A program made the position numbers and the translations under genes. Under the pieces are notes generated by a model. That model was not told the DNA's origin, searched no databases, and worked only from the letters and a program-made list of their open reading frames with translations. Source: Akkermansiaceae bacterium (lineage in GTDB: Bacteria > Verrucomicrobiota > Verrucomicrobiia > Verrucomicrobiales > Akkermansiaceae). From it: a stretch of DNA of 64,000 nucleotides. Location: contig JABDRB010000003.1 of the NCBI GenBank assembly GCA_013041925.1, positions 248,001 to 312,000 of the forward strand. Direction: 5' to 3'. Shown in pieces: positions 1 through 64,000 of this stretch. Each line of letters opens with the position of its first letter. The first letter of the stretch is position 1.

Positions 1-1779
1 CTGGGGCATGCCCGCCTTCTGCTTGAGAGTGACGCCAATGATCCATGGATCATCCGGACCTTGTTCTGGTGCCTATATGATGAGTTCAAGCGGGTCCAGA
101 CCGCTAATGATTCCGCTGCCATTGCAGCGGTAACGAAAGAAGTGGGGTTGCTCAAGCTCCCGAATGAGGAGAGTGATCAGGTGATGCATGACTGCGCGGC
201 GCGAATTCTAGGCACGGATCCGATCGCAAAGGCCACGCAACTCAGCAAGTCGGGAAAACATCATGATGCGGTTGCATTGCTGCGTCCGATCGCCAAGGGA
301 GCGAACGTCACCTCTGTGATCGGAGATGCATACAGTTGGATCCTATACCGAAAGCTCAAAGAAGAAGGAGCGGACCAACCTGAAGTTACCTTCTGGTGTT
401 TGAATGAATTCTTGGGCTGCTGGTCCTCTGATTGGGACCCCAATATCATTCTCTTCAAGTGCATATTGTTTCACATCAAGAACCATGCAGAGGGATGGAA
501 CGGTCTTGTTCCACTAGTCGAAAAACTTGAACTCCACCGGATCCCTGCCACAGACTTTGCCGATGATCGTCCAGATACAGACTACGCTCCATTCCAAGAT
601 CAATTACTCGGTGCTGTGCACAAATGCCTTAAAAAGCACCCTGCCATGCGGCAGCAGCGTCCGCAGTTGCAATTATGGCTGGATGCTTGGGCTAATTCTT
701 TCAGTGATGATCAGTGGCCCCAGTATCACCTTGGTCACATCCTGCTTTGGATTGATGGAGATAAAAACAAAGCCAAGATTTTGCTCTTGAAAACGGTCCA
801 GAGAAACCCCGGTGATTTCTGGAGATGGCAGGCACTTGCTGAAGCTCTTGATGGAGAAGAGAAAAAAATAGCGATGGCCCGGGGGATTGTCTGCCAAACC
901 GAAGATCCGTCTTTCATGGTCCGCCTCTATAAAGACTTTGCCAATTTGCTGGCCGCTGAGCAAGCGCTGCCGGAAGCTACAGCAAGTCTGAATGAGGCAA
1001 TTCGGTTGTGTAATCTATCCGGTAACGAGTGGCGTGATCCATTCCCTGCATGGCATACCTCTAATGAAGCAGAATCATTACCCAACATTCACGATTACGC
1101 TAAGACTTTTGCTGACACCGCCGATCAACTTTTGGCGGCAGACCTACCCATTCATGTCGGCGTAATAATTAAAGAGACGGATAAACCCGGTCGGCAACTT
1201 TACTACATTGATGGACTAGGTGTCCGAAACCTTGCATTTCCCCATAACAACCTCCCCCCAACGTCCAACCCCGCTATCCAAGCCAAATTTCAAGACCAAC
1301 CTAAGGGGATTTGTAAAGTTCTCACTTGGGAGAAAACTCAAATTAGTGATGATGCAGGCACATGGCAGGAGGGCATTGTAGCACACGTCAACAAAGCCAA
1401 GGGGCTTACCGCTGTCAAAACTTCAGTAGATGAGACCATCTTACTCCACTTCGACCGCTGGCCTGAAGCCAGAGAGCTCACATCTGGGTCATTCGTCAAA
1501 CTTCAATGCCTCGGAGACCAAGGGCAGAAACCAATCGTGGCTAAATTTCTGAAAACCCCTCCAACATCTATACCCGACTTAAACATCTTGGTGAAGGGAC
1601 TATTCCGTCGGGCACGCGACAAAAAATTTGGATTTATCAACGTAGGTGACCTAAGCGTTTTTGTTCCACCTCATGTGGCCGGCACTCTACTCGACTCGAC
1701 TATCGTGGAAGGTTGGGCCATACGATCAAAAAAGAAAGATGGCGCTCTCTCGTGGGAACTACTGCCAATCATTGACTAA
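1..1779 (+). CDS. TPR-like protein with cold-shock/OB-like C-terminus (5' end outside window)
   Basis: The frame is open from base 1, so the true start lies upstream and at least 592 residues are visible. The first two thirds is helical, with Ala/Leu/Trp-spaced helix pairs resembling degenerate TPR repeats (for example the segment coded at about 720-1000). The last 230 residues look like two OB or cold-shock-like beta domains; the final one contains the RRARDKKFGFI and VFVPP elements that recall the KGFGFI...VFVH signature of cold-shock domains. TPR scaffolds joined to nucleic-acid-binding OB domains are common in defence islands, and this one lies 1.6 kb upstream of a BREX operon. No enzymatic motif is visible. 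The exact function is unknown; an RNA- or ssDNA-sensing regulator is an inference. Confidence 0.6.
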   Translation: MGHARLLLESDANDPWIIRTLFWCLYDEFKRVQTANDSAAIAAVTKEVGLLKLPNEESDQVMHDCAARILGTDPIAKATQLSKSGKHHDAVALLRPIAKGANVTSVIGDAYSWILYRKLKEEGADQPEVTFWCLNEFLGCWSSDWDPNIILFKCILFHIKNHAEGWNGLVPLVEKLELHRIPATDFADDRPDTDYAPFQDQLLGAVHKCLKKHPAMRQQRPQLQLWLDAWANSFSDDQWPQYHLGHILLWIDGDKNKAKILLLKTVQRNPGDFWRWQALAEALDGEEKKIAMARGIVCQTEDPSFMVRLYKDFANLLAAEQALPEATASLNEAIRLCNLSGNEWRDPFPAWHTSNEAESLPNIHDYAKTFADTADQLLAADLPIHVGVIIKETDKPGRQLYYIDGLGVRNLAFPHNNLPPTSNPAIQAKFQDQPKGICKVLTWEKTQISDDAGTWQEGIVAHVNKAKGLTAVKTSVDETILLHFDRWPEARELTSGSFVKLQCLGDQGQKPIVAKFLKTPPTSIPDLNILVKGLFRRARDKKFGFINVGDLSVFVPPHVAGTLLDSTIVEGWAIRSKKKDGALSWELLPIID

Positions 1780-1926
1780 TTCGCATACCCCCTACTACTA
1801 CACTACAAAACTCAACATCCTCAGGTATTTAGGGTAAAACCATGAGAATGGTTATATCTAACCAGCAATACCCATCCCAAGTATCATGCCCACACCGCCA
1901 TGTTAATGTAGGATACTAACGGCGTC

Positions 1927-2883
1927 ATGAGAGAAAAAACAAATCAATACGACATTATCGGTGACGTCCATGGGCGTTGGGACAAACTTGAACCACTGCT
2001 TACAAAGCTAGGCTATCAACATAACGGTCAATGCCATGCCCACCGGGAAGGTAGAATCGCTCTCTTTCTGGGTGATCTCATCGATCCCAAAGGAAATTCC
2101 CCCAATGGAACCAGGGAGGTTCTTCATGCTGTGAAATCGATGTGTGATGCCGAGCAAGCGCAGTGCATTCTAGGTAATCATGAATACAACCTCGTAGCCT
2201 ATCACACCCCTGATCAACAGGGTGGCTTCCTGAGGCCTCACAGCGAGAAAAACGGCCGGATGCATGCCGGGACGCATGCTGCCTTTGAGGAGCATCACAA
2301 TGAGCTTAGCGAGATCTGGCTGCCATGGTTCAAGACTCTGCCGTTTTATCTAGATCTTTCAGAGCTGCGACTTGTCCACGCCTGCTGGCATCCGGAGTAT
2401 GTGTCGATTCTTAAGGGCAAGACTCTGGGTGACGATGCATTACTCCGGGAAAGTGTGGTCAAAGACTCCCCCGCTTACGAGGCCATCGAAACTGTATTAA
2501 AAGGTGTCGAGGCTCCAATGCCTCAGGGGCATTATTTCCATGACAATCAGGGAAACAAACGAACAGAGTTCCGTGTTCGTTGGTGGGATAAAGAAGCGAC
2601 CTCCCCTACCGTCAGAAATATGGTATTCCCTAAAGACGAGAGCTTCCCAGATACTCCAATGTGCCAGGAAGACGTTGATGCTTTGATTGGATACAGCCAC
2701 TCTGAAAAGCCGGTGTTCATCGGGCACTACTACAAACCAGCCGACAGCCCCATGGAAATGGAGTCCCCCAACCTCTGCTGCGCTGATTTCTCAGCGGCTA
2801 ATGGCGGCCCACTCGTAGCGTATCGATGGAATAGCACCAAGCCACTGAGCCCGGAGCATCTCATCACTCATACAACTGACTAG
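1927..2883 (+). CDS. calcineurin-like metallophosphoesterase (PPP/PrpE-like)
   Basis: A 318-residue protein with the full set of metallophosphoesterase metal-binding motifs in order: GDVHG (residues 12-16), GDLID (49-53), GNHE (83-86) and a histidine in VHACWH near residue 151. The GDVHG/GDLID/GNHE set is typical of PPP-family protein phosphatases and bis-nucleotide phosphatases such as PrpE and ApaH, so the substrate could be a phosphoprotein or a dinucleotide. There is no signal peptide, so it should be cytoplasmic. It has its own upstream gap of 147 bases and is separated from the BREX operon by 539 bases, so it is probably a separate transcription unit. A role in defence is only suggested by position. 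Confidence 0.85.
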   Translation: MREKTNQYDIIGDVHGRWDKLEPLLTKLGYQHNGQCHAHREGRIALFLGDLIDPKGNSPNGTREVLHAVKSMCDAEQAQCILGNHEYNLVAYHTPDQQGGFLRPHSEKNGRMHAGTHAAFEEHHNELSEIWLPWFKTLPFYLDLSELRLVHACWHPEYVSILKGKTLGDDALLRESVVKDSPAYEAIETVLKGVEAPMPQGHYFHDNQGNKRTEFRVRWWDKEATSPTVRNMVFPKDESFPDTPMCQEDVDALIGYSHSEKPVFIGHYYKPADSPMEMESPNLCCADFSAANGGPLVAYRWNSTKPLSPEHLITHTTD

Positions 2884-3151
2884 CGACACCGCACAATCCA
2901 AGCATCAGGAAATCGCCGCCAACGAAGATGCCACAGCTGCAGCTTATGGAATCGACCGAAAAAACGCCTCACAGGTTGACCTCAGCGAAGACGGACTCCA
3001 TGGCTCCACAGCCAGCATCTCGCGCAAAGTCAGGAGCAGTCGCAACATCATGCAAGAATGCGCAAGCTCGGCTGAGCACCAAGACGCTGAAGCCGATCTC
3101 TCATCCAACGTTGAAGAAGAGACCAAAAAACACGGCTACCGGCAAAACTAA
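2849..3151 (+). pseudogene. start-less open frame, possible gene remnant
   Basis: The second forward frame is open for 100 codons from just after a TGA at 2846 to a TAA at 3149, overlapping the end of the phosphatase gene. The predicted peptide is hydrophilic with a coding-like composition (Ala/Glu/Asp/Ser/Lys rich, helical), yet it has no ATG, GTG or TTG near its beginning; the first ATG is about two thirds of the way in. This would fit the C-terminal end of a gene whose front has been lost. I do not recognise the family. Chance openness is a real alternative. Confidence 0.25.
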
Positions 3152-3422
3152 TCAACCTAGGTTGGATTCACCTCACATACCCCCCCCCTGATCGTCATGT
3201 GAGGAGCCAATGCAAGGCACATCAGCGTGTGTGACCCCCCCGCCGTCTTACATTGGCACAACTGGGTGACTTATCTAATGAAACATATAGGTGTTTTGTA
3301 ATGAACTAGTTACTGCGTCTAGGATCTTCCACATTCTACTAAACATTACAATTTTTCTACCTTTACCTTGCGCCATCTAGCAAAACTTATAAAGTCATCT
3401 ACATATTATTGAACACTCGCCC
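3152..3422 (+). promoter_or_regulatory. leader region of the BREX operon
   Basis: This gene-free stretch precedes the first BREX gene. It contains a C-run region (about 3180-3245) followed by a clearly AT-richer tract (3270-3415), which is where the operon promoter should lie. I could not pick a convincing -35/-10 pair or a repeat that would serve as an operator. There is no BrxR-type regulator gene next to it. Confidence 0.4.
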
Positions 3423-3926
3423 ATGCCTTTAAAATCAACACCTACAGCTAGTGCTACCCTTGCTTCGCTTCGACTCTCTGTTCTTGCGTCTGGCGAGTCA
3501 CTACCTAGTAAATACTGGGATAGCTCTGGCCTTAACCAAACTGCCCAGACGGATCTCCGCATGATATTCCCGAGGACATCAATCACTGCGGCTGCCACCC
3601 ATGCTGAAAAATTAGCGCAGACTCATCACGATAAACACACCCGAGCATCTGGAGTCTTCCACCTGTTCAGGCTACCTACTAACATTGAGGCATCGATTCA
3701 TCGTGAAATGATACACTCGATTCCCAATGATCTCGATGTCCAAGCGAATCTCTGGTCAGAACTAGCAGACCTGCCGAAAGCCGATACCTCCGCCGAGGAA
3801 GGCCCGGTTCATCTTGGGGAGCTCAATCTCTCCAAGCCAAAAGACATTGCTAAAATCGCTTACGCATACAAAGCAGCCTTCGATGCTGGCCTTAACTGCA
3901 TTCCCTACTTTACGATCTCAGAATGA
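3423..3926 (+). CDS. brxE: BrxE-family BREX protein
   Basis: A 167-residue cytoplasmic protein. The order of its conserved stretches matches the BrxE family as I know it: an N-terminal LRLSVLASGE segment, a RxxFPRT segment around residues 46-52, the VFHLFRLP motif (78-85), an acidic EGPVHLGEL segment (about 125-133) and an aromatic end (PYFTI). BrxE was defined as the first gene of BREX type 6; its biochemical role is unknown. Here it is also first in the operon and overlaps brxA by four bases (ATGA), indicating translational coupling. Assignment is from motif memory, without a database search. Confidence 0.65.
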   Translation: MPLKSTPTASATLASLRLSVLASGESLPSKYWDSSGLNQTAQTDLRMIFPRTSITAAATHAEKLAQTHHDKHTRASGVFHLFRLPTNIEASIHREMIHSIPNDLDVQANLWSELADLPKADTSAEEGPVHLGELNLSKPKDIAKIAYAYKAAFDAGLNCIPYFTISE

Positions 3927-4714
3927 GCCGCCGCGAGCACTACTCTACTGCGCTTGCCCTATCTCAGGGTATCACGTCCGAATGCCTGTCTTTATTTGAG
4001 ATTTGGCAGGAAGGAATGAACACCACGCAACTCTTTGAGGTCGTTCAATCTACCAATGCTCTGGGTCTCGATTCAGAAAGCCGGCTCAGTCATGTTGTCA
4101 AAGAAGGATTCGGCTCACGCTTCCTGAGAGAGCCCTACATGCAAGCAGCTCCATCGCTCAAGACGATCCTCACCCAGAGTCAGGATCTTAATTTACTGAA
4201 CCAGATCATCCTGCTCTACGCCCTACGCCAGCACGGGATCTTTTTTGACTTCCTTGTGGATGAATACTGGCCTGCTGTCCGGGCAGGTCGACAAAGCATC
4301 AGAAAAAGCGATGTCATCCTCCTCATTGATCGTGGCTTGGTCTCAGGCAGACTCAGCAAGCCATGGTCAGAATCAATGCGAACTCGCGTCAGCAGTTACG
4401 TGCTGGGTATTGCCCACGACTTTGACTTCCTGGGTAATTCAAGATCCGGCACCCGCCCTATCTTGCCATGGACACCTCACGACTCCCTGATCCTCTACCT
4501 CGCGTATGATCTCCACTTTATGGGAGCATCCGATGACGAAGTCGCAGATTCCCCGGAGTGGCAAACTCTGGGACTTCAACGAGAGGACGTTACCCTTTAC
4601 CTCAATCGTCTGCAGAACCAAGGCCACCTAATCGCGCAAGACACCGGTCACCTCTGTAGAATCGACTGGAAATATCAATCACGAGAAGAACTATCCCATG
4701 TCATCCTTTCCTAA
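3923..4714 (+). CDS. brxA: BrxA (DUF1819) BREX protein
   Basis: A 263-residue protein in the position of brxA, with DUF1819-like features: an early KEGFGSRFLREPYMQ-type segment, a central all-helical region rich in Leu/Tyr (ILLYALRQHGIFFDFLVDEYWP), and a C-terminal winged-helix-like part ending near YLNRLQNQGHLIAQ. BrxA is a small NusB-like helical DNA-binding protein in other systems and is required for BREX immunity in some hosts. Its start overlaps the brxE stop and its end overlaps the brxB start by 17 bases. It is somewhat longer than the roughly 200 residues of the common family members. Confidence 0.8.
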   Translation: MSRREHYSTALALSQGITSECLSLFEIWQEGMNTTQLFEVVQSTNALGLDSESRLSHVVKEGFGSRFLREPYMQAAPSLKTILTQSQDLNLLNQIILLYALRQHGIFFDFLVDEYWPAVRAGRQSIRKSDVILLIDRGLVSGRLSKPWSESMRTRVSSYVLGIAHDFDFLGNSRSGTRPILPWTPHDSLILYLAYDLHFMGASDDEVADSPEWQTLGLQREDVTLYLNRLQNQGHLIAQDTGHLCRIDWKYQSREELSHVILS

Positions 4715-5303
4715 ACGTATCGACGAACTTATCCGTCAGCTTGGAACGAGCGCATCCGCGGTCGACTCCAAGCAGGGCGATCGTGTCTATAACTTCCACT
4801 ACCATCCCCATGAATGGACCGAGTTTCGTCAGCAGCTCCAAGTCATTCAAAAGCGTCTGAAAGAGCAAGGGTTCACTCCCCATGTAGCATCCTTCGCAGA
4901 CATCACATTGAACATCTTTCAATCGAGCCCTATCTACAGCGCCCAGGTGAAGATGGAAGGCATGGGAAGCTTCTCTCACAAGATGAGAAACGACAGCCTC
5001 TATAATATCCTCTCAGGATCATCTTCAGATCAGCGCCTCACCACCGATGCCCCGATCGTATCAGCGCTTATAGATAAGCTTCAGGAAACTGCAAAACTCG
5101 ATAACGGCGTTCTCATGCTGACAGACACAGAGACTATTCATCCACTCTTCCGCATCAGCGCCTTTGAACAAATCCTCCAAGGTAAATTCCTGGTTCCCAC
5201 CGTTATTTGCTACCCCGGCGAACGCGGTAATCACGGCGACAACCCCAGCTTCCTTGGCTTTTATAATTCAGACGGCAACTACCGCTCCCAACACATCTAC
5301 TAA
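4698..5303 (+). CDS. brxB: BrxB (DUF1788) BREX protein
   Basis: A 201-residue protein of the length expected for DUF1788. The C-terminal hallmark is clear: VPTVICYPG (about residues 166-174), then SFLGF (184-188) and the terminal YRSQHIY. BrxB is a core BREX component of unknown activity, thought to act with PglZ and the other Brx proteins in the host-modification and phage-blocking complex. It lies between brxA (17-base overlap) and brxC (14-base gap), which fits a single operon. Confidence 0.9.
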   Translation: MSSFPKRIDELIRQLGTSASAVDSKQGDRVYNFHYHPHEWTEFRQQLQVIQKRLKEQGFTPHVASFADITLNIFQSSPIYSAQVKMEGMGSFSHKMRNDSLYNILSGSSSDQRLTTDAPIVSALIDKLQETAKLDNGVLMLTDTETIHPLFRISAFEQILQGKFLVPTVICYPGERGNHGDNPSFLGFYNSDGNYRSQHIY

Positions 5304-5317
5304 TCCATCCACTCACC

Positions 5318-8300
5318 ATGGCTACTATCAAATCACTCTTCGACGATAACCTCACCTTCGAGCGTCGTGTAGAAAAGGTCATCACCTTCAGTAACCGCGA
5401 AGAAAACATCCTGCGCAATGAAGCTCGAGATTACGTCCTTACCGACAATCTTAGCAGCGAATACGAAAAGCTGCTAAACTTCTTTGATGATGCCCAGTCC
5501 GGCGATGGAGCACCGGAGTGCTGCACATGGCTCTCTGGGTTCTATGGCTCCGGTAAATCCTCTTTTGCTAAATACTTCGGCCTCTGCTTTGATCCGCATT
5601 GCACCGTCGAAAACACACCATTTCATGAGCTGTTCACCGCTCGCTTTGAGAGTAAAACTCTCCAGCAGCGCATCAAGACCCTGACCAAGAAATACAACAC
5701 CTCCGTTTTCTTGCTCGACCTAGCTGCTCAGGGACGATCAGGCTCAAATAACACACCCATATCCACCCTTCTCTTTGATCATGTCTGCGCCTGGGCCGAC
5801 TACCCAAGCGATGCCAAGCTTCAGGAACTCTGCGCCCTCCTAGACCTCAACGATCAACTCGACGACTTCAAACAGAAGTGCACAGACAACACAGGCCTCG
5901 ACTACAAGGACCTCGTCAACCAACCAACGATCCTGATCCCAACAGCCTCTCTCCTGGCTCACGAATATTACCCCAAGATTTGGCAGACCCCGGAGTCGTT
6001 TATGGCGGCCCAATCCATCTCCACAACCAACGATCAGGAGAAGGTCAAACAAATGCTCGATCTGATTCAGAAGAAAACGGAATCCCGCAGGGTGCTCTTT
6101 ATCATTGATGAGGTAGGTCACTTTCTCAGGAATAACCAGAGCCTGATTAGCAATCTTGATGGCCTTGCTAGAAACCTCAAGGAGATTGGCGAAGGTCGGG
6201 CATGGATGATCGCTACCGCACAGCAAACCATTCCCAAGACAGGCCCCCTCTTCGGCCTTCAAGACCGCTTCCCCATCAAGATCGATCTGAAAGCATCAGA
6301 CATACGAGAAATCACCCACAAGCGCCTGCTCAAGAAGAGCGTGAACGGAACATCGCAGCTCAAAAAATCATTTGGTGAACATGGGCAAAAACTCATTCAC
6401 TCCACCAAACTATCCGGCAAGGGCTGCGAGACCTACCCCAAACTCACGGATGCTTCCTTTGTGGATTTCTACCCACTACTGCCACAGCAGTTCGAGCTCT
6501 TGATCGAGGCCATTAGCGCTTTAGCCAAACTTCACGGCGGCGTGGGCCTTCGCTCAGCTATCCGCTGCGTCGAGGAAATTCTCATTAGCAATCACCATGG
6601 CGGACAAGCTCTGATCGAAGATGAGTTCGGCTCTCTTATTACAGCTGGAGACATCTACTCCGTTCTGCACAAAGATATTGTATCAGCAGCCCGTGAAATC
6701 ACCCTCCATGTTGACGCTGTGGCATCAAAGTATGGAGAGCATTCGATGGAGCACCAAGTCGCCATGACTATTGCCGTGCTTCAGCAGATTGATGGCTTTC
6801 CAGCCTCACGTGAAAACGTGGCCGCACTACTCCACCCACACATCGATAGCCAACCACTACTGGATACCACCAATAAGGCGATCGACACCCTCATCAGCAA
6901 CCCTCTCATCCCGGTCGGAGAAGCGGACCACATGCTCAGCTTCTTGAGCGAAGTCGTCTCCCAGATCGAACAAGATCGTGCCACACTGTTGGCTACGTCC
7001 ACCCACAGGGATGCCGTTCAAAGCCATGTCTTAAAAGAGCTCTTCAGCAGACCGCCTAAGGCACTCATTGATGAAACCAAGACCATCGATTCCGGCATCG
7101 CTCTCTTTGATGGTAAGCGAGAGCAAGATGTTATCGGTGGAGACAAAGACATCCGCTTCCTCCTACAGTTAAGTAAGGACTCGGACATCGCGGAAACAAA
7201 AAACAGCCTTACTCAGGAGTCCTTGGGATCACAAAACAAGGCCAAGATTTACCTCTGTGCCATTCAGCCACCTTCCATCAGAGAAGCTTTGGAAGAAGTC
7301 TATCGCGCCGAAGAAATCCGCCGGATGCACCAGAACCACTCCGATCAGGACGTGATCCGTTATCTGGACGGTCAACAACAACTAGCGATTCAAAAACGCT
7401 TGGAGATCAAACAAGCCATTAAGGAGGCCCTCTCTGCAGGATGGTTCATTTTCCGAGGGCAAGCCATTGCCGTGGAGAACCTAGGTTCTAGCCTTGAATC
7501 CGCCACAAAGAAAAAACTCGCGTCCGTGGCTGAAGAAGTCTTCGAGCACTATTCAAAGGCAGCCTTTAACGTCCCAGGCAAAGTGGCTGAAGCATTCCTC
7601 AAAACAAGAGACCTCACACAGATCAATCGTGACCGAGATCCTCTTGAGTTAGTCGAAATCAAAGGCTCTGATACCGAGATTAACCTCAACCACCCCGCCC
7701 TGATGGCCGTCATGGAGTTCTTCCAACGTCACCCTAACCCGGATGGAAAGAGAATCCTAACAGAGTTCTCCAATCCCCCCTACGGTTGGACCAAGGACAC
7801 GACACGCTATTTGCTCGCAGCCCTCTTCTACGCTCAAAAAATCAAACTCAAGGTCAACGGGAACGACCTCACCGTCATTGGCAGTCAATCCTTTGAAGCA
7901 TTTAAAAACAACAGCAGCTTCAACAATGTCACCGTTAATCCGAATCACGACGAAGAACCAGATGGGGTGAGGCAAGCCGCAGCCAAGCGATTAAGTGATC
8001 TCACAGACGAACAAGTCATCGCTTTACCTCAGAGAATCGCAGAAATTGCTTCTAAATACCTACCTAAGTTCCAGAGCGAAGTCCAGGGACTGCCAATCAA
8101 AGTCCAACCTCTAGGCATCGACACCGATCGTTTATCACGCCTTCAACGTAGTCTAACCGAGGCTCTCATGGGCGACGGGGCGGGAGCCACCCTCCTTTTT
8201 GGTGCAGATGAAAGTGAAATCTACGATGATCTCATCTGGGCCCGTGACCTCAAGAAAGCACTGAATCCGGGCACAGTCGAATTACTCAAAGAGCTTACCG

Positions 8301-8887
8301 CTCTTGACCAACAAGTTGCCGGCCTCAACCAACAAGGTCAGCTCACAGAACTCCAGGACATATGGTCTCAAAAATCCAGTGATCCACTCAAGCGGGTCAA
8401 AGACGGATCTTTTGTCAATGACATCCCGGACCTATCCCTGAAAGTCGAGGAACTGAAAGGATTGGTCAATGAACACTGCAACAGCTACGCAACCGAGAAA
8501 AAATCTCAAGTTCAGGATCAAATTGACGCCCTTCTCGGTTCACAAGAATATCGAAGTCTGGATGAACAGGAGCAGGAATCTTTCCAGGTAATGGCCGAAG
8601 ATGTGCTTCCCTACCTTGACGCCACCATCTCGGGTATTCAATCTGCCCCGAATCAGATCGTTTCATCCTTGGCACAGCTGCATAAGGTCCGCACCCAAGT
8701 CCAGGCTGCCGCGCAACCACCTAAACCTCCTGAGCCACCAGAACAGCCCAAACCAGGAACCGTGTCCAAGAAGATCACAACAACTCTCAATTCAACCGAC
8801 GACCTCGACAAGCTGATCTCGGAACTACAAACCCTGCGTGACCAACTAGAAGAGGGCAAATCCATCACACTGATCAGTGATCACTGA
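5318..8887 (+). CDS. brxC: BrxC P-loop ATPase
   Basis: A 1189-residue ATPase, the usual size for BrxC. The P-loop GFYGSGKSS lies at residues 74-82 and a Walker B element FIIDEVGHF at about 261-269, followed by a probable sensor segment (WMIATAQQT). The N-terminal MATIKSLFDD...RRVEKVITF opening is typical of BrxC/PglY proteins. The C-terminal half contains long charged helices and a Pro/Lys/Glu linker (PPKPPEPPEQPKP, coded at about 8715-8760). BrxC is an AAA+-like ATPase of the BREX core, essential for defence and methylation in studied type 1 systems. It ends 22 bases before the pglX catalytic ORF. Confidence 0.93.
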   Translation: MATIKSLFDDNLTFERRVEKVITFSNREENILRNEARDYVLTDNLSSEYEKLLNFFDDAQSGDGAPECCTWLSGFYGSGKSSFAKYFGLCFDPHCTVENTPFHELFTARFESKTLQQRIKTLTKKYNTSVFLLDLAAQGRSGSNNTPISTLLFDHVCAWADYPSDAKLQELCALLDLNDQLDDFKQKCTDNTGLDYKDLVNQPTILIPTASLLAHEYYPKIWQTPESFMAAQSISTTNDQEKVKQMLDLIQKKTESRRVLFIIDEVGHFLRNNQSLISNLDGLARNLKEIGEGRAWMIATAQQTIPKTGPLFGLQDRFPIKIDLKASDIREITHKRLLKKSVNGTSQLKKSFGEHGQKLIHSTKLSGKGCETYPKLTDASFVDFYPLLPQQFELLIEAISALAKLHGGVGLRSAIRCVEEILISNHHGGQALIEDEFGSLITAGDIYSVLHKDIVSAAREITLHVDAVASKYGEHSMEHQVAMTIAVLQQIDGFPASRENVAALLHPHIDSQPLLDTTNKAIDTLISNPLIPVGEADHMLSFLSEVVSQIEQDRATLLATSTHRDAVQSHVLKELFSRPPKALIDETKTIDSGIALFDGKREQDVIGGDKDIRFLLQLSKDSDIAETKNSLTQESLGSQNKAKIYLCAIQPPSIREALEEVYRAEEIRRMHQNHSDQDVIRYLDGQQQLAIQKRLEIKQAIKEALSAGWFIFRGQAIAVENLGSSLESATKKKLASVAEEVFEHYSKAAFNVPGKVAEAFLKTRDLTQINRDRDPLELVEIKGSDTEINLNHPALMAVMEFFQRHPNPDGKRILTEFSNPPYGWTKDTTRYLLAALFYAQKIKLKVNGNDLTVIGSQSFEAFKNNSSFNNVTVNPNHDEEPDGVRQAAAKRLSDLTDEQVIALPQRIAEIASKYLPKFQSEVQGLPIKVQPLGIDTDRLSRLQRSLTEALMGDGAGATLLFGADESEIYDDLIWARDLKKALNPGTVELLKELTALDQQVAGLNQQGQLTELQDIWSQKSSDPLKRVKDGSFVNDIPDLSLKVEELKGLVNEHCNSYATEKKSQVQDQIDALLGSQEYRSLDEQEQESFQVMAEDVLPYLDATISGIQSAPNQIVSSLAQLHKVRTQVQAAAQPPKPPEPPEQPKPGTVSKKITTTLNSTDDLDKLISELQTLRDQLEEGKSITLISDH

Positions 8888-8909
8888 TCACTACCCAATA
8901 CTTCAACTC

Positions 8910-10997
8910 ATGTCCTTCGACACAGATACCCGTAACCGACTCGCATCCTTCGTTGGCAAGTGCCGCGACCTGCTCTGCGGTGACTTTAATTCTCCCGGTG
9001 GTGAGATGGCTCGCCAACTCGCCAATTACGGAATCCAAGATACCGGCGATGCATTTGAGGTCGACACCCTCACCCACCTCGATGAACCGGGGCTAGAGAC
9101 TGCACGCACCCTGCGCTCCATTCTGACCCATAAGTCAGCAACAGCGCCTGCTGCCAAGGTATGGAAGAAGTTTGACCCAGCCGTTTATGATCTGATCCAG
9201 GAACAAGGATTTACAGTGCTTAATCGTCTCTGTGCCTTGCGCATGGCGGAGGAACGTAAAATCCTCGAGTTCCCGTGCATCTCTGCGGGTCTCCAGTCGG
9301 ATGGCTTTCAGCTCTACGAATACCACACCGGCAAGGCGAATGCGGACATCAGCCCTGAAGTTCGCTACCAACACTTTCTCTTTTCCCTCTTTGATGAGCT
9401 TTCGCTCGATCTTGGCTCCTTATTCGATCGCTTTAGCCCGCAGGGATTGCTCTTCCCCTCTACTCAGGCACTTGCAGATCTGCTCGAGGAAATCAATCAC
9501 CCTGATCTCGCCCACCTCTGGGGCGAGGATGAAACCATCGGTTGGATCTACCAATACTGGAACTCCCAGGAAGAGCGGAAAGCCATGCGCGACGCCTCCG
9601 CCGCGCCTCGCAATTCCCGTGAGCTCGCCGTGCGCAACCAGTTCTTCACGCCTCGCTACGTTGTCGAGTTCCTAACCGATAACTCCCTCGGCCGCACTTG
9701 GTATGAAATGACTCAGGGTAATACCGCACTCAAAGACAATTGCACATACTTGGTCCGCCGTCCTAGCGAAGTCTTTCTAGAGGAAAACGAACCTGCCCCT
9801 GTGTTAGAAAAACCTGACACTGATCTTCCCCAAGCAGAACAGCTCAAGCAGCCCGTCTATATCCCCTTTCGGCCTCATAAAGACCCTCGCGAGATTCGCT
9901 TGCTAGATCCAGCTTGTGGATCGATGCACTTTGGTCTGTATGCTTTCGATCTGTTTGAAACCATCTACAGTGAAGCCTGGGATCTCAACGTCGCATCACT
10001 GCAGGAAGAATTCCCTACCAAGGAAGCGCTTCTACTCCAGATGCCTCGGCTCATCATAGAAAACAACATCCACGGGGTAGACATCGACCCCCGGGCTACT
10101 CAAATTGCGGGTCTTGCGCTCTGGCTACGAGCACAGCGCACATGGAAAAATCAAAAGGTATCAGCTAGCGATCGCCCCAAAGTCAAAAGCTCCAATATCG
10201 TTTGCGCCGAACCCATGCCGGGCGACCAGGAACAGCTCCAAGAGTTTACCCAGCAGCTTCACCCTGCCATCGCCCAGATGGTAACCCATATTTTTGAGGA
10301 AATGCAACTTGCTGGCGAAGCGGGGTCACTGCTGAAAATCGAGGAGAAAATCACCACTCTTGTAGACGAGGCTAAAGACGCCTGGAAGAAGATCGGCAAA
10401 CATGAAGGTGAAATGTTCTCCTCGGCCGAGCTGGTTAATGCCGACCACCGCTCTGGCACTCAAACTCAGCTCGATATTGGGTCATGGGATCTCGAAACTC
10501 TCTCTGCCATTTCCGACAGCGAATTCTTTGAGCAAGCCGAACAATCGATCTATAACGAGCTCGCCCGCTACGCCGAATCCGCCGGTCAAGGTTCCTACAA
10601 ACGCAAGCTCTTCGCCAACGATGCTGCACAGGGCTTCGCTTTGATCGACCTCTGCCGGAAACGTTATGAGGCAGTCGTGATGAATCCACCATTTGGAGAT
10701 TGGTCGACCAAGTTCAAAGCCCAATCGCGAAAAGACTACCCGGTCAGCTACAACGATATTATGGGGGCCTTCGTCGAACGCGGAGGTCGACTACTTAACC
10801 CAGGTGGCCGAGTTGGTTCAATCACCTCCCGCACCTGTTTCTTCCTCTCATCCTTCACCAAATGGCGCGAACAAATCGTCCTCGACTTACTGACACCAGA
10901 ATACTTGGTTGATCTAGGTCACGGTGTGATGGATGCCGCCATGGTCGAAGCAGCCGCTTACGTGTTGCTTAAACCACAAACTCCAGCGAAGAACTAA
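8910..10997 (+). CDS. pglX: PglX catalytic part (adenine-specific DNA methyltransferase), split gene
   Basis: A 695-residue protein that corresponds to the N-terminal and catalytic half of PglX. The ATG at 8910 gives the MSFDTDTRNR start I associate with this PglX group; an upstream in-frame start at 8877 would overlap brxC. The SAM-binding motif I (DPACGS, about residues 332-337) and the N6-adenine catalytic motif IV (NPPF, about 591-594) are intact. The protein stops just after the VDLGHGVMDAAMVEAAAYVLL segment, where full-length PglX proteins continue into a target-recognition region. The stop TAA is followed after one base by the ATG of the next ORF. It should methylate adenine in the host BREX site when joined by specificity parts encoded downstream. 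Confidence 0.88.
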   Translation: MSFDTDTRNRLASFVGKCRDLLCGDFNSPGGEMARQLANYGIQDTGDAFEVDTLTHLDEPGLETARTLRSILTHKSATAPAAKVWKKFDPAVYDLIQEQGFTVLNRLCALRMAEERKILEFPCISAGLQSDGFQLYEYHTGKANADISPEVRYQHFLFSLFDELSLDLGSLFDRFSPQGLLFPSTQALADLLEEINHPDLAHLWGEDETIGWIYQYWNSQEERKAMRDASAAPRNSRELAVRNQFFTPRYVVEFLTDNSLGRTWYEMTQGNTALKDNCTYLVRRPSEVFLEENEPAPVLEKPDTDLPQAEQLKQPVYIPFRPHKDPREIRLLDPACGSMHFGLYAFDLFETIYSEAWDLNVASLQEEFPTKEALLLQMPRLIIENNIHGVDIDPRATQIAGLALWLRAQRTWKNQKVSASDRPKVKSSNIVCAEPMPGDQEQLQEFTQQLHPAIAQMVTHIFEEMQLAGEAGSLLKIEEKITTLVDEAKDAWKKIGKHEGEMFSSAELVNADHRSGTQTQLDIGSWDLETLSAISDSEFFEQAEQSIYNELARYAESAGQGSYKRKLFANDAAQGFALIDLCRKRYEAVVMNPPFGDWSTKFKAQSRKDYPVSYNDIMGAFVERGGRLLNPGGRVGSITSRTCFFLSSFTKWREQIVLDLLTPEYLVDLGHGVMDAAMVEAAAYVLLKPQTPAKN

Positions 10998-10998
10998 G

Positions 10999-11061
10999 AT
11001 GATCTGTTTCCGATTACTTGATTCTAACGATCCCGCACAGCCACTGGCTGATGCGGTGCGC
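10999..11061 (+). repeat. 5' edge repeat of the PglX recognition modules (copy 2 at 11835-11897)
   Basis: The first 63 bases of module 1 recur at the start of module 2 with only scattered, mostly third-position differences; the first 15 bases are identical. The copies are in direct orientation, 836 bases apart, and sit exactly at the ORF starts. Confidence 0.85.
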
Positions 11062-11838
11062 GCACTTGCTAGCGAGACGGCCAGCCAAGACACCTACGAA
11101 GTCGAACCAGCCTCCTTCCGTCACATTCCAAATGCTCCTTTCGCCTATTGGGTCAGCGAAAAAATCAGGAAGCTATTTGTCACACTCCCACCGTTTGAAA
11201 ATGAAGAAAGAACTGCCACAGTAGGATTGCAAACGGGTGACGACTTTCGATTCGTCCGCATTGGATGGGAATCACCTGTCAATCAAAGCGAACTGACAAA
11301 TCGCACATGGTTCCACTTCGCAAAAGGTGGTAGTTACTCCCCCTTTTATGCGGATGTATTCCTGAAAGTGAATTGGCATGATTCAGGACTAGAACTAGAT
11401 ACTTTTGCAGGCAGTGTCTTGAGAAACACTAATTACTACTTTCGCCCAGGGCTAACTTGGCCAAGAAGAACTACAAGCGGCATGTCACTCAGAGTTATGC
11501 CTGCAAATTGTGTATTTGGGGACAAGGGGCCTGCAATTTTCATGGAGGGCTCTGACAGCGCAAGTTTCCTAACAACACTAACGATCATTCTAAGCCAACC
11601 TTGTCTTGCTCTAATAAGCTTACAACTCGCAGCAGCAGATGCAGCTGCAAGGTCATACGAAGTGGGTGTCATTCAACGCACAGTTATTCCCAACAATAAT
11701 GATAATAAACTTCCGAATCTAGCAACACATGCCTGGCAGAATAAGCGCAAGCCAGACACTGCAAATCTCACTAGTCACGCATTTGTTGCACCTGCGTTAG
11801 CCCCTTCGAGAGTCCGATCAACCCCAGATAGCAAATGA
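10999..11838 (+). CDS. PglX target-recognition module 1 as a separate ORF
   Basis: A 279-residue protein paralogous to the following ORF. Both begin MICFRLLDS, share PFAYWVSE (about residue 47), KGGSxSxxYAD, FRPGLTWPRRT, FxDKGPA and SFEVG/SYEVG-type segments, and end in WQNKRKPDTANLTSHAF. These are landmarks of the region after the methyltransferase core in full-length PglX, where DNA-sequence specificity resides. The differing central parts suggest different targets. The start is one base after the catalytic ORF's stop, in another frame, and its stop overlaps the ATG of the next module (ATGA). Encoding as a stand-alone chain is unusual. It presumably assembles non-covalently with the catalytic and C-terminal chains, like an HsdS subunit; this is an inference. 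Confidence 0.75.
   Translation: MICFRLLDSNDPAQPLADAVRALASETASQDTYEVEPASFRHIPNAPFAYWVSEKIRKLFVTLPPFENEERTATVGLQTGDDFRFVRIGWESPVNQSELTNRTWFHFAKGGSYSPFYADVFLKVNWHDSGLELDTFAGSVLRNTNYYFRPGLTWPRRTTSGMSLRVMPANCVFGDKGPAIFMEGSDSASFLTTLTIILSQPCLALISLQLAAADAAARSYEVGVIQRTVIPNNNDNKLPNLATHAWQNKRKPDTANLTSHAFVAPALAPSRVRSTPDSK
11731..11790 (+). repeat. 3' edge repeat of the PglX recognition modules (copy 2 at 12585-12644)
   Basis: About 60 bases near the end of module 1 recur near the end of module 2. The first 23 bases are identical and the remainder differs at few, mostly silent positions. Together with the 5' edge repeat this frames the diverged specificity-determining centre of each module. Confidence 0.85.
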
Positions 11839-12677
11839 TCTGTTTCCGACTACTTGATTCTAAAGACCCTGCACAGCCTCTGGCTAATGCGGTGCATAGG
11901 CTAGCTAAAAGCGAGGCGACCGAAAACATTTACACAGTCGACCCATCGTCATTTCGGAAAGTTCCGAACTCCCCATTTGCATATTGGGTAAGCGAGAGGC
12001 TGCGTTCAATCTTCGTAAACACCTCCCCCTTAGAAAATAAAACTAGGACAGCGCGGCTAGGCTCCGGGGCTAGAGATGATTTCAGATACCTCCGATTAAG
12101 TTGGGAAGCTCTTACATCTGGGCAACACGGCTATGGTCAATGGGTCCCCTTTGCAAAAGGAGGAAGCTTTTCGAGATACTATGCCGACATCCACCTCTTG
12201 GTAGACTGGGAGCCACGTCGCAATACATTCCTAGGTTTTTTAGGTAGACCTGGTCGTTGGATTTCACGTCCAGAATCAGTTGATATGTTTTTCCGTCCAG
12301 GCCTAACCTGGCCACGACGAACAAATGGACTTTCTTTTCGAGTCATGCCTTCTAATTGTATTTTTGCTGATAAAGGTCCTGCTGTTTTTCTTAAAGAAGA
12401 TAATGCAGTGTCGATCTTTGCACTTGCTGCAATTGTGAACAGTAAATCTTTCGGTGCTTTAGTTCGAGTACAGCTAGCGCGAACTGAACTAGCTCAATCT
12501 TTTGAAGTTGGCCTAATCCAGCAGACTCCAGTTCCAGACTTATCACCGATCAACATCGAGACCTTCGCTATGCTAGCTAAATTAGCCTGGCAGAATAAGC
12601 GCAAGCCCGACACTGCGAATCTCACGAGCCATGCCTTTATCTGCCCAGCCCTCACACCACGATCCAAACATATTTAG
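11835..12677 (+). CDS. PglX target-recognition module 2 as a separate ORF
   Basis: A 280-residue paralogue of the preceding ORF, with the same start (MICFRLLDS), end (WQNKRKPDTANLTSHAF) and internal landmarks (FAYWVSE, FAKGGSFSRYYAD, FFRPGLTWPRRT, FADKGPAVF, SFEVGLIQQ). The middle, including residues 75-145, is strongly diverged from module 1, which fits a second DNA specificity. It is in the same frame as the PglX C-terminal ORF and is parted from it by one TAG codon (12675-12677) followed directly by ATG. Stop-codon read-through would therefore yield a fused 703-residue chain. Which of the two modules is used, or whether both are, cannot be told from sequence. Confidence 0.75.
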   Translation: MICFRLLDSKDPAQPLANAVHRLAKSEATENIYTVDPSSFRKVPNSPFAYWVSERLRSIFVNTSPLENKTRTARLGSGARDDFRYLRLSWEALTSGQHGYGQWVPFAKGGSFSRYYADIHLLVDWEPRRNTFLGFLGRPGRWISRPESVDMFFRPGLTWPRRTNGLSFRVMPSNCIFADKGPAVFLKEDNAVSIFALAAIVNSKSFGALVRVQLARTELAQSFEVGLIQQTPVPDLSPINIETFAMLAKLAWQNKRKPDTANLTSHAFICPALTPRSKHI

Positions 12678-13946
12678 ATGAACTCAGAATCACCCAATCC
12701 ATTGAAACCTGAATCCACACCGACACTCAACGAAGGCGTCGACAATTGGTCGGCACTCTTACAACACAGCGAAGCTGAACTCGCAAAGACCCAGGAGCAA
12801 ATCGATGAAATCGCCTATGAGCTGTATGGCATTGAAGGCGACGACCGCGCGTCGATCGAAGCCATGATGGATACCTCCAAATCTGACATGGATGAAGGAG
12901 ACGAAGCCGAAACTCTTATTACAGCAGATCCCGCCACACTGACCTCCGAGTTACTTGATTACTGTGTCGGCGTCGTATTTGGCCGTTGGGACATCCGCTA
13001 TGCAACCGGCGAGAAACCAGCACCACCTGAACCAGATCCTTTTGAAGCCCTACCACTCTGCGCCCCGGGCATGTTACAAAACGATGAAGGCCTACCAGCG
13101 AAACCAGAAGAAGTCGATACCAACTATCCAATCCGTATTTCCTGGAATGGTATCCTCGTCGAAGATGCCGCCCACAATGAAGACATCTTTAATCGAACCG
13201 TCGAAGCTCTGACAGTGATGTGGGGCGAACAATCAGGAGCAATCCAACAAGAAGCCTGCGAGATGCTCAAAGTAAAAAAACTCCGTGACTATTTCGCCGA
13301 GAAAAAAGCAGGTGGTAAGTTCTTCAAAGAACACCTATCCCGCTTCAGCAAGAGCCGACGCAAGGCTCCGATTTACTGGCCCCTCTCCACCGAGTCCGGA
13401 ACCTATACCCTCTGGTTCTACTACCACCGTCTCGATTCCGACACTCTCTACACCGCTGTCAGTTTCATCGAAGACAAACAAGAAGAAGTCGCCAAAACCT
13501 TTGCCGATCTCAGTGCAAAAAAGAGTCGAACCAAAGAAGAAGACAAAGAACTCGAAGCCGCCCAACTTCTGGTCGCCGAACTACCCACCTTCCGCGAAAG
13601 CCTACTCGACATCGCCAAATTCTGGAAACCCAACCTCAACGACGGTGTCCAGATCACCGCCGCCCCACTCTGGAAACACTTCCGCCTCAAGACCTGGCAG
13701 AAACTCCTCAAAACCACCTGGACTAAGCTCGAAAAAGGCGAATACGACTGGGCCCACCTAGCCCACTCAACCTGGCCTGAGCGAGTCATCCCCAAATGCC
13801 TCACCGACCGTTCCCTAGCCATCGCCCACGGCCACGACGACGCCCTCTGGGAACCCTACACCGATGATCGAGGCAAAGAAAAATGGCGTCTCAAAAAAGA
13901 CGCCAAGGAAACCGTTGAACAACTCGTAAAGAAAAATCAGTCATGA
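12678..13946 (+). CDS. PglX C-terminal part as a separate ORF
   Basis: A 422-residue protein. Near residues 30-55 it carries a coiled-coil-like helix ending in DEIAYELYGI, a motif that follows the target-recognition domain in many adenine methyltransferases, and its downstream part (YPIRISWNGIL, SKSRRKAPIYWPLS, TYTLWFYYHRL, FWKPNLNDGVQITAAPLW) matches the C-terminal domain of long PglX proteins. Summed with the catalytic ORF and one recognition module the length is about 1400 residues, close to a complete large PglX. It starts directly after module 2 and overlaps the FRG gene by four bases. It is needed for a complete enzyme if the subunits assemble. Confidence 0.75.
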   Translation: MNSESPNPLKPESTPTLNEGVDNWSALLQHSEAELAKTQEQIDEIAYELYGIEGDDRASIEAMMDTSKSDMDEGDEAETLITADPATLTSELLDYCVGVVFGRWDIRYATGEKPAPPEPDPFEALPLCAPGMLQNDEGLPAKPEEVDTNYPIRISWNGILVEDAAHNEDIFNRTVEALTVMWGEQSGAIQQEACEMLKVKKLRDYFAEKKAGGKFFKEHLSRFSKSRRKAPIYWPLSTESGTYTLWFYYHRLDSDTLYTAVSFIEDKQEEVAKTFADLSAKKSRTKEEDKELEAAQLLVAELPTFRESLLDIAKFWKPNLNDGVQITAAPLWKHFRLKTWQKLLKTTWTKLEKGEYDWAHLAHSTWPERVIPKCLTDRSLAIAHGHDDALWEPYTDDRGKEKWRLKKDAKETVEQLVKKNQS

Positions 13947-14848
13947 GAACTTTACACAGCGACAAAGTGTGGTCGTATTTTGATGCTCACCCAGAAGGTA
14001 AAAAGAAGGAGTGTCAGCTCAGAAAAGAGAACGGGCTGGTGGTCACTAGCTATCATGACCTTGCGTGTAAAATCGCTGCATTACAATTCAACAACCCAAA
14101 CTTTGTCCTCCTATTTCGAGGACAATCATCTGACCGACGTCACCATCACAGCCGGAATACAACGATTCGCCCAAACATTTTCCGGGGTGATCAAGGCCTC
14201 GATGTTGACGAATGGAATAAGATGCTAGAAAATCGCTACAAAACTCTGCATTTGGCTGAAGATCTGTTGATTCAAAAATGGCCCGAACTAGAAAAAGGTA
14301 AGTTCAGGATACAACGGAGTGCCGTGATCCGCTGGGCCATCCTACAGCACTATGAAGTATGCCGCACGCCTTTGCTGGATCTTACACATTCGTTGAGAAT
14401 TGCCGCTTCATTTGCATCGCTAGCAAATGCCTCCGGGGAAACCCCAGAAGATTTAGCTGATGAATCGATGGCGGAAGATGCCTTTTTAATGGTTCATGCA
14501 ATCCCCCAGATTGGAGGGGGCGTCAGCACCTGCGCCTATGATGAAATGCAAACACTACGGCTTGCAAGCATCTGCCCTCCATCTGCCATGCGTGCTCACC
14601 TTCAAGAGGGTTATCTCATTGGAGAGTATCCTGAACTACAGACATTTAGACAAAAAATGAATTTGGATCTGGATGAAACCGACTTCGGTAAACGTCTGAT
14701 TGCTAAGTTTAAATTCAAGCCCAGTGAGTTTTGGGACAGCGAGGATACCTTCGCCCGTATACCCAAGCCCGCACTTTACCCCAACGATGATGACTCACTA
14801 TATCGCACTTGTTGTGAGATAAAATCCCAGCTCCCCGAAACACCATGA
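13943..14848 (+). CDS. FRG-domain protein embedded in the BREX operon
   Basis: A 301-residue protein with the FRG-domain signature: FRGQ at about residues 58-61, an intervening Arg-rich segment, and HYEVCRTPLLDLTHSL followed by RIAASFA (about 136-158), corresponding to the H-x-G-x-x-T-x-L-L-D-x-T core of the family. FRG proteins are common in defence islands and mobile elements; the biochemical activity is not settled, though an ADP-ribosyltransferase-like toxin fold has been proposed for relatives. It overlaps the PglX C-terminal ORF and the next gene by four bases each (ATGA), so it is translationally coupled and belongs to the operon. It is not a BREX core gene. Confidence 0.75.
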   Translation: MRTLHSDKVWSYFDAHPEGKKKECQLRKENGLVVTSYHDLACKIAALQFNNPNFVLLFRGQSSDRRHHHSRNTTIRPNIFRGDQGLDVDEWNKMLENRYKTLHLAEDLLIQKWPELEKGKFRIQRSAVIRWAILQHYEVCRTPLLDLTHSLRIAASFASLANASGETPEDLADESMAEDAFLMVHAIPQIGGGVSTCAYDEMQTLRLASICPPSAMRAHLQEGYLIGEYPELQTFRQKMNLDLDETDFGKRLIAKFKFKPSEFWDSEDTFARIPKPALYPNDDDSLYRTCCEIKSQLPETP

Positions 14849-15573
14849 CTGAACTATTCGACGACACCCAACCATTAGGCCTCATCGACCCCATTGATCT
14901 TTTGGAAGAGTATGTCATTGGCCATGAGATCGTTGCCATCACCCTGCTCGGTATTTTTAATCCAATGGGACCTACATTGATTCCTATCTCCCTTCTACGA
15001 GATGATGAATCTGAGATTGCTTACCTGCTTGTCTCCTCACTCAATCCATTCAACCAAACAAGACAGCTCGTCGCCCGAGTTGAGGACAACACGGAATGCC
15101 TTGCCATATACCTTCCGCTCCTTGGTGAATCAGATGCTGAAAGTTTACCAAAATCTCTACCTAGTCACATGGCATGCCTCGCCAAAGACGAGTATGAGCG
15201 TGCCTACTTAGCGGCATCGACCATAGAATTTCTTAAATCGATACCACTCACCGAACCACTTTCAGACACCATTTCATCCTATCGAAAATACCCCGGCGAT
15301 CCGTGGGCACGCATCCCTTCCATTGAATCTATGATGGAAACTACCAGTGAAAAGACCCCTGTTGAAGTTGATCCACCTTCCGAAGATGATTGGGCCGATT
15401 GGTATGACGTTGTATTTACCCGGGATCATTCCATTGCCGAGTTTCAGGGAATCGTGGACGCCTGGAATGGCTCGATTCAAAATTTTGGTAACGGCCTGCC
15501 TCATATGCCTATGGAAGAGGCGTTGGCTGAGCTCGCCTCTCTCGGCTTCCCCTTTTTCACCCCTCCTTCATAA
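14845..15573 (+). CDS. unknown protein in the pglX-pglZ interval (1)
   Basis: A 242-residue acidic, soluble protein that I do not recognise. It starts within the FRG stop codon (ATGA overlap), which makes it a genuine operon member. No signal peptide, membrane segment or catalytic motif is evident. The middle (IEFLKSIPLTEPLSDTI) looks helical, and the last 60 residues carry aromatic and Gly/Pro-rich segments ending in FPFFTPPS. Coupling to the FRG gene makes it a candidate partner or antidote of the FRG protein, which is an inference from position only. Confidence 0.6.
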   Translation: MTELFDDTQPLGLIDPIDLLEEYVIGHEIVAITLLGIFNPMGPTLIPISLLRDDESEIAYLLVSSLNPFNQTRQLVARVEDNTECLAIYLPLLGESDAESLPKSLPSHMACLAKDEYERAYLAASTIEFLKSIPLTEPLSDTISSYRKYPGDPWARIPSIESMMETTSEKTPVEVDPPSEDDWADWYDVVFTRDHSIAEFQGIVDAWNGSIQNFGNGLPHMPMEEALAELASLGFPFFTPPS

Positions 15574-15677
15574 AACATATCAAGCGCACTTATCTCGTCA
15601 CCACCAACCTCAGCCGTAGCCGATCTTCAAGCTGCAGAATCGATCAAGATAAACGAAAAATCGAACCCTTTACCATC

Positions 15678-16523
15678 ATGAACATATCACGAAAACTCGG
15701 TATTGAAATTGATAGGCCCGAGCCTTCTCAACAATTTTTGGAAGCTCGGAATATTGCAGGGCAAGTTCTACAAGGACAATTTCAAGCCAACGGAGGGACG
15801 TTACCTGAGCATATAGATTATAAATGGATCAAGGCTGAACTTACTTACCCTTCCTTTGACCATCTTACTTTTGCCTATGGGAACCAAGTCTTTTCAGTAT
15901 TGGTAGAGCTGGTTGATGATGGGAGTTCATTTCTCACTCAAAAAGAGTGTGATCGCTGCCTGGACGAATCAGAGAAAAACAATCTGATCCCTTGTGCATT
16001 CCGCGTGGATGCAACATCTATGACCCCCATCAGCGACGGTTGGAATCTGATTGACCTACGAAGCGAGGAGACCGTCATCCCTGATCAATTAATCTCAGAT
16101 GCAAAAATACCTATGTCTGAATGGGAATTACATAATTTTGCCATTCAGGTCGTTAGACAGCAGATAGAAGACAAAAAATTAGGCGCTATTCTTTCCTTTT
16201 CTGATGTGCTTGGAATCGATCCTCAAATTTGGTTTGAGGATGATCAGGGGAACCGAAACTGGGTAATCGTTCGACATTTACAAACGATCGAGGAAGATGA
16301 AATGCAGAAGTGGATTGGTCTGGAAAAATCTAATCCACAGCTCCGGCCCTATGATGGCTATTTCGCCGCAGTCTCAGCAGCATCTTCCGAGCCCTTTCTA
16401 TACGATCTAGATGGAGAACACATCCCCCTATCAGAAAGGTTCACGGGGAAAGCACCGTTGTATCGAGGCGATGGCTTCCACATAAAGTATGAAGGCCTTC
16501 AAAGGGTTTACGTGACACCTTAA
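15678..16523 (+). CDS. unknown protein in the pglX-pglZ interval (2)
   Basis: A 281-residue acidic soluble protein, unrecognised. It follows a 104-base gap, longer than others in the operon, and precedes pglZ by 44 bases. A mixed alpha/beta pattern is visible, with segments such as LTFAYGNQVFSVLVEL (around residues 72-88), LHNFAIQVVRQQ (about 155) and NWVIVRHL (about 190). There are no clear nuclease, NTPase or helix-turn-helix motifs. The last 90 residues contain a Tyr-rich segment. Its place inside the operon suggests an accessory defence or regulatory role, without direct evidence. Confidence 0.6.
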   Translation: MNISRKLGIEIDRPEPSQQFLEARNIAGQVLQGQFQANGGTLPEHIDYKWIKAELTYPSFDHLTFAYGNQVFSVLVELVDDGSSFLTQKECDRCLDESEKNNLIPCAFRVDATSMTPISDGWNLIDLRSEETVIPDQLISDAKIPMSEWELHNFAIQVVRQQIEDKKLGAILSFSDVLGIDPQIWFEDDQGNRNWVIVRHLQTIEEDEMQKWIGLEKSNPQLRPYDGYFAAVSAASSEPFLYDLDGEHIPLSERFTGKAPLYRGDGFHIKYEGLQRVYVTP

Positions 16524-16567
16524 GCTTAAATCCCCTCAACACTCACGACTCAACACTCAAAATTTTT

Positions 16568-19117
16568 ATGACCTTCGCCGAACACATCCGCCAGAACATC
16601 TTCTTACCCCGTTTGACCGAACGCAGGATTCTAGTCGTCTATGATGAACATGACAGGTTCAGAGAAATCTGTGCCGGCCTTAACAGTGAACAGTGTAAAG
16701 TGATCTTCACCGATAAACGTCCCGTATCGTCTCGGCAGGAAGCTATGGAACGATGGAAGGAAATGTCTATGGATCAGACATACCAAAGCCAAATGTTAAT
16801 CCATTGCAACGATCCAGCTCCAAAGGACGACGATGAACGCCAGGAACATCCATTAGCTTCCTATGCTGCTGTTGGAGCATCTTTCCCATCCCGGGCCAGT
16901 GATGAATACAAACAACTCTGCTATGGCTTCCTCAAGGATCGCACTGCGGAAATCGACCAACTCTTCGCCGGCGATACAGAACCCACATTCTCCCTGATCG
17001 ACAACTTGTCCGCAGGCTCCCACTCACACCCTCAACTTCAGGAACTGTTTGGCACGGGTGACGCTTCCAAAATCATCCCCAATTTCTTGGTGCCCCCTGA
17101 AGACTCCGAAATCGAGGACTTGCTTGATAGCAACACGGGCTGGTGTCAGGAAATGCGAGAATTACTGAAACGAACTCTAGGGCTAGGAATCAATACAAAG
17201 AGCACAAAGGCTGTGGCCATGCGCGACAAACTCTGGCAATTCCTCTTGTTTAGCGAGTTTTGCAATGATCTCCCAGGAGGTATACCATCGACCTTAGCTG
17301 ATCTACCCAGAGCCACCGGAGCCCAACTTCCTTTTGCTCTGAGTCTCTGCGCCGACCTCCGACTCCACACCAACAAAAAAGAGTCCTATCGAGATGCCGC
17401 TCTGAAGATTGAAGCGGCCCTTGATCTCGAACAGGAATGCGTCAACATCATCGATCTGGGAATGACAGACACCTTTTCCTTTGAAGAGAAGAACTTCCTT
17501 AAACAAGCAGCAACAGCCATTCGAGCCCGGGAATGGGATACAGCTCGAACCATTCTCGATTCCCATAAAACGAGTCTGTGGACAGAGGAGGGAGAGCGTA
17601 AACTCCTGTGGCATATCCTGGAGCTGGGACTGGACACACTGGAACAGATCAAACGAGCTGAGATTCACCTCAAGCATCTAGGCCACGAAGGCAAGGAACT
17701 GTGTGAACTCTTCGATACCGAGTTAATCAAGGTGGACCGCACCTACCGTAACCTAGAAGATGCTGCTGCCCAAATTTACCAAGAGTATGGTGAGGTAGAA
17801 GACATCATCAATGCAACCCGTCAGGCATACCGTAACCACTTTAACCAGCTTCAAGCTAATTTGCTAGGCGTTGTGCAACGTGAAGGCTGGCCTCTTAACG
17901 GAATGCCATCTAACCAGAGCAGCTACAACGATCAGGTGCATACCGCACTTCGCAACAATAAACGGGTTGTCTATTTCCTCATCGATGCCTTACGCCTCGA
18001 CCTGGCTCAAGACTTAGTGGGGAGTATCCACGACCATCAGGTGAGTAGCGTGCCAGCATGTGCTCAGCTTCCTTGTGTGACTCGCTTTGGTATGGCTTCG
18101 CTGTTACCGGACGCGGAGGACAAACTTAAATTCATCGAAAATGGAGGCGAGATCATTCCCATTCATGGAGAAACCAATGTCAAGACCCGCACAGCTCGCC
18201 TAGGGGTATTTGAATCCATGCTCAATGACCGGGTCACTACCAGCAATCTGGCGGATTTTATTAGTAATACCAGAACGCCAAGCAGCCTAACTACTTATCA
18301 GAAGAAGACCGCTCAATGCGACCTCCTGGTGCTCACCAGCACCGAGCTAGATGCACTCGGAGAGGGTCAATCCACCAGTGAACTACAGCTCATCCCGTCA
18401 GTCATGCGTAAGTTAAAACTCGCTATTTCACGCTGCGCCGAACTCGAATACGATACCGCAGTCATAGCGACAGACCATGGATTCATCTGGGTTGAGGATT
18501 CAGATGCGGGATCGGTTTGTGAAAAACCCGCCGGCGAGTGGCCCCTGATCAAACGTCGCTGCCTAATCGGCCAAGGTGATGATACTCCCGGAACTCAAAA
18601 ATTCACGACCAAGGAGCTAAGTATTCCCACTGAGCTGCCAAGCTTTGTTGTGCCCAAAGCGCTCGCGACATTCAGTAAGGGGGTTGGGTATTTCCATGAA
18701 GGGCTATCACTGCAAGAAAGCATCGTTCCCCGCGTGGTGATTAATTTCACCAAAGCAGCAACCTCGCAATCCAGAGGCAATCCAGAAGTCGAACTCTCCC
18801 GTAAAAAGAAAAACTTCAGCAGCCGGATCGTCTCGGTCAACATCGCATGGCCGGGAAGCCCAGATATGTTCTCTGAATGCACTGAGTTCAAACTCGTCGC
18901 GTTCCAGAACAGACATGAAATCGGGTTCCCCTCCTCAGGAGAAAAAGTAGATCCCGCATCAGGCCTCATCAAAATGAAACAGGGCGAAGCGATCAAGGTG
19001 AGTCTCCGACTTACTGAAGATGCCAAAGAAGGCCCGGTGCATATCAAAGCCATCAACCCAGCCACCGAGAAGGTCATCGACTCTCTAGAACTCAACTTTA
19101 AATCCCACGTATTTTAA
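16568..19117 (+). CDS. pglZ: PglZ alkaline-phosphatase-superfamily BREX protein
   Basis: An 849-residue protein of the size usual for BREX PglZ. The PglZ domain is evident from VVYFLIDALRLDL (about residues 467-479, where the Asp replaces the nucleophile region of the alkaline phosphatase fold) and the metal-binding IATDHGF motif (about 632-638). The N-terminal 450 residues are alpha-helical, as in other BREX PglZ proteins, and the C-terminal part is a beta-rich domain. PglZ is a core component found in all BREX types; metal-dependent nuclease activity has been reported for a relative. It is followed five bases later by brxL. Confidence 0.92.
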   Translation: MTFAEHIRQNIFLPRLTERRILVVYDEHDRFREICAGLNSEQCKVIFTDKRPVSSRQEAMERWKEMSMDQTYQSQMLIHCNDPAPKDDDERQEHPLASYAAVGASFPSRASDEYKQLCYGFLKDRTAEIDQLFAGDTEPTFSLIDNLSAGSHSHPQLQELFGTGDASKIIPNFLVPPEDSEIEDLLDSNTGWCQEMRELLKRTLGLGINTKSTKAVAMRDKLWQFLLFSEFCNDLPGGIPSTLADLPRATGAQLPFALSLCADLRLHTNKKESYRDAALKIEAALDLEQECVNIIDLGMTDTFSFEEKNFLKQAATAIRAREWDTARTILDSHKTSLWTEEGERKLLWHILELGLDTLEQIKRAEIHLKHLGHEGKELCELFDTELIKVDRTYRNLEDAAAQIYQEYGEVEDIINATRQAYRNHFNQLQANLLGVVQREGWPLNGMPSNQSSYNDQVHTALRNNKRVVYFLIDALRLDLAQDLVGSIHDHQVSSVPACAQLPCVTRFGMASLLPDAEDKLKFIENGGEIIPIHGETNVKTRTARLGVFESMLNDRVTTSNLADFISNTRTPSSLTTYQKKTAQCDLLVLTSTELDALGEGQSTSELQLIPSVMRKLKLAISRCAELEYDTAVIATDHGFIWVEDSDAGSVCEKPAGEWPLIKRRCLIGQGDDTPGTQKFTTKELSIPTELPSFVVPKALATFSKGVGYFHEGLSLQESIVPRVVINFTKAATSQSRGNPEVELSRKKKNFSSRIVSVNIAWPGSPDMFSECTEFKLVAFQNRHEIGFPSSGEKVDPASGLIKMKQGEAIKVSLRLTEDAKEGPVHIKAINPATEKVIDSLELNFKSHVF

Positions 19118-19122
19118 CCATT

Positions 19123-21219
19123 ATGAAACTCGACGACATCGACAATAAACTAACCGAAGCCTTTGAAGGCCGCTGCGTGCGCAAAGACCTTGTGCAACGG
19201 ATTAAAAAAGGAACTAACATCCCGACCTTCGTTCTCGAGTTTCTGCTCGCCCGTTACTGTGCATCCGATGATCCTGATGAAATCAATGAAGGCCTGCTTG
19301 CCGTCACTGAAACTATCCAACTGAACTACGTGCGCCCTAACGAGGCGAACAAAGCGCAGTCGATGGTCCAACAAAAAGGAAAACACAAATACATCGATAA
19401 GGTGCACGTGCATCACAACGAGAAAGAGAAACGCCACTGGGCGGAGATGCAAAACTTCGGCTCAAAACGTATTGCCATCAACGAACGCCACTACCGGGAT
19501 AATAATCGATTACTCGAAGGCGGCCTCTGGTGCGAGGTGACGGTGGGTTATAATGAAGTGGAGGATGACGATTACACCTTCTACATCGAGGAGCTTCGCC
19601 CCATTCAAATATCAAGATTTTCCTTTGAAGATTACTGCGAGTGCTGTGCTAAGTTCTCCCGAGATGAGTGGCTTGCCATCGTGCTAAGAACTCTCGGCCT
19701 GGAACCAAACGAACTCACTAAGCGTCAGCAGTTCCATTTTCTCTCTCGCCTCTTCCCCCTCATTGAGCAGAACTACAATTTCCTAGAACTCGGCCCACGA
19801 GGAACAGGCAAGTCCTACGTCTACAGTGAGTTCACCCCCTACTCAACACTCATCAGTGGCGGCCAAACAACCACCGCTACCCTCTTTTACAACAAGCAGC
19901 GTCGTCAGGTAGGAATCATCGGCTATTGGGACACCATCGCCTTTGATGAAGTCGCCGGAATCAAAGTCAAAGACCCCGGCACCATACAGATCCTTAAGGA
20001 CTATATGGCAAACGGTCACTTCAACCTTGGGGCTGAAGTAATGGCACCTGCCAGCTTGTCATTTGTTGGTAACATCGATGACTCGATCGAGCAGCTCGTA
20101 GCATCAGAGCAGCATGATCTCTGCCGACCTCTGCCTAAGGAGTTCGACCTCGCCGTCATCCACAGATTCCACGCTTACATGCCCGGATGGGAAATACCTC
20201 CAAATAGCAGCAAACTTCTCACAGATCACTATGGCCTGATCACCGACTACTTAGCTGAGGCTTTCCACCACTTGTTTTCAAAGGTCAATCTCTTCTCCCC
20301 CATCAAGAGCCAACTCAAGCTCAACAACATGCACGAAGGTAGGGATGAAACAGCCGTCATTAAAACTGTCGCCGCCTTCTGCAAGATGCTTCACCCAGGT
20401 GGTGAGCCGTCGCCAGAAGAACTGGATGAATACACCCAATATGCCATCGAAGGAAGACGCCGAGTCAAAGAGCAGCTCAACAAACGCAAAAAAGATGATG
20501 AGTTCGGTAACATCAAACTCGGATTCATCAATGCAAAGGGCCAGGAAGTCATCGTCCACTGCCCGGAGTCCAAAGGCGTGGACGCCACACAATCCCCAAG
20601 GAGAAAGCCTGAGGAAGAAGAGGGGGTGGATGTCAGTATAGATGCAATTGCTGAGACCAAGATAGCCCCCAAAGCTAAAACAACTGAAGCAGCACCTATA
20701 GAAGATCAACCTGAGGACAGTGTTTCAATTCCTTCTCCAGAACCCACTGAACTAAAGGAAAAAGAAATCCGTATATTCCATGGCGATCGTGGGTTCTCCT
20801 ACCGATCGCTTTTCCTCGACTACCTTCAAGGAGCCAAGAAAGTTCGACTGGAAGACCCCTACATTCGCAGGCATCATCAAATCACCAACTTCCTGCACTT
20901 CTGCGAAGTCTGTGTCGACGCCGGCACCGTGCAAGAAATCCACCTCACCACATCCTACGAGGACGAAGAGGAGAAAAAAGAAGCCGGGGTCAAGATTATA
21001 GCTATTGCGAAGAGCTTAGCCGAACACGGAATCAAACTCGACGTCACAATGAGCGAAACCCTCCACGACCGCCGGATCGAACTCGATAACGGCTGGACCA
21101 TCACTCTAGGCCGAGGCCTCGACTTCTATCAACGCCCAGACGACTGGCTTGAGATCGGAGCCAACGAACTCAACCTCCGCCAGTGCACCGAGACCACGAT
21201 TAATTATAGGAAAGTGTAA
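19123..21219 (+). CDS. brxL: BrxL AAA+ protein with MITD1-like C-terminal domain in place of a Lon protease domain
   Basis: A 698-residue protein. Residues 1-490 match the short BrxL core: an N-terminal DNA-binding-like region, Walker A GPRGTGKS (about 224-231), Walker B IAFDEVAG (about 272-279), sensor-like SLSFVGNID (about 304-312), ending after KLGFINAKGQEV. A charged Pro/Glu/Lys linker (about 495-545) follows. Residues 548-698 then show EDPYIRRHHQ, NFLHFCE, HLTTSYED, LHDRRIELDNGWTI and GRGLDFYQ. This order closely resembles the phospholipase-D-like C-terminal domain of eukaryotic MITD1 (MIT_C). I see no Lon-type Ser-Lys protease domain. BrxL forms a DNA-threading AAA+ ring in characterised type 1 systems; the tail may target it to a membrane or partner. 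Confidence 0.85.
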   Translation: MKLDDIDNKLTEAFEGRCVRKDLVQRIKKGTNIPTFVLEFLLARYCASDDPDEINEGLLAVTETIQLNYVRPNEANKAQSMVQQKGKHKYIDKVHVHHNEKEKRHWAEMQNFGSKRIAINERHYRDNNRLLEGGLWCEVTVGYNEVEDDDYTFYIEELRPIQISRFSFEDYCECCAKFSRDEWLAIVLRTLGLEPNELTKRQQFHFLSRLFPLIEQNYNFLELGPRGTGKSYVYSEFTPYSTLISGGQTTTATLFYNKQRRQVGIIGYWDTIAFDEVAGIKVKDPGTIQILKDYMANGHFNLGAEVMAPASLSFVGNIDDSIEQLVASEQHDLCRPLPKEFDLAVIHRFHAYMPGWEIPPNSSKLLTDHYGLITDYLAEAFHHLFSKVNLFSPIKSQLKLNNMHEGRDETAVIKTVAAFCKMLHPGGEPSPEELDEYTQYAIEGRRRVKEQLNKRKKDDEFGNIKLGFINAKGQEVIVHCPESKGVDATQSPRRKPEEEEGVDVSIDAIAETKIAPKAKTTEAAPIEDQPEDSVSIPSPEPTELKEKEIRIFHGDRGFSYRSLFLDYLQGAKKVRLEDPYIRRHHQITNFLHFCEVCVDAGTVQEIHLTTSYEDEEEKKEAGVKIIAIAKSLAEHGIKLDVTMSETLHDRRIELDNGWTITLGRGLDFYQRPDDWLEIGANELNLRQCTETTINYRKV

Positions 21220-21239
21220 CCCCCTCCCCTAAAAAAGAC

Positions 21240-21650
21240 ATACCTCTCTACGAAATCACTAGCAACAACCTCCGTCCCATCGGCGAATCATCGTTTGTTA
21301 ACCTAAAGCTGAAGGAACGTGAAGACCTCCAGCGTCTACTCAGGAGCCAAATCGAAGTGATTGGCCAAGATCTCTATGTCATCTCTGAAGAATTTGGTGA
21401 TTGGGAAGACAGTAATAGACGCATTGACCTTCTAGCCATTGATCAAAATGCCAACCTAGTTGTCATTGAACTAAAGCGGACAAATACGGGGGGACACATG
21501 GAGCTTCAGGCAATCCGGTACGCAAGTATGATTTCATCGATGACTTTCGATAAAGCAGTTCGCATCCATCGTGACTTCCTCTCTCAAATGGGTCAGGACG
21601 CCGAAAAAGCGGAACAGTGCATCCTAGGCTTCCTTAATTGGGAAAACCAC
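21240..21650 (+). pseudogene. decayed NucS-like (DUF91) nuclease fragment
   Basis: From 21243 the frame reads PLYEITSNNLRPI...ERxDLQRLLR, then RRIDLLAID...LVVIELKRTNTGGHMELQAIRYASM, which follows the NucS/DUF91 PD-(D/E)xK nuclease pattern including the catalytic D and ExK residues. The expected ATG before PLYE is ATA here (21240-21242). The nearest alternative is a GTG at 21357 that would cut off the conserved N-terminus. After about ILGFLNWEN the similarity stops; the open frame then runs on through a terminator and into an antisense tRNA gene, which is not real coding. The C-terminal third of the nuclease is missing. It is best read as a remnant at the island edge. Confidence 0.65.
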
Positions 21651-21757
21651 CATATACTTCAGGCACCTGCTAGTGACAAAACCGTCTCCGTTTCATCTCA
21701 CTTTTTTCATGCAAATCGGAGACAATACAGGCGAATACAGCCAAATGCTAAAACAAC

Positions 21758-21788
21758 AAGGGCTGTAGCGAATAACGCTACAGCCCTT
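21758..21788 (-). terminator. rho-independent terminator downstream of tRNA-Leu
   Basis: A perfect 13-bp inverted repeat (arms 21758-21770 and 21776-21788) with a five-base loop. Read on the minus strand the hairpin is followed by a T-rich run (GTTGTTTT), 20 bases past the tRNA 3' end, so it should terminate tRNA-Leu transcription. It may also block read-through from the BREX side. Confidence 0.85.
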
Positions 21789-21808
21789 ATATTTACTTGT
21801 TTCCAAGA

Positions 21809-21894
21809 TACCGCCAGCCGGGATCGAACCGGCACGAATGTTACCATTCAACGGATTTTAAATCCGTCGCGTCTACCAATTCCGCCATGGCGGC
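21809..21894 (-). tRNA. tRNA-Leu (anticodon UAA)
   Basis: The minus strand folds into a complete class II cloverleaf of 86 bases: acceptor GCCGCCA/TGGCGGT with discriminator A, D-arm TGGCGGAATTGGTAGAC, anticodon stem ACGGA/TCCGT with loop TTTAAAA (anticodon TAA), a long variable arm (TGAATGGTAACATTC) and T-arm GCCGGTTCGATCCCGGC. CCA is not encoded. It lies 41 bases downstream of the stop of the minus-strand zinc-ribbon gene and its 3' end faces the defence island. Confidence 0.95.
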
Positions 21895-21935
21895 ATGGAT
21901 GGAATCACTCCGAGGAGTCGAGGAAGGCGTGCACC

Positions 21936-23492
21936 CTATTGACGCTTTTTGATTTCGTCAATGGCAGCTTGCAAGGATTTTTTCCCCTGCTCGTCTTTCG
22001 ACTCCGTCTCAGCTTCAAGGTAGGGGATAAAGTCGACCGTGCCGACCTTTCCGATGATCGATGATGCGGCCACGAGGAGAGGTAAATCCATTTCCTTGAT
22101 TTTGGGTAATAGCAGCATTTGGGCGCCCTCGCCTAACTGTATCATGATATCTGACCATACCGCGGGATCTTTTTGCCAAAGCTCGTAGAGGATCACCTCA
22201 CAGCCTTCCACTCCACGGGTCACGAGAAACTCCATCGCTGTCTTATCAACTTCCCCCTGCTTGTGGATCTCTTTCACCGCAGCAAACACCACGGGCTCAG
22301 CCCCCTCACCAGGCTTCGACCACGTTTTAAGCGCCTTGATGATCGCCAGTTGCAGGTCCGTTGTACTCTTAGGCAGCATACTGACCAGTTCCTCAGCAAT
22401 ATCATGTCGTCGCGCCTTCGGCTCTGAGTCGGCCAATCGCTTCACCGCATTCATCCTCTCCACAGGATCGATACTCTTGAGTGCTCTTAAATTCTGCAGT
22501 TGGTAGTCGATACTATTTCGGTCGAGCGTCTTGTAGGGGTCGAGCTTAATGATCTTCGAGCTTTCCACCACCACATCGATAACGCGCAGTTTTCGATCCA
22601 CTTTTTCGAGTCGACCAAACCTCGCGCACAAGGCGGCTATTTCATCGATGTTTTTTTTCTGATCCACCAGCAGGAGGAGGCCATTCTTTCCATCCTCACC
22701 ACGTTCATAGATAATTTCACGACTGAGCTTGTCCGTCGCTTCATAGAGGTAGGCTCCGATTTTTGCTCGGACGGTTGCGGACGCATTTCTGAGGAAAATA
22801 GCGACCACTTGGTTGGCTGGGTATTTCCCCAAGGCATCGCTCACTGGATCGTAACCGATTTCAACCAGGTATTGAGCCTGCTTATTCTCCTCGTTGATAA
22901 AAAAGGTGTCATCACCTGTGCTCGAGAGCACTGGTGTGATGGGCTCAACCGAGGCACTGATCGGGTTGGCCGGAAAGATTATGGGTAAGACGACCAAGAT
23001 CGCCCCAAACACCAAGGCCAGTAGCACCCCCAATGAACGATTATTCGCTTTTCCATAGAGCACCAAAGCCCCGCCTACCAAGGCCGTAAAGCCCACGAGG
23101 ATATAGCGGTTCACGGTTTCCATGTCACGCATCGCCCCCTCCTTACCGCCTGCTAACAAAAAAATGATAATAACCAGCGACATGAGAGAGACTCCCGCCA
23201 TCGTCGCTACCGTCCTGCGCGGTCGCTGGGGGCCAACACGCTCGGCATGCACGTCCGTCTGGTAGTGCGCTTGTTGAAAGGCCACTTGGGATGCCGAACT
23301 CACTGAATTGCGGCCAAACCTGTCCAAATTCCCCTCACTTTTCTCTCCAGGGTAAAACTTTTCCTTTTGAACCACGACCTCATCCATCGTCACCTTGAAT
23401 CTCTCGTCGCAGGAACCACATTCTACCTTTTTCCCTAGGAAATCTTTGGTTACATCAAATCTTTGGCTACATTTAGGGCATTCTATCCTCAT
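21936..23492 (-). CDS. zinc-ribbon membrane protein with HEAT-like C-terminus
   Basis: A 518-residue protein. The ATG at 23492 was chosen because it gives MRIECPKCSQRFDV, an MJ0042-type zinc ribbon with CPKC (Cys5, Cys8) and CGSC (Cys25, Cys28); an upstream start would add 16 unrelated residues. A Ser/Gln-rich linker is followed by three hydrophobic segments (VSLMSLVIIIFLLAG, YILVGFTALVGGALVLYG and LGVLLALVFGAILVVLPIIF, about residues 95-175). The remainder is soluble, with a probable substrate-free alpha/beta part and a C-terminal run of HEAT-like helices (from about 340). Function unknown; related architectures occur in Verrucomicrobiota. It sits just upstream of tRNA-Leu on the same strand. 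Confidence 0.7.
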   Translation of the reverse strand: MRIECPKCSQRFDVTKDFLGKKVECGSCDERFKVTMDEVVVQKEKFYPGEKSEGNLDRFGRNSVSSASQVAFQQAHYQTDVHAERVGPQRPRRTVATMAGVSLMSLVIIIFLLAGGKEGAMRDMETVNRYILVGFTALVGGALVLYGKANNRSLGVLLALVFGAILVVLPIIFPANPISASVEPITPVLSSTGDDTFFINEENKQAQYLVEIGYDPVSDALGKYPANQVVAIFLRNASATVRAKIGAYLYEATDKLSREIIYERGEDGKNGLLLLVDQKKNIDEIAALCARFGRLEKVDRKLRVIDVVVESSKIIKLDPYKTLDRNSIDYQLQNLRALKSIDPVERMNAVKRLADSEPKARRHDIAEELVSMLPKSTTDLQLAIIKALKTWSKPGEGAEPVVFAAVKEIHKQGEVDKTAMEFLVTRGVEGCEVILYELWQKDPAVWSDIMIQLGEGAQMLLLPKIKEMDLPLLVAASSIIGKVGTVDFIPYLEAETESKDEQGKKSLQAAIDEIKKRQ

Positions 23493-23718
23493 TGCTTTAA
23501 TCAAATAGTCGTTAAATCGCGAGCATCGTCTCGCATCCATGGGTATGCAGGGAGTCTATCCATCCTCTCTCATTTTGACCACCCATAAAAAAACAATATC
23601 CCCATCGATCACAATCAAGGTCCCAAACTCGCCTCCCCCGACCTACCCACCCTAAAAAAAACGATGATCCCCCTCACCTGCGCTTGCCCCCAAGGCGTGG
23701 GTCGGGTAGAAGCATCCC

Positions 23719-24417
23719 ATGCTTGCTGAAATTGAGTCCCTTCTCGTCCTGCAGGACCGTGATCAACACGTCCTCAGGTTAAATGATGACCTGAAACGTA
23801 TCCCTGAAGACAAGGAACGCGCCAAGGAACGCCTCGCCAACGACCTCGCTGCCGTGGCCAACGCCAAAAAAGCGATCCAGGAGAACGAGGTCGCCATCAA
23901 AAATGTCGAACTCGACATCGGAACCCGAAAAAACACACTCAACCGACTCAAAGTACAGCAATACGAAACCAAGAAAAACGAAGAGTTCACTGCCTTGGGC
24001 AACGAGATCGTCCGATACAACGAGGAGGTGGATGCGTTTGAAACGACCGAACTCGAACTCATGGAAAATGCCGATGCCCTCCGCGCGGTTCACCAAAAAG
24101 CCGAAGATGCGCTTGCCATCACCCAGAGCATGGTCGATGAGGAAATCACCCAGCTCGATCAACGTGCTGGTGAGTGCCAAAAACAATATGATGAGGTAAA
24201 AGCGGACCGCGACTCGCTGGCATCAGGCATCGAGGAAGAGCTCCTCTCACTTTATAACCGATTGATGACCTCCAAGGGAGGCGACGCCATCGTTTCAGCG
24301 GCCAACAGCCAATGCCACGGGTGCCACATGAAACTGGTCCCTGCCACCATGATCAAAGTCAAGGCCGACAAGGAGGTCGCCCAATGTGAAAATTGCGGCC
24401 GCATCCTCCACCACTAA
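23719..24417 (+). CDS. DUF164-type coiled-coil zinc-ribbon protein
   Basis: A 232-residue protein whose first 190 residues form a long antiparallel coiled coil (heptad-rich Glu/Lys/Leu/Ala) and whose end has a C4 zinc ribbon: CHGC (about residues 199-202) and CENC (about 222-225), with the terminal RILHH. This matches the C4-type zinc-ribbon DUF164 family (CT398/CdsZ-like), whose members bind other proteins or nucleic acid; the family role is not settled. It is 25 bases upstream of mrp, suggesting co-transcription. Confidence 0.85.
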   Translation: MLAEIESLLVLQDRDQHVLRLNDDLKRIPEDKERAKERLANDLAAVANAKKAIQENEVAIKNVELDIGTRKNTLNRLKVQQYETKKNEEFTALGNEIVRYNEEVDAFETTELELMENADALRAVHQKAEDALAITQSMVDEEITQLDQRAGECQKQYDEVKADRDSLASGIEEELLSLYNRLMTSKGGDAIVSAANSQCHGCHMKLVPATMIKVKADKEVAQCENCGRILHH

Positions 24418-24442
24418 CTAAGATTTTCACCCTTCCCATAAA

Positions 24443-25492
24443 ATGACACCCGAAAGCATCCTCGAGCTTTTAAAACAGGTCCATTACCCTGGTTTTTCAC
24501 GCGACATCGTCTCCTTTGGCCTCGTTAAGCATGTCGAATTTCAGGATGGCATCGCAACCGTCAACATCAGCATCCAGACCAACGACCCCAGCGTTCCCGA
24601 GCAGATTTTCAACAACTGCCACGCTGTGCTCGACCCGCTCCCTGAGATCATGCACGCCAAGATTGAGCTCGATGTCCAAGCCCCCGCCGCCCAGGCAGGC
24701 GCATCCGGCGCCCCCGCAGAAAAAAACACCCTGCCCGGCGTGAAACACGTCATCGCCATCGCCTCAGGTAAGGGAGGAGTTGGAAAATCCACCGTATCCT
24801 CGAACCTCGCCGTGGCGCTCGCCGCCGCAGGACACAAGGTCGGGCTGTGCGACTGCGACCTCTATGGCCCGTCGATCTCCCACATGTTTGGCAGCAAGGA
24901 GCGGCCGTTGGCGACCGAAGACAACGAAATCATCCCGATCCCAGCCCATGGGGTCAAACTCATGTCCATGGGGTTTTTACTCGAGGAAGCTTCACCCGTC
25001 ATTGTCCGCGGACCGTTGGCAACCCGCTACACCCAGCAATTCCTTCAAAACGTCGCATGGGGTGAGCTCGACTACCTGATCCTCGATCTCCCGCCCGGCA
25101 CCGGTGACATCCAGCTCACCATCGTGCAGACGATCACCCTGACCGGTGCCATCATCGTGACCACCCCGCAGGAGGTTGCCCTGATCGATGCTCGCAAGGC
25201 GATTTCCATGTTTGATAAAGTCAACGTCCCCATCCTTGGACTGGTCGAAAACATGGCGTGGTTCGAGTGTGACCACGGCACCCGCTACCCGATCTTCGGC
25301 GATGGCGGCGGTGCCAAGGAAGCGGAAAAACTTAAGATCCCGCTGCTCGGACAGATCCCGATCAATATCCCGACACGCCAGCAAGGTGACGCCGGCAAAC
25401 CTGTCGCCCTCACCGAGCCGGCAACCAACCCGGCCAGCGCTGCCTTTGCTGATCTGGCGACAGCGTTAATCGAGACCTCACAGCAAACCTAG
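24443..25492 (+). CDS. mrp: Mrp/ApbC iron-sulfur cluster carrier ATPase
   Basis: A 349-residue cytoplasmic protein with an N-terminal MIP18-like (DUF59) domain (about residues 1-85), an Ala/Pro linker, and a ParA/MinD-type P-loop domain with the deviant Walker A GKGGVGKST (about 109-117), followed by DCDLYGPS and DLPPGTGD. The family moves Fe-S clusters to target proteins as a homodimer that bridges a cluster through a C-terminal CxxC. Here the equivalent segment reads WFECDHGTRYPIFG, with one cysteine only. The rest of the ATPase looks intact. It lies between the zinc-ribbon gene and uxuA with short gaps (25 and 17 bases). Confidence 0.9.
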   Translation: MTPESILELLKQVHYPGFSRDIVSFGLVKHVEFQDGIATVNISIQTNDPSVPEQIFNNCHAVLDPLPEIMHAKIELDVQAPAAQAGASGAPAEKNTLPGVKHVIAIASGKGGVGKSTVSSNLAVALAAAGHKVGLCDCDLYGPSISHMFGSKERPLATEDNEIIPIPAHGVKLMSMGFLLEEASPVIVRGPLATRYTQQFLQNVAWGELDYLILDLPPGTGDIQLTIVQTITLTGAIIVTTPQEVALIDARKAISMFDKVNVPILGLVENMAWFECDHGTRYPIFGDGGGAKEAEKLKIPLLGQIPINIPTRQQGDAGKPVALTEPATNPASAAFADLATALIETSQQT

Positions 25493-25509
25493 AGCTCCTA
25501 TCCCACAAT

Positions 25510-26589
25510 ATGAAATTAGGCTTCGGACTTTACCGGCACATGCTCAATAGCGAGCATTACCGGTTCGCCCGTCAGTGCGGCGCAACCCACGTGGTTGTGC
25601 ATCTGGTGGATTATTTTAACCAAGGTGACCAGCAGGGTGAAAACAGCCAACCCATCGGCGGGCTCGACGGCTGGGGCTATGCCGGGGCAACCCCAGATGA
25701 GGCATGGTCACTCGATCGCTTGCTCGCCCTGAAAGCTGAGATCAATGCCCACGGGCTCGAACTCGAGGCCATCGAAAATTTTGACCCTTCCCACTGGCAT
25801 GACATCCTGTTGGATGGCCCGAAAAAAGAGGAACAAATCGCACACGTCAAAGAAATCATCCGCAATGTGGGGGCCGCCGGCATCCCGATTTTTGGATACA
25901 ACTTCAGCATCGCTGGCGTCTGCGGTCGATGCGTCCGCCACGACGCCCGCGGGGAGGCAGAAACCGTCGGCATGGACGGCCTCTGCGAGGAAACCACCGC
26001 ACCGATCCATAATGGCATGGTCTGGAACATGGTGTATGACCGCAATGCCCCAGCAGGTGCGCTGCCTGAAATCACCCATGATGAGCTCTGGCAGCGACTC
26101 GAGTTTTTTCTCAACGAGCTGGTTCCCGTGGCTGAAGCCGCAGGCGTCCGACTCGCCGCGCATCCAGACGACCCGCCACTCACCACCATGCGCCAACAAC
26201 CTCGCCTCGTCTATCAACCCGATATGTACCAGCGACTGCTCGACATCTCACCCAGCCCAAGTAATGGCCTGGAGTTCTGCCTCGGCACCTTGGCGGAAAT
26301 GACGGACGGTGACATCTACGACGCCTGCGACCGTTACACCCGACAAGGCAACGTCGCTTACATCCATTTCCGCAATGTCTCAGGAAAAGTCCCCCACTAT
26401 CACGAAACCTTCATCGATCAGGGTGACATCGATATGTCTAAAATCATGGCCATCCTCAAGAAAAACCATTTCGAGGGAGTTATGATCCCAGATCATACAC
26501 CCCAGATGAGCTGCGCCGCCCCATGGCACGCCGGTATGGCTTACGCCATGGGATACATGAAATCCTGCATGAACACACCGAGCTCGTAG
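25510..26589 (+). CDS. uxuA: mannonate dehydratase
   Basis: A 359-residue protein with the UxuA pattern: an N-terminal MKLGFGLYRH, then ATHVVVHLVDYF, a long TIM-barrel region with LELEAIENFDPSHW, the metal-site GVCGRCVRHD (about residues 137-146), RLAAHPDDPP (about 217-226), FCLGTLAEM, and FRNVSGKVPHYHETFIDQGDID toward the end. UxuA converts D-mannonate to 2-keto-3-deoxy-D-gluconate in glucuronate catabolism, using a divalent metal. No other glucuronate gene is adjacent; the DapA-family aldolase 8 kb away could in principle act on the product, which is speculative. Confidence 0.9.
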   Translation: MKLGFGLYRHMLNSEHYRFARQCGATHVVVHLVDYFNQGDQQGENSQPIGGLDGWGYAGATPDEAWSLDRLLALKAEINAHGLELEAIENFDPSHWHDILLDGPKKEEQIAHVKEIIRNVGAAGIPIFGYNFSIAGVCGRCVRHDARGEAETVGMDGLCEETTAPIHNGMVWNMVYDRNAPAGALPEITHDELWQRLEFFLNELVPVAEAAGVRLAAHPDDPPLTTMRQQPRLVYQPDMYQRLLDISPSPSNGLEFCLGTLAEMTDGDIYDACDRYTRQGNVAYIHFRNVSGKVPHYHETFIDQGDIDMSKIMAILKKNHFEGVMIPDHTPQMSCAAPWHAGMAYAMGYMKSCMNTPSS

Positions 26590-26701
26590 CCCGCTATCCA
26601 CCAGCCAGCCACCCCGCAGTTCTTCATCTAATCTTTGGCCGGGAAAGTGCCATAACCAACGTGCCCATCAAGCAGCACAAAAAGGTCTCCACTCCGGTGA
26701 G

Positions 26702-26809
26702 ATGACCCGCCGACGACACCTATTGACAACTCTGGCCGTAACCAGCATCCTTGCGGAGCTTCCGGTGACCCACTCCCAGATTGCCAACGTCCCGACCCAA
26801 CCACCATGA
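26702..26809 (+). CDS. 35-residue ORF overlapping the Bat operon start
   Basis: A short ORF with an Arg-rich start (MTRRRHLLTT) and a hydrophobic stretch, resembling the front of a Tat or Sec signal peptide, whose TGA overlaps the ATG of the DUF58 gene (ATGA). It may be a truncated gene front or a translated leader that couples ribosomes to the operon. At this length chance cannot be excluded. Confidence 0.3.
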   Translation: MTRRRHLLTTLAVTSILAELPVTHSQIANVPTQPP

Positions 26810-27696
26810 CGCCCGAATCCATTGATGAAATCATGCGCCGCGTGCACCTCCTTGAGATCAAGGCCCGTCGACTGGCTCGGGAAACCTTTGGTGGCGAATA
26901 CCAGTCGTCTTTCAAAGGCAGCGGGCTCGACTTCGAGGATTACCGGGAATACCAGCACGGGGATGAAACGCGTTTCATCGATTGGAACGTCACCGCGCGT
27001 AAGGACCACCCCTACATCCGCACCTTCCGTGAGGAGCGTGAGCTCTCCGTCATCCTCGCCGTGGATGTATCTGGCTCCAGCCGTTACGGTAGCAAACAAC
27101 TCAGCAAACGTGAGCTTGCCGCTGAGCTTGCCGCCGTGATCGCCTTCAGCGCCAACTTCAACGGCGACAAAACCGGTCTCCTCCTCTTTGCCAACGAGCC
27201 ACTGCTCTACCTCCCACCCGCAAAAGGCAGCAAACACATCCTTCGCATGATCCGCGAGATCCTTGCCGCTGATCCCGAGGACCCGCGCACCTCCATCCCC
27301 GCCGCCTGTCACTTCCTGCTCCACACCGTGAAACGCAAGGCCCTCGTCTTCATGATCTCAGACTTTCTGGCCCACGACCTCCATCGCCCGCTCGGCTCCG
27401 TCGCCAGCAAACACGACACCATCGCCCTGCGCGTCGTCGACCCGATGGAGGAAACCTTACCCCAGGTCGGCACCGTCACACTCACCGACCCCGAAACCGG
27501 CCAGCAAACGACGGTCAACACCCGCAACAGCAACCTGCGCATGGGCTTCCGCAAACTCACCCGCAGGCACAACGAGGGCATCACCCAGCTGTTTCATCAA
27601 CATGGTATCGACCACCTCAAACTCCGCACCAACGGCGACTACCTCCCGCACCTCCACCGCCTCTTCAAATCTCGCACCCATCGCCGCCATCATTAA
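26806..27696 (+). CDS. DUF58 protein of the Bat operon
   Basis: A 296-residue protein with the DUF58 signature: RRLARETFGGEYQSSFKGSG, then DFEDYREYQHGDETRFIDWNVTAR (about residues 45-68) and a VWA-like part with a DVSGS metal-site motif (about 87-91). DUF58 proteins sit in MoxR-associated operons with VWA proteins and are thought to help assemble or activate periplasmic or membrane protein complexes. The usual upstream moxR ATPase gene is not here. The TAA stop is followed directly, in the same frame, by the DUF4381-like gene. Confidence 0.9.
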   Translation: MTPESIDEIMRRVHLLEIKARRLARETFGGEYQSSFKGSGLDFEDYREYQHGDETRFIDWNVTARKDHPYIRTFREERELSVILAVDVSGSSRYGSKQLSKRELAAELAAVIAFSANFNGDKTGLLLFANEPLLYLPPAKGSKHILRMIREILAADPEDPRTSIPAACHFLLHTVKRKALVFMISDFLAHDLHRPLGSVASKHDTIALRVVDPMEETLPQVGTVTLTDPETGQQTTVNTRNSNLRMGFRKLTRRHNEGITQLFHQHGIDHLKLRTNGDYLPHLHRLFKSRTHRRHH

Positions 27697-28245
27697 CTGA
27701 CATCCACCGACAGCCAGCTGAAAACAATCCGCGACATCACCGAACCCGGGGAGTTTCTCCCCGAACCATCCACCCCGTGGTGGATCTGGCTCCTTGTTGC
27801 CCTTGGCTGCGTCATCATCCTCACCACGATCTACTTGACCCTCCGCCGACGACCCGACACCAAGAAACAAAAATCACGACTCGAACAAAGCCTGGAACGT
27901 CTGGCCGAGCTCAAAAAAGAATCCCCCAAACAAGCGGCCCAAGTGGTTGCCGTGCGTATTTCGCTCATTCTCCGTCAATACCTCGAAGCCACCTTCGAGG
28001 ACCCGTTATTGTTTGAGACCCATGAGGAGTTCACCCTGCGTCCAGACGCATTGGCACGTCTTCACCCCGATTCCCGCCAGCCCGTGTGCGATCACCTCAC
28101 CGAGCTGTCAGACCTCAAGTATGCCCCCAGCAAGGGGGATAAAAAAGTCAGCGAACTCATCGACAAAGCGGGAGAAATCCTTGCCCATATCGAGTTCAAC
28201 GTCACCCCGGCAGACAGCGCCCATGCCCCCCCACCCCGATCATGA
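27697..28245 (+). CDS. DUF4381-like membrane protein with non-standard start
   Basis: The frame is open from the DUF58 stop to 28245. The sequence LKTIRDITEPGEFLPEPSTPWW followed by a transmembrane helix (about 27775-27833) is what the DUF4381 family begins with, but there is no ATG, GTG or TTG before the helix; the only candidates are CTG at 27697 or 27718. The first TTG (27835) falls after the membrane helix and would remove it. The soluble part is helical with LSLILRQYLEATFEDPLLFETHEEF-like features cited here only in part. Translation probably begins at a CTG by reinitiation. The gene overlaps batA by four bases. Confidence 0.65.
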   Translation: MTSTDSQLKTIRDITEPGEFLPEPSTPWWIWLLVALGCVIILTTIYLTLRRRPDTKKQKSRLEQSLERLAELKKESPKQAAQVVAVRISLILRQYLEATFEDPLLFETHEEFTLRPDALARLHPDSRQPVCDHLTELSDLKYAPSKGDKKVSELIDKAGEILAHIEFNVTPADSAHAPPPRS

Positions 28246-29240
28246 TCAGCGCGTTCCAACAACTGACCTTTGCCGACCCGTGGTGGTTGCTCGGCCTGCT
28301 GCTGCTCGTCCCACTCCTTTTTCTCCGTGGAAAACCAGGCACCCCGACGGCGATCACTTACTCGTCGCTCGCCATCTTAGCCAGTCTCGGCCAAAAACCC
28401 AAACGTTTCCCCGGCGCCCTCAGCTTCACCCTGATGATTCTCGCCATCGCCTGCGCGATCATCGCAATGGCCCGACCCCAAATCCGAAACGAACACGCTG
28501 ACCGCACCGCCAGCGGCGTCGATATCATCCTCGCCATGGATATCTCTTACTCCATGCAAATTGTCGATTTTCGTCTGGGGGGGCGGCGTGCCGAACGCAT
28601 CACCACCGCCAAAGCCACCGCCGAGACATTTATCAAACAACGCCCGAACGACCGGATCGGGATCGTCGCATTCTCAGGACGACCCTACGTCACCAGCCCG
28701 ATCACCTTAGAGCACGACTGGCTCATCGACCAACTACGCGAACTTCGCCCCGGACTCGTCAAGGAGCAAGGCACCGCCATCGGCTCCGCCATTGCCGCCT
28801 CAGCCACCCGACTCCACAAACGCAAATCCAAAAGTAAGGTCGTCATCCTTGTCACCGACGGCTCCAATAACTCGGGACGCATCGCCCCGCTTGAAGCCGC
28901 CAAACATGCCGCCAAGCTCGGTATCAAAATCTATGCCATTGCCATCGGCACCGAGCAAGGCCGACTTAACAACAACATCCAGACACACCCGCAACAAGAG
29001 TTCGATACCGAAACCTTACAGGAAATCGCCCGCCTCACCGGCGGCGAATACTTCCGCGTCCGCAACACCAACACCCTGCGCGACACATTTAGCTCGATCG
29101 ATCAACTTGAAAAAACCGACATCAAGCAGCATCGTGTAGTCACCACCGACGAGCTTTTCCCCTGGCTTGCCGCTGCCAGCCTCATTTTTGCCCTCACCGC
29201 CATCACATCCCCATCAATCAAAGCCCCCCCCGCCCCATAA
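28242..29240 (+). CDS. batA: BatA-like VWA membrane protein
   Basis: A 332-residue protein with two N-terminal hydrophobic segments (WWLLGLLLLVPLLFL; LSFTLMILAIACAIIAMA), a VWA domain with an intact MIDAS motif DISYS (about residues 100-104), a TDGSNNSG loop (about 206-213), and a C-terminal membrane helix. This is the standard BatA layout. Bat proteins form membrane VWA complexes linked to MoxR ATPases and to stress or oxygen tolerance in Bacteroides and Leptospira, though mechanism is unsettled. It overlaps the DUF4381-like gene and precedes the BatB/C gene by 43 bases. Confidence 0.88.
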   Translation: MISAFQQLTFADPWWLLGLLLLVPLLFLRGKPGTPTAITYSSLAILASLGQKPKRFPGALSFTLMILAIACAIIAMARPQIRNEHADRTASGVDIILAMDISYSMQIVDFRLGGRRAERITTAKATAETFIKQRPNDRIGIVAFSGRPYVTSPITLEHDWLIDQLRELRPGLVKEQGTAIGSAIAASATRLHKRKSKSKVVILVTDGSNNSGRIAPLEAAKHAAKLGIKIYAIAIGTEQGRLNNNIQTHPQQEFDTETLQEIARLTGGEYFRVRNTNTLRDTFSSIDQLEKTDIKQHRVVTTDELFPWLAAASLIFALTAITSPSIKAPPAP

Positions 29241-29283
29241 CCACCGCAGGCGATTTAGACAAATCGCACTGAATCAAAACACC

Positions 29284-31197
29284 ATGTCACTCGCACACCC
29301 CAGCTGGCTTCTGCTTCTGCTGATCCTCCCCGTCATTCTCCTCGGTGCCATCCTTGCGCACCGCCGGCGTGGCATGGCGTGGAAATGCCTGGTGGCACCA
29401 CGATTGCGCAAGCAACTCGTTAAGGAAGGATCCTCCCTCCACCGCTGGGTCTCGCTGGGCCTTGGGCTCGCCGCATGCGCCTTACTCATCACCGTCATCG
29501 CCAGACCCCACCTCGGAAAAAGCTCCAGCACCGAGCAGATCCACACCCGCAATCTCCTCATCGCCATTGACACCTCACGCTCGATGCTCGTTCGCGATGG
29601 CTCACCCGACCGGATGACCACCGCCAAGGCGATGGCGCTCGAATTGGTCGAAGCCTTTCCCAACGACCGCATCGGCATCATCGTTTTCTCCGGCACCCCC
29701 GTGCTCATGGCCCCTCTCACCATCGACCACGGATCCGTCCATGAAACCATCAGCCAGATCGATACCGAGGTCATTCCCTCCGGTGGGTCAGACCTCGCGG
29801 CAGCCGTCCAGCTTGCGATTAAAACCTTTCAAAAACCGGGCCAGAAATCGGGGGCTCTGATCGTCATCAGTGATGGTGAAGACCACTCCCAACAAGTCCG
29901 TCTCGCGGCATCAGAGATCCTTGAGGCTGGCATCGCCACATGCGCCATCGGCGTCGGCAGCAGCACCGGCGGCATCATCCCCGATCCCCGACGAAACGAT
30001 GGAAAATACCGCGATATCCGTGGTAATACCGTGCACAGCCGAATGATCCCAGATGCACTCAAACAACTCGCCAGCGCAGGCCATGGAGCTTACGTGCCCG
30101 CATCGTCAGGTGCTGATCACGCCATCCGGTCTGCTCTTTCCTTCCTGAAAAGCGACCAACAAGAAGGCCGAAAAATCCATATCCCGAACGAGCGATTTCA
30201 ATGGTTTTTACTCCCTGCCATCGTTCTGCTCGCGCTCTCATTGTTAGCAAGATCCCAGCTCTTCCTACCGAAGCTTTCAGCGACCACAGCGACCACTACG
30301 TCCGTTGTCGTGGGACTGATTTGGTTCAGTCTCGGTAACCACCTACACGGCGCCAGCGACATCGCACAGGCGAACGCCGCCTACCAACAGAAAGACTACA
30401 AGTCGGCGCTCGACTCTTTCCATAAAGCACTCATCGGCACCCAAGGCGACGACCGACGAGCGATTCAGTTCTCCCAAGGCAGCACCGCGTATCGACTCCA
30501 ACAATGGGACCAAGCCACCCGCTATTTCTCCCGCGCCCTACTCACTGGAAATAAAAAACTCCGACAAGAAACCCACTACAACATGGGCAATGCTCTGTTC
30601 CAACTCGGCTGGAGCCAATTCAATCCCGTTGACAAATCCCACAAAAAAACGGATCCCAAAACCACCGCCAAGGTGGACAACCTCACCACTGCCATCACCA
30701 CCATCGAGGACGCCATCACCCACTACCAAGCGACACTGAACCTCGAACCCGAACACAGCAACGCCGCATTCAATCTCGATGAGGCCCGAAAACTTCTCGA
30801 TCAAATCAAAGAGGAAAAACAAAAAGCCGAACAAAAAGCCCAAGACGATCAACAGAAGAAAGATCAGCCAAAGGATAAGGATAAGGAAAAAGGCGACGAC
30901 CCCAAGGATAAGGGTGACGACCCGCAAGGGGACAAGGGCAACCCCGACCCCAACAACCAAGATCAAAACAACCCCAAAAACGACCCTCAACCGAAGGACA
31001 ATCAACCGGATCAAAAAGACGACCCCAACAAGGACCCTCAAGCTGACCCGAAGGAAAACGAAAAACCTGCCGAGCGCCGCGAGGGTGAAACCGAGGAAGC
31101 CTTTGCCGCTCGTATCCTCAAAGACCACTCCGATGCAGAAACCCGCCCTGTCAAACGCCGACTCATCCGCCTCCGCCGACCCGCCAAAGACTGGTAA
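29284..31197 (+). CDS. BatB-BatC fusion: VWA protein with TPR and charged tail
   Basis: A 637-residue protein. The ATG at 29284 gives a membrane-anchored start (MSLAHPSWLLLLLI...); upstream codons are a Pro/His-rich non-coding-like stretch. An N-terminal VWA domain has MIDAS DTSRS (about residues 97-101), followed by a membrane helix (about 310-325) as in BatB. A second helix (about 335-350) leads into TPR repeats (about 355-510) as in BatC, then an extreme Asp/Lys/Gln/Pro low-complexity region (about 515-600). A basic end (RRLIRLRRPAKDW) closes it. In other phyla BatB and BatC are often separate genes. Confidence 0.88.
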   Translation: MSLAHPSWLLLLLILPVILLGAILAHRRRGMAWKCLVAPRLRKQLVKEGSSLHRWVSLGLGLAACALLITVIARPHLGKSSSTEQIHTRNLLIAIDTSRSMLVRDGSPDRMTTAKAMALELVEAFPNDRIGIIVFSGTPVLMAPLTIDHGSVHETISQIDTEVIPSGGSDLAAAVQLAIKTFQKPGQKSGALIVISDGEDHSQQVRLAASEILEAGIATCAIGVGSSTGGIIPDPRRNDGKYRDIRGNTVHSRMIPDALKQLASAGHGAYVPASSGADHAIRSALSFLKSDQQEGRKIHIPNERFQWFLLPAIVLLALSLLARSQLFLPKLSATTATTTSVVVGLIWFSLGNHLHGASDIAQANAAYQQKDYKSALDSFHKALIGTQGDDRRAIQFSQGSTAYRLQQWDQATRYFSRALLTGNKKLRQETHYNMGNALFQLGWSQFNPVDKSHKKTDPKTTAKVDNLTTAITTIEDAITHYQATLNLEPEHSNAAFNLDEARKLLDQIKEEKQKAEQKAQDDQQKKDQPKDKDKEKGDDPKDKGDDPQGDKGNPDPNNQDQNNPKNDPQPKDNQPDQKDDPNKDPQADPKENEKPAERREGETEEAFAARILKDHSDAETRPVKRRLIRLRRPAKDW

Positions 31198-33634
31198 TCC
31201 GACCCCATTCGCCATCCACCATTACCTCTCCATCATCCTTCTCTTATTTTCCCTGCACCCCCTGCACGGACAGGAAAACAGAGCACCTGTCGCTGAGGCA
31301 TCCCTCACCAGCCGCCATCTTATCCCTGGCGAATCCACCAACCTCATCCTCCGTCTGAACGGTGGGCAACCCGACTACCGACCCACCGTCCCCGTCATCC
31401 CCGGAACCGCCGTCAATTTCGTCCGAGCCGTCACCCAGATCGACCTCCAGAAAAACATCAATCAGGTCTTTCTCTACCGACTTACCGCTGCCAAGACAGG
31501 GAAATTCACCGTTCCATCCGTTACCATGAGTTCGGGAGGACAAACCCACCAATCGCCCACCCTAACCTTCGAGGTCCATGACGCCTCTGAACTGATCTCA
31601 CTCCCGACCGGTATCGGCCGTCACAAGGTGCTCGCCGGATTATTCCCCGCCAAAACCACCCTCTACCCAGGTGAACAATGCCCCCTAACGCTGAAACTCT
31701 ATTCCCCTCAGAGGTTGCACCTCTCGGGCTGGGGGATGCCTGAACCCATTAAAGACAACTGCCTCGCCTGGCGGTTCTCACTGCCCCCGCTCCATGAACT
31801 GAGTCAGGTGCATATCAACGGCGTCGCCCACGTCGGAGCTCGCTACCAAACAACCCTCAGCGGCATCAGCCCAGGCACCGCCACCTTCGGCCCATCCAAG
31901 CTGCGCCTCATCGTAAGACAACGCATCATCGACCCCCGCTTCGGCTCCCGCATCACGGACACCCCCGTCCCCCTCACCCTACCCGCACTCAGTTTTCAAA
32001 TCATCCCATTCCCACAAGGGGCACCCGCCGACTTCAACGGTGCGGTTGGCCAATTTGCCCTCAACGCCCAATGCGAAAAACTCAGCCTCGATGAAAACGA
32101 CTCGACCGAGGTCATCCTCCGTATCAGCGGCACCGGAAACCTAGAAAACCTGAAATCCGCCACACTCAGCCAGAAGACGTGGAAAATCATCGATAGCTCG
32201 AAAGTTACCCGCGGTGACGAAAGGCGATCCATCAGCGGCACCGTCACCTTCCGCCAGATCATCCGCCCGCTCGGCATCCAACCTAACATTCCAGCCTACT
32301 CGTTCAGCTACTTCAACCCAGAACAACACAGCTACCACACCCTGACCACCCCCAAGATACCAGTCAGCATCACCCGATCAGGCGCCACCCACAACACCGC
32401 ATCAACCGCCCCCAGCATCTCGGAAAACATCAACACCCGCCCCGAAGACATGCGTCAGATCCTCGGGTTAATCACCCACCCAATCACCACGGATAGCGGC
32501 AAACCAGCGATTGCGCGATCACGCGCATGGCACATCGCACCGGCCCTCCTCGGCCTGATCCTCCTCAGCATACCCATCCTGCGAAAAATCAAATCCGCTC
32601 GCACCCCGTCGCCCGACTCAAAACGCCGAATCCATGCACTCAAAAAGCTAGCCTCCACCACCGACACCCGCACCTTCTACCGCCGTGCCGGTCGGTTTAT
32701 CGACCAATACATCGCGTCCAACAAAACCCAAAAAATCACCCCACCAAACCAGCAACATCTTCAAGACATCCTCACCCAACGTGACACCCTCTGCTACCAA
32801 CCGCATGACCCCGAGTTAGCACCCGTCCAGCCCGACGCCAAAAAGGCCATCATCAAGCTGCTCAAACAAGCCAGCAGACTCACCCTTTGCCTGCTACTCA
32901 TCGTTTCCGTCTCCAGCACCGCCGAGGCATCCGCGCCACCGGACACCGCCAACCCGATCGATGCCGCCCATGCCGGCCAGTATCAACATGCCATTAACCT
33001 CTACCAGCAAGCCTACCCCGACCCAACCCAAACCCCAGCCGACATCCTCTACAACATCGGTAACTGCCACCACCGACTCGATCAACCTGGCCGCGCCGCA
33101 CTCGCTTGGCAACGCGCATTGATCGTCGATCCCACCCACTGGAAAGCCCGTAAAAACCTACGCTTTGTCGAAATCGCACAAGGGTCCCAAGTCCCCAACT
33201 ACCAGCCGTGGCAACGACAACTCACCCGCGTTCCACCCCACGCCTATCAAATCGTTTACCACGCGTCCCTCTGGCTCATCACGCTCCTCACCCTGACCCT
33301 CATCTGCCTCAAACTCAAACCCCTCCCACTCACCCTCTGCATCATCCTGCTTATCATCACCCCCGTGATTGCCACACTCACCGGTGCCGCCTACCACAGC
33401 TACCCAGACCATCACAGCTTCGCCCCGCTCAACGCCCAAGCCGTCACCTTGCAAAAAACATCGCTCTACACCGAGGCGCACCGCCAAGAAATGGCAGCCC
33501 GCAGCCTCCCCCCTGCCTCTCTGGTCCACATCATCGCCACTCGTGGCCCATGGACTCACGTTGAGACGACCGACGGCGAGAGTGCTTGGGTCGTCAGCGA
33601 AGCCGTTGCGCGCATCGTTCCCAACCAGGAGTAA
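31133..33634 (+). CDS. BatD-BatE fusion: secreted beta-sandwich protein with TPR and SH3 end
   Basis: An 833-residue protein starting within the previous gene (65-base overlap); no start codon is available nearer to its signal-like segment YLSIILLLFSLHPLHG, so the ATG at 31133 is the likely start. Residues 50-470 are beta-rich with the BatD opening (SLTSRHLIPGESTNLILRL) and a membrane helix follows (ALLGLILLSIPIL, about 472-484). After a soluble helical part comes a second signal-like hydrophobic segment (LTLCLLLIVSVSSTAEA, about 583-599), then TPR repeats, two membrane helices (about 705-750) and an SH3-like domain with GPWTHVET and GESAWV. The second half is BatE-like. The internal signal-like segment points to fusion of two ancestral genes. 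Confidence 0.8.
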   Translation: MQKPALSNADSSASADPPKTGNPTPFAIHHYLSIILLLFSLHPLHGQENRAPVAEASLTSRHLIPGESTNLILRLNGGQPDYRPTVPVIPGTAVNFVRAVTQIDLQKNINQVFLYRLTAAKTGKFTVPSVTMSSGGQTHQSPTLTFEVHDASELISLPTGIGRHKVLAGLFPAKTTLYPGEQCPLTLKLYSPQRLHLSGWGMPEPIKDNCLAWRFSLPPLHELSQVHINGVAHVGARYQTTLSGISPGTATFGPSKLRLIVRQRIIDPRFGSRITDTPVPLTLPALSFQIIPFPQGAPADFNGAVGQFALNAQCEKLSLDENDSTEVILRISGTGNLENLKSATLSQKTWKIIDSSKVTRGDERRSISGTVTFRQIIRPLGIQPNIPAYSFSYFNPEQHSYHTLTTPKIPVSITRSGATHNTASTAPSISENINTRPEDMRQILGLITHPITTDSGKPAIARSRAWHIAPALLGLILLSIPILRKIKSARTPSPDSKRRIHALKKLASTTDTRTFYRRAGRFIDQYIASNKTQKITPPNQQHLQDILTQRDTLCYQPHDPELAPVQPDAKKAIIKLLKQASRLTLCLLLIVSVSSTAEASAPPDTANPIDAAHAGQYQHAINLYQQAYPDPTQTPADILYNIGNCHHRLDQPGRAALAWQRALIVDPTHWKARKNLRFVEIAQGSQVPNYQPWQRQLTRVPPHAYQIVYHASLWLITLLTLTLICLKLKPLPLTLCIILLIITPVIATLTGAAYHSYPDHHSFAPLNAQAVTLQKTSLYTEAHRQEMAARSLPPASLVHIIATRGPWTHVETTDGESAWVVSEAVARIVPNQE

Positions 33635-33758
33635 CCCCGGTTTCCGTCGCCCACCGAAGTGCGAACCGATCCTTACCAACCCAGCATTTTTTTCTGGTCA
33701 CAAATATCTCCTGCCCCATAGATAGGCATGCCGATATCGGCCAACGATTGATTGTATT

Positions 33759-34706
33759 ATGAAAATTATCAGCCCAGAAGAAGTTCACGCCGCCCTCAGT
33801 TATCCCGCCCTTGTTGACACCCTACAAGATGCGTTCTCCAAAGAGTTCACCATGCCCCCGCGCAAGGTGTTTATGTTGGACGAAAAAGACGATAACACCA
33901 ATGCCTTTGCCCTGCTCCCCTCATGGAACGATTCCATCATCGGCGTCAAGGCATTCACCTATTTCCCCGATAACCAAGGACCCGAATACAAATCACTCTA
34001 CTCCAAGATCCTCTTGTTCGACCGCGCCCACGGTGAGCCGATCGCCTTGGTCGATGGCACCAGTGTCACATTCTGGCGCACCGCCGCGATCTCAGGCCTC
34101 GCATCACGCCTGCTCTCCCGCGAAGACTCCGAGTCGCTGCTCGTCTTAGGCACCGGCAACCTCTCCACATTCATCATCCGCGCTCAAGCTAGCGTGCGCC
34201 CACTCAAACGCGTCATGGTCTGGGGACGGACACCAGCAAATGCCCAAAAAGTCGTCGACCAAATGTCCGCCGAGCTCGGCGACATCGAGTTCACCGTCGT
34301 CGACAACATCGAGGCAGCCTGTGGCCAGGCCGACATCATCGTCAGTGCCACCGCCTCCCACGAGCCACTTGTCATGGGCGACTGGGTCAAACCAGGAACC
34401 CACACCGACTTCATCGGCAACCACCACGCCACCAAACGTGAGTGCGACACCGCATTGGTTGTCAAATCCAAGGTCTACGCAGACAGCTACGACAACTGCT
34501 TCAAGGAAGCCGGAGAGGTGCTCGTCCCGATTTCAGAGGGTGTCATGACCAAGGATGACGTCGTCGGGCAACTCACAGAAATGTGTGCCGGCAGCGTGCC
34601 ACTGCGCGAGAGCGACACTGAAATCACCTTGTTCAAATCCATCGGCATGGCGCTCTGCGACCTCGTCGGAGCCGGCCTTGCCTACGAGCAGGTCAGCAAG
34701 GGATAG
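33759..34706 (+). CDS. ornithine cyclodeaminase / mu-crystallin family protein
   Basis: A 315-residue cytoplasmic protein with the OCD/mu-crystallin layout: an N-terminal substrate-binding half (residues 1-115, with SIIGVKAFTYFPDN and the catalytic-region Lys and Arg), an ALVDGTSVTFWRTAAISGLAS segment, and a Rossmann NAD(P) domain with GTGNLSTFIIRA (about 131-142). Family members include ornithine cyclodeaminase, alanine dehydrogenase and 1-pyrroline-2-carboxylate reductase, so the exact reaction cannot be set from sequence. It converges on a DapA-family gene across a shared terminator; both families occur together in hydroxyproline and amino acid catabolism, which is a weak hint. Confidence 0.85.
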   Translation: MKIISPEEVHAALSYPALVDTLQDAFSKEFTMPPRKVFMLDEKDDNTNAFALLPSWNDSIIGVKAFTYFPDNQGPEYKSLYSKILLFDRAHGEPIALVDGTSVTFWRTAAISGLASRLLSREDSESLLVLGTGNLSTFIIRAQASVRPLKRVMVWGRTPANAQKVVDQMSAELGDIEFTVVDNIEAACGQADIIVSATASHEPLVMGDWVKPGTHTDFIGNHHATKRECDTALVVKSKVYADSYDNCFKEAGEVLVPISEGVMTKDDVVGQLTEMCAGSVPLRESDTEITLFKSIGMALCDLVGAGLAYEQVSKG

Positions 34707-34729
34707 TCAAAAACGACATCATCACATTC

Positions 34730-34764
34730 AAAAAGGCGAAGGGGATGATCCCCTTCGCCTTTTT
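34730..34764. terminator. bidirectional terminator between convergent genes
   Basis: An 11-bp GC-rich hairpin with a three-base loop, flanked by an A-run on the left and a T-run on the right (34760-34764). It can terminate the cyclodeaminase-family gene on the plus strand and the DapA-family gene on the minus strand. Confidence 0.9.
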
Positions 34765-34786
34765 CTATGAATGTTGATTTGCCAGA

Positions 34787-35686
34787 TTACTCAGGGCGGG
34801 TGGCAACACAATCGCGCACCGTCTTGAGGATGCGTTCGCGTTCCTCACCAACGAGGGGCATGCGTGGCTCACGGACGGTTTCTGTGCCGTATCCGAGCTC
34901 CGCGCAGGTCGTCTTGATATACTGAACCAACTTCGGATGACTATCGAAGTGCAACATCGGCATATACCAACGGTAAATCTCAAGTGCCTTCTGGTAATCA
35001 CCCGCCATCGCAGCATCCCAGAGCAATCGGTTCTCACGCGGGAAGGCATCCACCAAGCCAGAGATCCATCCCGTGCAGCCGAGCATGATACTTTCCAGTG
35101 CCACGTCATCGAGCCCAGAGAAAATGAGGTATCGGTCGCCCAGTGCGTTAAAGAGGTCCGTGATCCGGCGCACATCACCGGCAGCTTCTTTGATACAGAC
35201 GATGTTCTCAACATCAGCCAGATCCTGGAACATCTCCGGGGTAAGATCCACACGGTAAACTGGTGGGTTGTTGTAACACATGATCGGAAGATCCGTGGCA
35301 CCCGCCACCTTACGGAAATGATTCACCGTCTCGCGGTGATCCGAGTTGTAAACCATCCCAGGCATCACCATAAAACCATCAACTCCGACACGTGCGGTGG
35401 CTTGAGCTGTTTCGCAGGCTCCCTTCGTCGTGAACTCAGCCACACCATTCAGCACGGGCACGCGGCCCTTAACGACATCGACGGTGGCTTTCATCACCTT
35501 CACCTTTTCGTCAAGAGAGAGGGAACAGTTTTCACCGATGGTGCCCAGCATGATAATACCGTGGACACCTTCATCGAGAAGGGCTTCAACGTGCTTCTGG
35601 GTCGATGGTAGATCGAGGGAGAAGTCGTCGTGGAACTGAGTGGGGACGGCGGGAAAAACGCCTTTCCAGGATACTTGTTGTGACAT
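34787..35686 (-). CDS. dihydrodipicolinate synthase / N-acetylneuraminate lyase family aldolase
   Basis: A 299-residue TIM-barrel protein with the DapA-family catalytic set: GTIGE (about residues 48-52), the catalytic tyrosine in YNNP (Tyr138) and the Schiff-base lysine in IKEAAGD (Lys166). The family covers dihydrodipicolinate synthase, neuraminate lyase, keto-deoxy-sugar aldolases and hydroxyproline-derived deaminases. The second residue of the DapA TT motif differs, and the gene is next to an OCD-family gene instead of lysine genes, so a catabolic role is more likely than lysine synthesis. No operon partner is on its strand. Confidence 0.85.
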   Translation of the reverse strand: MSQQVSWKGVFPAVPTQFHDDFSLDLPSTQKHVEALLDEGVHGIIMLGTIGENCSLSLDEKVKVMKATVDVVKGRVPVLNGVAEFTTKGACETAQATARVGVDGFMVMPGMVYNSDHRETVNHFRKVAGATDLPIMCYNNPPVYRVDLTPEMFQDLADVENIVCIKEAAGDVRRITDLFNALGDRYLIFSGLDDVALESIMLGCTGWISGLVDAFPRENRLLWDAAMAGDYQKALEIYRWYMPMLHFDSHPKLVQYIKTTCAELGYGTETVREPRMPLVGEERERILKTVRDCVATRPE

Positions 35687-35949
35687 AATAGTTGATTGGT
35701 TGGATTTACTTCAATGACTCGCAATGCGGATGGCAGAGATAGTGAGACAAGGCGTCTGAGTCAAGGATTTGCTCTCATTTCAGCAAGCATCCGTAAATCT
35801 GCGGGATGTGGGCATGCGCTCACGGTCCGATACCCCCGAAAAAATCCCCCCCTCCCCGAAAAAAGTCCTCCCATTCCATTTCCTGATCGCCATTCCATCC
35901 ACACTCAAGCAGGGTGCATGCAGTTATTCCCATTCCACCAGAAACACCT

Positions 35950-36735
35950 ATGCAACCGAGAATCCCACTCCTATCGACATTCGCCCTCGCTCTTGTTCTT
36001 ATCAACCCAGCCTCAGCGGAGGATCGGAGCTTGGCTGTCAAAGCCGGCGAAAAAATTGCCTTCCTCGGCGACTCAATCACCCAGTCAGGGGCAAGAAAAA
36101 AGGGCTACATCACCCTCGTCATGGATGCACTCAATCGTGAGGGACTCAAGCTCAGCCATGTCGCGGCCGGCAAAGCAGGAAACAAATCCAACAACATGCT
36201 GGCACGCCTGGACAAGAGCGTGATTAGCAAAGACCCAGACTGGATGACCTTGAGCTGCGGCGTCAACGACGTCTGGCATTATACCCTGCGACTAGGAAAA
36301 CGTACATTCCAAGGCGTCTCGCTAGAGGATTACCAAAAGAACATTCGCCAAATCATCGACCAAGCCCAAGCCGCTGACATCAAGGTCATGATCCTGACAT
36401 CCACCATGATTGGTGAGGACCCCGAGAAGGAAACCAACCAAAAGCTCATCCCGTATAATGCGTTCCTCAGGGAAATCGCCCAGGAAAAAGGACTTCTCCT
36501 CGCAGACCTGAGTAAGGACATGCATGCAGCGCTCAAGGAAATACCGGACGAGGCGGGAAAGGCACGGATGTTTGGCGACCCCAAGTATCAGCGCAACATC
36601 AAAAACAAACTGACATCCGACGGCTGCCACATGAACCCCCGAGGAAACATCATGATGGCCAAAGGTGTCTTAAGAGCATTCGGCCTGAGTGAGGAAAAAA
36701 TTACTGCCGCAGAAAATTCCTGGCTCGGAAAGTGA
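35950..36735 (+). CDS. secreted SGNH/GDSL hydrolase
   Basis: A 261-residue protein. The ATG at 35950 was preferred because it gives a signal peptide (hydrophobic to about INPASA, residue 23); the upstream ATG at 35914 adds a non-signal stretch. The SGNH blocks are present: GDSIT (residues 40-44, nucleophile Ser42), a Gly in block II (AAGKAGN), Asn in CGVND (block III) and the DGCHMN block V (about 224-229). Members of this branch act as esterases on acetylated sugars or lipids. It lies in a region of secreted carbohydrate-active proteins, which favours a carbohydrate esterase. Confidence 0.85.
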   Translation: MQPRIPLLSTFALALVLINPASAEDRSLAVKAGEKIAFLGDSITQSGARKKGYITLVMDALNREGLKLSHVAAGKAGNKSNNMLARLDKSVISKDPDWMTLSCGVNDVWHYTLRLGKRTFQGVSLEDYQKNIRQIIDQAQAADIKVMILTSTMIGEDPEKETNQKLIPYNAFLREIAQEKGLLLADLSKDMHAALKEIPDEAGKARMFGDPKYQRNIKNKLTSDGCHMNPRGNIMMAKGVLRAFGLSEEKITAAENSWLGK

Positions 36736-36870
36736 TTCTGGGCGATGGACGAACTTGATAAAAAACCCTGAAAATCCTCACACCCGAAAAACCCCGAATC
36801 ACGTAAGGCGGACTTCCACTGCGGGATGTGTGAGTGTAAAGCTTGCCCCCAATCAGCCTCCATAATCAGG

Positions 36871-36949
36871 CCGTATCATGGATCTCCCCTCAAACGTTCA
36901 TGGGCTGATACAACGTATGCATCAGCCCATGATTGATCCGTATCGTGGA
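36871..36949. repeat. hairpin with flanking direct repeats between convergent genes
   Basis: A perfect 11-bp inverted repeat (36899-36909 and 36921-36931) with an 11-base loop, flanked by 12-base direct repeats differing at one base (36871-36882 and 36938-36949). No T-run follows. It lies between two converging genes, so it may terminate transcription, or be a small dispersed palindromic element. Confidence 0.5.
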
Positions 36950-36972
36950 CGAACCGTTTAAGAGATAGCTGG

Positions 36973-38046
36973 CTATTTCTTGATGAGCTCGACCATTTTT
37001 TCACCCAGGGCAAGACCGACGTTCATGTAAGTCTGAGCATTGCCGCTGTAGTGAGCACTGGAGCTGCTGCCTTTTGACAGCGGGTTGGTGTAGACAAATC
37101 CGAGGTTGCTACCGAGTTCGTCTTTGTATTTGCCGCTGGCGAAGGTCTTCATGGATTGAAGAATTTTGCCATGACCCGACTCTGTGTCGTCTTCTTTAGT
37201 TTGACCAAGCGAAGCGGTAACGAATGCTGCCTTGGGAGCATTGAAGTCGTTGCGGAGCGATTTGACCAAGGAAACGAGGTTTTTTTCATACATCGCGGTG
37301 TGTGCAGCGTTGCGCATGTCTTTATCACCCTGCCACCAGAGGAAACCAACGACTTCGTAGCTCGTGGCATCGGGGTAGTATTTACCGAGGTCAGCGAGAA
37401 TCTTCTTGGCGTTGGTAACATCGTCGTCGTATTGCTTGCCTCCATACCATTGCAGACAATCTCCACCCTTCACGTAGGGAACAACGGTCTTGTCCTTTTT
37501 ACTTTTGAAGGTCTCCTTATAACCAGGCAGAGCCTTTCCATCGTAGGTGTAGCCCTTACTCCCCGGAGGCAGGAGGTCCCAGCCGAGGCTACGGTTACCG
37601 ATCGAGCTTTTGAGCACCATGACGGGCTCATCGATGGCGTTGCCAAGTTGATGACCGATGCCGATTTCGATGCCGATTTTTTTACTGCTGATGGTAAGCC
37701 AGTCGTTGCGGTAAACACCCATATTGCCACGTTTTTGCATGACGGATACGTTACGAACATCCTTGCGGGTCGTCCAGCTACCTGCGTCGTCGACGAGAAA
37801 CGGGTAGAGGCCTTCCGTTTTAACGGCATTCTCTAGGCTTCCCGTTTTGTCAGCACCCATAACTTTGCCCATCTCCAAGGTGTTGGACTGCCCCATGACA
37901 ATGAAGACCTTGACGGGCTTCGACATATCGGCAGGCTTGCCGTCTGGATCCGGTAGTTGTTGTTTCTCAGCGGTTGCGACACCACTGACTCCCATACACA
38001 TCGCAGCCAACAGGCTAGATGATTTCATTACTTGGTTCATTTTCAT
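36973..38046 (-). CDS. secreted sialate O-acetylesterase-like protein (SASA domain)
   Basis: A 357-residue protein with a signal peptide (residues 1-26, ending GVATA). The SASA-domain features are the GQSN nucleophile motif (Ser54), FLWWQGDKD near residue 236 (equivalent of WYQGE), and a C-terminal SSAHYSGNAQTY segment that supplies the histidine. The family removes O-acetyl groups from sialic acids or plant and algal polysaccharides; in Verrucomicrobiota it is expanded and substrates are mostly unknown. It is monocistronic, converging with the SGNH hydrolase gene and lying 249 bases from the sulfatase on the same strand. Confidence 0.85.
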   Translation of the reverse strand: MKMNQVMKSSSLLAAMCMGVSGVATAEKQQLPDPDGKPADMSKPVKVFIVMGQSNTLEMGKVMGADKTGSLENAVKTEGLYPFLVDDAGSWTTRKDVRNVSVMQKRGNMGVYRNDWLTISSKKIGIEIGIGHQLGNAIDEPVMVLKSSIGNRSLGWDLLPPGSKGYTYDGKALPGYKETFKSKKDKTVVPYVKGGDCLQWYGGKQYDDDVTNAKKILADLGKYYPDATSYEVVGFLWWQGDKDMRNAAHTAMYEKNLVSLVKSLRNDFNAPKAAFVTASLGQTKEDDTESGHGKILQSMKTFASGKYKDELGSNLGFVYTNPLSKGSSSSAHYSGNAQTYMNVGLALGEKMVELIKK

Positions 38047-38186
38047 ACGTTGATTTATAGCGTTATTTGTTGGTTCTGTGGTCGCGCATCCTAAAAATCA
38101 GATTCGAGGGAGCGGGACACGAGCTTGACCGAGGGGTCATCCACAAAGCCAAGCGTGAGATAATACGGAGCCGATGCCCGTGATCA

Positions 38187-38210
38187 TTCAAATATTCGCC
38201 CTTATTTGAA
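38187..38210. promoter_or_regulatory. AT-rich inverted repeat upstream of the SASA gene
   Basis: A perfect 8-bp inverted repeat, TTCAAATA and TATTTGAA, separated by eight bases, about 140 bases upstream of the SASA start. The symmetry would suit a dimeric regulator, but no copy was noticed elsewhere in the window. Confidence 0.3.
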
Positions 38211-38295
38211 AATAATCATAGCAGCACGATGGGAGCACGCCGCTCAAGCCCGTCGATGCGCTCCTCATTGCCGGAACGTCTCTGATGGCTCATGT

Positions 38296-39675
38296 CTATT
38301 TTCTTCTCGGCAGGGTGTTGACCTTGCGGTTGTTGAGTGGATACCAGCCGTGAATCAGTCCACCGAGTTCCTTGACAAGTTCCGGTTTTTGGGTGGCCAA
38401 GTTCGTAATTTCGTGGGGATCCGTCATCAGGTTAAAGAGCTGTGGCTGCGCATCCTTGGGCAGTGTGCGCCGACCGTATTTTGAGCCGGAAAAACCGTCA
38501 TAGGTGAGTAAGAGCTTGTAGTCGCCACGGATGACCCAGCGGTTGAGCAGGGACGCTTCCGGATCATAGACATCCGCGATGTCGTGGTCAAAGGATTCAC
38601 CAAAGAGCGTGTTGCGCTGGATGGGGTCGCCACCTTGCAGCTTGGGAAGCAGATTAAGCCCAGGTAGACGTTTAGGGATATCGGCACCGACAGCGGCAAG
38701 AATGGTTGGCACGATGTCAAGGCTACTACAGAGCTCGGGTCGATCCGCAGGTTTGATTTTTCCAAGCCAGCGGAACATGATGGGCGTGCGTGTGCCTCCT
38801 TCGTAGGCGGTAAGTTTTGAGCGCAGAGCAAAACCTGCCCCCTGTGGGTCTTGAATCCAACCATTGTCGGTGACGTAAATGACCAAGGTGTTCTCAGAGA
38901 GTCCTTTTTGATCGAGACGGCCTAAGAGCGCACCACAAGTTTCATCAAACCACTCACACATGGCGTAGTATTTGGCAATGGAGGCAGGCCGATCGGCGGT
39001 GGTGTATTTTTTGAGCAGGCGTTCGGGTGGGTTATGCGGGGTGTGGGGCAAGAACGGAGCATACCAGATGAAAAAAGGTTTTTGAGCCGCAGTAGCCGTA
39101 TCGATAAAATCATAGACTGGCTTCATCCCCTCACGACCAATCGTAAGTCCATCATCGCCATGGCGACCACCTGAATTCGGGTAGCCACGGGTCATGCCGT
39201 GGCTAAATCCACCACGCTGGTAGCTTCCCTCCCACCATTTGCCACATTGAAAACTCAGATACCCCATTGGGGCCAGCAAGCGGGGTAAGGTCGGAATTTG
39301 ATCGATGTTGGCAATCAACAACTCCTTCGGGTGTTTGCCGGTTTTCTCAGCATGTTGTTTATTTTTCGCAGTCCTTCCTGGGTCGTTTCCGGTGATCCTA
39401 TTCTGGTGCGAGTAAAGACCCGTCGCCAAGCTGGCAAGTGCGGGTCGGCACAAAGCGGTGGGCACGTAACCACGGCGAAACGTGACACTTTGTTGCGACA
39501 ATTGATCGAGGTGTGGCGTCTTGATGGCGGGGTGCCCCATAAAGCTGTAATCGGTCCACGCCTGATCGTCAGAGAGAATGAGCACGATGTTCGGCTTTTG
39601 ATTTTCCGCGTTGAGCGGTGCCAACAAGAAGCATGACAGGACAGCCAGAGACGGGATGATTGAAAGACGGATCAT
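38296..39675 (-). CDS. secreted family S1-type sulfatase with variant active-site motif
   Basis: A 459-residue protein with a signal peptide (to about residue 23) and the sulfatase start PNIVLILSDDQ (about 28-38, metal-binding DD). The formylglycine region reads ALCRPALASLATG: Cys76 and Pro78 of the C-x-P-x-R motif are present but the arginine is replaced by Leu80. Downstream features are kept, including a basic KWWEGSYQRGG segment, FFIWYAPFLPHTPHNPP (His) and VIYVTDNG (second metal-binding Asp-Asn). It should desulfate a sugar or polysaccharide outside the cytoplasm after formylglycine maturation. It sits among esterase and glycosidase genes. Confidence 0.9.
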   Translation of the reverse strand: MIRLSIIPSLAVLSCFLLAPLNAENQKPNIVLILSDDQAWTDYSFMGHPAIKTPHLDQLSQQSVTFRRGYVPTALCRPALASLATGLYSHQNRITGNDPGRTAKNKQHAEKTGKHPKELLIANIDQIPTLPRLLAPMGYLSFQCGKWWEGSYQRGGFSHGMTRGYPNSGGRHGDDGLTIGREGMKPVYDFIDTATAAQKPFFIWYAPFLPHTPHNPPERLLKKYTTADRPASIAKYYAMCEWFDETCGALLGRLDQKGLSENTLVIYVTDNGWIQDPQGAGFALRSKLTAYEGGTRTPIMFRWLGKIKPADRPELCSSLDIVPTILAAVGADIPKRLPGLNLLPKLQGGDPIQRNTLFGESFDHDIADVYDPEASLLNRWVIRGDYKLLLTYDGFSGSKYGRRTLPKDAQPQLFNLMTDPHEITNLATQKPELVKELGGLIHGWYPLNNRKVNTLPRRK

Positions 39676-39891
39676 GATCGTGGTGAAAAAGGAATAAGTT
39701 ACCCATGGATCTATGCAAGATGATTTATTCTGATTTCAGGGCTTTGCGGATTGAGCACATAATGAAGTGCCTGAGTGGGTGCTGGTCATACTCATACCCT
39801 GAGACATCAGCTCCCCAAGATCGGCAAACAAGCCAAGGGATGATGGCTTTTATCATTCGCATAGGTTGATTTTTGATGACTCCGTTACCAC

Positions 39892-42800
39892 CTATAAAGA
39901 GTGAATGGTGAGATGCACAGACTGATCATTATCTTTACCCTGAAGTCGGTAAGTGAGCTTGACTTGGTGGGCAGGAAGGAGGCTAGGCACGCTGACGCGG
40001 ATGACATTTTCTTTTACCTGCACCCCAGTGACCTCCACCTTGTCAGGTGATTTAACACCTGGCTTCCTAACTGAAAATTTGGGCGAGCCGTATTGGGATG
40101 ACCAGAGATAGTTCCACATACTGACCTGGCATGACTTGGCATCGATACGAACCTTTTGGTTAAAGGTCAGCTCAATATACCCTTTGCGGGCTTTGACATC
40201 GGTGACCATGGGTTCTTGTTTTCCAGTGTAGCGGACGCGTTGCAGGCAGCCATCATCGGGAGCAAACACACCCCAACCCCGTGTGCCAGTGACATAGACT
40301 TGGCCGTCTTGCGGGTTTACGCGGGGGCGCATGATCCCGCTGGCAAAGTTGAAGGGGAAAACCTGAGTCGATGCTTGGGTTGGTTCGGCATCGTCATCGA
40401 CAAAGACCATCATCGCCTTGGCAAGTCCGCAGCTTGTGTGAAATAGGGCACCATTGCCGTAGGGACCGAAGCGCCTGTCATCGACCCAGACTTGACCACC
40501 ACACGAGGAGTCAACGTCCTGTGGCAACCAGAGGATCGGTTGAGCAAAGGTTTTACGTTTTTTAAATTCGCCCTGCCTACCGGAACCCCCATACCATTTT
40601 CCTGGCTCGATGATGGAGATTTTTCCTGCCGGAACCCAGCCCCCCTGATTGTCGGCCATAAGGATGCGACCGCCGGGAAGAATCCCCATACCATTAGGAG
40701 TGCGGAATCCTGTGCCGTGCATGGTAAAACTTTTCCCGTCTGGACTGATTTTGTAACAACCACCAGAGAATGTGATGTCGGTATACTGACCATTTTTTGA
40801 GTAATACAAGTAGCCGTCATCATCGCGGACAAGATCAAAGTTATACCCGTGATAAATCAGAGAGAAGTCAGGGTCGGTAAAGAATTGTTCATAAAAATCC
40901 GCCTCACCGTCGTTGTTATAATCATGGAGTCGGACGATCCCACTGCGGGTGGTGACAAGAACTTTGCCATCGACAACTTGGCAACCAAACGTTTCGTGAA
41001 TACCGGCGGCGAATCGGCTCCACGTTACCTTGCCGAGGGCATCATCGATGCCGCTGACGATCCAAACATCGCCGTCGTAGGTGGTGACAACAGCACGACC
41101 GTCGTCGAAAAACGCCAACGACGTGGTCCGCATCCAGCTGTTGTAGGCATTTTCGAATGGCACGGGAATCGTGTCCAAGACGTAGCTGGAATCCTTGTCA
41201 TCAGAGAGTTGGCCCGTGACGTTATACTCTGTTGTCCAACGCCGTTCCCCTCCCTGAGTCAGGATTTCAAAATGGGCAGGAACCAGCGATTGATTCACGG
41301 CAGACACCCTGCCTGACGCACCATCCCCGACACTGCGGATGACGGAAAACGATCTGGCATTCTGGCCGGCTGGGATATGGATCGCGAGCCATCCTTTGTC
41401 GATTTTCCACGTTAATCCACGGCGGTCACCGTGGATAGCAATCGCCATTTTTCCGCACTGCATGGGTGCTTCAACAATGGGACCGGCACGGCAGTCAGCC
41501 GCATGACCGACACCTAAGAGCAATTCTTTGCCGGGTTGAATTTTGAGATGCTGCACCAAAGTTCGGGTTCCTTTTTTGTCGAGGATGCAATCGGGAGATT
41601 CCAGAATATTCCGAGCATCGATGCTGTAGGAAAGCACCGCTTGATCGTCATATAAATAATGTCCATTCCAGCGGAAACCGTCGAAGGTGAGCGGCCCCGT
41701 TGGGGCATTGCGTGGGTAGTCGAGATTCCCACCATGAGCCCAACGCCACTTGCCCAACTCTGGCACCATGGTTCCATTAGGGACCGGATTAACTTTACCA
41801 TGTCCCTCGTAATAGTGGGATTTCATCATTTCCATGAACCCGCCGTGCCAGACGCCGAGAGATTCCATAGCATTGAGGTTATAGGAGATGGTTGTTTTCC
41901 CGGGCAGCTTCACCTGCATAGCGTTGCGCTCCTTGCCATTGGCACAGATCATGGCTGGACCGTGGTCGCGATAGCGGCCCTCCTTGAACGCGAGGTCACT
42001 GCCACCACTATCCTTGGGTCGTTTGGCATTTTCTTCGGTCGAGTAGAGTGAGTAGGGCAGGGCATCGATGGCCTTGGGGGTAACGTCGACCCTATTTTTA
42101 GGATTGTGTGGCTTGAAGATTTTCTCGCGCACGTAATGGAGCACATGGAGGCGTTGTTCGACGCTGAGGCTCGCCATCGGCGGCATGTAGCGGAATCCCG
42201 TGGTCAAGGTTTCAAACATGCTCAACAAGTCGGCACCGTTGAGGAGCCGATCCTGGGTAAAGGATCGGGCCAGCGGGTTGGGTGGCTTACCGATCCCATC
42301 CCCATGGCAGTTGAAGCAGTTGGTTTTGTAGATAGCAGCCCCGGCAGTTACCGCTTTTTTGAGATCCTCCACACTCAAATCAAGATACTCGCGTGGCGAA
42401 TCCGGTGATAACGGAAGAATCTCAATCTTTGATATTTCTGTGGGATTTCTGAGGAAAAAGTTAATGCGTTCGGCATTTCCTTCGACGTATCCATCCTTCG
42501 TCATTTTTAGATTACGCGGAATATGGTCCGATGACAGACGCACGTCTTTACCCAAGTAAACAACCGCCTCCCCGTTCCCTAGGGGCGTCATGTTCTTAAT
42601 ACGTTTTTGCTCAGCCTTCATATTCCGGACGACAATTCTGATATCGCGCCATTGACCCACCAGATTGTTCAGGACATTTTTTGATGGATTGGCTTCCGGA
42701 ACGATGACCTCACATAGATGAAGGTCACTAAACTCCTTAAGATACCTCAATCGTATCCGCAGTTCATAATTGGCGTACTTTTTCTTATTATGAATGTGGA

Positions 42801-42981
42801 GCTTCCCTCTTCCTCGGAGAATCCTGCCGTCGTATTCCCATTCATACAGCTTTAATTGGTCGACCGAACTGCCGTCAAAAATAACCCCAGATGACTTTTC
42901 CTCCTTGGCTTCAAGGCTCAAGGGTATGCACAGGCAGGTGAGTAATACACAGGCCAGATTGATCATCGTCTTTAAACTCAT
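39892..42981 (-). CDS. large secreted cytochrome c / beta-propeller-like protein
   Basis: A 1029-residue protein. The ATG at 42981 gives a signal peptide (MSLKTMINLACVLLTCLCI...LEA); an earlier ATG at 43035 adds 18 hydrophilic residues. Residues 25-200 are a DUF1080-like beta-sandwich (FDGSSVDQLKLYEWEYDGRILRG). A cytochrome c domain follows, with heme motif CFNCH (about 222-226) and a probable Met ligand in YMPPM (about 266). The rest is a DUF6797-like and propeller-like region (NGMGILPGGRILMADN, DVDSSCGGQVWVDD). Such PVC-type proteins are common in Planctomycetes and Verrucomicrobia and may oxidise sugars; the reaction is unknown. Confidence 0.75.
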   Translation of the reverse strand: MSLKTMINLACVLLTCLCIPLSLEAKEEKSSGVIFDGSSVDQLKLYEWEYDGRILRGRGKLHIHNKKKYANYELRIRLRYLKEFSDLHLCEVIVPEANPSKNVLNNLVGQWRDIRIVVRNMKAEQKRIKNMTPLGNGEAVVYLGKDVRLSSDHIPRNLKMTKDGYVEGNAERINFFLRNPTEISKIEILPLSPDSPREYLDLSVEDLKKAVTAGAAIYKTNCFNCHGDGIGKPPNPLARSFTQDRLLNGADLLSMFETLTTGFRYMPPMASLSVEQRLHVLHYVREKIFKPHNPKNRVDVTPKAIDALPYSLYSTEENAKRPKDSGGSDLAFKEGRYRDHGPAMICANGKERNAMQVKLPGKTTISYNLNAMESLGVWHGGFMEMMKSHYYEGHGKVNPVPNGTMVPELGKWRWAHGGNLDYPRNAPTGPLTFDGFRWNGHYLYDDQAVLSYSIDARNILESPDCILDKKGTRTLVQHLKIQPGKELLLGVGHAADCRAGPIVEAPMQCGKMAIAIHGDRRGLTWKIDKGWLAIHIPAGQNARSFSVIRSVGDGASGRVSAVNQSLVPAHFEILTQGGERRWTTEYNVTGQLSDDKDSSYVLDTIPVPFENAYNSWMRTTSLAFFDDGRAVVTTYDGDVWIVSGIDDALGKVTWSRFAAGIHETFGCQVVDGKVLVTTRSGIVRLHDYNNDGEADFYEQFFTDPDFSLIYHGYNFDLVRDDDGYLYYSKNGQYTDITFSGGCYKISPDGKSFTMHGTGFRTPNGMGILPGGRILMADNQGGWVPAGKISIIEPGKWYGGSGRQGEFKKRKTFAQPILWLPQDVDSSCGGQVWVDDRRFGPYGNGALFHTSCGLAKAMMVFVDDDAEPTQASTQVFPFNFASGIMRPRVNPQDGQVYVTGTRGWGVFAPDDGCLQRVRYTGKQEPMVTDVKARKGYIELTFNQKVRIDAKSCQVSMWNYLWSSQYGSPKFSVRKPGVKSPDKVEVTGVQVKENVIRVSVPSLLPAHQVKLTYRLQGKDNDQSVHLTIHSL

Positions 42982-43352
42982 AGTGCCGCTTTTTGATATT
43001 CTTTCGCTTGATGGTATTACGGTGCTCTCAGGCAATTTTATTCAACTCATTATCGATCATCGGGCAGGCTTGAATCTATTTCACCGTAGCTCTGAAACGT
43101 TCACCCGTCGCCCATTTCCCCCGCGAACTCGACCAACTGACCGTGCTCACGTCGGCACTGAGTATTACACCGATTACTAGGAATTCTGCCGTGCACTTAC
43201 TCAAACCATCACAGATGCGGCTGCTCGTCAAATACGCAGTATTCCATGGTTTTATCTATTTGCTCTATGATGATTTTCTTTGGCAACCATTGCAATTCGA
43301 CGTGAACAAGCCATGGTCATTTGATGTTTCCCTGATACAACCTGTATTCTTC
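42982..43352. promoter_or_regulatory. divergent intergenic region
   Basis: This 371-base stretch separates two divergently transcribed genes and must hold both promoters if the chosen starts are right. The plus-strand frame of the downstream gene is open through much of it (from 43143), with an aromatic, hydrophobic translation, so part of it could be coding. No operator-like repeat was seen. Confidence 0.4.
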
Positions 43353-46061
43353 ATGACCTTTTCCACCCCAGAATGGCTCTTTATGGCCCCCGTCTGTTTA
43401 GCGATCGGGCTGATCTGGAAGTCCCTGCAACTCTGGAAACCTCTCCGAGTATTACTCATGCTCGTTCTCACACTTATGCTCGCCGACCCTCAGATCGACA
43501 AGCAGCAGGATGCCCTCGATCTCTGGGTGATGCTGGACCGATCGGAATCGACCGAAGACCTCGTTGACAAGGGTCTACCTGAATGGAAAAAACTACTTGA
43601 GCGTGCCAAACCGACGCGACACGATCGGCTACGCTTCATCGACTACGCGGCTGAAGTTGTCGAACAAAAACCCGGCACTGAAAACGCCGTTTACACAGGG
43701 AGCCGTAAACTCTCCCGATCCAATCTAGCGATCCAGAACATTCTCGCGCTCGCGCCCGAAAACCGGCCGACGCGGATCCTTGCCTTCACTGATGGATACT
43801 CTACCGAGCCCCTTGCTGAGGCTGCAGCCAAACTCACCCGTAAAGGAATCCCGATAGACTTTCGCCTCGTCAGGGAGGAAACCACCGATGACTTTCGGGT
43901 CGCGAGGTTACACCTACCTGTGCGCGCCCAAGTAGGCGAACCCTTTGCGCTCGACGTCACCCTCCGTGGCCCCAGCGATACCGAGGTCCCCCTTGTGATT
44001 AAACGCAACGGGATGACACTTTCCGAGGTCGTGGTAAAAATCGTCGGCGGCACGGGTCGGGCTGAATTCACTGACCGAATTTCCCGCACGGGTTCCTACG
44101 AATACTCGGCGGAGATCCGTCCCGCAAAAGACGCCCACCCAGGCAACAACAGGCTTGAACGATGGATCGAAGTTGCCGGAGGCCCCCGTGTCTTATTAGC
44201 CACTGGATACACCAACGACCCGCTCGCCGCAGCACTACGCGACCAAGACTACGATGTTCAAGTGATCTCGAACCCCAGCAACCTCCGCGTCGGCCAACTG
44301 GCCGGTGCACGTTCGGTCATCTTCAACAACGTGCCCGCCGCGGAGGTGCCACCCGCATTTCAGGACGCGCTCAACTTCTACGTCCGCGAGCAAGGTGGTG
44401 GATTCCTGATGGCCGGCGGAAAACAATCGTTTGGCTCCGGGGGATACTTTCAATCTGCCATCGACAACCTCCTCCCGGTCTCCATGGAATTAAAAAACGA
44501 ACACCGGAAGCTCTCAGTTGCCATGGCGATCGTCATGGACCGATCCGGCTCCATGTCGATGACGGCAGGCGGAGGGAAAACCAAAATGGACTTGGCGAAT
44601 ACAGGAGCCGCCCGTGCGGTCGAATTACTCGGTGCGCTTGATCAAGTCACCGTATTGGCTGTCGATAGCGCGCCTCACAAGATTGTCCCGATAGTCGAAA
44701 TCAAAGACCGCAAAAATGTGATCATCGGCAAAATCCGAAAAATCCGCTCACAGGGTGGCGGTATTTATGTTTACAACGGCTTAAAGGCCGCATGGCAGGA
44801 GCTCAAAAAGTCGACCGCGGGCACCCGTCATATCATCCTTTTCTCGGATGCGGCCGACTCCGAGGAGCCAGGAAAATATAAAAGTCTCATCGCCGAGATG
44901 CAACGAGAGAACTGCACGGTCTCAGTGATTGGATTGGGCACCCCGAAGGACAGCGATGCGGACCTACTCAAGGACATCGCCAAACGCGGCAAGGGCCGAT
45001 GTTTCTTCACCACCCGACCTGCTGAAATCCCACGTCTCTTCGCCCAAGAAACAGTCACCATCGCTCGCTCGGCCTTTATCACCGACCCCATCGGCACTCA
45101 GCCCACTGGCAAGTGGAGTGAGATTTCCGCCAAACCCTTCGCGTGGCCCGCACATGCCGATGGCTACAACCTCTCCTACGCTCGACCCGATGCGACGACC
45201 TCGCTCTCAACAACCGATGAATACCTCGCCCCACTCGTCGCCCATGCGCGGCGTGGCATCGGCCGCACCGCCGCCGTATCCTTCCCGCTCGGCGGAAAAC
45301 ACTCCGAAAAAATCCGCGCCTGGCCACACTATGGTGACTTTGTTCAGACGCTGACCCAATGGCTCATGGGTGACCCCTTGCCACCCGGAATCGGATTGCG
45401 CCATCGGATTGAAGGCACCCGACTCACCATCGACCTCCTCTACGACACCGAGGAATGGGCCCAAAAATTTGCACTCAGCCCACCACGGATTCGTCTCCTC
45501 GACGGCGAATCATCTGGTGCCTCCTACGAGGCATCTTGGAAACGTATCGCACCTGGACAATTCTCTCTCACCCGCGATCTCGAAGAAGGCACCCTGATCC
45601 GAGGTGCCATCCAAGCAGGTGCCCATGCCATCCCGTTCGGCCCGATCATCGTGGGATCCAGCACCGAGTGGGCATTCGACCCCGACCGACTTGCTGAGCT
45701 ACGTTCTGTTTCTGCACAAACTGGCGGCCGAGAGTTACTCGACCTTTCCCAAGCTTGGCTTCGACCATCGGTCATCCACCGGACCGATCTACGCATCCCC
45801 CTTGCGATTGGCGCGCTTCTCCTCGTGTTATTGGACGCCCTGGTGACGCGCACAGGATGGAAATTCCCCCAACCCGCGATCGCATCAGGAAAAAAATCAC
45901 GCGTGCAGAAGCCCAGAACAACCGAGGACACCCAAGAAAAACAACACGCCCCTTCCTCACCGGCAACGCCGCCTGATAGGCCGTCATCTCACCCGACAAA
46001 ACCAGCCCAGCAGGAAACCTCACGCAGATCGAGGTTCGATCGGGCTAAACGCCGAAAATAG
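43353..46061 (+). CDS. membrane protein with two VWA domains and a glutamine-amidotransferase-like region
   Basis: A 902-residue protein. The ATG at 43353 gives MTFSTPEWLFMAPVCLAIG, the usual membrane start of this family; ATGs at 43143 and 43215 are alternatives. After two N-terminal membrane helices comes a VWA-like domain with DRSES (about residues 64-68), a beta-sandwich, a ThuA/GATase1-like segment (PRVLLATGYTNDPL...YVREQGGGFLMAGG, about 275-360), and a second VWA with MIDAS DRSGS (about 395-399) and HIILFSDAADSE. A final membrane helix (about 810-830) precedes a basic Pro/Ser/Thr-rich cytoplasmic tail. It is unlinked to the Bat operon 10 kb away but shares its VWA theme. Exact role unknown. 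Confidence 0.8.
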   Translation: MTFSTPEWLFMAPVCLAIGLIWKSLQLWKPLRVLLMLVLTLMLADPQIDKQQDALDLWVMLDRSESTEDLVDKGLPEWKKLLERAKPTRHDRLRFIDYAAEVVEQKPGTENAVYTGSRKLSRSNLAIQNILALAPENRPTRILAFTDGYSTEPLAEAAAKLTRKGIPIDFRLVREETTDDFRVARLHLPVRAQVGEPFALDVTLRGPSDTEVPLVIKRNGMTLSEVVVKIVGGTGRAEFTDRISRTGSYEYSAEIRPAKDAHPGNNRLERWIEVAGGPRVLLATGYTNDPLAAALRDQDYDVQVISNPSNLRVGQLAGARSVIFNNVPAAEVPPAFQDALNFYVREQGGGFLMAGGKQSFGSGGYFQSAIDNLLPVSMELKNEHRKLSVAMAIVMDRSGSMSMTAGGGKTKMDLANTGAARAVELLGALDQVTVLAVDSAPHKIVPIVEIKDRKNVIIGKIRKIRSQGGGIYVYNGLKAAWQELKKSTAGTRHIILFSDAADSEEPGKYKSLIAEMQRENCTVSVIGLGTPKDSDADLLKDIAKRGKGRCFFTTRPAEIPRLFAQETVTIARSAFITDPIGTQPTGKWSEISAKPFAWPAHADGYNLSYARPDATTSLSTTDEYLAPLVAHARRGIGRTAAVSFPLGGKHSEKIRAWPHYGDFVQTLTQWLMGDPLPPGIGLRHRIEGTRLTIDLLYDTEEWAQKFALSPPRIRLLDGESSGASYEASWKRIAPGQFSLTRDLEEGTLIRGAIQAGAHAIPFGPIIVGSSTEWAFDPDRLAELRSVSAQTGGRELLDLSQAWLRPSVIHRTDLRIPLAIGALLLVLLDALVTRTGWKFPQPAIASGKKSRVQKPRTTEDTQEKQHAPSSPATPPDRPSSHPTKPAQQETSRRSRFDRAKRRK

Positions 46062-46151
46062 TCTCGGGAAATAATCTCGGAAGCTGCCCCGAAAAAAGTG
46101 GCCACCCCGCATCATTCGACTATGTTGGTGAAGCAACCACAAGTTTCCGTC

Positions 46152-46946
46152 ATGCCCCCCACCCCACCCATCGCACTGACCATCGCGGGATCTGACTGCT
46201 CCGGTGGCGCAGGTATTCAGGCCGATTTAAAAACCTTCCAGCACTTCGGCGTCCATGGTCTCAGCGCGATTACCAGCATCGTCGCAGAAACGCCTCTCGA
46301 AGTCCGACAATGGGCACCCGTCGACATCCCGCTCCTTCAAGACCAAATCAACATCGTTTTAGACACCTATTCGGTCAGTGTGGTTAAAACCGGGCTGCTC
46401 CCCTCTCTGATGGTCATCATCGCCGTGGCTGAAATCCTCGAAAAACGGAACATCCCGTTGGTTGTCGACCCCGTGATGATCGCCTCAACCGGCACCAGCC
46501 TGATCCATGAGGATACATCGGGCACCCTCTCCAGCCGCCTCCTCCCTATCACCACGCTGGTCACACCCAACATGTCAGAAGCATCCGCGCTACTGAACCG
46601 TGATGTGACCACCCGACAGGATCTCGAAGCGGCTGCTCGGGATATTGCCGAAACGTATCACACGTCCTGCCTACTCAAAGGCGGTCACCTGCCAGGAAAT
46701 GGCGACCGTCTCGACATGCTATGGCACGACGGCTTGGCCTACCCCTTCAGCCACCCCATGTGCGATATCCCCAAGGGAATCCACGGCACCGGCTGCACAC
46801 TTTCAGCCGCGATTGCAGCAGGTCTTGCTCACCGCCAACCACTCGAAACCGCCGTGGAAAAGGGCATCCACTACGTGCAACAGCTCATCCAAGACGCTCA
46901 CATGTGGCATCACAACGGCCAAACGATTCAATGCCTCGGATGGTAG
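46152..46946 (+). CDS. thiD: hydroxymethylpyrimidine (phosphate) kinase
   Basis: A 264-residue ribokinase-like enzyme; the ATG at 46152 yields the normal ThiD length and start (PPIALTIAGSDCSGGAGIQADLKTF). The anion-hole and catalytic motif GTGCTLSAAIAAGLA is near residues 214-228, and VVDPVMIASTG (about 108-118) is also typical. ThiD phosphorylates HMP and HMP-P in thiamine diphosphate synthesis or salvage. There is no TPP-riboswitch-like leader that I can see and no other thiamine gene beside it. It follows the VWA gene by 90 bases. Confidence 0.92.
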   Translation: MPPTPPIALTIAGSDCSGGAGIQADLKTFQHFGVHGLSAITSIVAETPLEVRQWAPVDIPLLQDQINIVLDTYSVSVVKTGLLPSLMVIIAVAEILEKRNIPLVVDPVMIASTGTSLIHEDTSGTLSSRLLPITTLVTPNMSEASALLNRDVTTRQDLEAAARDIAETYHTSCLLKGGHLPGNGDRLDMLWHDGLAYPFSHPMCDIPKGIHGTGCTLSAAIAAGLAHRQPLETAVEKGIHYVQQLIQDAHMWHHNGQTIQCLGW

Positions 46947-47143
46947 CCAGCACGAACGGTGGCAAAGCCCAACCCCCCAAAAAAACCACCCTTACCCACC
47001 GTCGGATTTGAGCCTTTTTATTTGGTAAGATGAGATATCAATCGATTCAAACTACCATCCCCAAACGTAGTCAGGGTCAATGTCACCAAGCTGTCACGCA
47101 ATAATGGATACCCATGGGGCATCAAACATGCTACGTATTAACC

Positions 47144-47542
47144 ATGAGAAAGCCTCTTAAAACACGTACCTTCCGCAAAAGGATCCCCCCCGTGAGCATC
47201 GCCCTTCTCACTTGCTCACTCCTTGTTTCCTGCGGAAATCATCCTACCGCGAAACTTGTCAAAAAATCGGCTCGTTCCATGGCAAATTTAATCCCCCACC
47301 GGATCCCCGTTACTGATGTGCGAGTCAAAGATCTTCATGCCATGCCTACCGGAGCCGACCTTGCCCTAGCATGGGATCGGCACCTCGACTCGAGACGCTA
47401 TGTGTTTTTTATCCCGAAACATTATAAAGCCCCCAAACTTCCCGCCAGCCGAAGCCTACCAGCCGATGGAGGCATCCTTCCCCCGCTGCATGCAGACCGT
47501 GGATCATCGCTCGAGGGACGAGGCTCACTGCCCACAGAGTAA
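47144..47542 (+). CDS. small predicted lipoprotein
   Basis: A 132-residue protein with a basic N-terminus, a hydrophobic segment (VSIALLTCSLLVSCG) and a lipobox LVSC with the probable lipidation site at Cys30. An earlier ATG at 47114 only adds ten residues. The mature part is short, basic and without recognisable domains, ending in a Ser/Arg/Gly-rich tail. It is converging with the YdjY-like gene. Confidence 0.6.
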   Translation: MRKPLKTRTFRKRIPPVSIALLTCSLLVSCGNHPTAKLVKKSARSMANLIPHRIPVTDVRVKDLHAMPTGADLALAWDRHLDSRRYVFFIPKHYKAPKLPASRSLPADGGILPPLHADRGSSLEGRGSLPTE

Positions 47543-47640
47543 TCGTAGTAACGACTCTGCGCCCGCATAACTCGCGGCATGAGCGCGCATCTACGGCGTC
47601 GCCTCTGAGTTTCCGACGAAACGGAGCAAATAAGACGCCA

Positions 47641-48546
47641 TCACTTGCTGGGCTTCGATCCAGCATCGGGTGCAGGTGAAATCTTGGGACGGAGGCGAAG
47701 TTTCACCTTTGTCCCAACGGCGGGAAGATGCGTGGAGTCAATCTGCCACGCCCAATCCCCTGCCGAATGACCGTATACCCCTGGCAAACAAAGCAATTCA
47801 TCACCAAAGGTCGCTAGCGAGATCACATTGCCACTTTGATCGGCGAGGTATTGACGTGGTCCATCCCCTTCGCCATGGAGAAAGGATCCCGCAAAGAGGA
47901 GGGTCTGAGTCGGAAACTGGGTATTTTTTTCCTCACCAGAGTCATCTTCACCAGACGTTTCTTCCCCAGCGCCATAGTCCTCCTCCTCGTAGGCCTCGAT
48001 AAATTTGCTAATAGGGTGCTCGACCACCTTTCCCTCCATGTTCTTATACACAATGAAGACATCGATCTCTCCACCCCTCGGGGGAACGTGAATCCAACGT
48101 GTTTTCTCTTTATCCACCGCCTTTTGCATGGCGGGGTTTCCTGGCTTGGCTCCGATCAAGAGAAGCGCCGTGTGGATGTGTTTGGCTTTTGCATCAAGCG
48201 CGACAATCGACTCATGCTCCTTGGTATTCTTCGTGCAGGCGATCAGCTCGAGTGCGCCTTGATCGAGGCAAATAGAACCATCGACATCGACACAACGTCC
48301 CTCGAGGTTAATTTTCACACCAGGAAGCTTTAATTTTTTTAGGGCCGCCTTCAATCCAGATTCGGGTTGGGGTTTCGCGGCGTCTAATCCTGATGCGGAC
48401 TCGGGCGAAGTGGCGCCTGGAAGCTTGGTTTCAGCCGCGACGTCGGCGCTGTGTGCCACCGCCAACAGCAGCATCATCGTCATCGCCCCCAAGAAAGTAA
48501 AACTCCCACGGCGGCGACGGTTCATTCGGTCATTCTCATTGCTCAT
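47641..48546 (-). CDS. secreted YdjY-like protein
   Basis: A 301-residue protein; the ATG at 48546 (or 48525) gives a basic-start signal peptide (NRRRRGSFTFLGAMTMMLLLAVAHSADVAA). The mature part has the YdjY pattern: INLEGRCVDVDGSICLDQGALELIACTKNTKEHES cited only in short form here as EGRCVDVDG, GALELIACT and KHIHTALLLIGAKPGNP, followed by an acidic insert (EEEDYGAGEETSGEDDSGEE region). YdjY-domain proteins are common in Planctomycetes and Verrucomicrobia; function unknown. It is the last gene of the minus-strand glycosidase run, 77 bases after the GH110-like gene. Confidence 0.75.
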   Translation of the reverse strand: MSNENDRMNRRRRGSFTFLGAMTMMLLLAVAHSADVAAETKLPGATSPESASGLDAAKPQPESGLKAALKKLKLPGVKINLEGRCVDVDGSICLDQGALELIACTKNTKEHESIVALDAKAKHIHTALLLIGAKPGNPAMQKAVDKEKTRWIHVPPRGGEIDVFIVYKNMEGKVVEHPISKFIEAYEEEDYGAGEETSGEDDSGEEKNTQFPTQTLLFAGSFLHGEGDGPRQYLADQSGNVISLATFGDELLCLPGVYGHSAGDWAWQIDSTHLPAVGTKVKLRLRPKISPAPDAGSKPSK

Positions 48547-48623
48547 CCCACTCACCCTGTATGTGCTTGGCGCGTTCAGCAAGTAAAATAAAGGGGGCTC
48601 GTTATGCCCATCGTGCCCGCCGT

Positions 48624-50507
48624 TCATCGAGATGGATTACCCTCTTTATCGGACTGTTCCGTCACCCCAGGCCACTGGTTGAGTGGCAGGTATCGGTTTT
48701 TTTCAATACGCACATCCTCGCAGTCGATCATTTGAACCGACGACGCGTCGTCAACGATGGGATCCGAGTAGATGGTATTGCCAGTGATACTCAATCCTGA
48801 AGTGCTTTCCCCTTTGACGCTGCATTTGTCACGCAGCACAAATTCGTTCCCCACGATGCGGATGTTTTGATGAACGGCATGGTTCGGCGCACTATTTTGC
48901 GGGTTGATATTGATGACGGGCTCGGCGCAGCGGATGAAGCGGTTATGGCGGATCGTCATATCACGCACACAACCAGACTCGAACCACCCCCTTGCGTCAT
49001 CTTCGAGCAGGATCGCGCTCATGTGGGTGACGTTAAACATGTTGTCCTCGACGAGCACTTTACGCCGTGTCGTGATCAGGAATCCGCGTGTCGGGATACG
49101 CGAGACGCTGCAACCACGGATTTCCACCTCAGGTGTCCAAGTGACATTTTCCAGCACATCCATCACTTTGAAATCGGCGGGGAAATTTTTTTCAAGCGTG
49201 AGCAGCATCTCCATCGGGTTCAACATCTCAGCCTGCTTCACCTTGTTTTTACTGTAGGGTTTGAGTGAGTCCCACCGGATAAACTCCACATCGTCGCCAG
49301 CATTGAATGCCTTAAACCCATAAGTCTGTTTGTGCATAAACCTCACCTTGATCTGACGATCCGACACCTTCTCGGTCACCCGCAAATGCGTGCCGTGGAT
49401 GTTGATGGCATCATCATGAGCACCTGAAAAAATACAATTTTTCACAAAGAGTTTCCCCTTGCAGCCGGAGACTTGGATCCCGTCGGCCCATGCTGCCGTT
49501 GTTCTCCCACTCGCGGGGTCTGGTGCAATCTTCACTCCCTCAAAGGTCAAATTTTCAGAAAACTGATTCACCAGCCCCATCCCGTGCAGGAACCGGAAGT
49601 GGACGTCTTTCCAGGTGATATCCTTGCTGCGCCGAGTGAAGACGGCCGCGTAATCCCGAAAAGGATCGCGAATCTGATAGACACGCCCCTGCTTCATTTT
49701 ATGTTTTCCGCTAGCGCGCAGCAGGTAGGGTTTAAGCTCCTTGATCGTCAGGCCGTTGAGTGGGTCACGCCGGCGGCGCACCTCGTTGGTTGCCAGATCG
49801 AGTTCCTGACCGAGCCCACCGACAAAACTCCACCCCTCGCCCTTCCACGTAAGTTTACCTGCATCGATCGTGTATCGGGAGTCCTTGTGGATCTGTAAGT
49901 CGACATAATCATCACCCGCAGCGATGACTTGATATTCGACGACCGTCGGGTGTTGATAATCAAAAATCATGCCAGAAACCGTCACGTTTTGACAATCGTC
50001 CACGCACACCTGTATCATCTTGCCACGGCAAACGATCTCAGCACCTACCCCCAAGACATCGATGTGCTGCGCATTTTTCAGGTAGATTCCGATCAGCTTA
50101 TCCGCTTCAGGTGAGGCGTTGGTATTGGAGATATTGAATTTTCGACGGTATCGGTTTTGGTTATAAAAATCATACCGCCCCGGTGCGAAGCTGACCTCGA
50201 CGGGCGAACTGGCCGACCCGCCCCCCATGATCATCAACGTCTGATCAAACGACCCAGGTGACGTGATTTTCACCTTATCGCCTGGAGCCAATATCCATTG
50301 GTTGATCCGGCTAAAACTACGCCACGCAAGGTTCTTCGTGAGCCCCGATTGTGTATCGTCCCCCTTGACCGGATCAATGAAGTAACTCGTATTCCCCGGC
50401 GAGAGTTTCCTCATTTCCTTTGGTGGATACAGGGAGGAAGAAGCATAGGCGGATACCGTGGCCAAAGCCACCGCAGCAAGAACTGTAAGCCAATATGATA
50501 TTTTCAT
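48624..50507 (-). CDS. secreted GH110-like right-handed beta-helix glycosidase
   Basis: A 627-residue protein with a signal peptide (to about residue 22) and a right-handed parallel beta-helix, seen in repeated short strand-turn units (NVTVSGMIFDY, DITWKDVHFRFLHG, LFVKNCIFSGAHDDAINIHG, MTIRHNRFIRC). The DDAINIHGTHLRV segment and the later HKQTYGFKAFNAGDDVEF match what I know of GH110 alpha-1,3-galactosidases, whose catalytic aspartates lie in this region. GH110 enzymes remove terminal alpha-galactose from blood-group-B-type glycans or algal galactans. It is 18 bases downstream of the sialate O-acetylesterase gene, in the same operon. Confidence 0.75.
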   Translation of the reverse strand: MKISYWLTVLAAVALATVSAYASSSLYPPKEMRKLSPGNTSYFIDPVKGDDTQSGLTKNLAWRSFSRINQWILAPGDKVKITSPGSFDQTLMIMGGGSASSPVEVSFAPGRYDFYNQNRYRRKFNISNTNASPEADKLIGIYLKNAQHIDVLGVGAEIVCRGKMIQVCVDDCQNVTVSGMIFDYQHPTVVEYQVIAAGDDYVDLQIHKDSRYTIDAGKLTWKGEGWSFVGGLGQELDLATNEVRRRRDPLNGLTIKELKPYLLRASGKHKMKQGRVYQIRDPFRDYAAVFTRRSKDITWKDVHFRFLHGMGLVNQFSENLTFEGVKIAPDPASGRTTAAWADGIQVSGCKGKLFVKNCIFSGAHDDAINIHGTHLRVTEKVSDRQIKVRFMHKQTYGFKAFNAGDDVEFIRWDSLKPYSKNKVKQAEMLNPMEMLLTLEKNFPADFKVMDVLENVTWTPEVEIRGCSVSRIPTRGFLITTRRKVLVEDNMFNVTHMSAILLEDDARGWFESGCVRDMTIRHNRFIRCAEPVININPQNSAPNHAVHQNIRIVGNEFVLRDKCSVKGESTSGLSITGNTIYSDPIVDDASSVQMIDCEDVRIEKNRYLPLNQWPGVTEQSDKEGNPSR

Positions 50508-50525
50508 GATTCTCTTTTCTTCGAC

Positions 50526-51845
50526 TTATTCCACCATCTGGGCTGGAAAAACATGGGCTGGCCAGCCATTTTTGTCACGCAAGGTTGGGATTGCGGTGTC
50601 AAACCAGCCCATCCGGACAAATTGGGGTGCGGGAACTTTGTCACTGTGGACAATGACTTGTGTCCCCTGAACGGTAGCGGTTGCGGAGACAAATTCCTTT
50701 CCATCTGCGGAGAGTTCGAAGCACCTTGGGTCATTTCCGTCCTTGGTGGTCAGCCCTTGATCAATATTGGAAAAACTGACCAATACCTTATCCTGTTTGC
50801 GGGTTGCCTTGGAAAAGATCGGCCCTGAGGTGACAACATCTTTCCCGTATTGACGTTTAAGTGCCATCGCGGCGAGTCGCTCACCAACCGGTTGTTTGTG
50901 CCGAGGGTGAATTTTTTTTACGTTGATATGGGTGTCATGGATTGGGATCACGCTGACGCCGGGGACCTCCTTGGCTGCACGGTATTGTGCGGCCCAGACG
51001 GAATCAGCAAGAACCGAGCTCGGCACACCTTTACGGGAATAATCAAAGGGAGCGACCTGAACCATGTGCAACGGAATATTAGGATAACTAAACACCCTGG
51101 ACCATCCAGCGCTAAGCGCTTTGATCGATTCAAAATAATCGTCCGAGCCATGATTTGATTCACCTTGATACCAGATCACCCCCTTAATCGCGGAGGGAAC
51201 AATCGGCATGATACGGGTGTTGTGGATACTCGACCCTTTACGTATAATTCCTGCGGCCTTGTGTTCCGCTTCTGGGATAAATGGCTCAATGCGTGAGCCG
51301 TTTTGGGCAATGATGATATAGCCGACCGGCACGTCCAGCTTTTGTTCGAGCTTCAAGGCAAAGAAAAAAGCAACCGCGGACGAACTCAACACCTGCTCGG
51401 AGCAGAGTATCCAGCGACCGTTGAGAAAGGCCCGCACTCGGGGGTTATCCTTCTGCGCTCGAAAAACTGCCTTTTCATGGCCAGGGGATTGCCTAATACC
51501 TGTCGCCATATTCGACTGGCCAGACGCCAACCAAGACTCACCAACAAGCACGTCATCAACGACGATCTTGTTTTCCCCCGTGACCGTAAGTTTCTGTGCA
51601 ATGGACGATGCCCTGAGCGGGGTAAGTTTGACGTTCCAATTGCCCATGGCATCCGTGGTGGCTTTTTCATGTTGCCCAGCAAATTCGACGGTCACCTGCT
51701 CACCTTTCTCCGCCGTCCCCCAGATAGTAGTTACAGCACCACTCTGCAGGATCATGTGATCAGAAATAATACTAGGCAATACGACGTCAGCCCGAAGGCT
51801 CAGGGTGACTGACAGGGTGAGGATAACGGGTAAAATATACTTCAT
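50526..51845 (-). CDS. secreted sialate O-acetylesterase
   Basis: A 439-residue protein with a short signal peptide (to about residue 19). It opens with the family's beta-domain (LPSIISDHMILQ, WGTAEKGEQVTVEF), then VGESWLASGQSNM with nucleophile Ser111, and VIWYQGESN (about residues 219-227), with a histidine region near HIN/HPRHKQPVGERLA. This is the full SGNH-type sialate O-acetylesterase layout, which removes O-acetyl groups from sialic acid or other acetylated glycans. It is shorter than typical members (about 500-650 residues). It lies between GH106 and GH110-like genes on the same strand. Confidence 0.88.
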   Translation of the reverse strand: MKYILPVILTLSVTLSLRADVVLPSIISDHMILQSGAVTTIWGTAEKGEQVTVEFAGQHEKATTDAMGNWNVKLTPLRASSIAQKLTVTGENKIVVDDVLVGESWLASGQSNMATGIRQSPGHEKAVFRAQKDNPRVRAFLNGRWILCSEQVLSSSAVAFFFALKLEQKLDVPVGYIIIAQNGSRIEPFIPEAEHKAAGIIRKGSSIHNTRIMPIVPSAIKGVIWYQGESNHGSDDYFESIKALSAGWSRVFSYPNIPLHMVQVAPFDYSRKGVPSSVLADSVWAAQYRAAKEVPGVSVIPIHDTHINVKKIHPRHKQPVGERLAAMALKRQYGKDVVTSGPIFSKATRKQDKVLVSFSNIDQGLTTKDGNDPRCFELSADGKEFVSATATVQGTQVIVHSDKVPAPQFVRMGWFDTAIPTLRDKNGWPAHVFPAQMVE

Positions 51846-52088
51846 GTTTCGTAATGGTTGGTTTTCATTGGCTCATCCCGTGATGATCCATGGTTCTATG
51901 TTGATCTCAGTATTTGTGATACGAGTTCACCGTTTCATTCTTTCCCTTATTCGTAAATACCGTGTGGAGACACCGAGGAAATACTTGATGGGTTAAGCGT
52001 TGGATGCCGGACTTCGATGACAAAGCGGGGCGAAGCCGTCTGTTGCGTTGGTATTTGGAGATTGAAATTTAGAACATCCCGCACGTTT

Positions 52089-54971
52089 TTACGGTTTTTC
52101 CACACGTCGGGCGCCACGTAGAGTGACGGGGCCAATCAGCCCGGAAGGCAAAAGCGGATCGTTGGCATTCCAGTGTTTCCAAGTGGTAAAAGTGATACGT
52201 TTCTTTGATGGGCGGGGTTTCCCTTGGACAAGCCAATCTGGCCAGCGGACCAAGGCATTGTTCGCGGCCCACTCGACATCCGACGGATGCTGTTCGTCAC
52301 CAATGAGTCGATTGACCCAGAGGTTGGTGACATCGACCTCCAGAGTATTCGCTCCCGACTTCAGCACCTCGCTGACATCAACGCGGAACGGCTTGTGCCA
52401 GAGCACACCGAGGTTTTCCCCATTGACACGGACCTCTGCCATCACCGCTACCTGACCGAGATCAAGCCAAACTTCTTGATGGTTTTTTAGAAACTCCTTC
52501 GAGAGATGAAAGTTAATCGAGTTCGTTGCCGTGCCAGAAAAATACTTAATGCCAGCGTCGGGGTGCTCATTCCACGGAACGAGTTGATCGAACTTCGCGG
52601 TCGCTGGGGAGCCACGTTCCCCCTGAAAGCTCAAGTTCCACGGGCCGATAAGCCGCAGCGGGTTACTATCCCACTCCCGAACTACGGGAGGGGATGCCGA
52701 CTGACCGGACTTACGAAACACAACAAAGACGGACTTTTCCGCATCGAGTCTGAGTGATACCTGAACGTGTTTTCCAGCAGTTTTCCAACCGTCGGCTGGG
52801 CGGATGGCCCCAGTTTCTGCGTCCCATATCTCGGGAACTTTTCCAACAACTCGGAAGCCGACCATCGTATTTATGACAGCATCGGTCTGGTTGGAAACAA
52901 AGAAGATATCCGCATCCTCGGTATGCCGATGCAGCCAGCTCATACCTTCGGGAAGCTGCACAGCGGGCGCGACATCAAGCTCAGCCAAGACATCGGCAGG
53001 TGACACTCCGTGAAATACTCGCCCATGGCCAAAGCGGTTTGATTTCACCTTCTCACCATCGCATTTGCCCCAGACCTGTTCACCCATCGCGCGCACTTCA
53101 TTTTCCGATGCCGGAAAATTTTGCAAGCTGGGTGTGTGCCTCGGCTTTGGCCCAAGGATGGTGGCGCCGGCGCGGACAAGGTCGCGTAGCTTGCGCGCAA
53201 ATGCGGGTGTGTGGAAGGTATGATTGGGAAGCACGAGCAACCGGTAGCGTTTCCCTGTGGGCAGAACGACATCGCCATGGTCGACCTTCAGCGCAGCCAA
53301 CACATCGGTTCCGCACGAGTCGTAACCAAAACCAGCCGCCGAGATATCTTTTCGATAGACGGAACCATTCGGTGCGGCATTACCAGCGAAACAAAGGACA
53401 TCGGCACCAAACTCACCACTTTGCAGCAAAAACTGGGAGCGGGCGATGTATTGCATCCACGCTTGGCCCGGTTTCCACCAGGTGTTGTTCCGCCCAAAGT
53501 GGGCACCATACTGCCCCATCGTCATCCCAGGGAATTGATCGAGCCATGGCTGGTGGGCATAGCTATGCAAAACGAAGCGGTTAATCCCCTTTGTCCAAGC
53601 GAGGTCGCCAACACGCCGCAACGATCCGGGGTGATTCAACCATCTACCGATATCCGGTCCTGCGGTAAATGCCTCGGCGGCGGCAATCCGCCGGCCATTA
53701 ATGTGGGCGACCGAAGCCGCAGTCCTCAAAGAAAAGGAATATTTGCCGTTGGCCCAAAACTCGCCTGTCGGGATATCGGTTTTGGCAGCAACCGCCAAAC
53801 CTTCAAAACATGAGGTATACGGCTCACATAAAAACTCCAGACCACGCTCATGGCAGAGGTCGGCAAAATACCCGTAGTAGTTATCGGCAAAAAGATCAGA
53901 AATCGTGCGCCTAAAATCCCAGTAAAACCGTTCAGTGGTCGCGGCGTCTTCAATCGGCCGACCCGTAAGCGCCAACAAGTAGGGGGTTGGGTCATACCCA
54001 CGGCGTTTTTCAAACTCCTCACGCATGTTGGGTGTCCAGTGGTGAAGACCGGCTTCATAGCTATCCACTAGGATTTGTTTCATGACGGCGCCAACCAACG
54101 GGCCAAGATGATTGATTACGGGTTGGATCCCCTTTTCCCAATGAACATTCAGACTATCACGCCTCAGCTTGTCGATTTCTAGGCCAGTTCCCAGTTTCGG
54201 TGCGGGGCTATTTCGTTTTCCCGTCGGGGTGTGCCCGAGACGAATGACCCTCCATTTTCCGGGGGGAACCTTCCAACTCAAAAATCCGTCTGGACTCAAA
54301 TGGTGGCTGATATTCAAAATCGATTTCAGAGGAATCGCCGGATACTTACCATTAACCTTCAGCTCAGGCTGTCGTCCGCCACGCGTCGCCCTCTGCCCAG
54401 CCTTCGCCTGCCACTTGAATACGCGAAAACCCGTATCCCTCTCCACAGGAATCGCAAAAACGGCAATATCACGATAGAAACCCTCACGGAATTCAGGATG
54501 CGGAAGTTTGATTTCAACCGATTGACTTCCCCAGATTTCGATCTCGGCCGACGTCAGTCGCTGCATCGCAATGTCAGGTGTGACCCACGGGCCACCGGAA
54601 GTTTGCCACCCAGCGCAGTTTTGCATCCCGAGCTCGAGCCCGAGCCGTCCGGCTTCGCTGGCCGCAAATTTCATCCGATCAAACCACTCGGGACTGAAAT
54701 ATTTCACGGGGCCAAGAGGAGTGTCACAGCTGTGCACGGGTCCCGCCAGATTAAAAATAAGAGCTCCGCCAATACCGTTCTCGGCCATGGCTTCAAGATC
54801 AGCTGTAATCCCCTCGCGGGTGACATTCCCGTCCATCCAATGCCACCAAGTATACGCTTGGGACTCGGCGGGTGGGGAGGAAAACCCAGATTCAAGACCC
54901 CCCCCGACAACAACCGCCGAGGATAAAATGATCGAAAGCAAGGCGAGCATGGCTTTGACGGACTTATTCAT
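52089..54971 (-). CDS. secreted GH106-family alpha-L-rhamnosidase
   Basis: A 960-residue protein with a signal peptide (to about residue 23). The start of the mature protein, YTWWHWMDGNVTREGITADLEAM, and the GIGGALIFNLAG strand that follows are typical of GH106. The middle holds the catalytic barrel (ILVDSYEAG, RRGYDPTPYL, FLCEPYTSCFEGLAVAAKTDIPTGEFW shown only in part elsewhere). The C-terminal beta-sandwich carries AVMAEVRVNGENLG, LWHKPFRVDVS and TNLWVNRLIGD. It should cleave terminal alpha-L-rhamnose from polysaccharides. It heads a minus-strand set with the esterase and GH110-like genes, 243 bases upstream of the former. Confidence 0.85.
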   Translation of the reverse strand: MNKSVKAMLALLSIILSSAVVVGGGLESGFSSPPAESQAYTWWHWMDGNVTREGITADLEAMAENGIGGALIFNLAGPVHSCDTPLGPVKYFSPEWFDRMKFAASEAGRLGLELGMQNCAGWQTSGGPWVTPDIAMQRLTSAEIEIWGSQSVEIKLPHPEFREGFYRDIAVFAIPVERDTGFRVFKWQAKAGQRATRGGRQPELKVNGKYPAIPLKSILNISHHLSPDGFLSWKVPPGKWRVIRLGHTPTGKRNSPAPKLGTGLEIDKLRRDSLNVHWEKGIQPVINHLGPLVGAVMKQILVDSYEAGLHHWTPNMREEFEKRRGYDPTPYLLALTGRPIEDAATTERFYWDFRRTISDLFADNYYGYFADLCHERGLEFLCEPYTSCFEGLAVAAKTDIPTGEFWANGKYSFSLRTAASVAHINGRRIAAAEAFTAGPDIGRWLNHPGSLRRVGDLAWTKGINRFVLHSYAHQPWLDQFPGMTMGQYGAHFGRNNTWWKPGQAWMQYIARSQFLLQSGEFGADVLCFAGNAAPNGSVYRKDISAAGFGYDSCGTDVLAALKVDHGDVVLPTGKRYRLLVLPNHTFHTPAFARKLRDLVRAGATILGPKPRHTPSLQNFPASENEVRAMGEQVWGKCDGEKVKSNRFGHGRVFHGVSPADVLAELDVAPAVQLPEGMSWLHRHTEDADIFFVSNQTDAVINTMVGFRVVGKVPEIWDAETGAIRPADGWKTAGKHVQVSLRLDAEKSVFVVFRKSGQSASPPVVREWDSNPLRLIGPWNLSFQGERGSPATAKFDQLVPWNEHPDAGIKYFSGTATNSINFHLSKEFLKNHQEVWLDLGQVAVMAEVRVNGENLGVLWHKPFRVDVSEVLKSGANTLEVDVTNLWVNRLIGDEQHPSDVEWAANNALVRWPDWLVQGKPRPSKKRITFTTWKHWNANDPLLPSGLIGPVTLRGARRVEKP

Positions 54972-54998
54972 GATGATTTTTTTAGAATCGGGCTTAGA

Positions 54999-55835
54999 TC
55001 ATGCTAGCGCCTCCGCCACCCGCAAGGCCTGCAGATTCATGCTGACGTTGTGCACACGATGAAGGCGGATACCATCTCGATAGGCCAACGCCGTAATCGT
55101 CGCTGTGGCGACATCCCGCTGCTCGGGATCATTTTCACCCGTAAGCGCACTGATCATCGATTTCCGAGAAACACCTAACAGCAATGGTCGGTCTTGCTGA
55201 AGTGCCTCCAAATGACGCAGGAGCTCGAGGTTGTGTTCGAGGGTTTTGCCAAAACCAATTCCAGGATCGAAGCAGATCGCCTCGGGATCCACGCCCAATG
55301 CGACAAGCATTTCAAATCGCTCAGCGAAAAATGATTGCACGGCAGCCACGACACCGCCTGCTCCCTCGTAGTCTGGATTTTGCTGCATGGTCCGGGGTGC
55401 CCCCTGCATGTGCATGACACAGACACCGGCTTGATAATCGGCACAAACCCTCGGCATATCAGGGTCCCCCCTCAGCCCTGTCACATCGTTCACAATATCA
55501 GCCCCCGCTTCGAGAGCCGCGCGAGCGACGGATGCCTTTGATGTATCGATGGAAATCAATACCTCTGACTCATTTCTGAGGGAATGAATCAATGGAATGG
55601 TGCGTTGTATTTCCTCAGCAAGATCAACACCCGCCGCACCAGGACGAGTGGATTCACCTCCGATGTCGATGATTTCCGCCCCCTCCTTCACCATCTGATG
55701 GGCATAGCTCAGAGCTGACGCTGCTCGCACGTGTTTACCTCCATCGGAAAAAGAATCCGGTGTCGTATTCAAAATCCCCATGACCACACCTCGGCGGGTG
55801 AGTTGAAGTGAACGGCGGCGCGTTTTCCAGATCAT
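54999..55835 (-). CDS. folP: dihydropteroate synthase
   Basis: A 278-residue enzyme; the ATG at 55835 gives the normal length, whereas the ATG at 55889 would overlap the start of the divergent gene. All FolP landmarks are present: GILNTTPDSFSDGG (about residues 20-33), IDIGGESTRPGA (about 56-67), ISIDTSKASVA, NDVTGL, MHMQGAPRTMQ, DPGIGFGKT, and LLGVSRKS with the catalytic Arg/Lys. FolP condenses p-aminobenzoate with the pterin diphosphate in folate synthesis. It is 27 bases upstream of the GH106 gene on the same strand, though a separate promoter for the latter is likely. Confidence 0.95.
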   Translation of the reverse strand: MIWKTRRRSLQLTRRGVVMGILNTTPDSFSDGGKHVRAASALSYAHQMVKEGAEIIDIGGESTRPGAAGVDLAEEIQRTIPLIHSLRNESEVLISIDTSKASVARAALEAGADIVNDVTGLRGDPDMPRVCADYQAGVCVMHMQGAPRTMQQNPDYEGAGGVVAAVQSFFAERFEMLVALGVDPEAICFDPGIGFGKTLEHNLELLRHLEALQQDRPLLLGVSRKSMISALTGENDPEQRDVATATITALAYRDGIRLHRVHNVSMNLQALRVAEALA

Positions 55836-55887
55836 AACTGATGGCTTGAAATAATCGATTTCGCGGCTAGGTTCCACGAACGCACCC

Positions 55888-56541
55888 ATGAAAACAACCC
55901 TTAAAAATCAGATCGTTGGAGTCGGAGCACTTACAGCGTTCACACTTGCAGCGTTTATCATGGTCGCCAGCCCCATCCAGGCTCAGGCATCAAGTGACGT
56001 CAACAAATCCAACGCCAACGCGAACGTCCGCATCATGAAGAACCAAGACGGATCCTACACGGAATTCCGCCGCAGTTCTGACGAACGTGTGATCGAACGA
56101 CGCACCTATGGCGATCGTGCTGGTGGCAGTGGCGATCGCGTCCTGCGTATGAGTGTGATTTACCGCAAAGACGTCTATGGAAAACTCCGCAGTGGCAGAG
56201 TGCACGACGGCTCAGGAAAGGTTCTTTATCGCGTCGTCTATGGATACCGGAAGTCGGACGGCAAACTCGCCGCCGAAGACATGTTCGACGCACGGGTCAA
56301 ACGCACCAAGGCATTCCAAAATCCTCAGACGAAAAAATGGGAAGAAAAAGAGGTGCCCGTCAGAAGGCTCTACCATCGCTACGACGCCCAGGGCCGACCA
56401 TCGAAGCCGATTGTTTTTTGTGCCCCTGCGGGCAAGACGGCAGAGAAACTTTTTGGCAAGGACAAGGGGAGCTACGAGGGCGCAGACCCATGGGCGAATG
56501 ATCACCGCACCATCAACCCCAACGCGCGCCCCACCCAATAA
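55888..56541 (+). CDS. secreted protein of unknown function
   Basis: A 217-residue protein with an N-terminal signal peptide (hydrophobic residues 10-29, likely cut after IQAQA). The mature protein is basic, with Tyr/Arg/Gly-rich beta-strand-like repeats (GSYTEFRRSSDERVIERRTYG, short segments such as RVVYGYRKSDGK and LYHRYDAQGRPSKP) that are reminiscent of short repeated hairpins. I do not recognise a named domain. It is divergent from folP, with 52 bases between starts. Confidence 0.7.
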   Translation: MKTTLKNQIVGVGALTAFTLAAFIMVASPIQAQASSDVNKSNANANVRIMKNQDGSYTEFRRSSDERVIERRTYGDRAGGSGDRVLRMSVIYRKDVYGKLRSGRVHDGSGKVLYRVVYGYRKSDGKLAAEDMFDARVKRTKAFQNPQTKKWEEKEVPVRRLYHRYDAQGRPSKPIVFCAPAGKTAEKLFGKDKGSYEGADPWANDHRTINPNARPTQ

Positions 56542-56560
56542 GCGGACGCTTATTCAGGGA

Positions 56561-58945
56561 CTATGGGGTGTTCATGGGTGAAGGAAAGGCATCCCGACCT
56601 TTCAAGTAGTCGGGGAAATCTTTCTTAAGTGTATCGAGATAGTGATTGGCTTCTTTCTCATCACCTTTTTTGAGTAATGCCTTATAGGCTTTCAACAGGG
56701 CCTCCGGCTGAAGTTTCTTATCCCCCACAAAAATTTGCACGACCACGACGTAATAGCCAGCCGCTCCAGCATAGTCTTTTTGATGGTAGGCGATGTCACC
56801 GAGAATCATCCGCAGGCCGGCATTGACCTGCCCCTTGGGTCGGAGTTTCAACCCGTCCTCCGCCGATTTCTGAGCCTCCTCTAGCTTATCAAGTCCAAGA
56901 TAGGCTTCCGCCTGATCCAAGAGGCTCTCCGCTTTCCAAAATGGCTGATCGACCACATCGAGGAAATTTTTAATCGCACTCAGAGCCCCCTCATAGTCCC
57001 CCGTTTCGACACGAGCCCTCCCTAATAATTTCCAAATGGTCTTGGGCGTCTGCCGTGGTTCCAGTGGGGTTGTCCCCATGGTGAGGTAGCGATCGCAACC
57101 TTTCATCTCCCCAGCGTTAAAACACTGCAGCCCTAACCAACGATAAATCGAGGAGGGCACTTTTTCTTCTTTGTTGATTTTCTGGATCTCATCGACAGCC
57201 GACTGGAGGCGCCCCTTGTCTTTCATCGAGTAAGCACTGTAAACAATCAGCATGCCGGCATTAAAACCGTATTTATCCGCATCCAACTTGATGCATTGCT
57301 CGAGCGCAGGAATCACATCGGCAAACTTTTTTAACTGATAATTCCCCCACCCGATCCAGTAGTTGGCATTGGCCACGGTCATCGCCCGGAGGTCTGGAAA
57401 CCCATTAAGCATCGCATCATATCGCCGAATCATATCCGCGTAATCTTGATCCTCTTTTTTGATGCGTGCACTATTTTGCCAGGCAAGAGCCGCAAGCTGA
57501 TCCTTGGGAAACCGCTCAATGAGCAAGTCAAAATCCTTTAACGCCGAGACACGATCGCCGAGCGCGAGATAAGATTTCCCTCGACGTGCGATCACGCGGG
57601 GTGACCGTTCGTCCTCCGCATATCCGCTCAGAAAATCGGTGAAACTGCGCACCGCACCATTGTGATCACCCGACAGCGACAGGCACCATCCACGTTTAAA
57701 AAGGAGATTGGCACGATTCGCCTCACCGACGGCACTGGCATGGATTTGATTATACGCATCTGCGGCTTCTCGGTGTTTTTCACTATCAAACAATGTCTCT
57801 GCCTTCATCAGCAGTGCCTTGTGAATCCTTTCATGCTTCGGGTATTGTTTTTGATAGATCTCAAGAAAAGCATCCACTTGCATGGGTATATTCGCCCCCT
57901 TGATATTATAAAAACAAAGCAAGCGGAAGTAGCTTGCCTCGAATGCCTCAGCGGATAATGGCAACTGCCGCTCGGCTTGTGCAAAGAGCTTGATCGCCTG
58001 ATGGTAAAGCTTGAGTTGATAGCAACTTCTCCCAGCAATGGCATACTTAATCACCTCGGTCGGCGGCGGCCCTTGATGATCACCGCGCTTCATCACATCG
58101 AGCACCCCTTGGTAATCCTTGGCCGCATACAAGCTATTCATCAACGCAGTCTGCGCACTCGGCTTAAACTTTTCCTCACTGGATAACAACACCGCCTTAA
58201 AACATCGTTCTGCCTTATCGACTTCTTTTTTCCGCAATGCCAGCAATCCGACGTTCAAGGTCGCTTCGATACGCAGGTTGGCTGCAACACCCGGCAACAT
58301 CAATGCCTCAAACCTCGCCATCGCTTTCTCATCGTCTTTTTGAGCCAAGTAGAGGTGCCCAAGCTTCAGCTTGGCATTTTCCCTATAAACAGAAGGCGCA
58401 TCCTTAGCCGCCTCAATGATCTGGTACGACTGGATCGCCCTATCGGCATTTCCCGCATACCGGAAACACGAAGCTTCTTGGTATCGTCCACGGTAGCGCT
58501 CCTGAGCGGTCGTCGACATCGTGGCAACACGACCAAAATACACCGCAGCCTGGTCGTACTTTTTCATCGCCACCGCATCGTACCCCAACCGGTTCGATGC
58601 CAGCGCCACATAGCGACCTTTTTGATAACGGTTAATCACACCATGCAGCACCCGCTTGGCATCATCAAGGGAACCCGAATGATAATAACATTCACCCAGA
58701 TAATACATCGCCGCCGCCGTATTGGCATGCATGGGAAAGCGCTCGATGTAGGTCGATAAACGCGGAATGGCACGTTGGTAGGCCATCACTTTACCCTCAT
58801 GGTCACCTGTCGCGTTTGCCTGTCTATAGAGCTGTTTACAGAACTCAAATTGATCCTGGCCAGGATCAGCCACCAGAGGTGCATCCTGAGCAGAAACCAC
58901 ACAGGTGGAAATGGTGACCGCAAAAACTAGGGCAATAATACGCAT
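56561..58945 (-). CDS. secreted TPR-repeat protein of the ExbB/ExbD cluster
   Basis: A 794-residue protein with a signal peptide (residues 1-19, IALVFAVTISTCVVSA) followed by about 18 tandem TPR-type helix pairs through the whole length (for example AAAMYYLGECYYHSGSLDDA, a YbgF/BamD-like unit). Such periplasmic TPR proteins next to ExbB/ExbD-type genes resemble the Tol-Pal coordination factors but are far longer. It is last in the cluster: ExbB-like, ExbD-like, short membrane protein, TPR protein on the minus strand, so a role in TonB- or Tol-like energy transduction is likely by context. Confidence 0.8.
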   Translation of the reverse strand: MRIIALVFAVTISTCVVSAQDAPLVADPGQDQFEFCKQLYRQANATGDHEGKVMAYQRAIPRLSTYIERFPMHANTAAAMYYLGECYYHSGSLDDAKRVLHGVINRYQKGRYVALASNRLGYDAVAMKKYDQAAVYFGRVATMSTTAQERYRGRYQEASCFRYAGNADRAIQSYQIIEAAKDAPSVYRENAKLKLGHLYLAQKDDEKAMARFEALMLPGVAANLRIEATLNVGLLALRKKEVDKAERCFKAVLLSSEEKFKPSAQTALMNSLYAAKDYQGVLDVMKRGDHQGPPPTEVIKYAIAGRSCYQLKLYHQAIKLFAQAERQLPLSAEAFEASYFRLLCFYNIKGANIPMQVDAFLEIYQKQYPKHERIHKALLMKAETLFDSEKHREAADAYNQIHASAVGEANRANLLFKRGWCLSLSGDHNGAVRSFTDFLSGYAEDERSPRVIARRGKSYLALGDRVSALKDFDLLIERFPKDQLAALAWQNSARIKKEDQDYADMIRRYDAMLNGFPDLRAMTVANANYWIGWGNYQLKKFADVIPALEQCIKLDADKYGFNAGMLIVYSAYSMKDKGRLQSAVDEIQKINKEEKVPSSIYRWLGLQCFNAGEMKGCDRYLTMGTTPLEPRQTPKTIWKLLGRARVETGDYEGALSAIKNFLDVVDQPFWKAESLLDQAEAYLGLDKLEEAQKSAEDGLKLRPKGQVNAGLRMILGDIAYHQKDYAGAAGYYVVVVQIFVGDKKLQPEALLKAYKALLKKGDEKEANHYLDTLKKDFPDYLKGRDAFPSPMNTP

Positions 58946-58987
58946 CGGAAATCAGGGGTAATCCATCCTCAAGCTACAAGACTAAAA

Positions 58988-59251
58988 TCACGGAGCATCA
59001 GGCTTAGCGGAAGAATCCCGCTTAGACTGCGGAGTCACCCCTGCAGCTTTAGCTGGTTGCTTGAGATCAACCTCGACGGCAAGCTCTATAGCTTCACGTT
59101 CTATCACTTGAATGTGCTCCTGAGCCTGAACTTCCATTACTTCAACTTTTTTTGTCGGCATCATAAAGGTAAAACCCCCTATCAGGATCAAGCCTATTTT
59201 CAATGGTGCGGGTAATGCAAAAAACAACAAACTAAAACTTGTGGACATCAT
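58988..59251 (-). CDS. small single-pass membrane protein in the ExbB/ExbD cluster
   Basis: An 87-residue protein with a hydrophobic N-terminal part (residues 5-32) and a soluble acidic/Lys-rich tail (VEVMEVQAQEHIQVIEREAIE... then a Pro/Ser/Ala end). The layout, one N-terminal membrane anchor and a charged extracytoplasmic tail, recalls small TonB- or ExbD-associated proteins but there is no TonB signature. Sixty-three bases separate it from exbD. Confidence 0.55.
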   Translation of the reverse strand: MMSTSFSLLFFALPAPLKIGLILIGGFTFMMPTKKVEVMEVQAQEHIQVIEREAIELAVEVDLKQPAKAAGVTPQSKRDSSAKPDAP

Positions 59252-59314
59252 GGCAGGTAATGATTTCTGGGTTTGTATTGTGCTTGGGCTTGATTAAAGC
59301 CATACGATTCTCAG

Positions 59315-59734
59315 CTACTTATGCTTTCGCTGGACTTGAGTTGCAAATGAAATATTCGGAATACCTGCCTTCTGGCAAACATCAATGACTTCGACAATTT
59401 TCTGATACTCGACCTTGCCGTCGCCCCGAATGCGAATCGCTTGGTTTTGATGCACGGCCGCAATCCGAGTCAATTTAGCAAAGAGCTGGTCCTGAGTCAT
59501 CTCCGCATGATCCACCACCACGCCACCGTCCTCACGCACATTCACAATGATCTCACCCACTGTCTGTTTCGCATCCGCACCTTCCTCCGCGACAGGAACC
59601 GAGACATTCAGCTCTCGCTCACTTTGCGAAAACTGCATCGTCGCAATAAAGAAGATCAACAACAAAAAAACAACGTCGATCATCGGAGCCAATGGAAAGG
59701 CTGCCGATTCGGGCTCGCTTGTTTGAAATTTCAT
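59315..59734 (-). CDS. exbD: ExbD/TolR-type biopolymer transport protein
   Basis: A 139-residue protein of the usual size. One membrane helix follows a short cytoplasmic N-terminus and contains the essential proton-relay aspartate in PMIDVVFLLLIFFI (Asp20). The periplasmic domain has IIVNVREDGGVVV and IRIRGDGKVEYQKIVEVIDVCQKAGI segments typical of ExbD. With the ExbB-like protein it forms a proton channel that powers outer-membrane processes. It lies 20 bases downstream of the exbB-like gene. Confidence 0.92.
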   Translation of the reverse strand: MKFQTSEPESAAFPLAPMIDVVFLLLIFFIATMQFSQSERELNVSVPVAEEGADAKQTVGEIIVNVREDGGVVVDHAEMTQDQLFAKLTRIAAVHQNQAIRIRGDGKVEYQKIVEVIDVCQKAGIPNISFATQVQRKHK

Positions 59735-59754
59735 ACGGACAAAAAATAGATGAA

Positions 59755-60693
59755 TTACATCCCGTGAATCTCCGGACTGTCATTGGACGGGCGGGGCACG
59801 GGCATCGGCGAAGCACGATGGCCCGCATCATCATACTGTCGACTCGGCCCCTGGCCACCCCCCTGGCTGTATTGCGGGTCATACTGATCGGGTTGATCAT
59901 AGCCGTCACGATGCATCTCCCCCGCATACACTGGCTGGGGTGCCACACCGCCACGGCGGTTATACTGGGACGACAGCAGCGCCATCAGATGAGTCGCTGC
60001 GGCCTCGAGTTCGGCGATGTATTTCTGCACACGGCCTCGGAAAATGGAGTAAAAAATAACGGCCGTGATACCAATCACCAAACCACTGGCCGTGGTCACG
60101 AGTGCCTGATAAACGCCCTCAGCCAGTTTATTGGCATGGACCCCCTCGTAGTTTCCGCTGGCGATCTCCATAAAGGCGCGGATCATACCGATCACGGTTC
60201 CGAGCAGACCCGCCATGGGTGCAATCGTGCCAACGTCATTCAGGTAACTGATGCGGTGGGTCAAAATCCCCGCTTGGCGCGACCCCTCAGCCTGAGCGAC
60301 CTCACGAACCTCTTTAAAGGTGGTTCCCGTGTTTTTAGTCATGAAATCGAGGGTTTTCTCGGTGATTCGAGCCACACTCTGGTTCTGACGGTTACAGTGC
60401 GCCACCAACCCCAGATAATCGCGCTTACGGATCAAGGCCTCCGCGGCATTCATAAACTTATCACTCACCACGCTGTTGCGCCGGATCGTGAAAAAATAGA
60501 GCACGATCAGCACGACAGCGATCAACGACAGCAAGGCCAGCGGATACATCATAAACCCACCCATCGAGAGAATTTCAAGGATGTCTTTGTTGGCACTCTC
60601 CCCAGCCCCGGGTGAATCAGCAGCGGCGGCGCCATGAGCCATGCCCAGCAGTATCGTCATGCTCAGGCCTATCGTTAGGATAAAAAATTTCAT
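59755..60693 (-). CDS. exbB: ExbB/TolQ/MotA-family proton channel with extended tail
   Basis: A 312-residue protein; the ATG at 60693 gives a signal peptide (KFFILTIGLSMTILLGMAHGAAAA), while an upstream start adds 28 unrelated residues. Three further membrane segments follow (FMMYPLALLSLIAVVLIVLYFF; APMAGLLGTVIGMIRAF; TTASGLVIGITAVIFYSIF) with the family core VGTIAPMAGLLGTVIGM. Unlike typical ExbB it ends in a long Gly/Gln/Asp/Pro-rich tail (about residues 250-312). It begins the minus-strand cluster with exbD. Confidence 0.9.
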   Translation of the reverse strand: MKFFILTIGLSMTILLGMAHGAAAADSPGAGESANKDILEILSMGGFMMYPLALLSLIAVVLIVLYFFTIRRNSVVSDKFMNAAEALIRKRDYLGLVAHCNRQNQSVARITEKTLDFMTKNTGTTFKEVREVAQAEGSRQAGILTHRISYLNDVGTIAPMAGLLGTVIGMIRAFMEIASGNYEGVHANKLAEGVYQALVTTASGLVIGITAVIFYSIFRGRVQKYIAELEAAATHLMALLSSQYNRRGGVAPQPVYAGEMHRDGYDQPDQYDPQYSQGGGQGPSRQYDDAGHRASPMPVPRPSNDSPEIHGM

Positions 60694-60849
60694 AAATGGA
60701 TTCGCGGTCACTGTAACCCGATTTTTCCCGGGCGCAAGCGTGGGGAGTGCGCATTCTGCCGAATCAATTGCCGACACAACAGGCAGCGCACCCTTGTTGT
60801 ACTTGATTTACGCGATTCTTGGCCCATCTCTTTCTAAACAATTCGTCCC

Positions 60850-62406
60850 ATGAGCACTCCCGAGGTCACACAAAAGCTTCAGAACACCCCGCACAAGCCC
60901 GGGGTTTACCTGATGAAGGATCGCATCGGGGGGATTATCTACGTTGGCAAGGCCCGCGACCTCCGCAAGCGGGTCGGCAGCTATTTTATGCCATCACGGA
61001 AAATGCGAGCCGACCTCAAAACCCGAGCCTTGATCGATAGCATCCACGATTTTGACATCCAAATCGTTCGCAACGAACAAGAGGCCCTCATCCTAGAAAG
61101 CAAACTCATCAAGCAGTATCGCCCGCGCTACAACGTTAGCCTGCGCGATGACAAACGCTTTTACATGGTCAAGGTGCAGCTGGACGCCCCCCTACCCCGC
61201 TTTGTTCTGACCCGACTTAAAAAAGACGACGGCGCCCGCTACTTTGGCCCGTTTGTCCATTCCACCGCCCTTAAAGCTACCCTCGAATGGATCAACCGTG
61301 CATTCGGTCTGCGGACCTGCCGACCGAAATCCCCTGGCGAAAAAGAATACCGCCACTGCCACGCCGATGTGATCAGGCGGTGCAGCGCCCCGTGCATCGG
61401 GAAAATATCCGCACAGGATTATCGCAGCCGAATCGACGAGGCGGTCCGTTTACTCGAAGGCAAAGGACGGAGGGATCGGCTCCAAGGGATCCGCAACGAG
61501 ATGGAGCAGGCTGCCGAAAAACTCCAGTTTGAAAAAGCCGCCCGACTCCGTGACATCATCGCAAACTTAGAAAAAACGCTGAGCCCAGCACGCAGCTTCT
61601 CTCGCGGCCGCAGCGGAATCCCCAGCACCGTCAACCCCAGCGAGGACCTCGCCGAACTCCAAGACGCCCTCCGCCTCCCCGACCCACTCCACATCATGGA
61701 GTGCTTTGATATATCCAACGTCTCCAGCAACCACATCGTCGCCTCCATGGTCCGATTCGTCGATGGCTCACCCGACAACCAAGGCTACCGCCGCTACCGC
61801 ATTAAAACCGTGGAAGGCCAAGACGACTTCGCCAGCATGGCGGAGGTTGTCCGAAGACGCTACTCCCGCATCCTCTTGGAAAACAAGGTGCTGGGTACCG
61901 ATGACACTCAGGAATCACCGCTCGAGACCCTGCGCCGGCTCGCACGTGAGGGAAACTCCCCGCTCCTTCTACCCAACCTCGTGATCGTCGATGGAGGCAA
62001 AGGCCAACTCAGCATGGCGGTCCAAGAACTCCAGCGACTCGGGCTGCATGACCTCCCCATCGTTGGCCTCGCCAAACAACGTGAGGAAATTTTTCGCCCT
62101 GGCGTCAGCGAACCCCTTCTCCTACCCCACGACACCGGTGCGCTCAAACTCATGCAACGCATCCGGGACGAAGCGCACCGGTTTGCCAATAACTACAATG
62201 AACTGCTTCTGCGCAGACGCGTCACCGAGAGCCTCTTAGACGACTGCCCAGGCATGTCGACCAAGCGTAAAGAAGCGTTGCTACGTCGTTTTGGTTCCAT
62301 CAAACGCACCCGCAAAGCCAGCGTCAAAGAGCTCGAGTCCGTTCCAGGGATTGGCAAAAAAACAGCCGAGGAAATCTTCCGGTGGTTGTCGAAGAAAAAA
62401 GAATGA
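60850..62406 (+). CDS. uvrC: UvrC excinuclease subunit, shortened
   Basis: A 518-residue protein versus about 600 in most bacteria. Present in order are the GIY-YIG nuclease (GVYLMKD...IIYVGKA, residues 18-39), a Cys cluster (HCHADVIRRCSAPCIG), the UVR domain (about 216-240), the RNase-H-like nuclease domain (MECFDISN about 281, VDGGKGQLS about 379-387, H in DEAHRFANNYN about 440) and a C-terminal helix-hairpin-helix (SVPGIGKKTAEEIF). The stretch between the UVR and RNase-H-like domains, roughly 80-100 residues in standard UvrC, is nearly absent and replaced by a short Ser/Arg-rich linker. Nucleotide excision repair is the expected role. Confidence 0.92.
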   Translation: MSTPEVTQKLQNTPHKPGVYLMKDRIGGIIYVGKARDLRKRVGSYFMPSRKMRADLKTRALIDSIHDFDIQIVRNEQEALILESKLIKQYRPRYNVSLRDDKRFYMVKVQLDAPLPRFVLTRLKKDDGARYFGPFVHSTALKATLEWINRAFGLRTCRPKSPGEKEYRHCHADVIRRCSAPCIGKISAQDYRSRIDEAVRLLEGKGRRDRLQGIRNEMEQAAEKLQFEKAARLRDIIANLEKTLSPARSFSRGRSGIPSTVNPSEDLAELQDALRLPDPLHIMECFDISNVSSNHIVASMVRFVDGSPDNQGYRRYRIKTVEGQDDFASMAEVVRRRYSRILLENKVLGTDDTQESPLETLRRLAREGNSPLLLPNLVIVDGGKGQLSMAVQELQRLGLHDLPIVGLAKQREEIFRPGVSEPLLLPHDTGALKLMQRIRDEAHRFANNYNELLLRRRVTESLLDDCPGMSTKRKEALLRRFGSIKRTRKASVKELESVPGIGKKTAEEIFRWLSKKKE

Positions 62407-62479
62407 CGCCAGCTACTCAGGTAATCACCCGTGGCATGCCCTCGACTTTTAGGACATGGCCCGATTTTTAGGCCCGATT

Positions 62480-63322
62480 TTAGTCGTCGATTTCCACCAT
62501 CCAGATGTTGCGGTATCTCACCGGATTCCCGTGATCCTGAAATTTTAGATACCCTTTATCCTCGTGTTTTTTATACTCAGATACTGAGTGGGGACCACGC
62601 CAACCGGTGCCGCCGTAGAGCTCCACATTGTCTTGGATGACGATGCCGTTGTGCACGACATGAAATTTCGCGCGGCGGGTGACTTCCCCTTTTTCGTTAA
62701 AAATCGGACGATGAAAGGTGATGTCGTATGTTTGCCACTCACCGGGTTTGCGGCTGGCATTGACGAGTGGCTTGGATCGACCATAGATTGCGCCACATTG
62801 ACCGTCTGGGTAGGTTGGGTTTTGGTAGCTATCGAGCACCTGAAGTTCATACTGACCCATGAGAAACACACCACTATTTCCACGTCCCTGGCCGTTGCCT
62901 TTAACGGTAACTGGGGTGGCAAACTCAATATGCAATCGGCACGAGCCCCATTGTTCTTTGCTCTGGATGTAGCCGCTTTTACGGACCGACTCCAAGGCAC
63001 CATCAACGAGCTTCCACTTGGTTGGGCCACCCTCCGTATCGGTCCAATTTTGAAAAGATTCCTCGGTGCCGTCAAAAAGGATTTTGGCATTGGCGGGTGC
63101 TTTTGCCGCCTTGGCATCGTAAGGTTTGGGATTCACCACTTTCGGCTGTGGTTGTTTGGCGGGGTCCGTCTCATGCACCTTAATGCCGTCGATAAACATA
63201 TATTCGACTTCTTTCCCCTTCTTATTGAGCCGGATCTCTTTGGTGATGACAGGAGCATCAGCTAATACGGGAATGGCGGCGCTGACAAGCAGCGCAAGCG
63301 TGAGAATGGACTTTTTATTCAT
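62480..63322 (-). CDS. secreted DUF1080 (3-keto-disaccharide hydrolase-type) protein
   Basis: A 280-residue protein; the ATG at 63322 gives a clear signal peptide (MNKKSILTLALLVSAAIPVLA). The mature protein has the DUF1080 laminin-G-like pattern: ILFDGTEESFQNWT (about residues 83-96), WKLVDGALES, GNSGVFLMGQYELQVLDSY (about 145-163), CGAIYGRSKPLVNASRKPGEWQTYDI, HNGIVIQDNVEL, and FQDHGNPVRYRNIW near the end. Some members hydrolyse 3-keto-glycosides; in this phylum they are heavily expanded. It converges with uvrC. Confidence 0.88.
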   Translation of the reverse strand: MNKKSILTLALLVSAAIPVLADAPVITKEIRLNKKGKEVEYMFIDGIKVHETDPAKQPQPKVVNPKPYDAKAAKAPANAKILFDGTEESFQNWTDTEGGPTKWKLVDGALESVRKSGYIQSKEQWGSCRLHIEFATPVTVKGNGQGRGNSGVFLMGQYELQVLDSYQNPTYPDGQCGAIYGRSKPLVNASRKPGEWQTYDITFHRPIFNEKGEVTRRAKFHVVHNGIVIQDNVELYGGTGWRGPHSVSEYKKHEDKGYLKFQDHGNPVRYRNIWMVEIDD

Positions 63323-63571
63323 CGAGGCTGGGTGAATTAATGGGTTCAGGAAATGCTGTGCAGCGTGGCTCAAACGATGGAGCAATCACGTGACATTGAA
63401 AGTCCAATGTTAGCAAAACCATCGATTAATCGGTTATAGAGACTACGTGGGCGGTCGGCGATCCTTTCAAATCACTTAGCCCGCCCTAGCATTTTCAATA
63501 AAAACGCACAGCCTCCGTGACGAAAACATTCAGCCACAGATTGAGGGCCTCACATCTCTGGTGCATTACCA

Positions 63572-64000
63572 CTATTCAGGTTTGGCATGGCTGATCAACA
63601 CAGATTCCGGCCGATCCTTGCCAGATTTGAGCGTGTAGGTTCCTTTTTTAAACACGGGGGCTCTGAACGATTTCCCATGAACACGCCGACAGTAAATAAG
63701 CTCACCCGATTCTGCATCGGTCAGTTCAACCACGGCATTTTCCATGGGAAGCTCGACCTCCTTGAGATAGCCAATCGGTCGCCGACCATCGTTTTCGCTG
63801 ACATTAAACTCGAGTGGCCAACCGGGATACTGGGCCGCGTCACCACGGGAGATATCGGCAAAACGCGGCCAGCACTCAAACACAACCTTACCGGTCTTTT
63901 TATGGATCCGGACCAACCCGTAACCATCGCCCCGGTTTTCACGAGTGCTGTCCAGACGGATCACCTGCATATCCAGCGGCTCGGGATTGGCATAAGCCAG
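63572..64000 (-). CDS. C-terminal end of a PhoD-like or related secreted phosphatase (gene continues outside window)
   Basis: The minus-strand frame is open to the window edge, so at least 142 residues of the C-terminus are seen. The segments GYGLVRIHKKTGKVVFECWPR, AQYPGWPLEFNV and ELIYCRRVHGKSFRAPVFKKGTYTLKSG are beta-rich and match, as far as I recall, the C-terminal domain of alkaline phosphatase D/metallophosphatase-like proteins of Planctomycetes and Verrucomicrobia. The catalytic part lies outside. The assignment is tentative. Confidence 0.45.
   Translation of the reverse strand: MAYANPEPLDMQVIRLDSTRENRGDGYGLVRIHKKTGKVVFECWPRFADISRGDAAQYPGWPLEFNVSENDGRRPIGYLKEVELPMENAVVELTDAESGELIYCRRVHGKSFRAPVFKKGTYTLKSGKDRPESVLISHAKPE

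What the first reader, a model, noticed from the sequence alone, without database searches (positions are those of the whole stretch)
19123..21219. BrxL ends in a MITD1-like domain and has no Lon protease domain
Seen: after the AAA+ part and a charged linker, residues 548-698 carry EDPYIRRHHQ, NFLHFCE, HDRRIELDNGWTI and GRGLDFY in the order found in the C-terminal domain of human MITD1, a phospholipase-D-like fold without catalytic HKD residues that binds membranes and acts with ESCRT-III. Known: characterised BrxL proteins form AAA+ rings on DNA and longer members end in a Lon-like domain. Inferred: this variant may tether the DNA-acting ring to membrane or to a partner, a new mode of BREX action. 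Whether this fusion has been reported I cannot say.
Basis: partly seen in the sequence, partly recalled or inferred. Interest (0 to 1): 0.87.

Follow-up and report, generated by a model that had tools for sequence, protein, structure and literature searches.

The report
BREX BrxL with MITD1-like tail
A bacterial phage-defence ATPase ends in a domain closely related to the tail of a human cell-division protein; this protein type is already catalogued as a likely DNA-acting variant of BrxL, and the kinship with the human protein appears to be the less-noticed part.

Summary
Window 19123-21219 (+) encodes a 698-residue BrxL whose last ~150 residues are an MIT_C domain (PF16565, E 9.6e-48), not Lon. 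Its predicted fold (pLDDT 96) matches human MITD1 at TM 0.92, 41% identity, then the phospholipase-D superfamily, which includes DNA-cutting restriction enzymes.

Two corrections. First, this is no oddity: 19 of 45 BrxL ORFs sampled end this way (17 of 43 without the window and a chosen centre), PADLOC has a full-length profile for it, and a 2026 paper counts 1030 of 2913 BrxL with an "HKD-endoDNase" bearing an HRD motif. That is almost certainly this domain, since the other 21 long tails read were all Lon-like. Second, the catalytic motif is not simply missing: it reads H648-x-R650-x4-D655; H and R are kept in 99 of 99 distinct domains, D in 94.

I favour a DNA-directed PLD-like effector over a membrane tether, with a dead structural module close behind. 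No activity is shown. One dynamin-MIT_C fusion keeps the membrane idea alive.

The human domain groups with one BrxL clade (moderate support, up to 50% identity). My searches found no paper linking MITD1 with BrxL.

The parts
19123..21219 (+). brxL, 698 aa, BrxL_N + AAA+ ATPase + linker + MIT_C (PLD-like) domain
19156..19551 (+). BrxL_N domain, residues 12-143
   Evidence: PF20442 E 2.2e-44
19579..20517 (+). AAA+ ATPase domain, residues 153-465; GPRGTGKS (Walker A, name recalled) at 224, FDEV (Walker B, name recalled) at 274
   Evidence: PF13337 E 5.7e-112; motif positions
20581..20745 (+). linker of low-complexity make-up, probably flexible, residues 487-541
   Evidence: pLDDT under 50 and no secondary structure, but that model is also under 50 over much of the AAA+ part; length varies among relatives
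20791..21207 (+). MIT_C / PLD-like domain, residues 557-695
   Evidence: PF16565 E 9.6e-48; domain model pLDDT 96.2; TM 0.92 to MITD1
21064..21087 (+). HxRx4D motif H648-R650-D655 (HDRRIELD)
   Evidence: position; H 99/99, D 94/99, R 99/99
16568..19117 (+). pglZ, immediately upstream (5 bases between)
5318..8887 (+). brxC
3423..5303 (+). brxE, brxA, brxB
8877..13946 (+). pglX split over four ORFs (methyltransferase; two tandem homologous middle modules; C-terminal part)

Best explanation
This is the BrxL of a BREX locus with the type-1 core genes, in which the C-terminal Lon-like domain is replaced by a phospholipase-D-fold domain of the MIT_C family. The N-terminal and AAA+ parts presumably assemble as a ring on DNA, as the solved BrxL does. 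The C-terminal domain hangs on a long, probably flexible linker and works as a DNA-directed effector: a remodelled HKD-type phosphodiesterase, with H648 as presumed nucleophile, R650 in place of the usual lysine, and D655, which cuts or grips phage DNA held by the ring. PLD domains with one motif per chain usually pair to form a composite active site (recalled), so pairing of these domains within or between rings could supply both the activity and the ring-ring contact that the Lon-like domain gives in the solved BrxL. Shown here: domain identity, fold, motif conservation, BREX context, linker length. Inferred: flexibility of the linker, DNA as substrate, catalysis, pairing.
For: Profile, sequence and fold identity. 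After MITD1 the second-look rows are mainly PLD-superfamily proteins, among them Tdp1 Z 9.9, the restriction proteins SauUSI 9.8 and NgoAVII 9.5, NucT 9.2, Zucchini 8.3, BfiI 8.0. The triad is complete in 94 of 99 distinct domains, H and R in 99 of 99; these residues were not part of the scan patterns that fetched 80 of the loci. The profile places HDR on HDRFLIID of an ORF6N-PLD protein (hhalign probability 46%, P 2e-4), whose same stretch matches MIT_C and PLDc_2, both below cut-off. Of 80 named loci, 78 carry a BrxL core and 70 carry pglZ within the fetched flanks. A 2026 comparative study reads BrxL-HKD as a nuclease effector (section read). The Lon-like domain it replaces joins two BrxL rings in the solved structure (passages).
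Against: No activity has been shown for this domain. K is replaced by R, and where the usual GSxN motif (recalled) would lie it reads RGLD, so the site may not be catalytic. Human MITD1, reported as a membrane binder, keeps the same H, R and RGLD and differs in the triad only at the D (N in human), so conservation of H and R need not mean catalysis. Five of 99 domains lack the D. The domain's net charge is -6, which does not favour DNA binding in a simple way. hhalign found no match to a single-motif Nuc-like protein of the same genome. Foldseek's own next matches after MITD1 are led by a viral envelope PLD, phosphatidylserine synthase and PLD3, not by restriction nucleases. A long linker argues against a rigid ring-joining role.
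Confidence: 0.5

Rival explanations
1. Pseudo-enzyme: the domain is a catalytically dead PLD fold used for dimerisation or for binding DNA phosphates or a BREX partner, taking over the structural role of the also inactive Lon-like domain.
For: The Lon-like domain of the solved BrxL joins two rings (passages) and is described as lacking its catalytic dyad, so the position tolerates a dead module. K to R, RGLD in place of GSxN, and H/R kept in MITD1. FAM83B, a PLD-fold protein recalled as non-catalytic, is among the structural neighbours, Z 8.6.
Against: The D of the triad is kept in 94 of 99 domains. The linker is long (76 residues in the window), against about 29 residues between ATPase and C-terminal domain in the solved BrxL (469 to 498), so it is not a like-for-like structural swap.
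Confidence: 0.35
2. Membrane tether: the domain binds anionic lipid as in MITD1 and holds the DNA-acting ring at the membrane where phage DNA enters.
For: 41% identity and TM 0.92 to MITD1, whose domain is reported to bind membranes (passage) and PI(4,5)P2 (table row). A bacterial dynamin-like protein ends in MIT_C (Thiodictyon, L026). Next Foldseek matches include a viral envelope PLD and phosphatidylserine synthase.
Against: Bacteria as a rule lack PI(4,5)P2 (recalled). BrxL has no hydrophobic stretch; in the locus only the two pglX middle modules reach a 19-residue mean over 1.6 (1.82 and 1.67; threshold recalled). The dynamin fusion was seen once and keeps HDRYVVCD, so it does not separate lipid from phosphodiester chemistry. 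Net charge is -6, though the human domain has the same.
Confidence: 0.12
3. Acts on phospholipid: the domain is an active phospholipase D unleashed by BREX recognition to damage the host membrane (abortive infection).
For: Foldseek and VIA list lipid-acting PLDs and phosphatidylserine synthase among the neighbours.
Against: The same lists also hold nucleases; nothing seen in the locus points to membrane damage.
Confidence: 0.03

Closest known systems
BrxL-HKD of type-1 BREX (Rakesh and Krishnan, NAR 2026, PMC12839542; PADLOC profile PDLC02508)
   Same: Same AAA+ core with a C-terminal domain bearing an H-R-D motif in place of Lon; the PADLOC profile covers residues 4-697 of this protein.
   Different: The paper calls it an HKD-endoDNase; MITD1, 'MIT domain' and ESCRT do not occur in its text. 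That both are the same domain is my inference; its supplements were not seen.
Human MITD1 C-terminal domain (PDB 4a5z, 2ymb)
   Same: Same Pfam family and fold, TM 0.92, 41% identity; H, R and RGLD kept.
   Different: Its N-terminal partner is an MIT domain that binds ESCRT-III, not a AAA+ ring; the third motif residue is N, not D.
Solved BrxL (PDB 8emc/8emh; Acinetobacter, organism recalled)
   Same: N-terminal and AAA+ parts homologous over residues 5-471.
   Different: C-terminal domain is Lon-like and begins about 29 residues after the ATPase domain.
PLD-fold restriction proteins SauUSI, NgoAVII R, BfiI
   Same: Same superfamily fold by structure comparison, Z 8.0-9.8; restriction enzymes by their entry titles.
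   Different: Sequence identity 7-12%; classical HxK (recalled) against HxR here.

Membership tests
MIT_C (PF16565) | score over the curated cut-off | tested here: met
   162.2 bits against 25
MIT_C (PF16565) | fold of the MITD1 C-terminal domain | tested here: met
   TM 0.92, rmsd 1.2; Z 25.3
MIT_C (PF16565) | membrane binding (reported for MITD1) | not testable with these tools
   needs a lipid-binding assay
MITD1 protein | N-terminal MIT domain | tested here: not met
   Pfam finds BrxL_N, BrxL_ATPase and MIT_C only
BrxL | BrxL_N plus BrxL_ATPase with P-loop motif | tested here: met
BrxL | place in a BREX operon with brxA, brxB, brxC, pglX, pglZ | tested here: met
BrxL with Lon-like C-terminal domain | Lon-like domain after the ATPase | tested here: not met
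   TIGR02653 and 8emc stop near 490 and 471; a Lon-tail profile made here hits none of the MIT_C proteins at E 1e-3
PLD-superfamily HKD enzymes | PLD fold | tested here: met
PLD-superfamily HKD enzymes | HxKx4D motif, strict | tested here: not met
   HxRx4D
PLD-superfamily HKD enzymes | phosphodiesterase activity; pairing of two motifs | not testable with these tools
   needs assay and oligomer data

The most novel reading that the evidence does not exclude
The membrane-binding tail of the eukaryotic ESCRT-III cofactor MITD1 descends from a bacterial phage-defence domain of the BrxL kind. The ancestral function was phosphate-backbone (DNA) chemistry or binding at an AAA+ ring, and eukaryotes turned it to phosphoinositides after loss of the motif aspartate.
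Probability: 0.35. Interest if true: 0.72.

Novelty: new member of a known kind. Interest (0 to 1): 0.45.

Why it matters
If the tail is an active phosphodiesterase, this BREX variant carries a nuclease built into its DNA-binding ring besides PglZ, and that is directly testable by point mutation. Naming the domain as MIT_C also ties a published BREX effector to solved human structures and suggests that part of the eukaryotic abscission machinery has kin, perhaps ancestors, in bacterial immunity.

Tried and rejected
A Lon domain hidden by divergence: rejected. Lon-related models and the solved BrxL stop before the linker, and a profile built from the 21 Lon-like tails hits none of the MIT_C proteins.

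A rare or window-specific fusion: rejected. 24 of 72,556 plasmid records hold the domain; the match lies under a feature named brxL in 17 of the 24. No match in 50,697 phage records at E 1e-3. In viral contigs 25 of 51 stretches, 24 loci, encode relatives; of the 24 domain-bearing ORFs, 23 carry a BrxL core and one (L180) joins a PglZ part to the BrxL linker and tail. A viral-contig scan with the single protein P0001 found none.

Weak MIT_C matches at 20.1-25.5 bits in the window's phylum (10 of 24 rows, three of them over the cut-off): three that I read in the right frame (L015, L020, L022) look like ABC-transporter ATPases, and L024 is an ORF6N-PLD protein. The other six were not settled. 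All ten were set aside.

Residue mapping by hhalign to a single-motif Nuc-like protein of the same genome (L169): no useful match. The full-length model is of low confidence (mean pLDDT 62.8) and falls under 50 also over residues 220-362 of the AAA+ part, so its low values at 487-541 are weak evidence for disorder. One origin of the MIT_C tail on the BrxL-core tree: the free tree needs two changes, but one clade is not rejected (AU p 0.114). Poxvirus F13, polyphosphate kinase, TrmB, FAM83 and others appear only as structural neighbours. Hydropathy was the only membrane test run.

Full report
What is there. The window's ORF 19123-21219 (+) gives 698 residues and a stop. Pfam divides it into BrxL_N (12-143), BrxL_ATPase (153-465) and MIT_C (557-695, E 9.6e-48, 162.2 bits, cut-off 25). 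phmmer against PDB sequences finds the solved BrxL only up to residue 471 and human MITD1 over the tail (2ymb E 2.3e-34, 4a5z E 3.9e-33). The Lon-related NCBIfam model ends at 490.

Fold. An alignment of 32 tails gave a model with mean pLDDT 96.2. Foldseek's first five PDB matches are all MITD1 (best E 7.4e-21, TM 0.92, 41% identity); the next, at E 1.5e-4 to 5e-3, are the vaccinia envelope protein F13, phosphatidylserine synthase, PLD3 and a Streptomyces PLD. VIA-align, a second look at Foldseek's own list, gives MITD1 Z 25.3, then a gap, then mainly the phospholipase-D superfamily: Tdp1 9.9, SauUSI 9.8, NgoAVII R 9.5, NucT 9.2, PLD3/4 8.9, phosphatidylserine synthase 8.9, FAM83B 8.6, Zucchini 8.3, BfiI 8.0, Nuc 7.4, with polyphosphate kinase and TrmB rows among them. 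That output warns that Z under about 8 may be a common arrangement, and a shared fold shows no function.

The motif. Here the stretch is HDRRIELD, that is H648-x-R650-x4-D655. Over 99 distinct domains (107 aligned; L001 and L110 dropped as copies of other rows, L013 and L014 as fragments, then identical rows merged) H is kept in 99 and D in 94 (S in 3, N in 2), and R in 99. The scan that fetched 80 of the loci used patterns on DPYIR and RGLD, so conservation of those two stretches is partly built in, but that of H, R and D is not. Human MITD1 reads HDREIRFN: H and R kept, D replaced by N. A profile comparison sets HDR on HDRFLIID of an ORF6N-PLD protein (L024; probability 46%, P 2e-4), whose same stretch matches MIT_C and PLDc_2, both below their cut-offs. 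A Nuc-like protein of the window's own genome gave no match. The motif is thus HKD-like with R for K; whether it is catalytic is open.

How common. In the window's phylum, 24 of 387 genomes match MIT_C at E 0.001 and 17 pass the cut-off; 14 of the 24 rows score 55 bits or more. In the phylum of a Bradyrhizobium genome, 7 of 398 pass the cut-off, the centre included. Searching two samples drawn in the same way for the BrxL ATPase gave 28 of 387 and 17 of 398 genomes over the cut-off and 48 loci, from which 45 BrxL-core ORFs were read (L148 partial, L149 and L168 under the cut-off gave none): 19 end in MIT_C, 21 in a Lon-like tail, 4 have no tail, 1 has a tail of only 80 residues. Without the window and the chosen centre it is 17 of 43. 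None of the 21 Lon-like tails has an HxK/Rx4D string; all 21 match one profile, which was built from them, and one of them matches the solved BrxL end to end. This makes it almost certain, though not shown sequence by sequence, that the 'BrxL-HKD' with an 'HRD motif' counted by Rakesh and Krishnan in 1030 of 2913 type-1 BrxL (PMC12839542, BrxL section read in full) is this MIT_C architecture. They cite an earlier report, which is not held. PADLOC's profile PDLC02508 covers residues 4-697 of this protein and matches all 20 members of the full-length alignment A4, window included. Another paper lists PF16565 as part of BREX, citing a previous study (PMC12715929, passage). The fusion is therefore in print.

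Context. The operon runs brxE, brxA, brxB, brxC, pglX (split), an FRG-domain ORF, two ORFs without a family match in Pfam and PADLOC, pglZ, brxL. In 80 named loci with the domain, 78 have a BrxL core and 70 have pglZ within the fetched flanks. Outside BrxL I saw the domain in a dynamin-like protein (L026) and in a protein annotated with an IF-2 N-terminal domain (L109), once each; in a broken Hymenobacter BREX locus it is a separate ORF.

Evolution. On a tree of 35 BrxL cores the MIT_C proteins fall into two well-supported groups, A (11 rows, with the window; HDREIR type) and B (7 rows plus the short-tailed L130; mostly HARHIV type). Lon-tailed cores form two groups plus one long stray row, L126. 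With the four tailless rows and L126 left out (30 rows) the free tree does not unite the MIT_C proteins, but one clade is not rejected (p 0.114). On a tree of 27 tails alone, human MITD1 groups with A (support 89/84, not starred), apart from B, L109 and the long-branched L026; its best identity is 50% with an A tail, 41% with the window, and 26-31% with the ten B tails among the twelve lowest printed. With one eukaryotic sequence and no root this suggests, but does not prove, that the MITD1 tail branched from within the BrxL-type diversity. No held paper has both BrxL and MITD1. Searches on MIT_C/MITD1 with bacteria, on MITD1 with cytokinesis, on MITD1 with Asgard/ESCRT (15 of 18 listed), on BrxL with HKD/PLD (15 of 37 listed) and on BREX with dynamin or MIT domain (10 of 77 listed) listed none that I recognised as making the link (listings and abstract starts; passages read).

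How it may work. In the solved BrxL the rings load on DNA and the Lon-like domain, which begins about 29 residues after the ATPase domain, joins two rings (passages). Here the replacement hangs on a longer linker: 76 residues in the window; median 74, range 62-123, in 82 proteins with a GRG string in the tail; median 60.5, range 52-77, in the 14 without (this string sorts nearly but not exactly as the tree). The full-length model shows no structure at 487-541, but it is weak evidence, since the same model is also under pLDDT 50 over much of the AAA+ part. A PLD-fold module tethered to a DNA-bound ring is most simply a DNA-directed effector. Catalysis is inferred. The rival that it is a dead, pairing or phosphate-binding module is nearly as likely, because human MITD1 keeps the same H and R while being described as a membrane binder. 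A membrane role is possible but has only analogy and one dynamin fusion for it; BrxL has no hydrophobic stretch (best 19-residue mean 0.99), and in the locus only the two pglX middle modules pass 1.6 (1.82, 1.67). The domain's net charge is -6, as in the human domain.

Verdict. Observation confirmed; interpretation partly supported; the protein is a member of a known BrxL variant; the MITD1 kinship is the part worth follow-up.

Noticed in passing
window 8877-13946: pglX is split over four ORFs: methyltransferase part, two tandem middle (target-recognition-like) modules 49.8% identical over 281 columns with nearly the same end, and a C-terminal part; two alternative specificity modules are possible.
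   Followed up: partly
L029-L108: Among 80 named loci with MIT_C BrxL, pglX is a separate methyltransferase ORF plus a recognition ORF in 20 and fused in 18; 42 could not be classified.
   Followed up: partly
L026:7619-10462: Dynamin-like GTPase ending in MIT_C on a Thiodictyon plasmid, with HDRYVVCD; no gene annotated as BREX in the 20 kb shown.
   Followed up: partly
L109:11431-12480: Protein annotated with an IF-2 N-terminal domain ending in MIT_C on a Paenarthrobacter plasmid; no gene annotated as BREX in the 24 kb shown.
   Followed up: no
L180:2294-4231: One ORF in a viral-contig record joins part of PglZ to the BrxL linker and MIT_C: deletion or assembly chimera.
   Followed up: no
window 13943-14848: FRG-domain ORF inside the BREX operon, followed by two ORFs without a family match in Pfam and PADLOC.
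   Followed up: no
L025: Hymenobacter plasmid BREX locus with brxL annotated in several pieces and the MIT_C domain as a separate ORF.
   Followed up: no
window 3423-3926: brxE beside a brxL; the 2026 paper recounts BrxE as exclusive to type 6 and BrxL as specific to types 1 and 4, so this locus mixes marks of two types.
   Followed up: no
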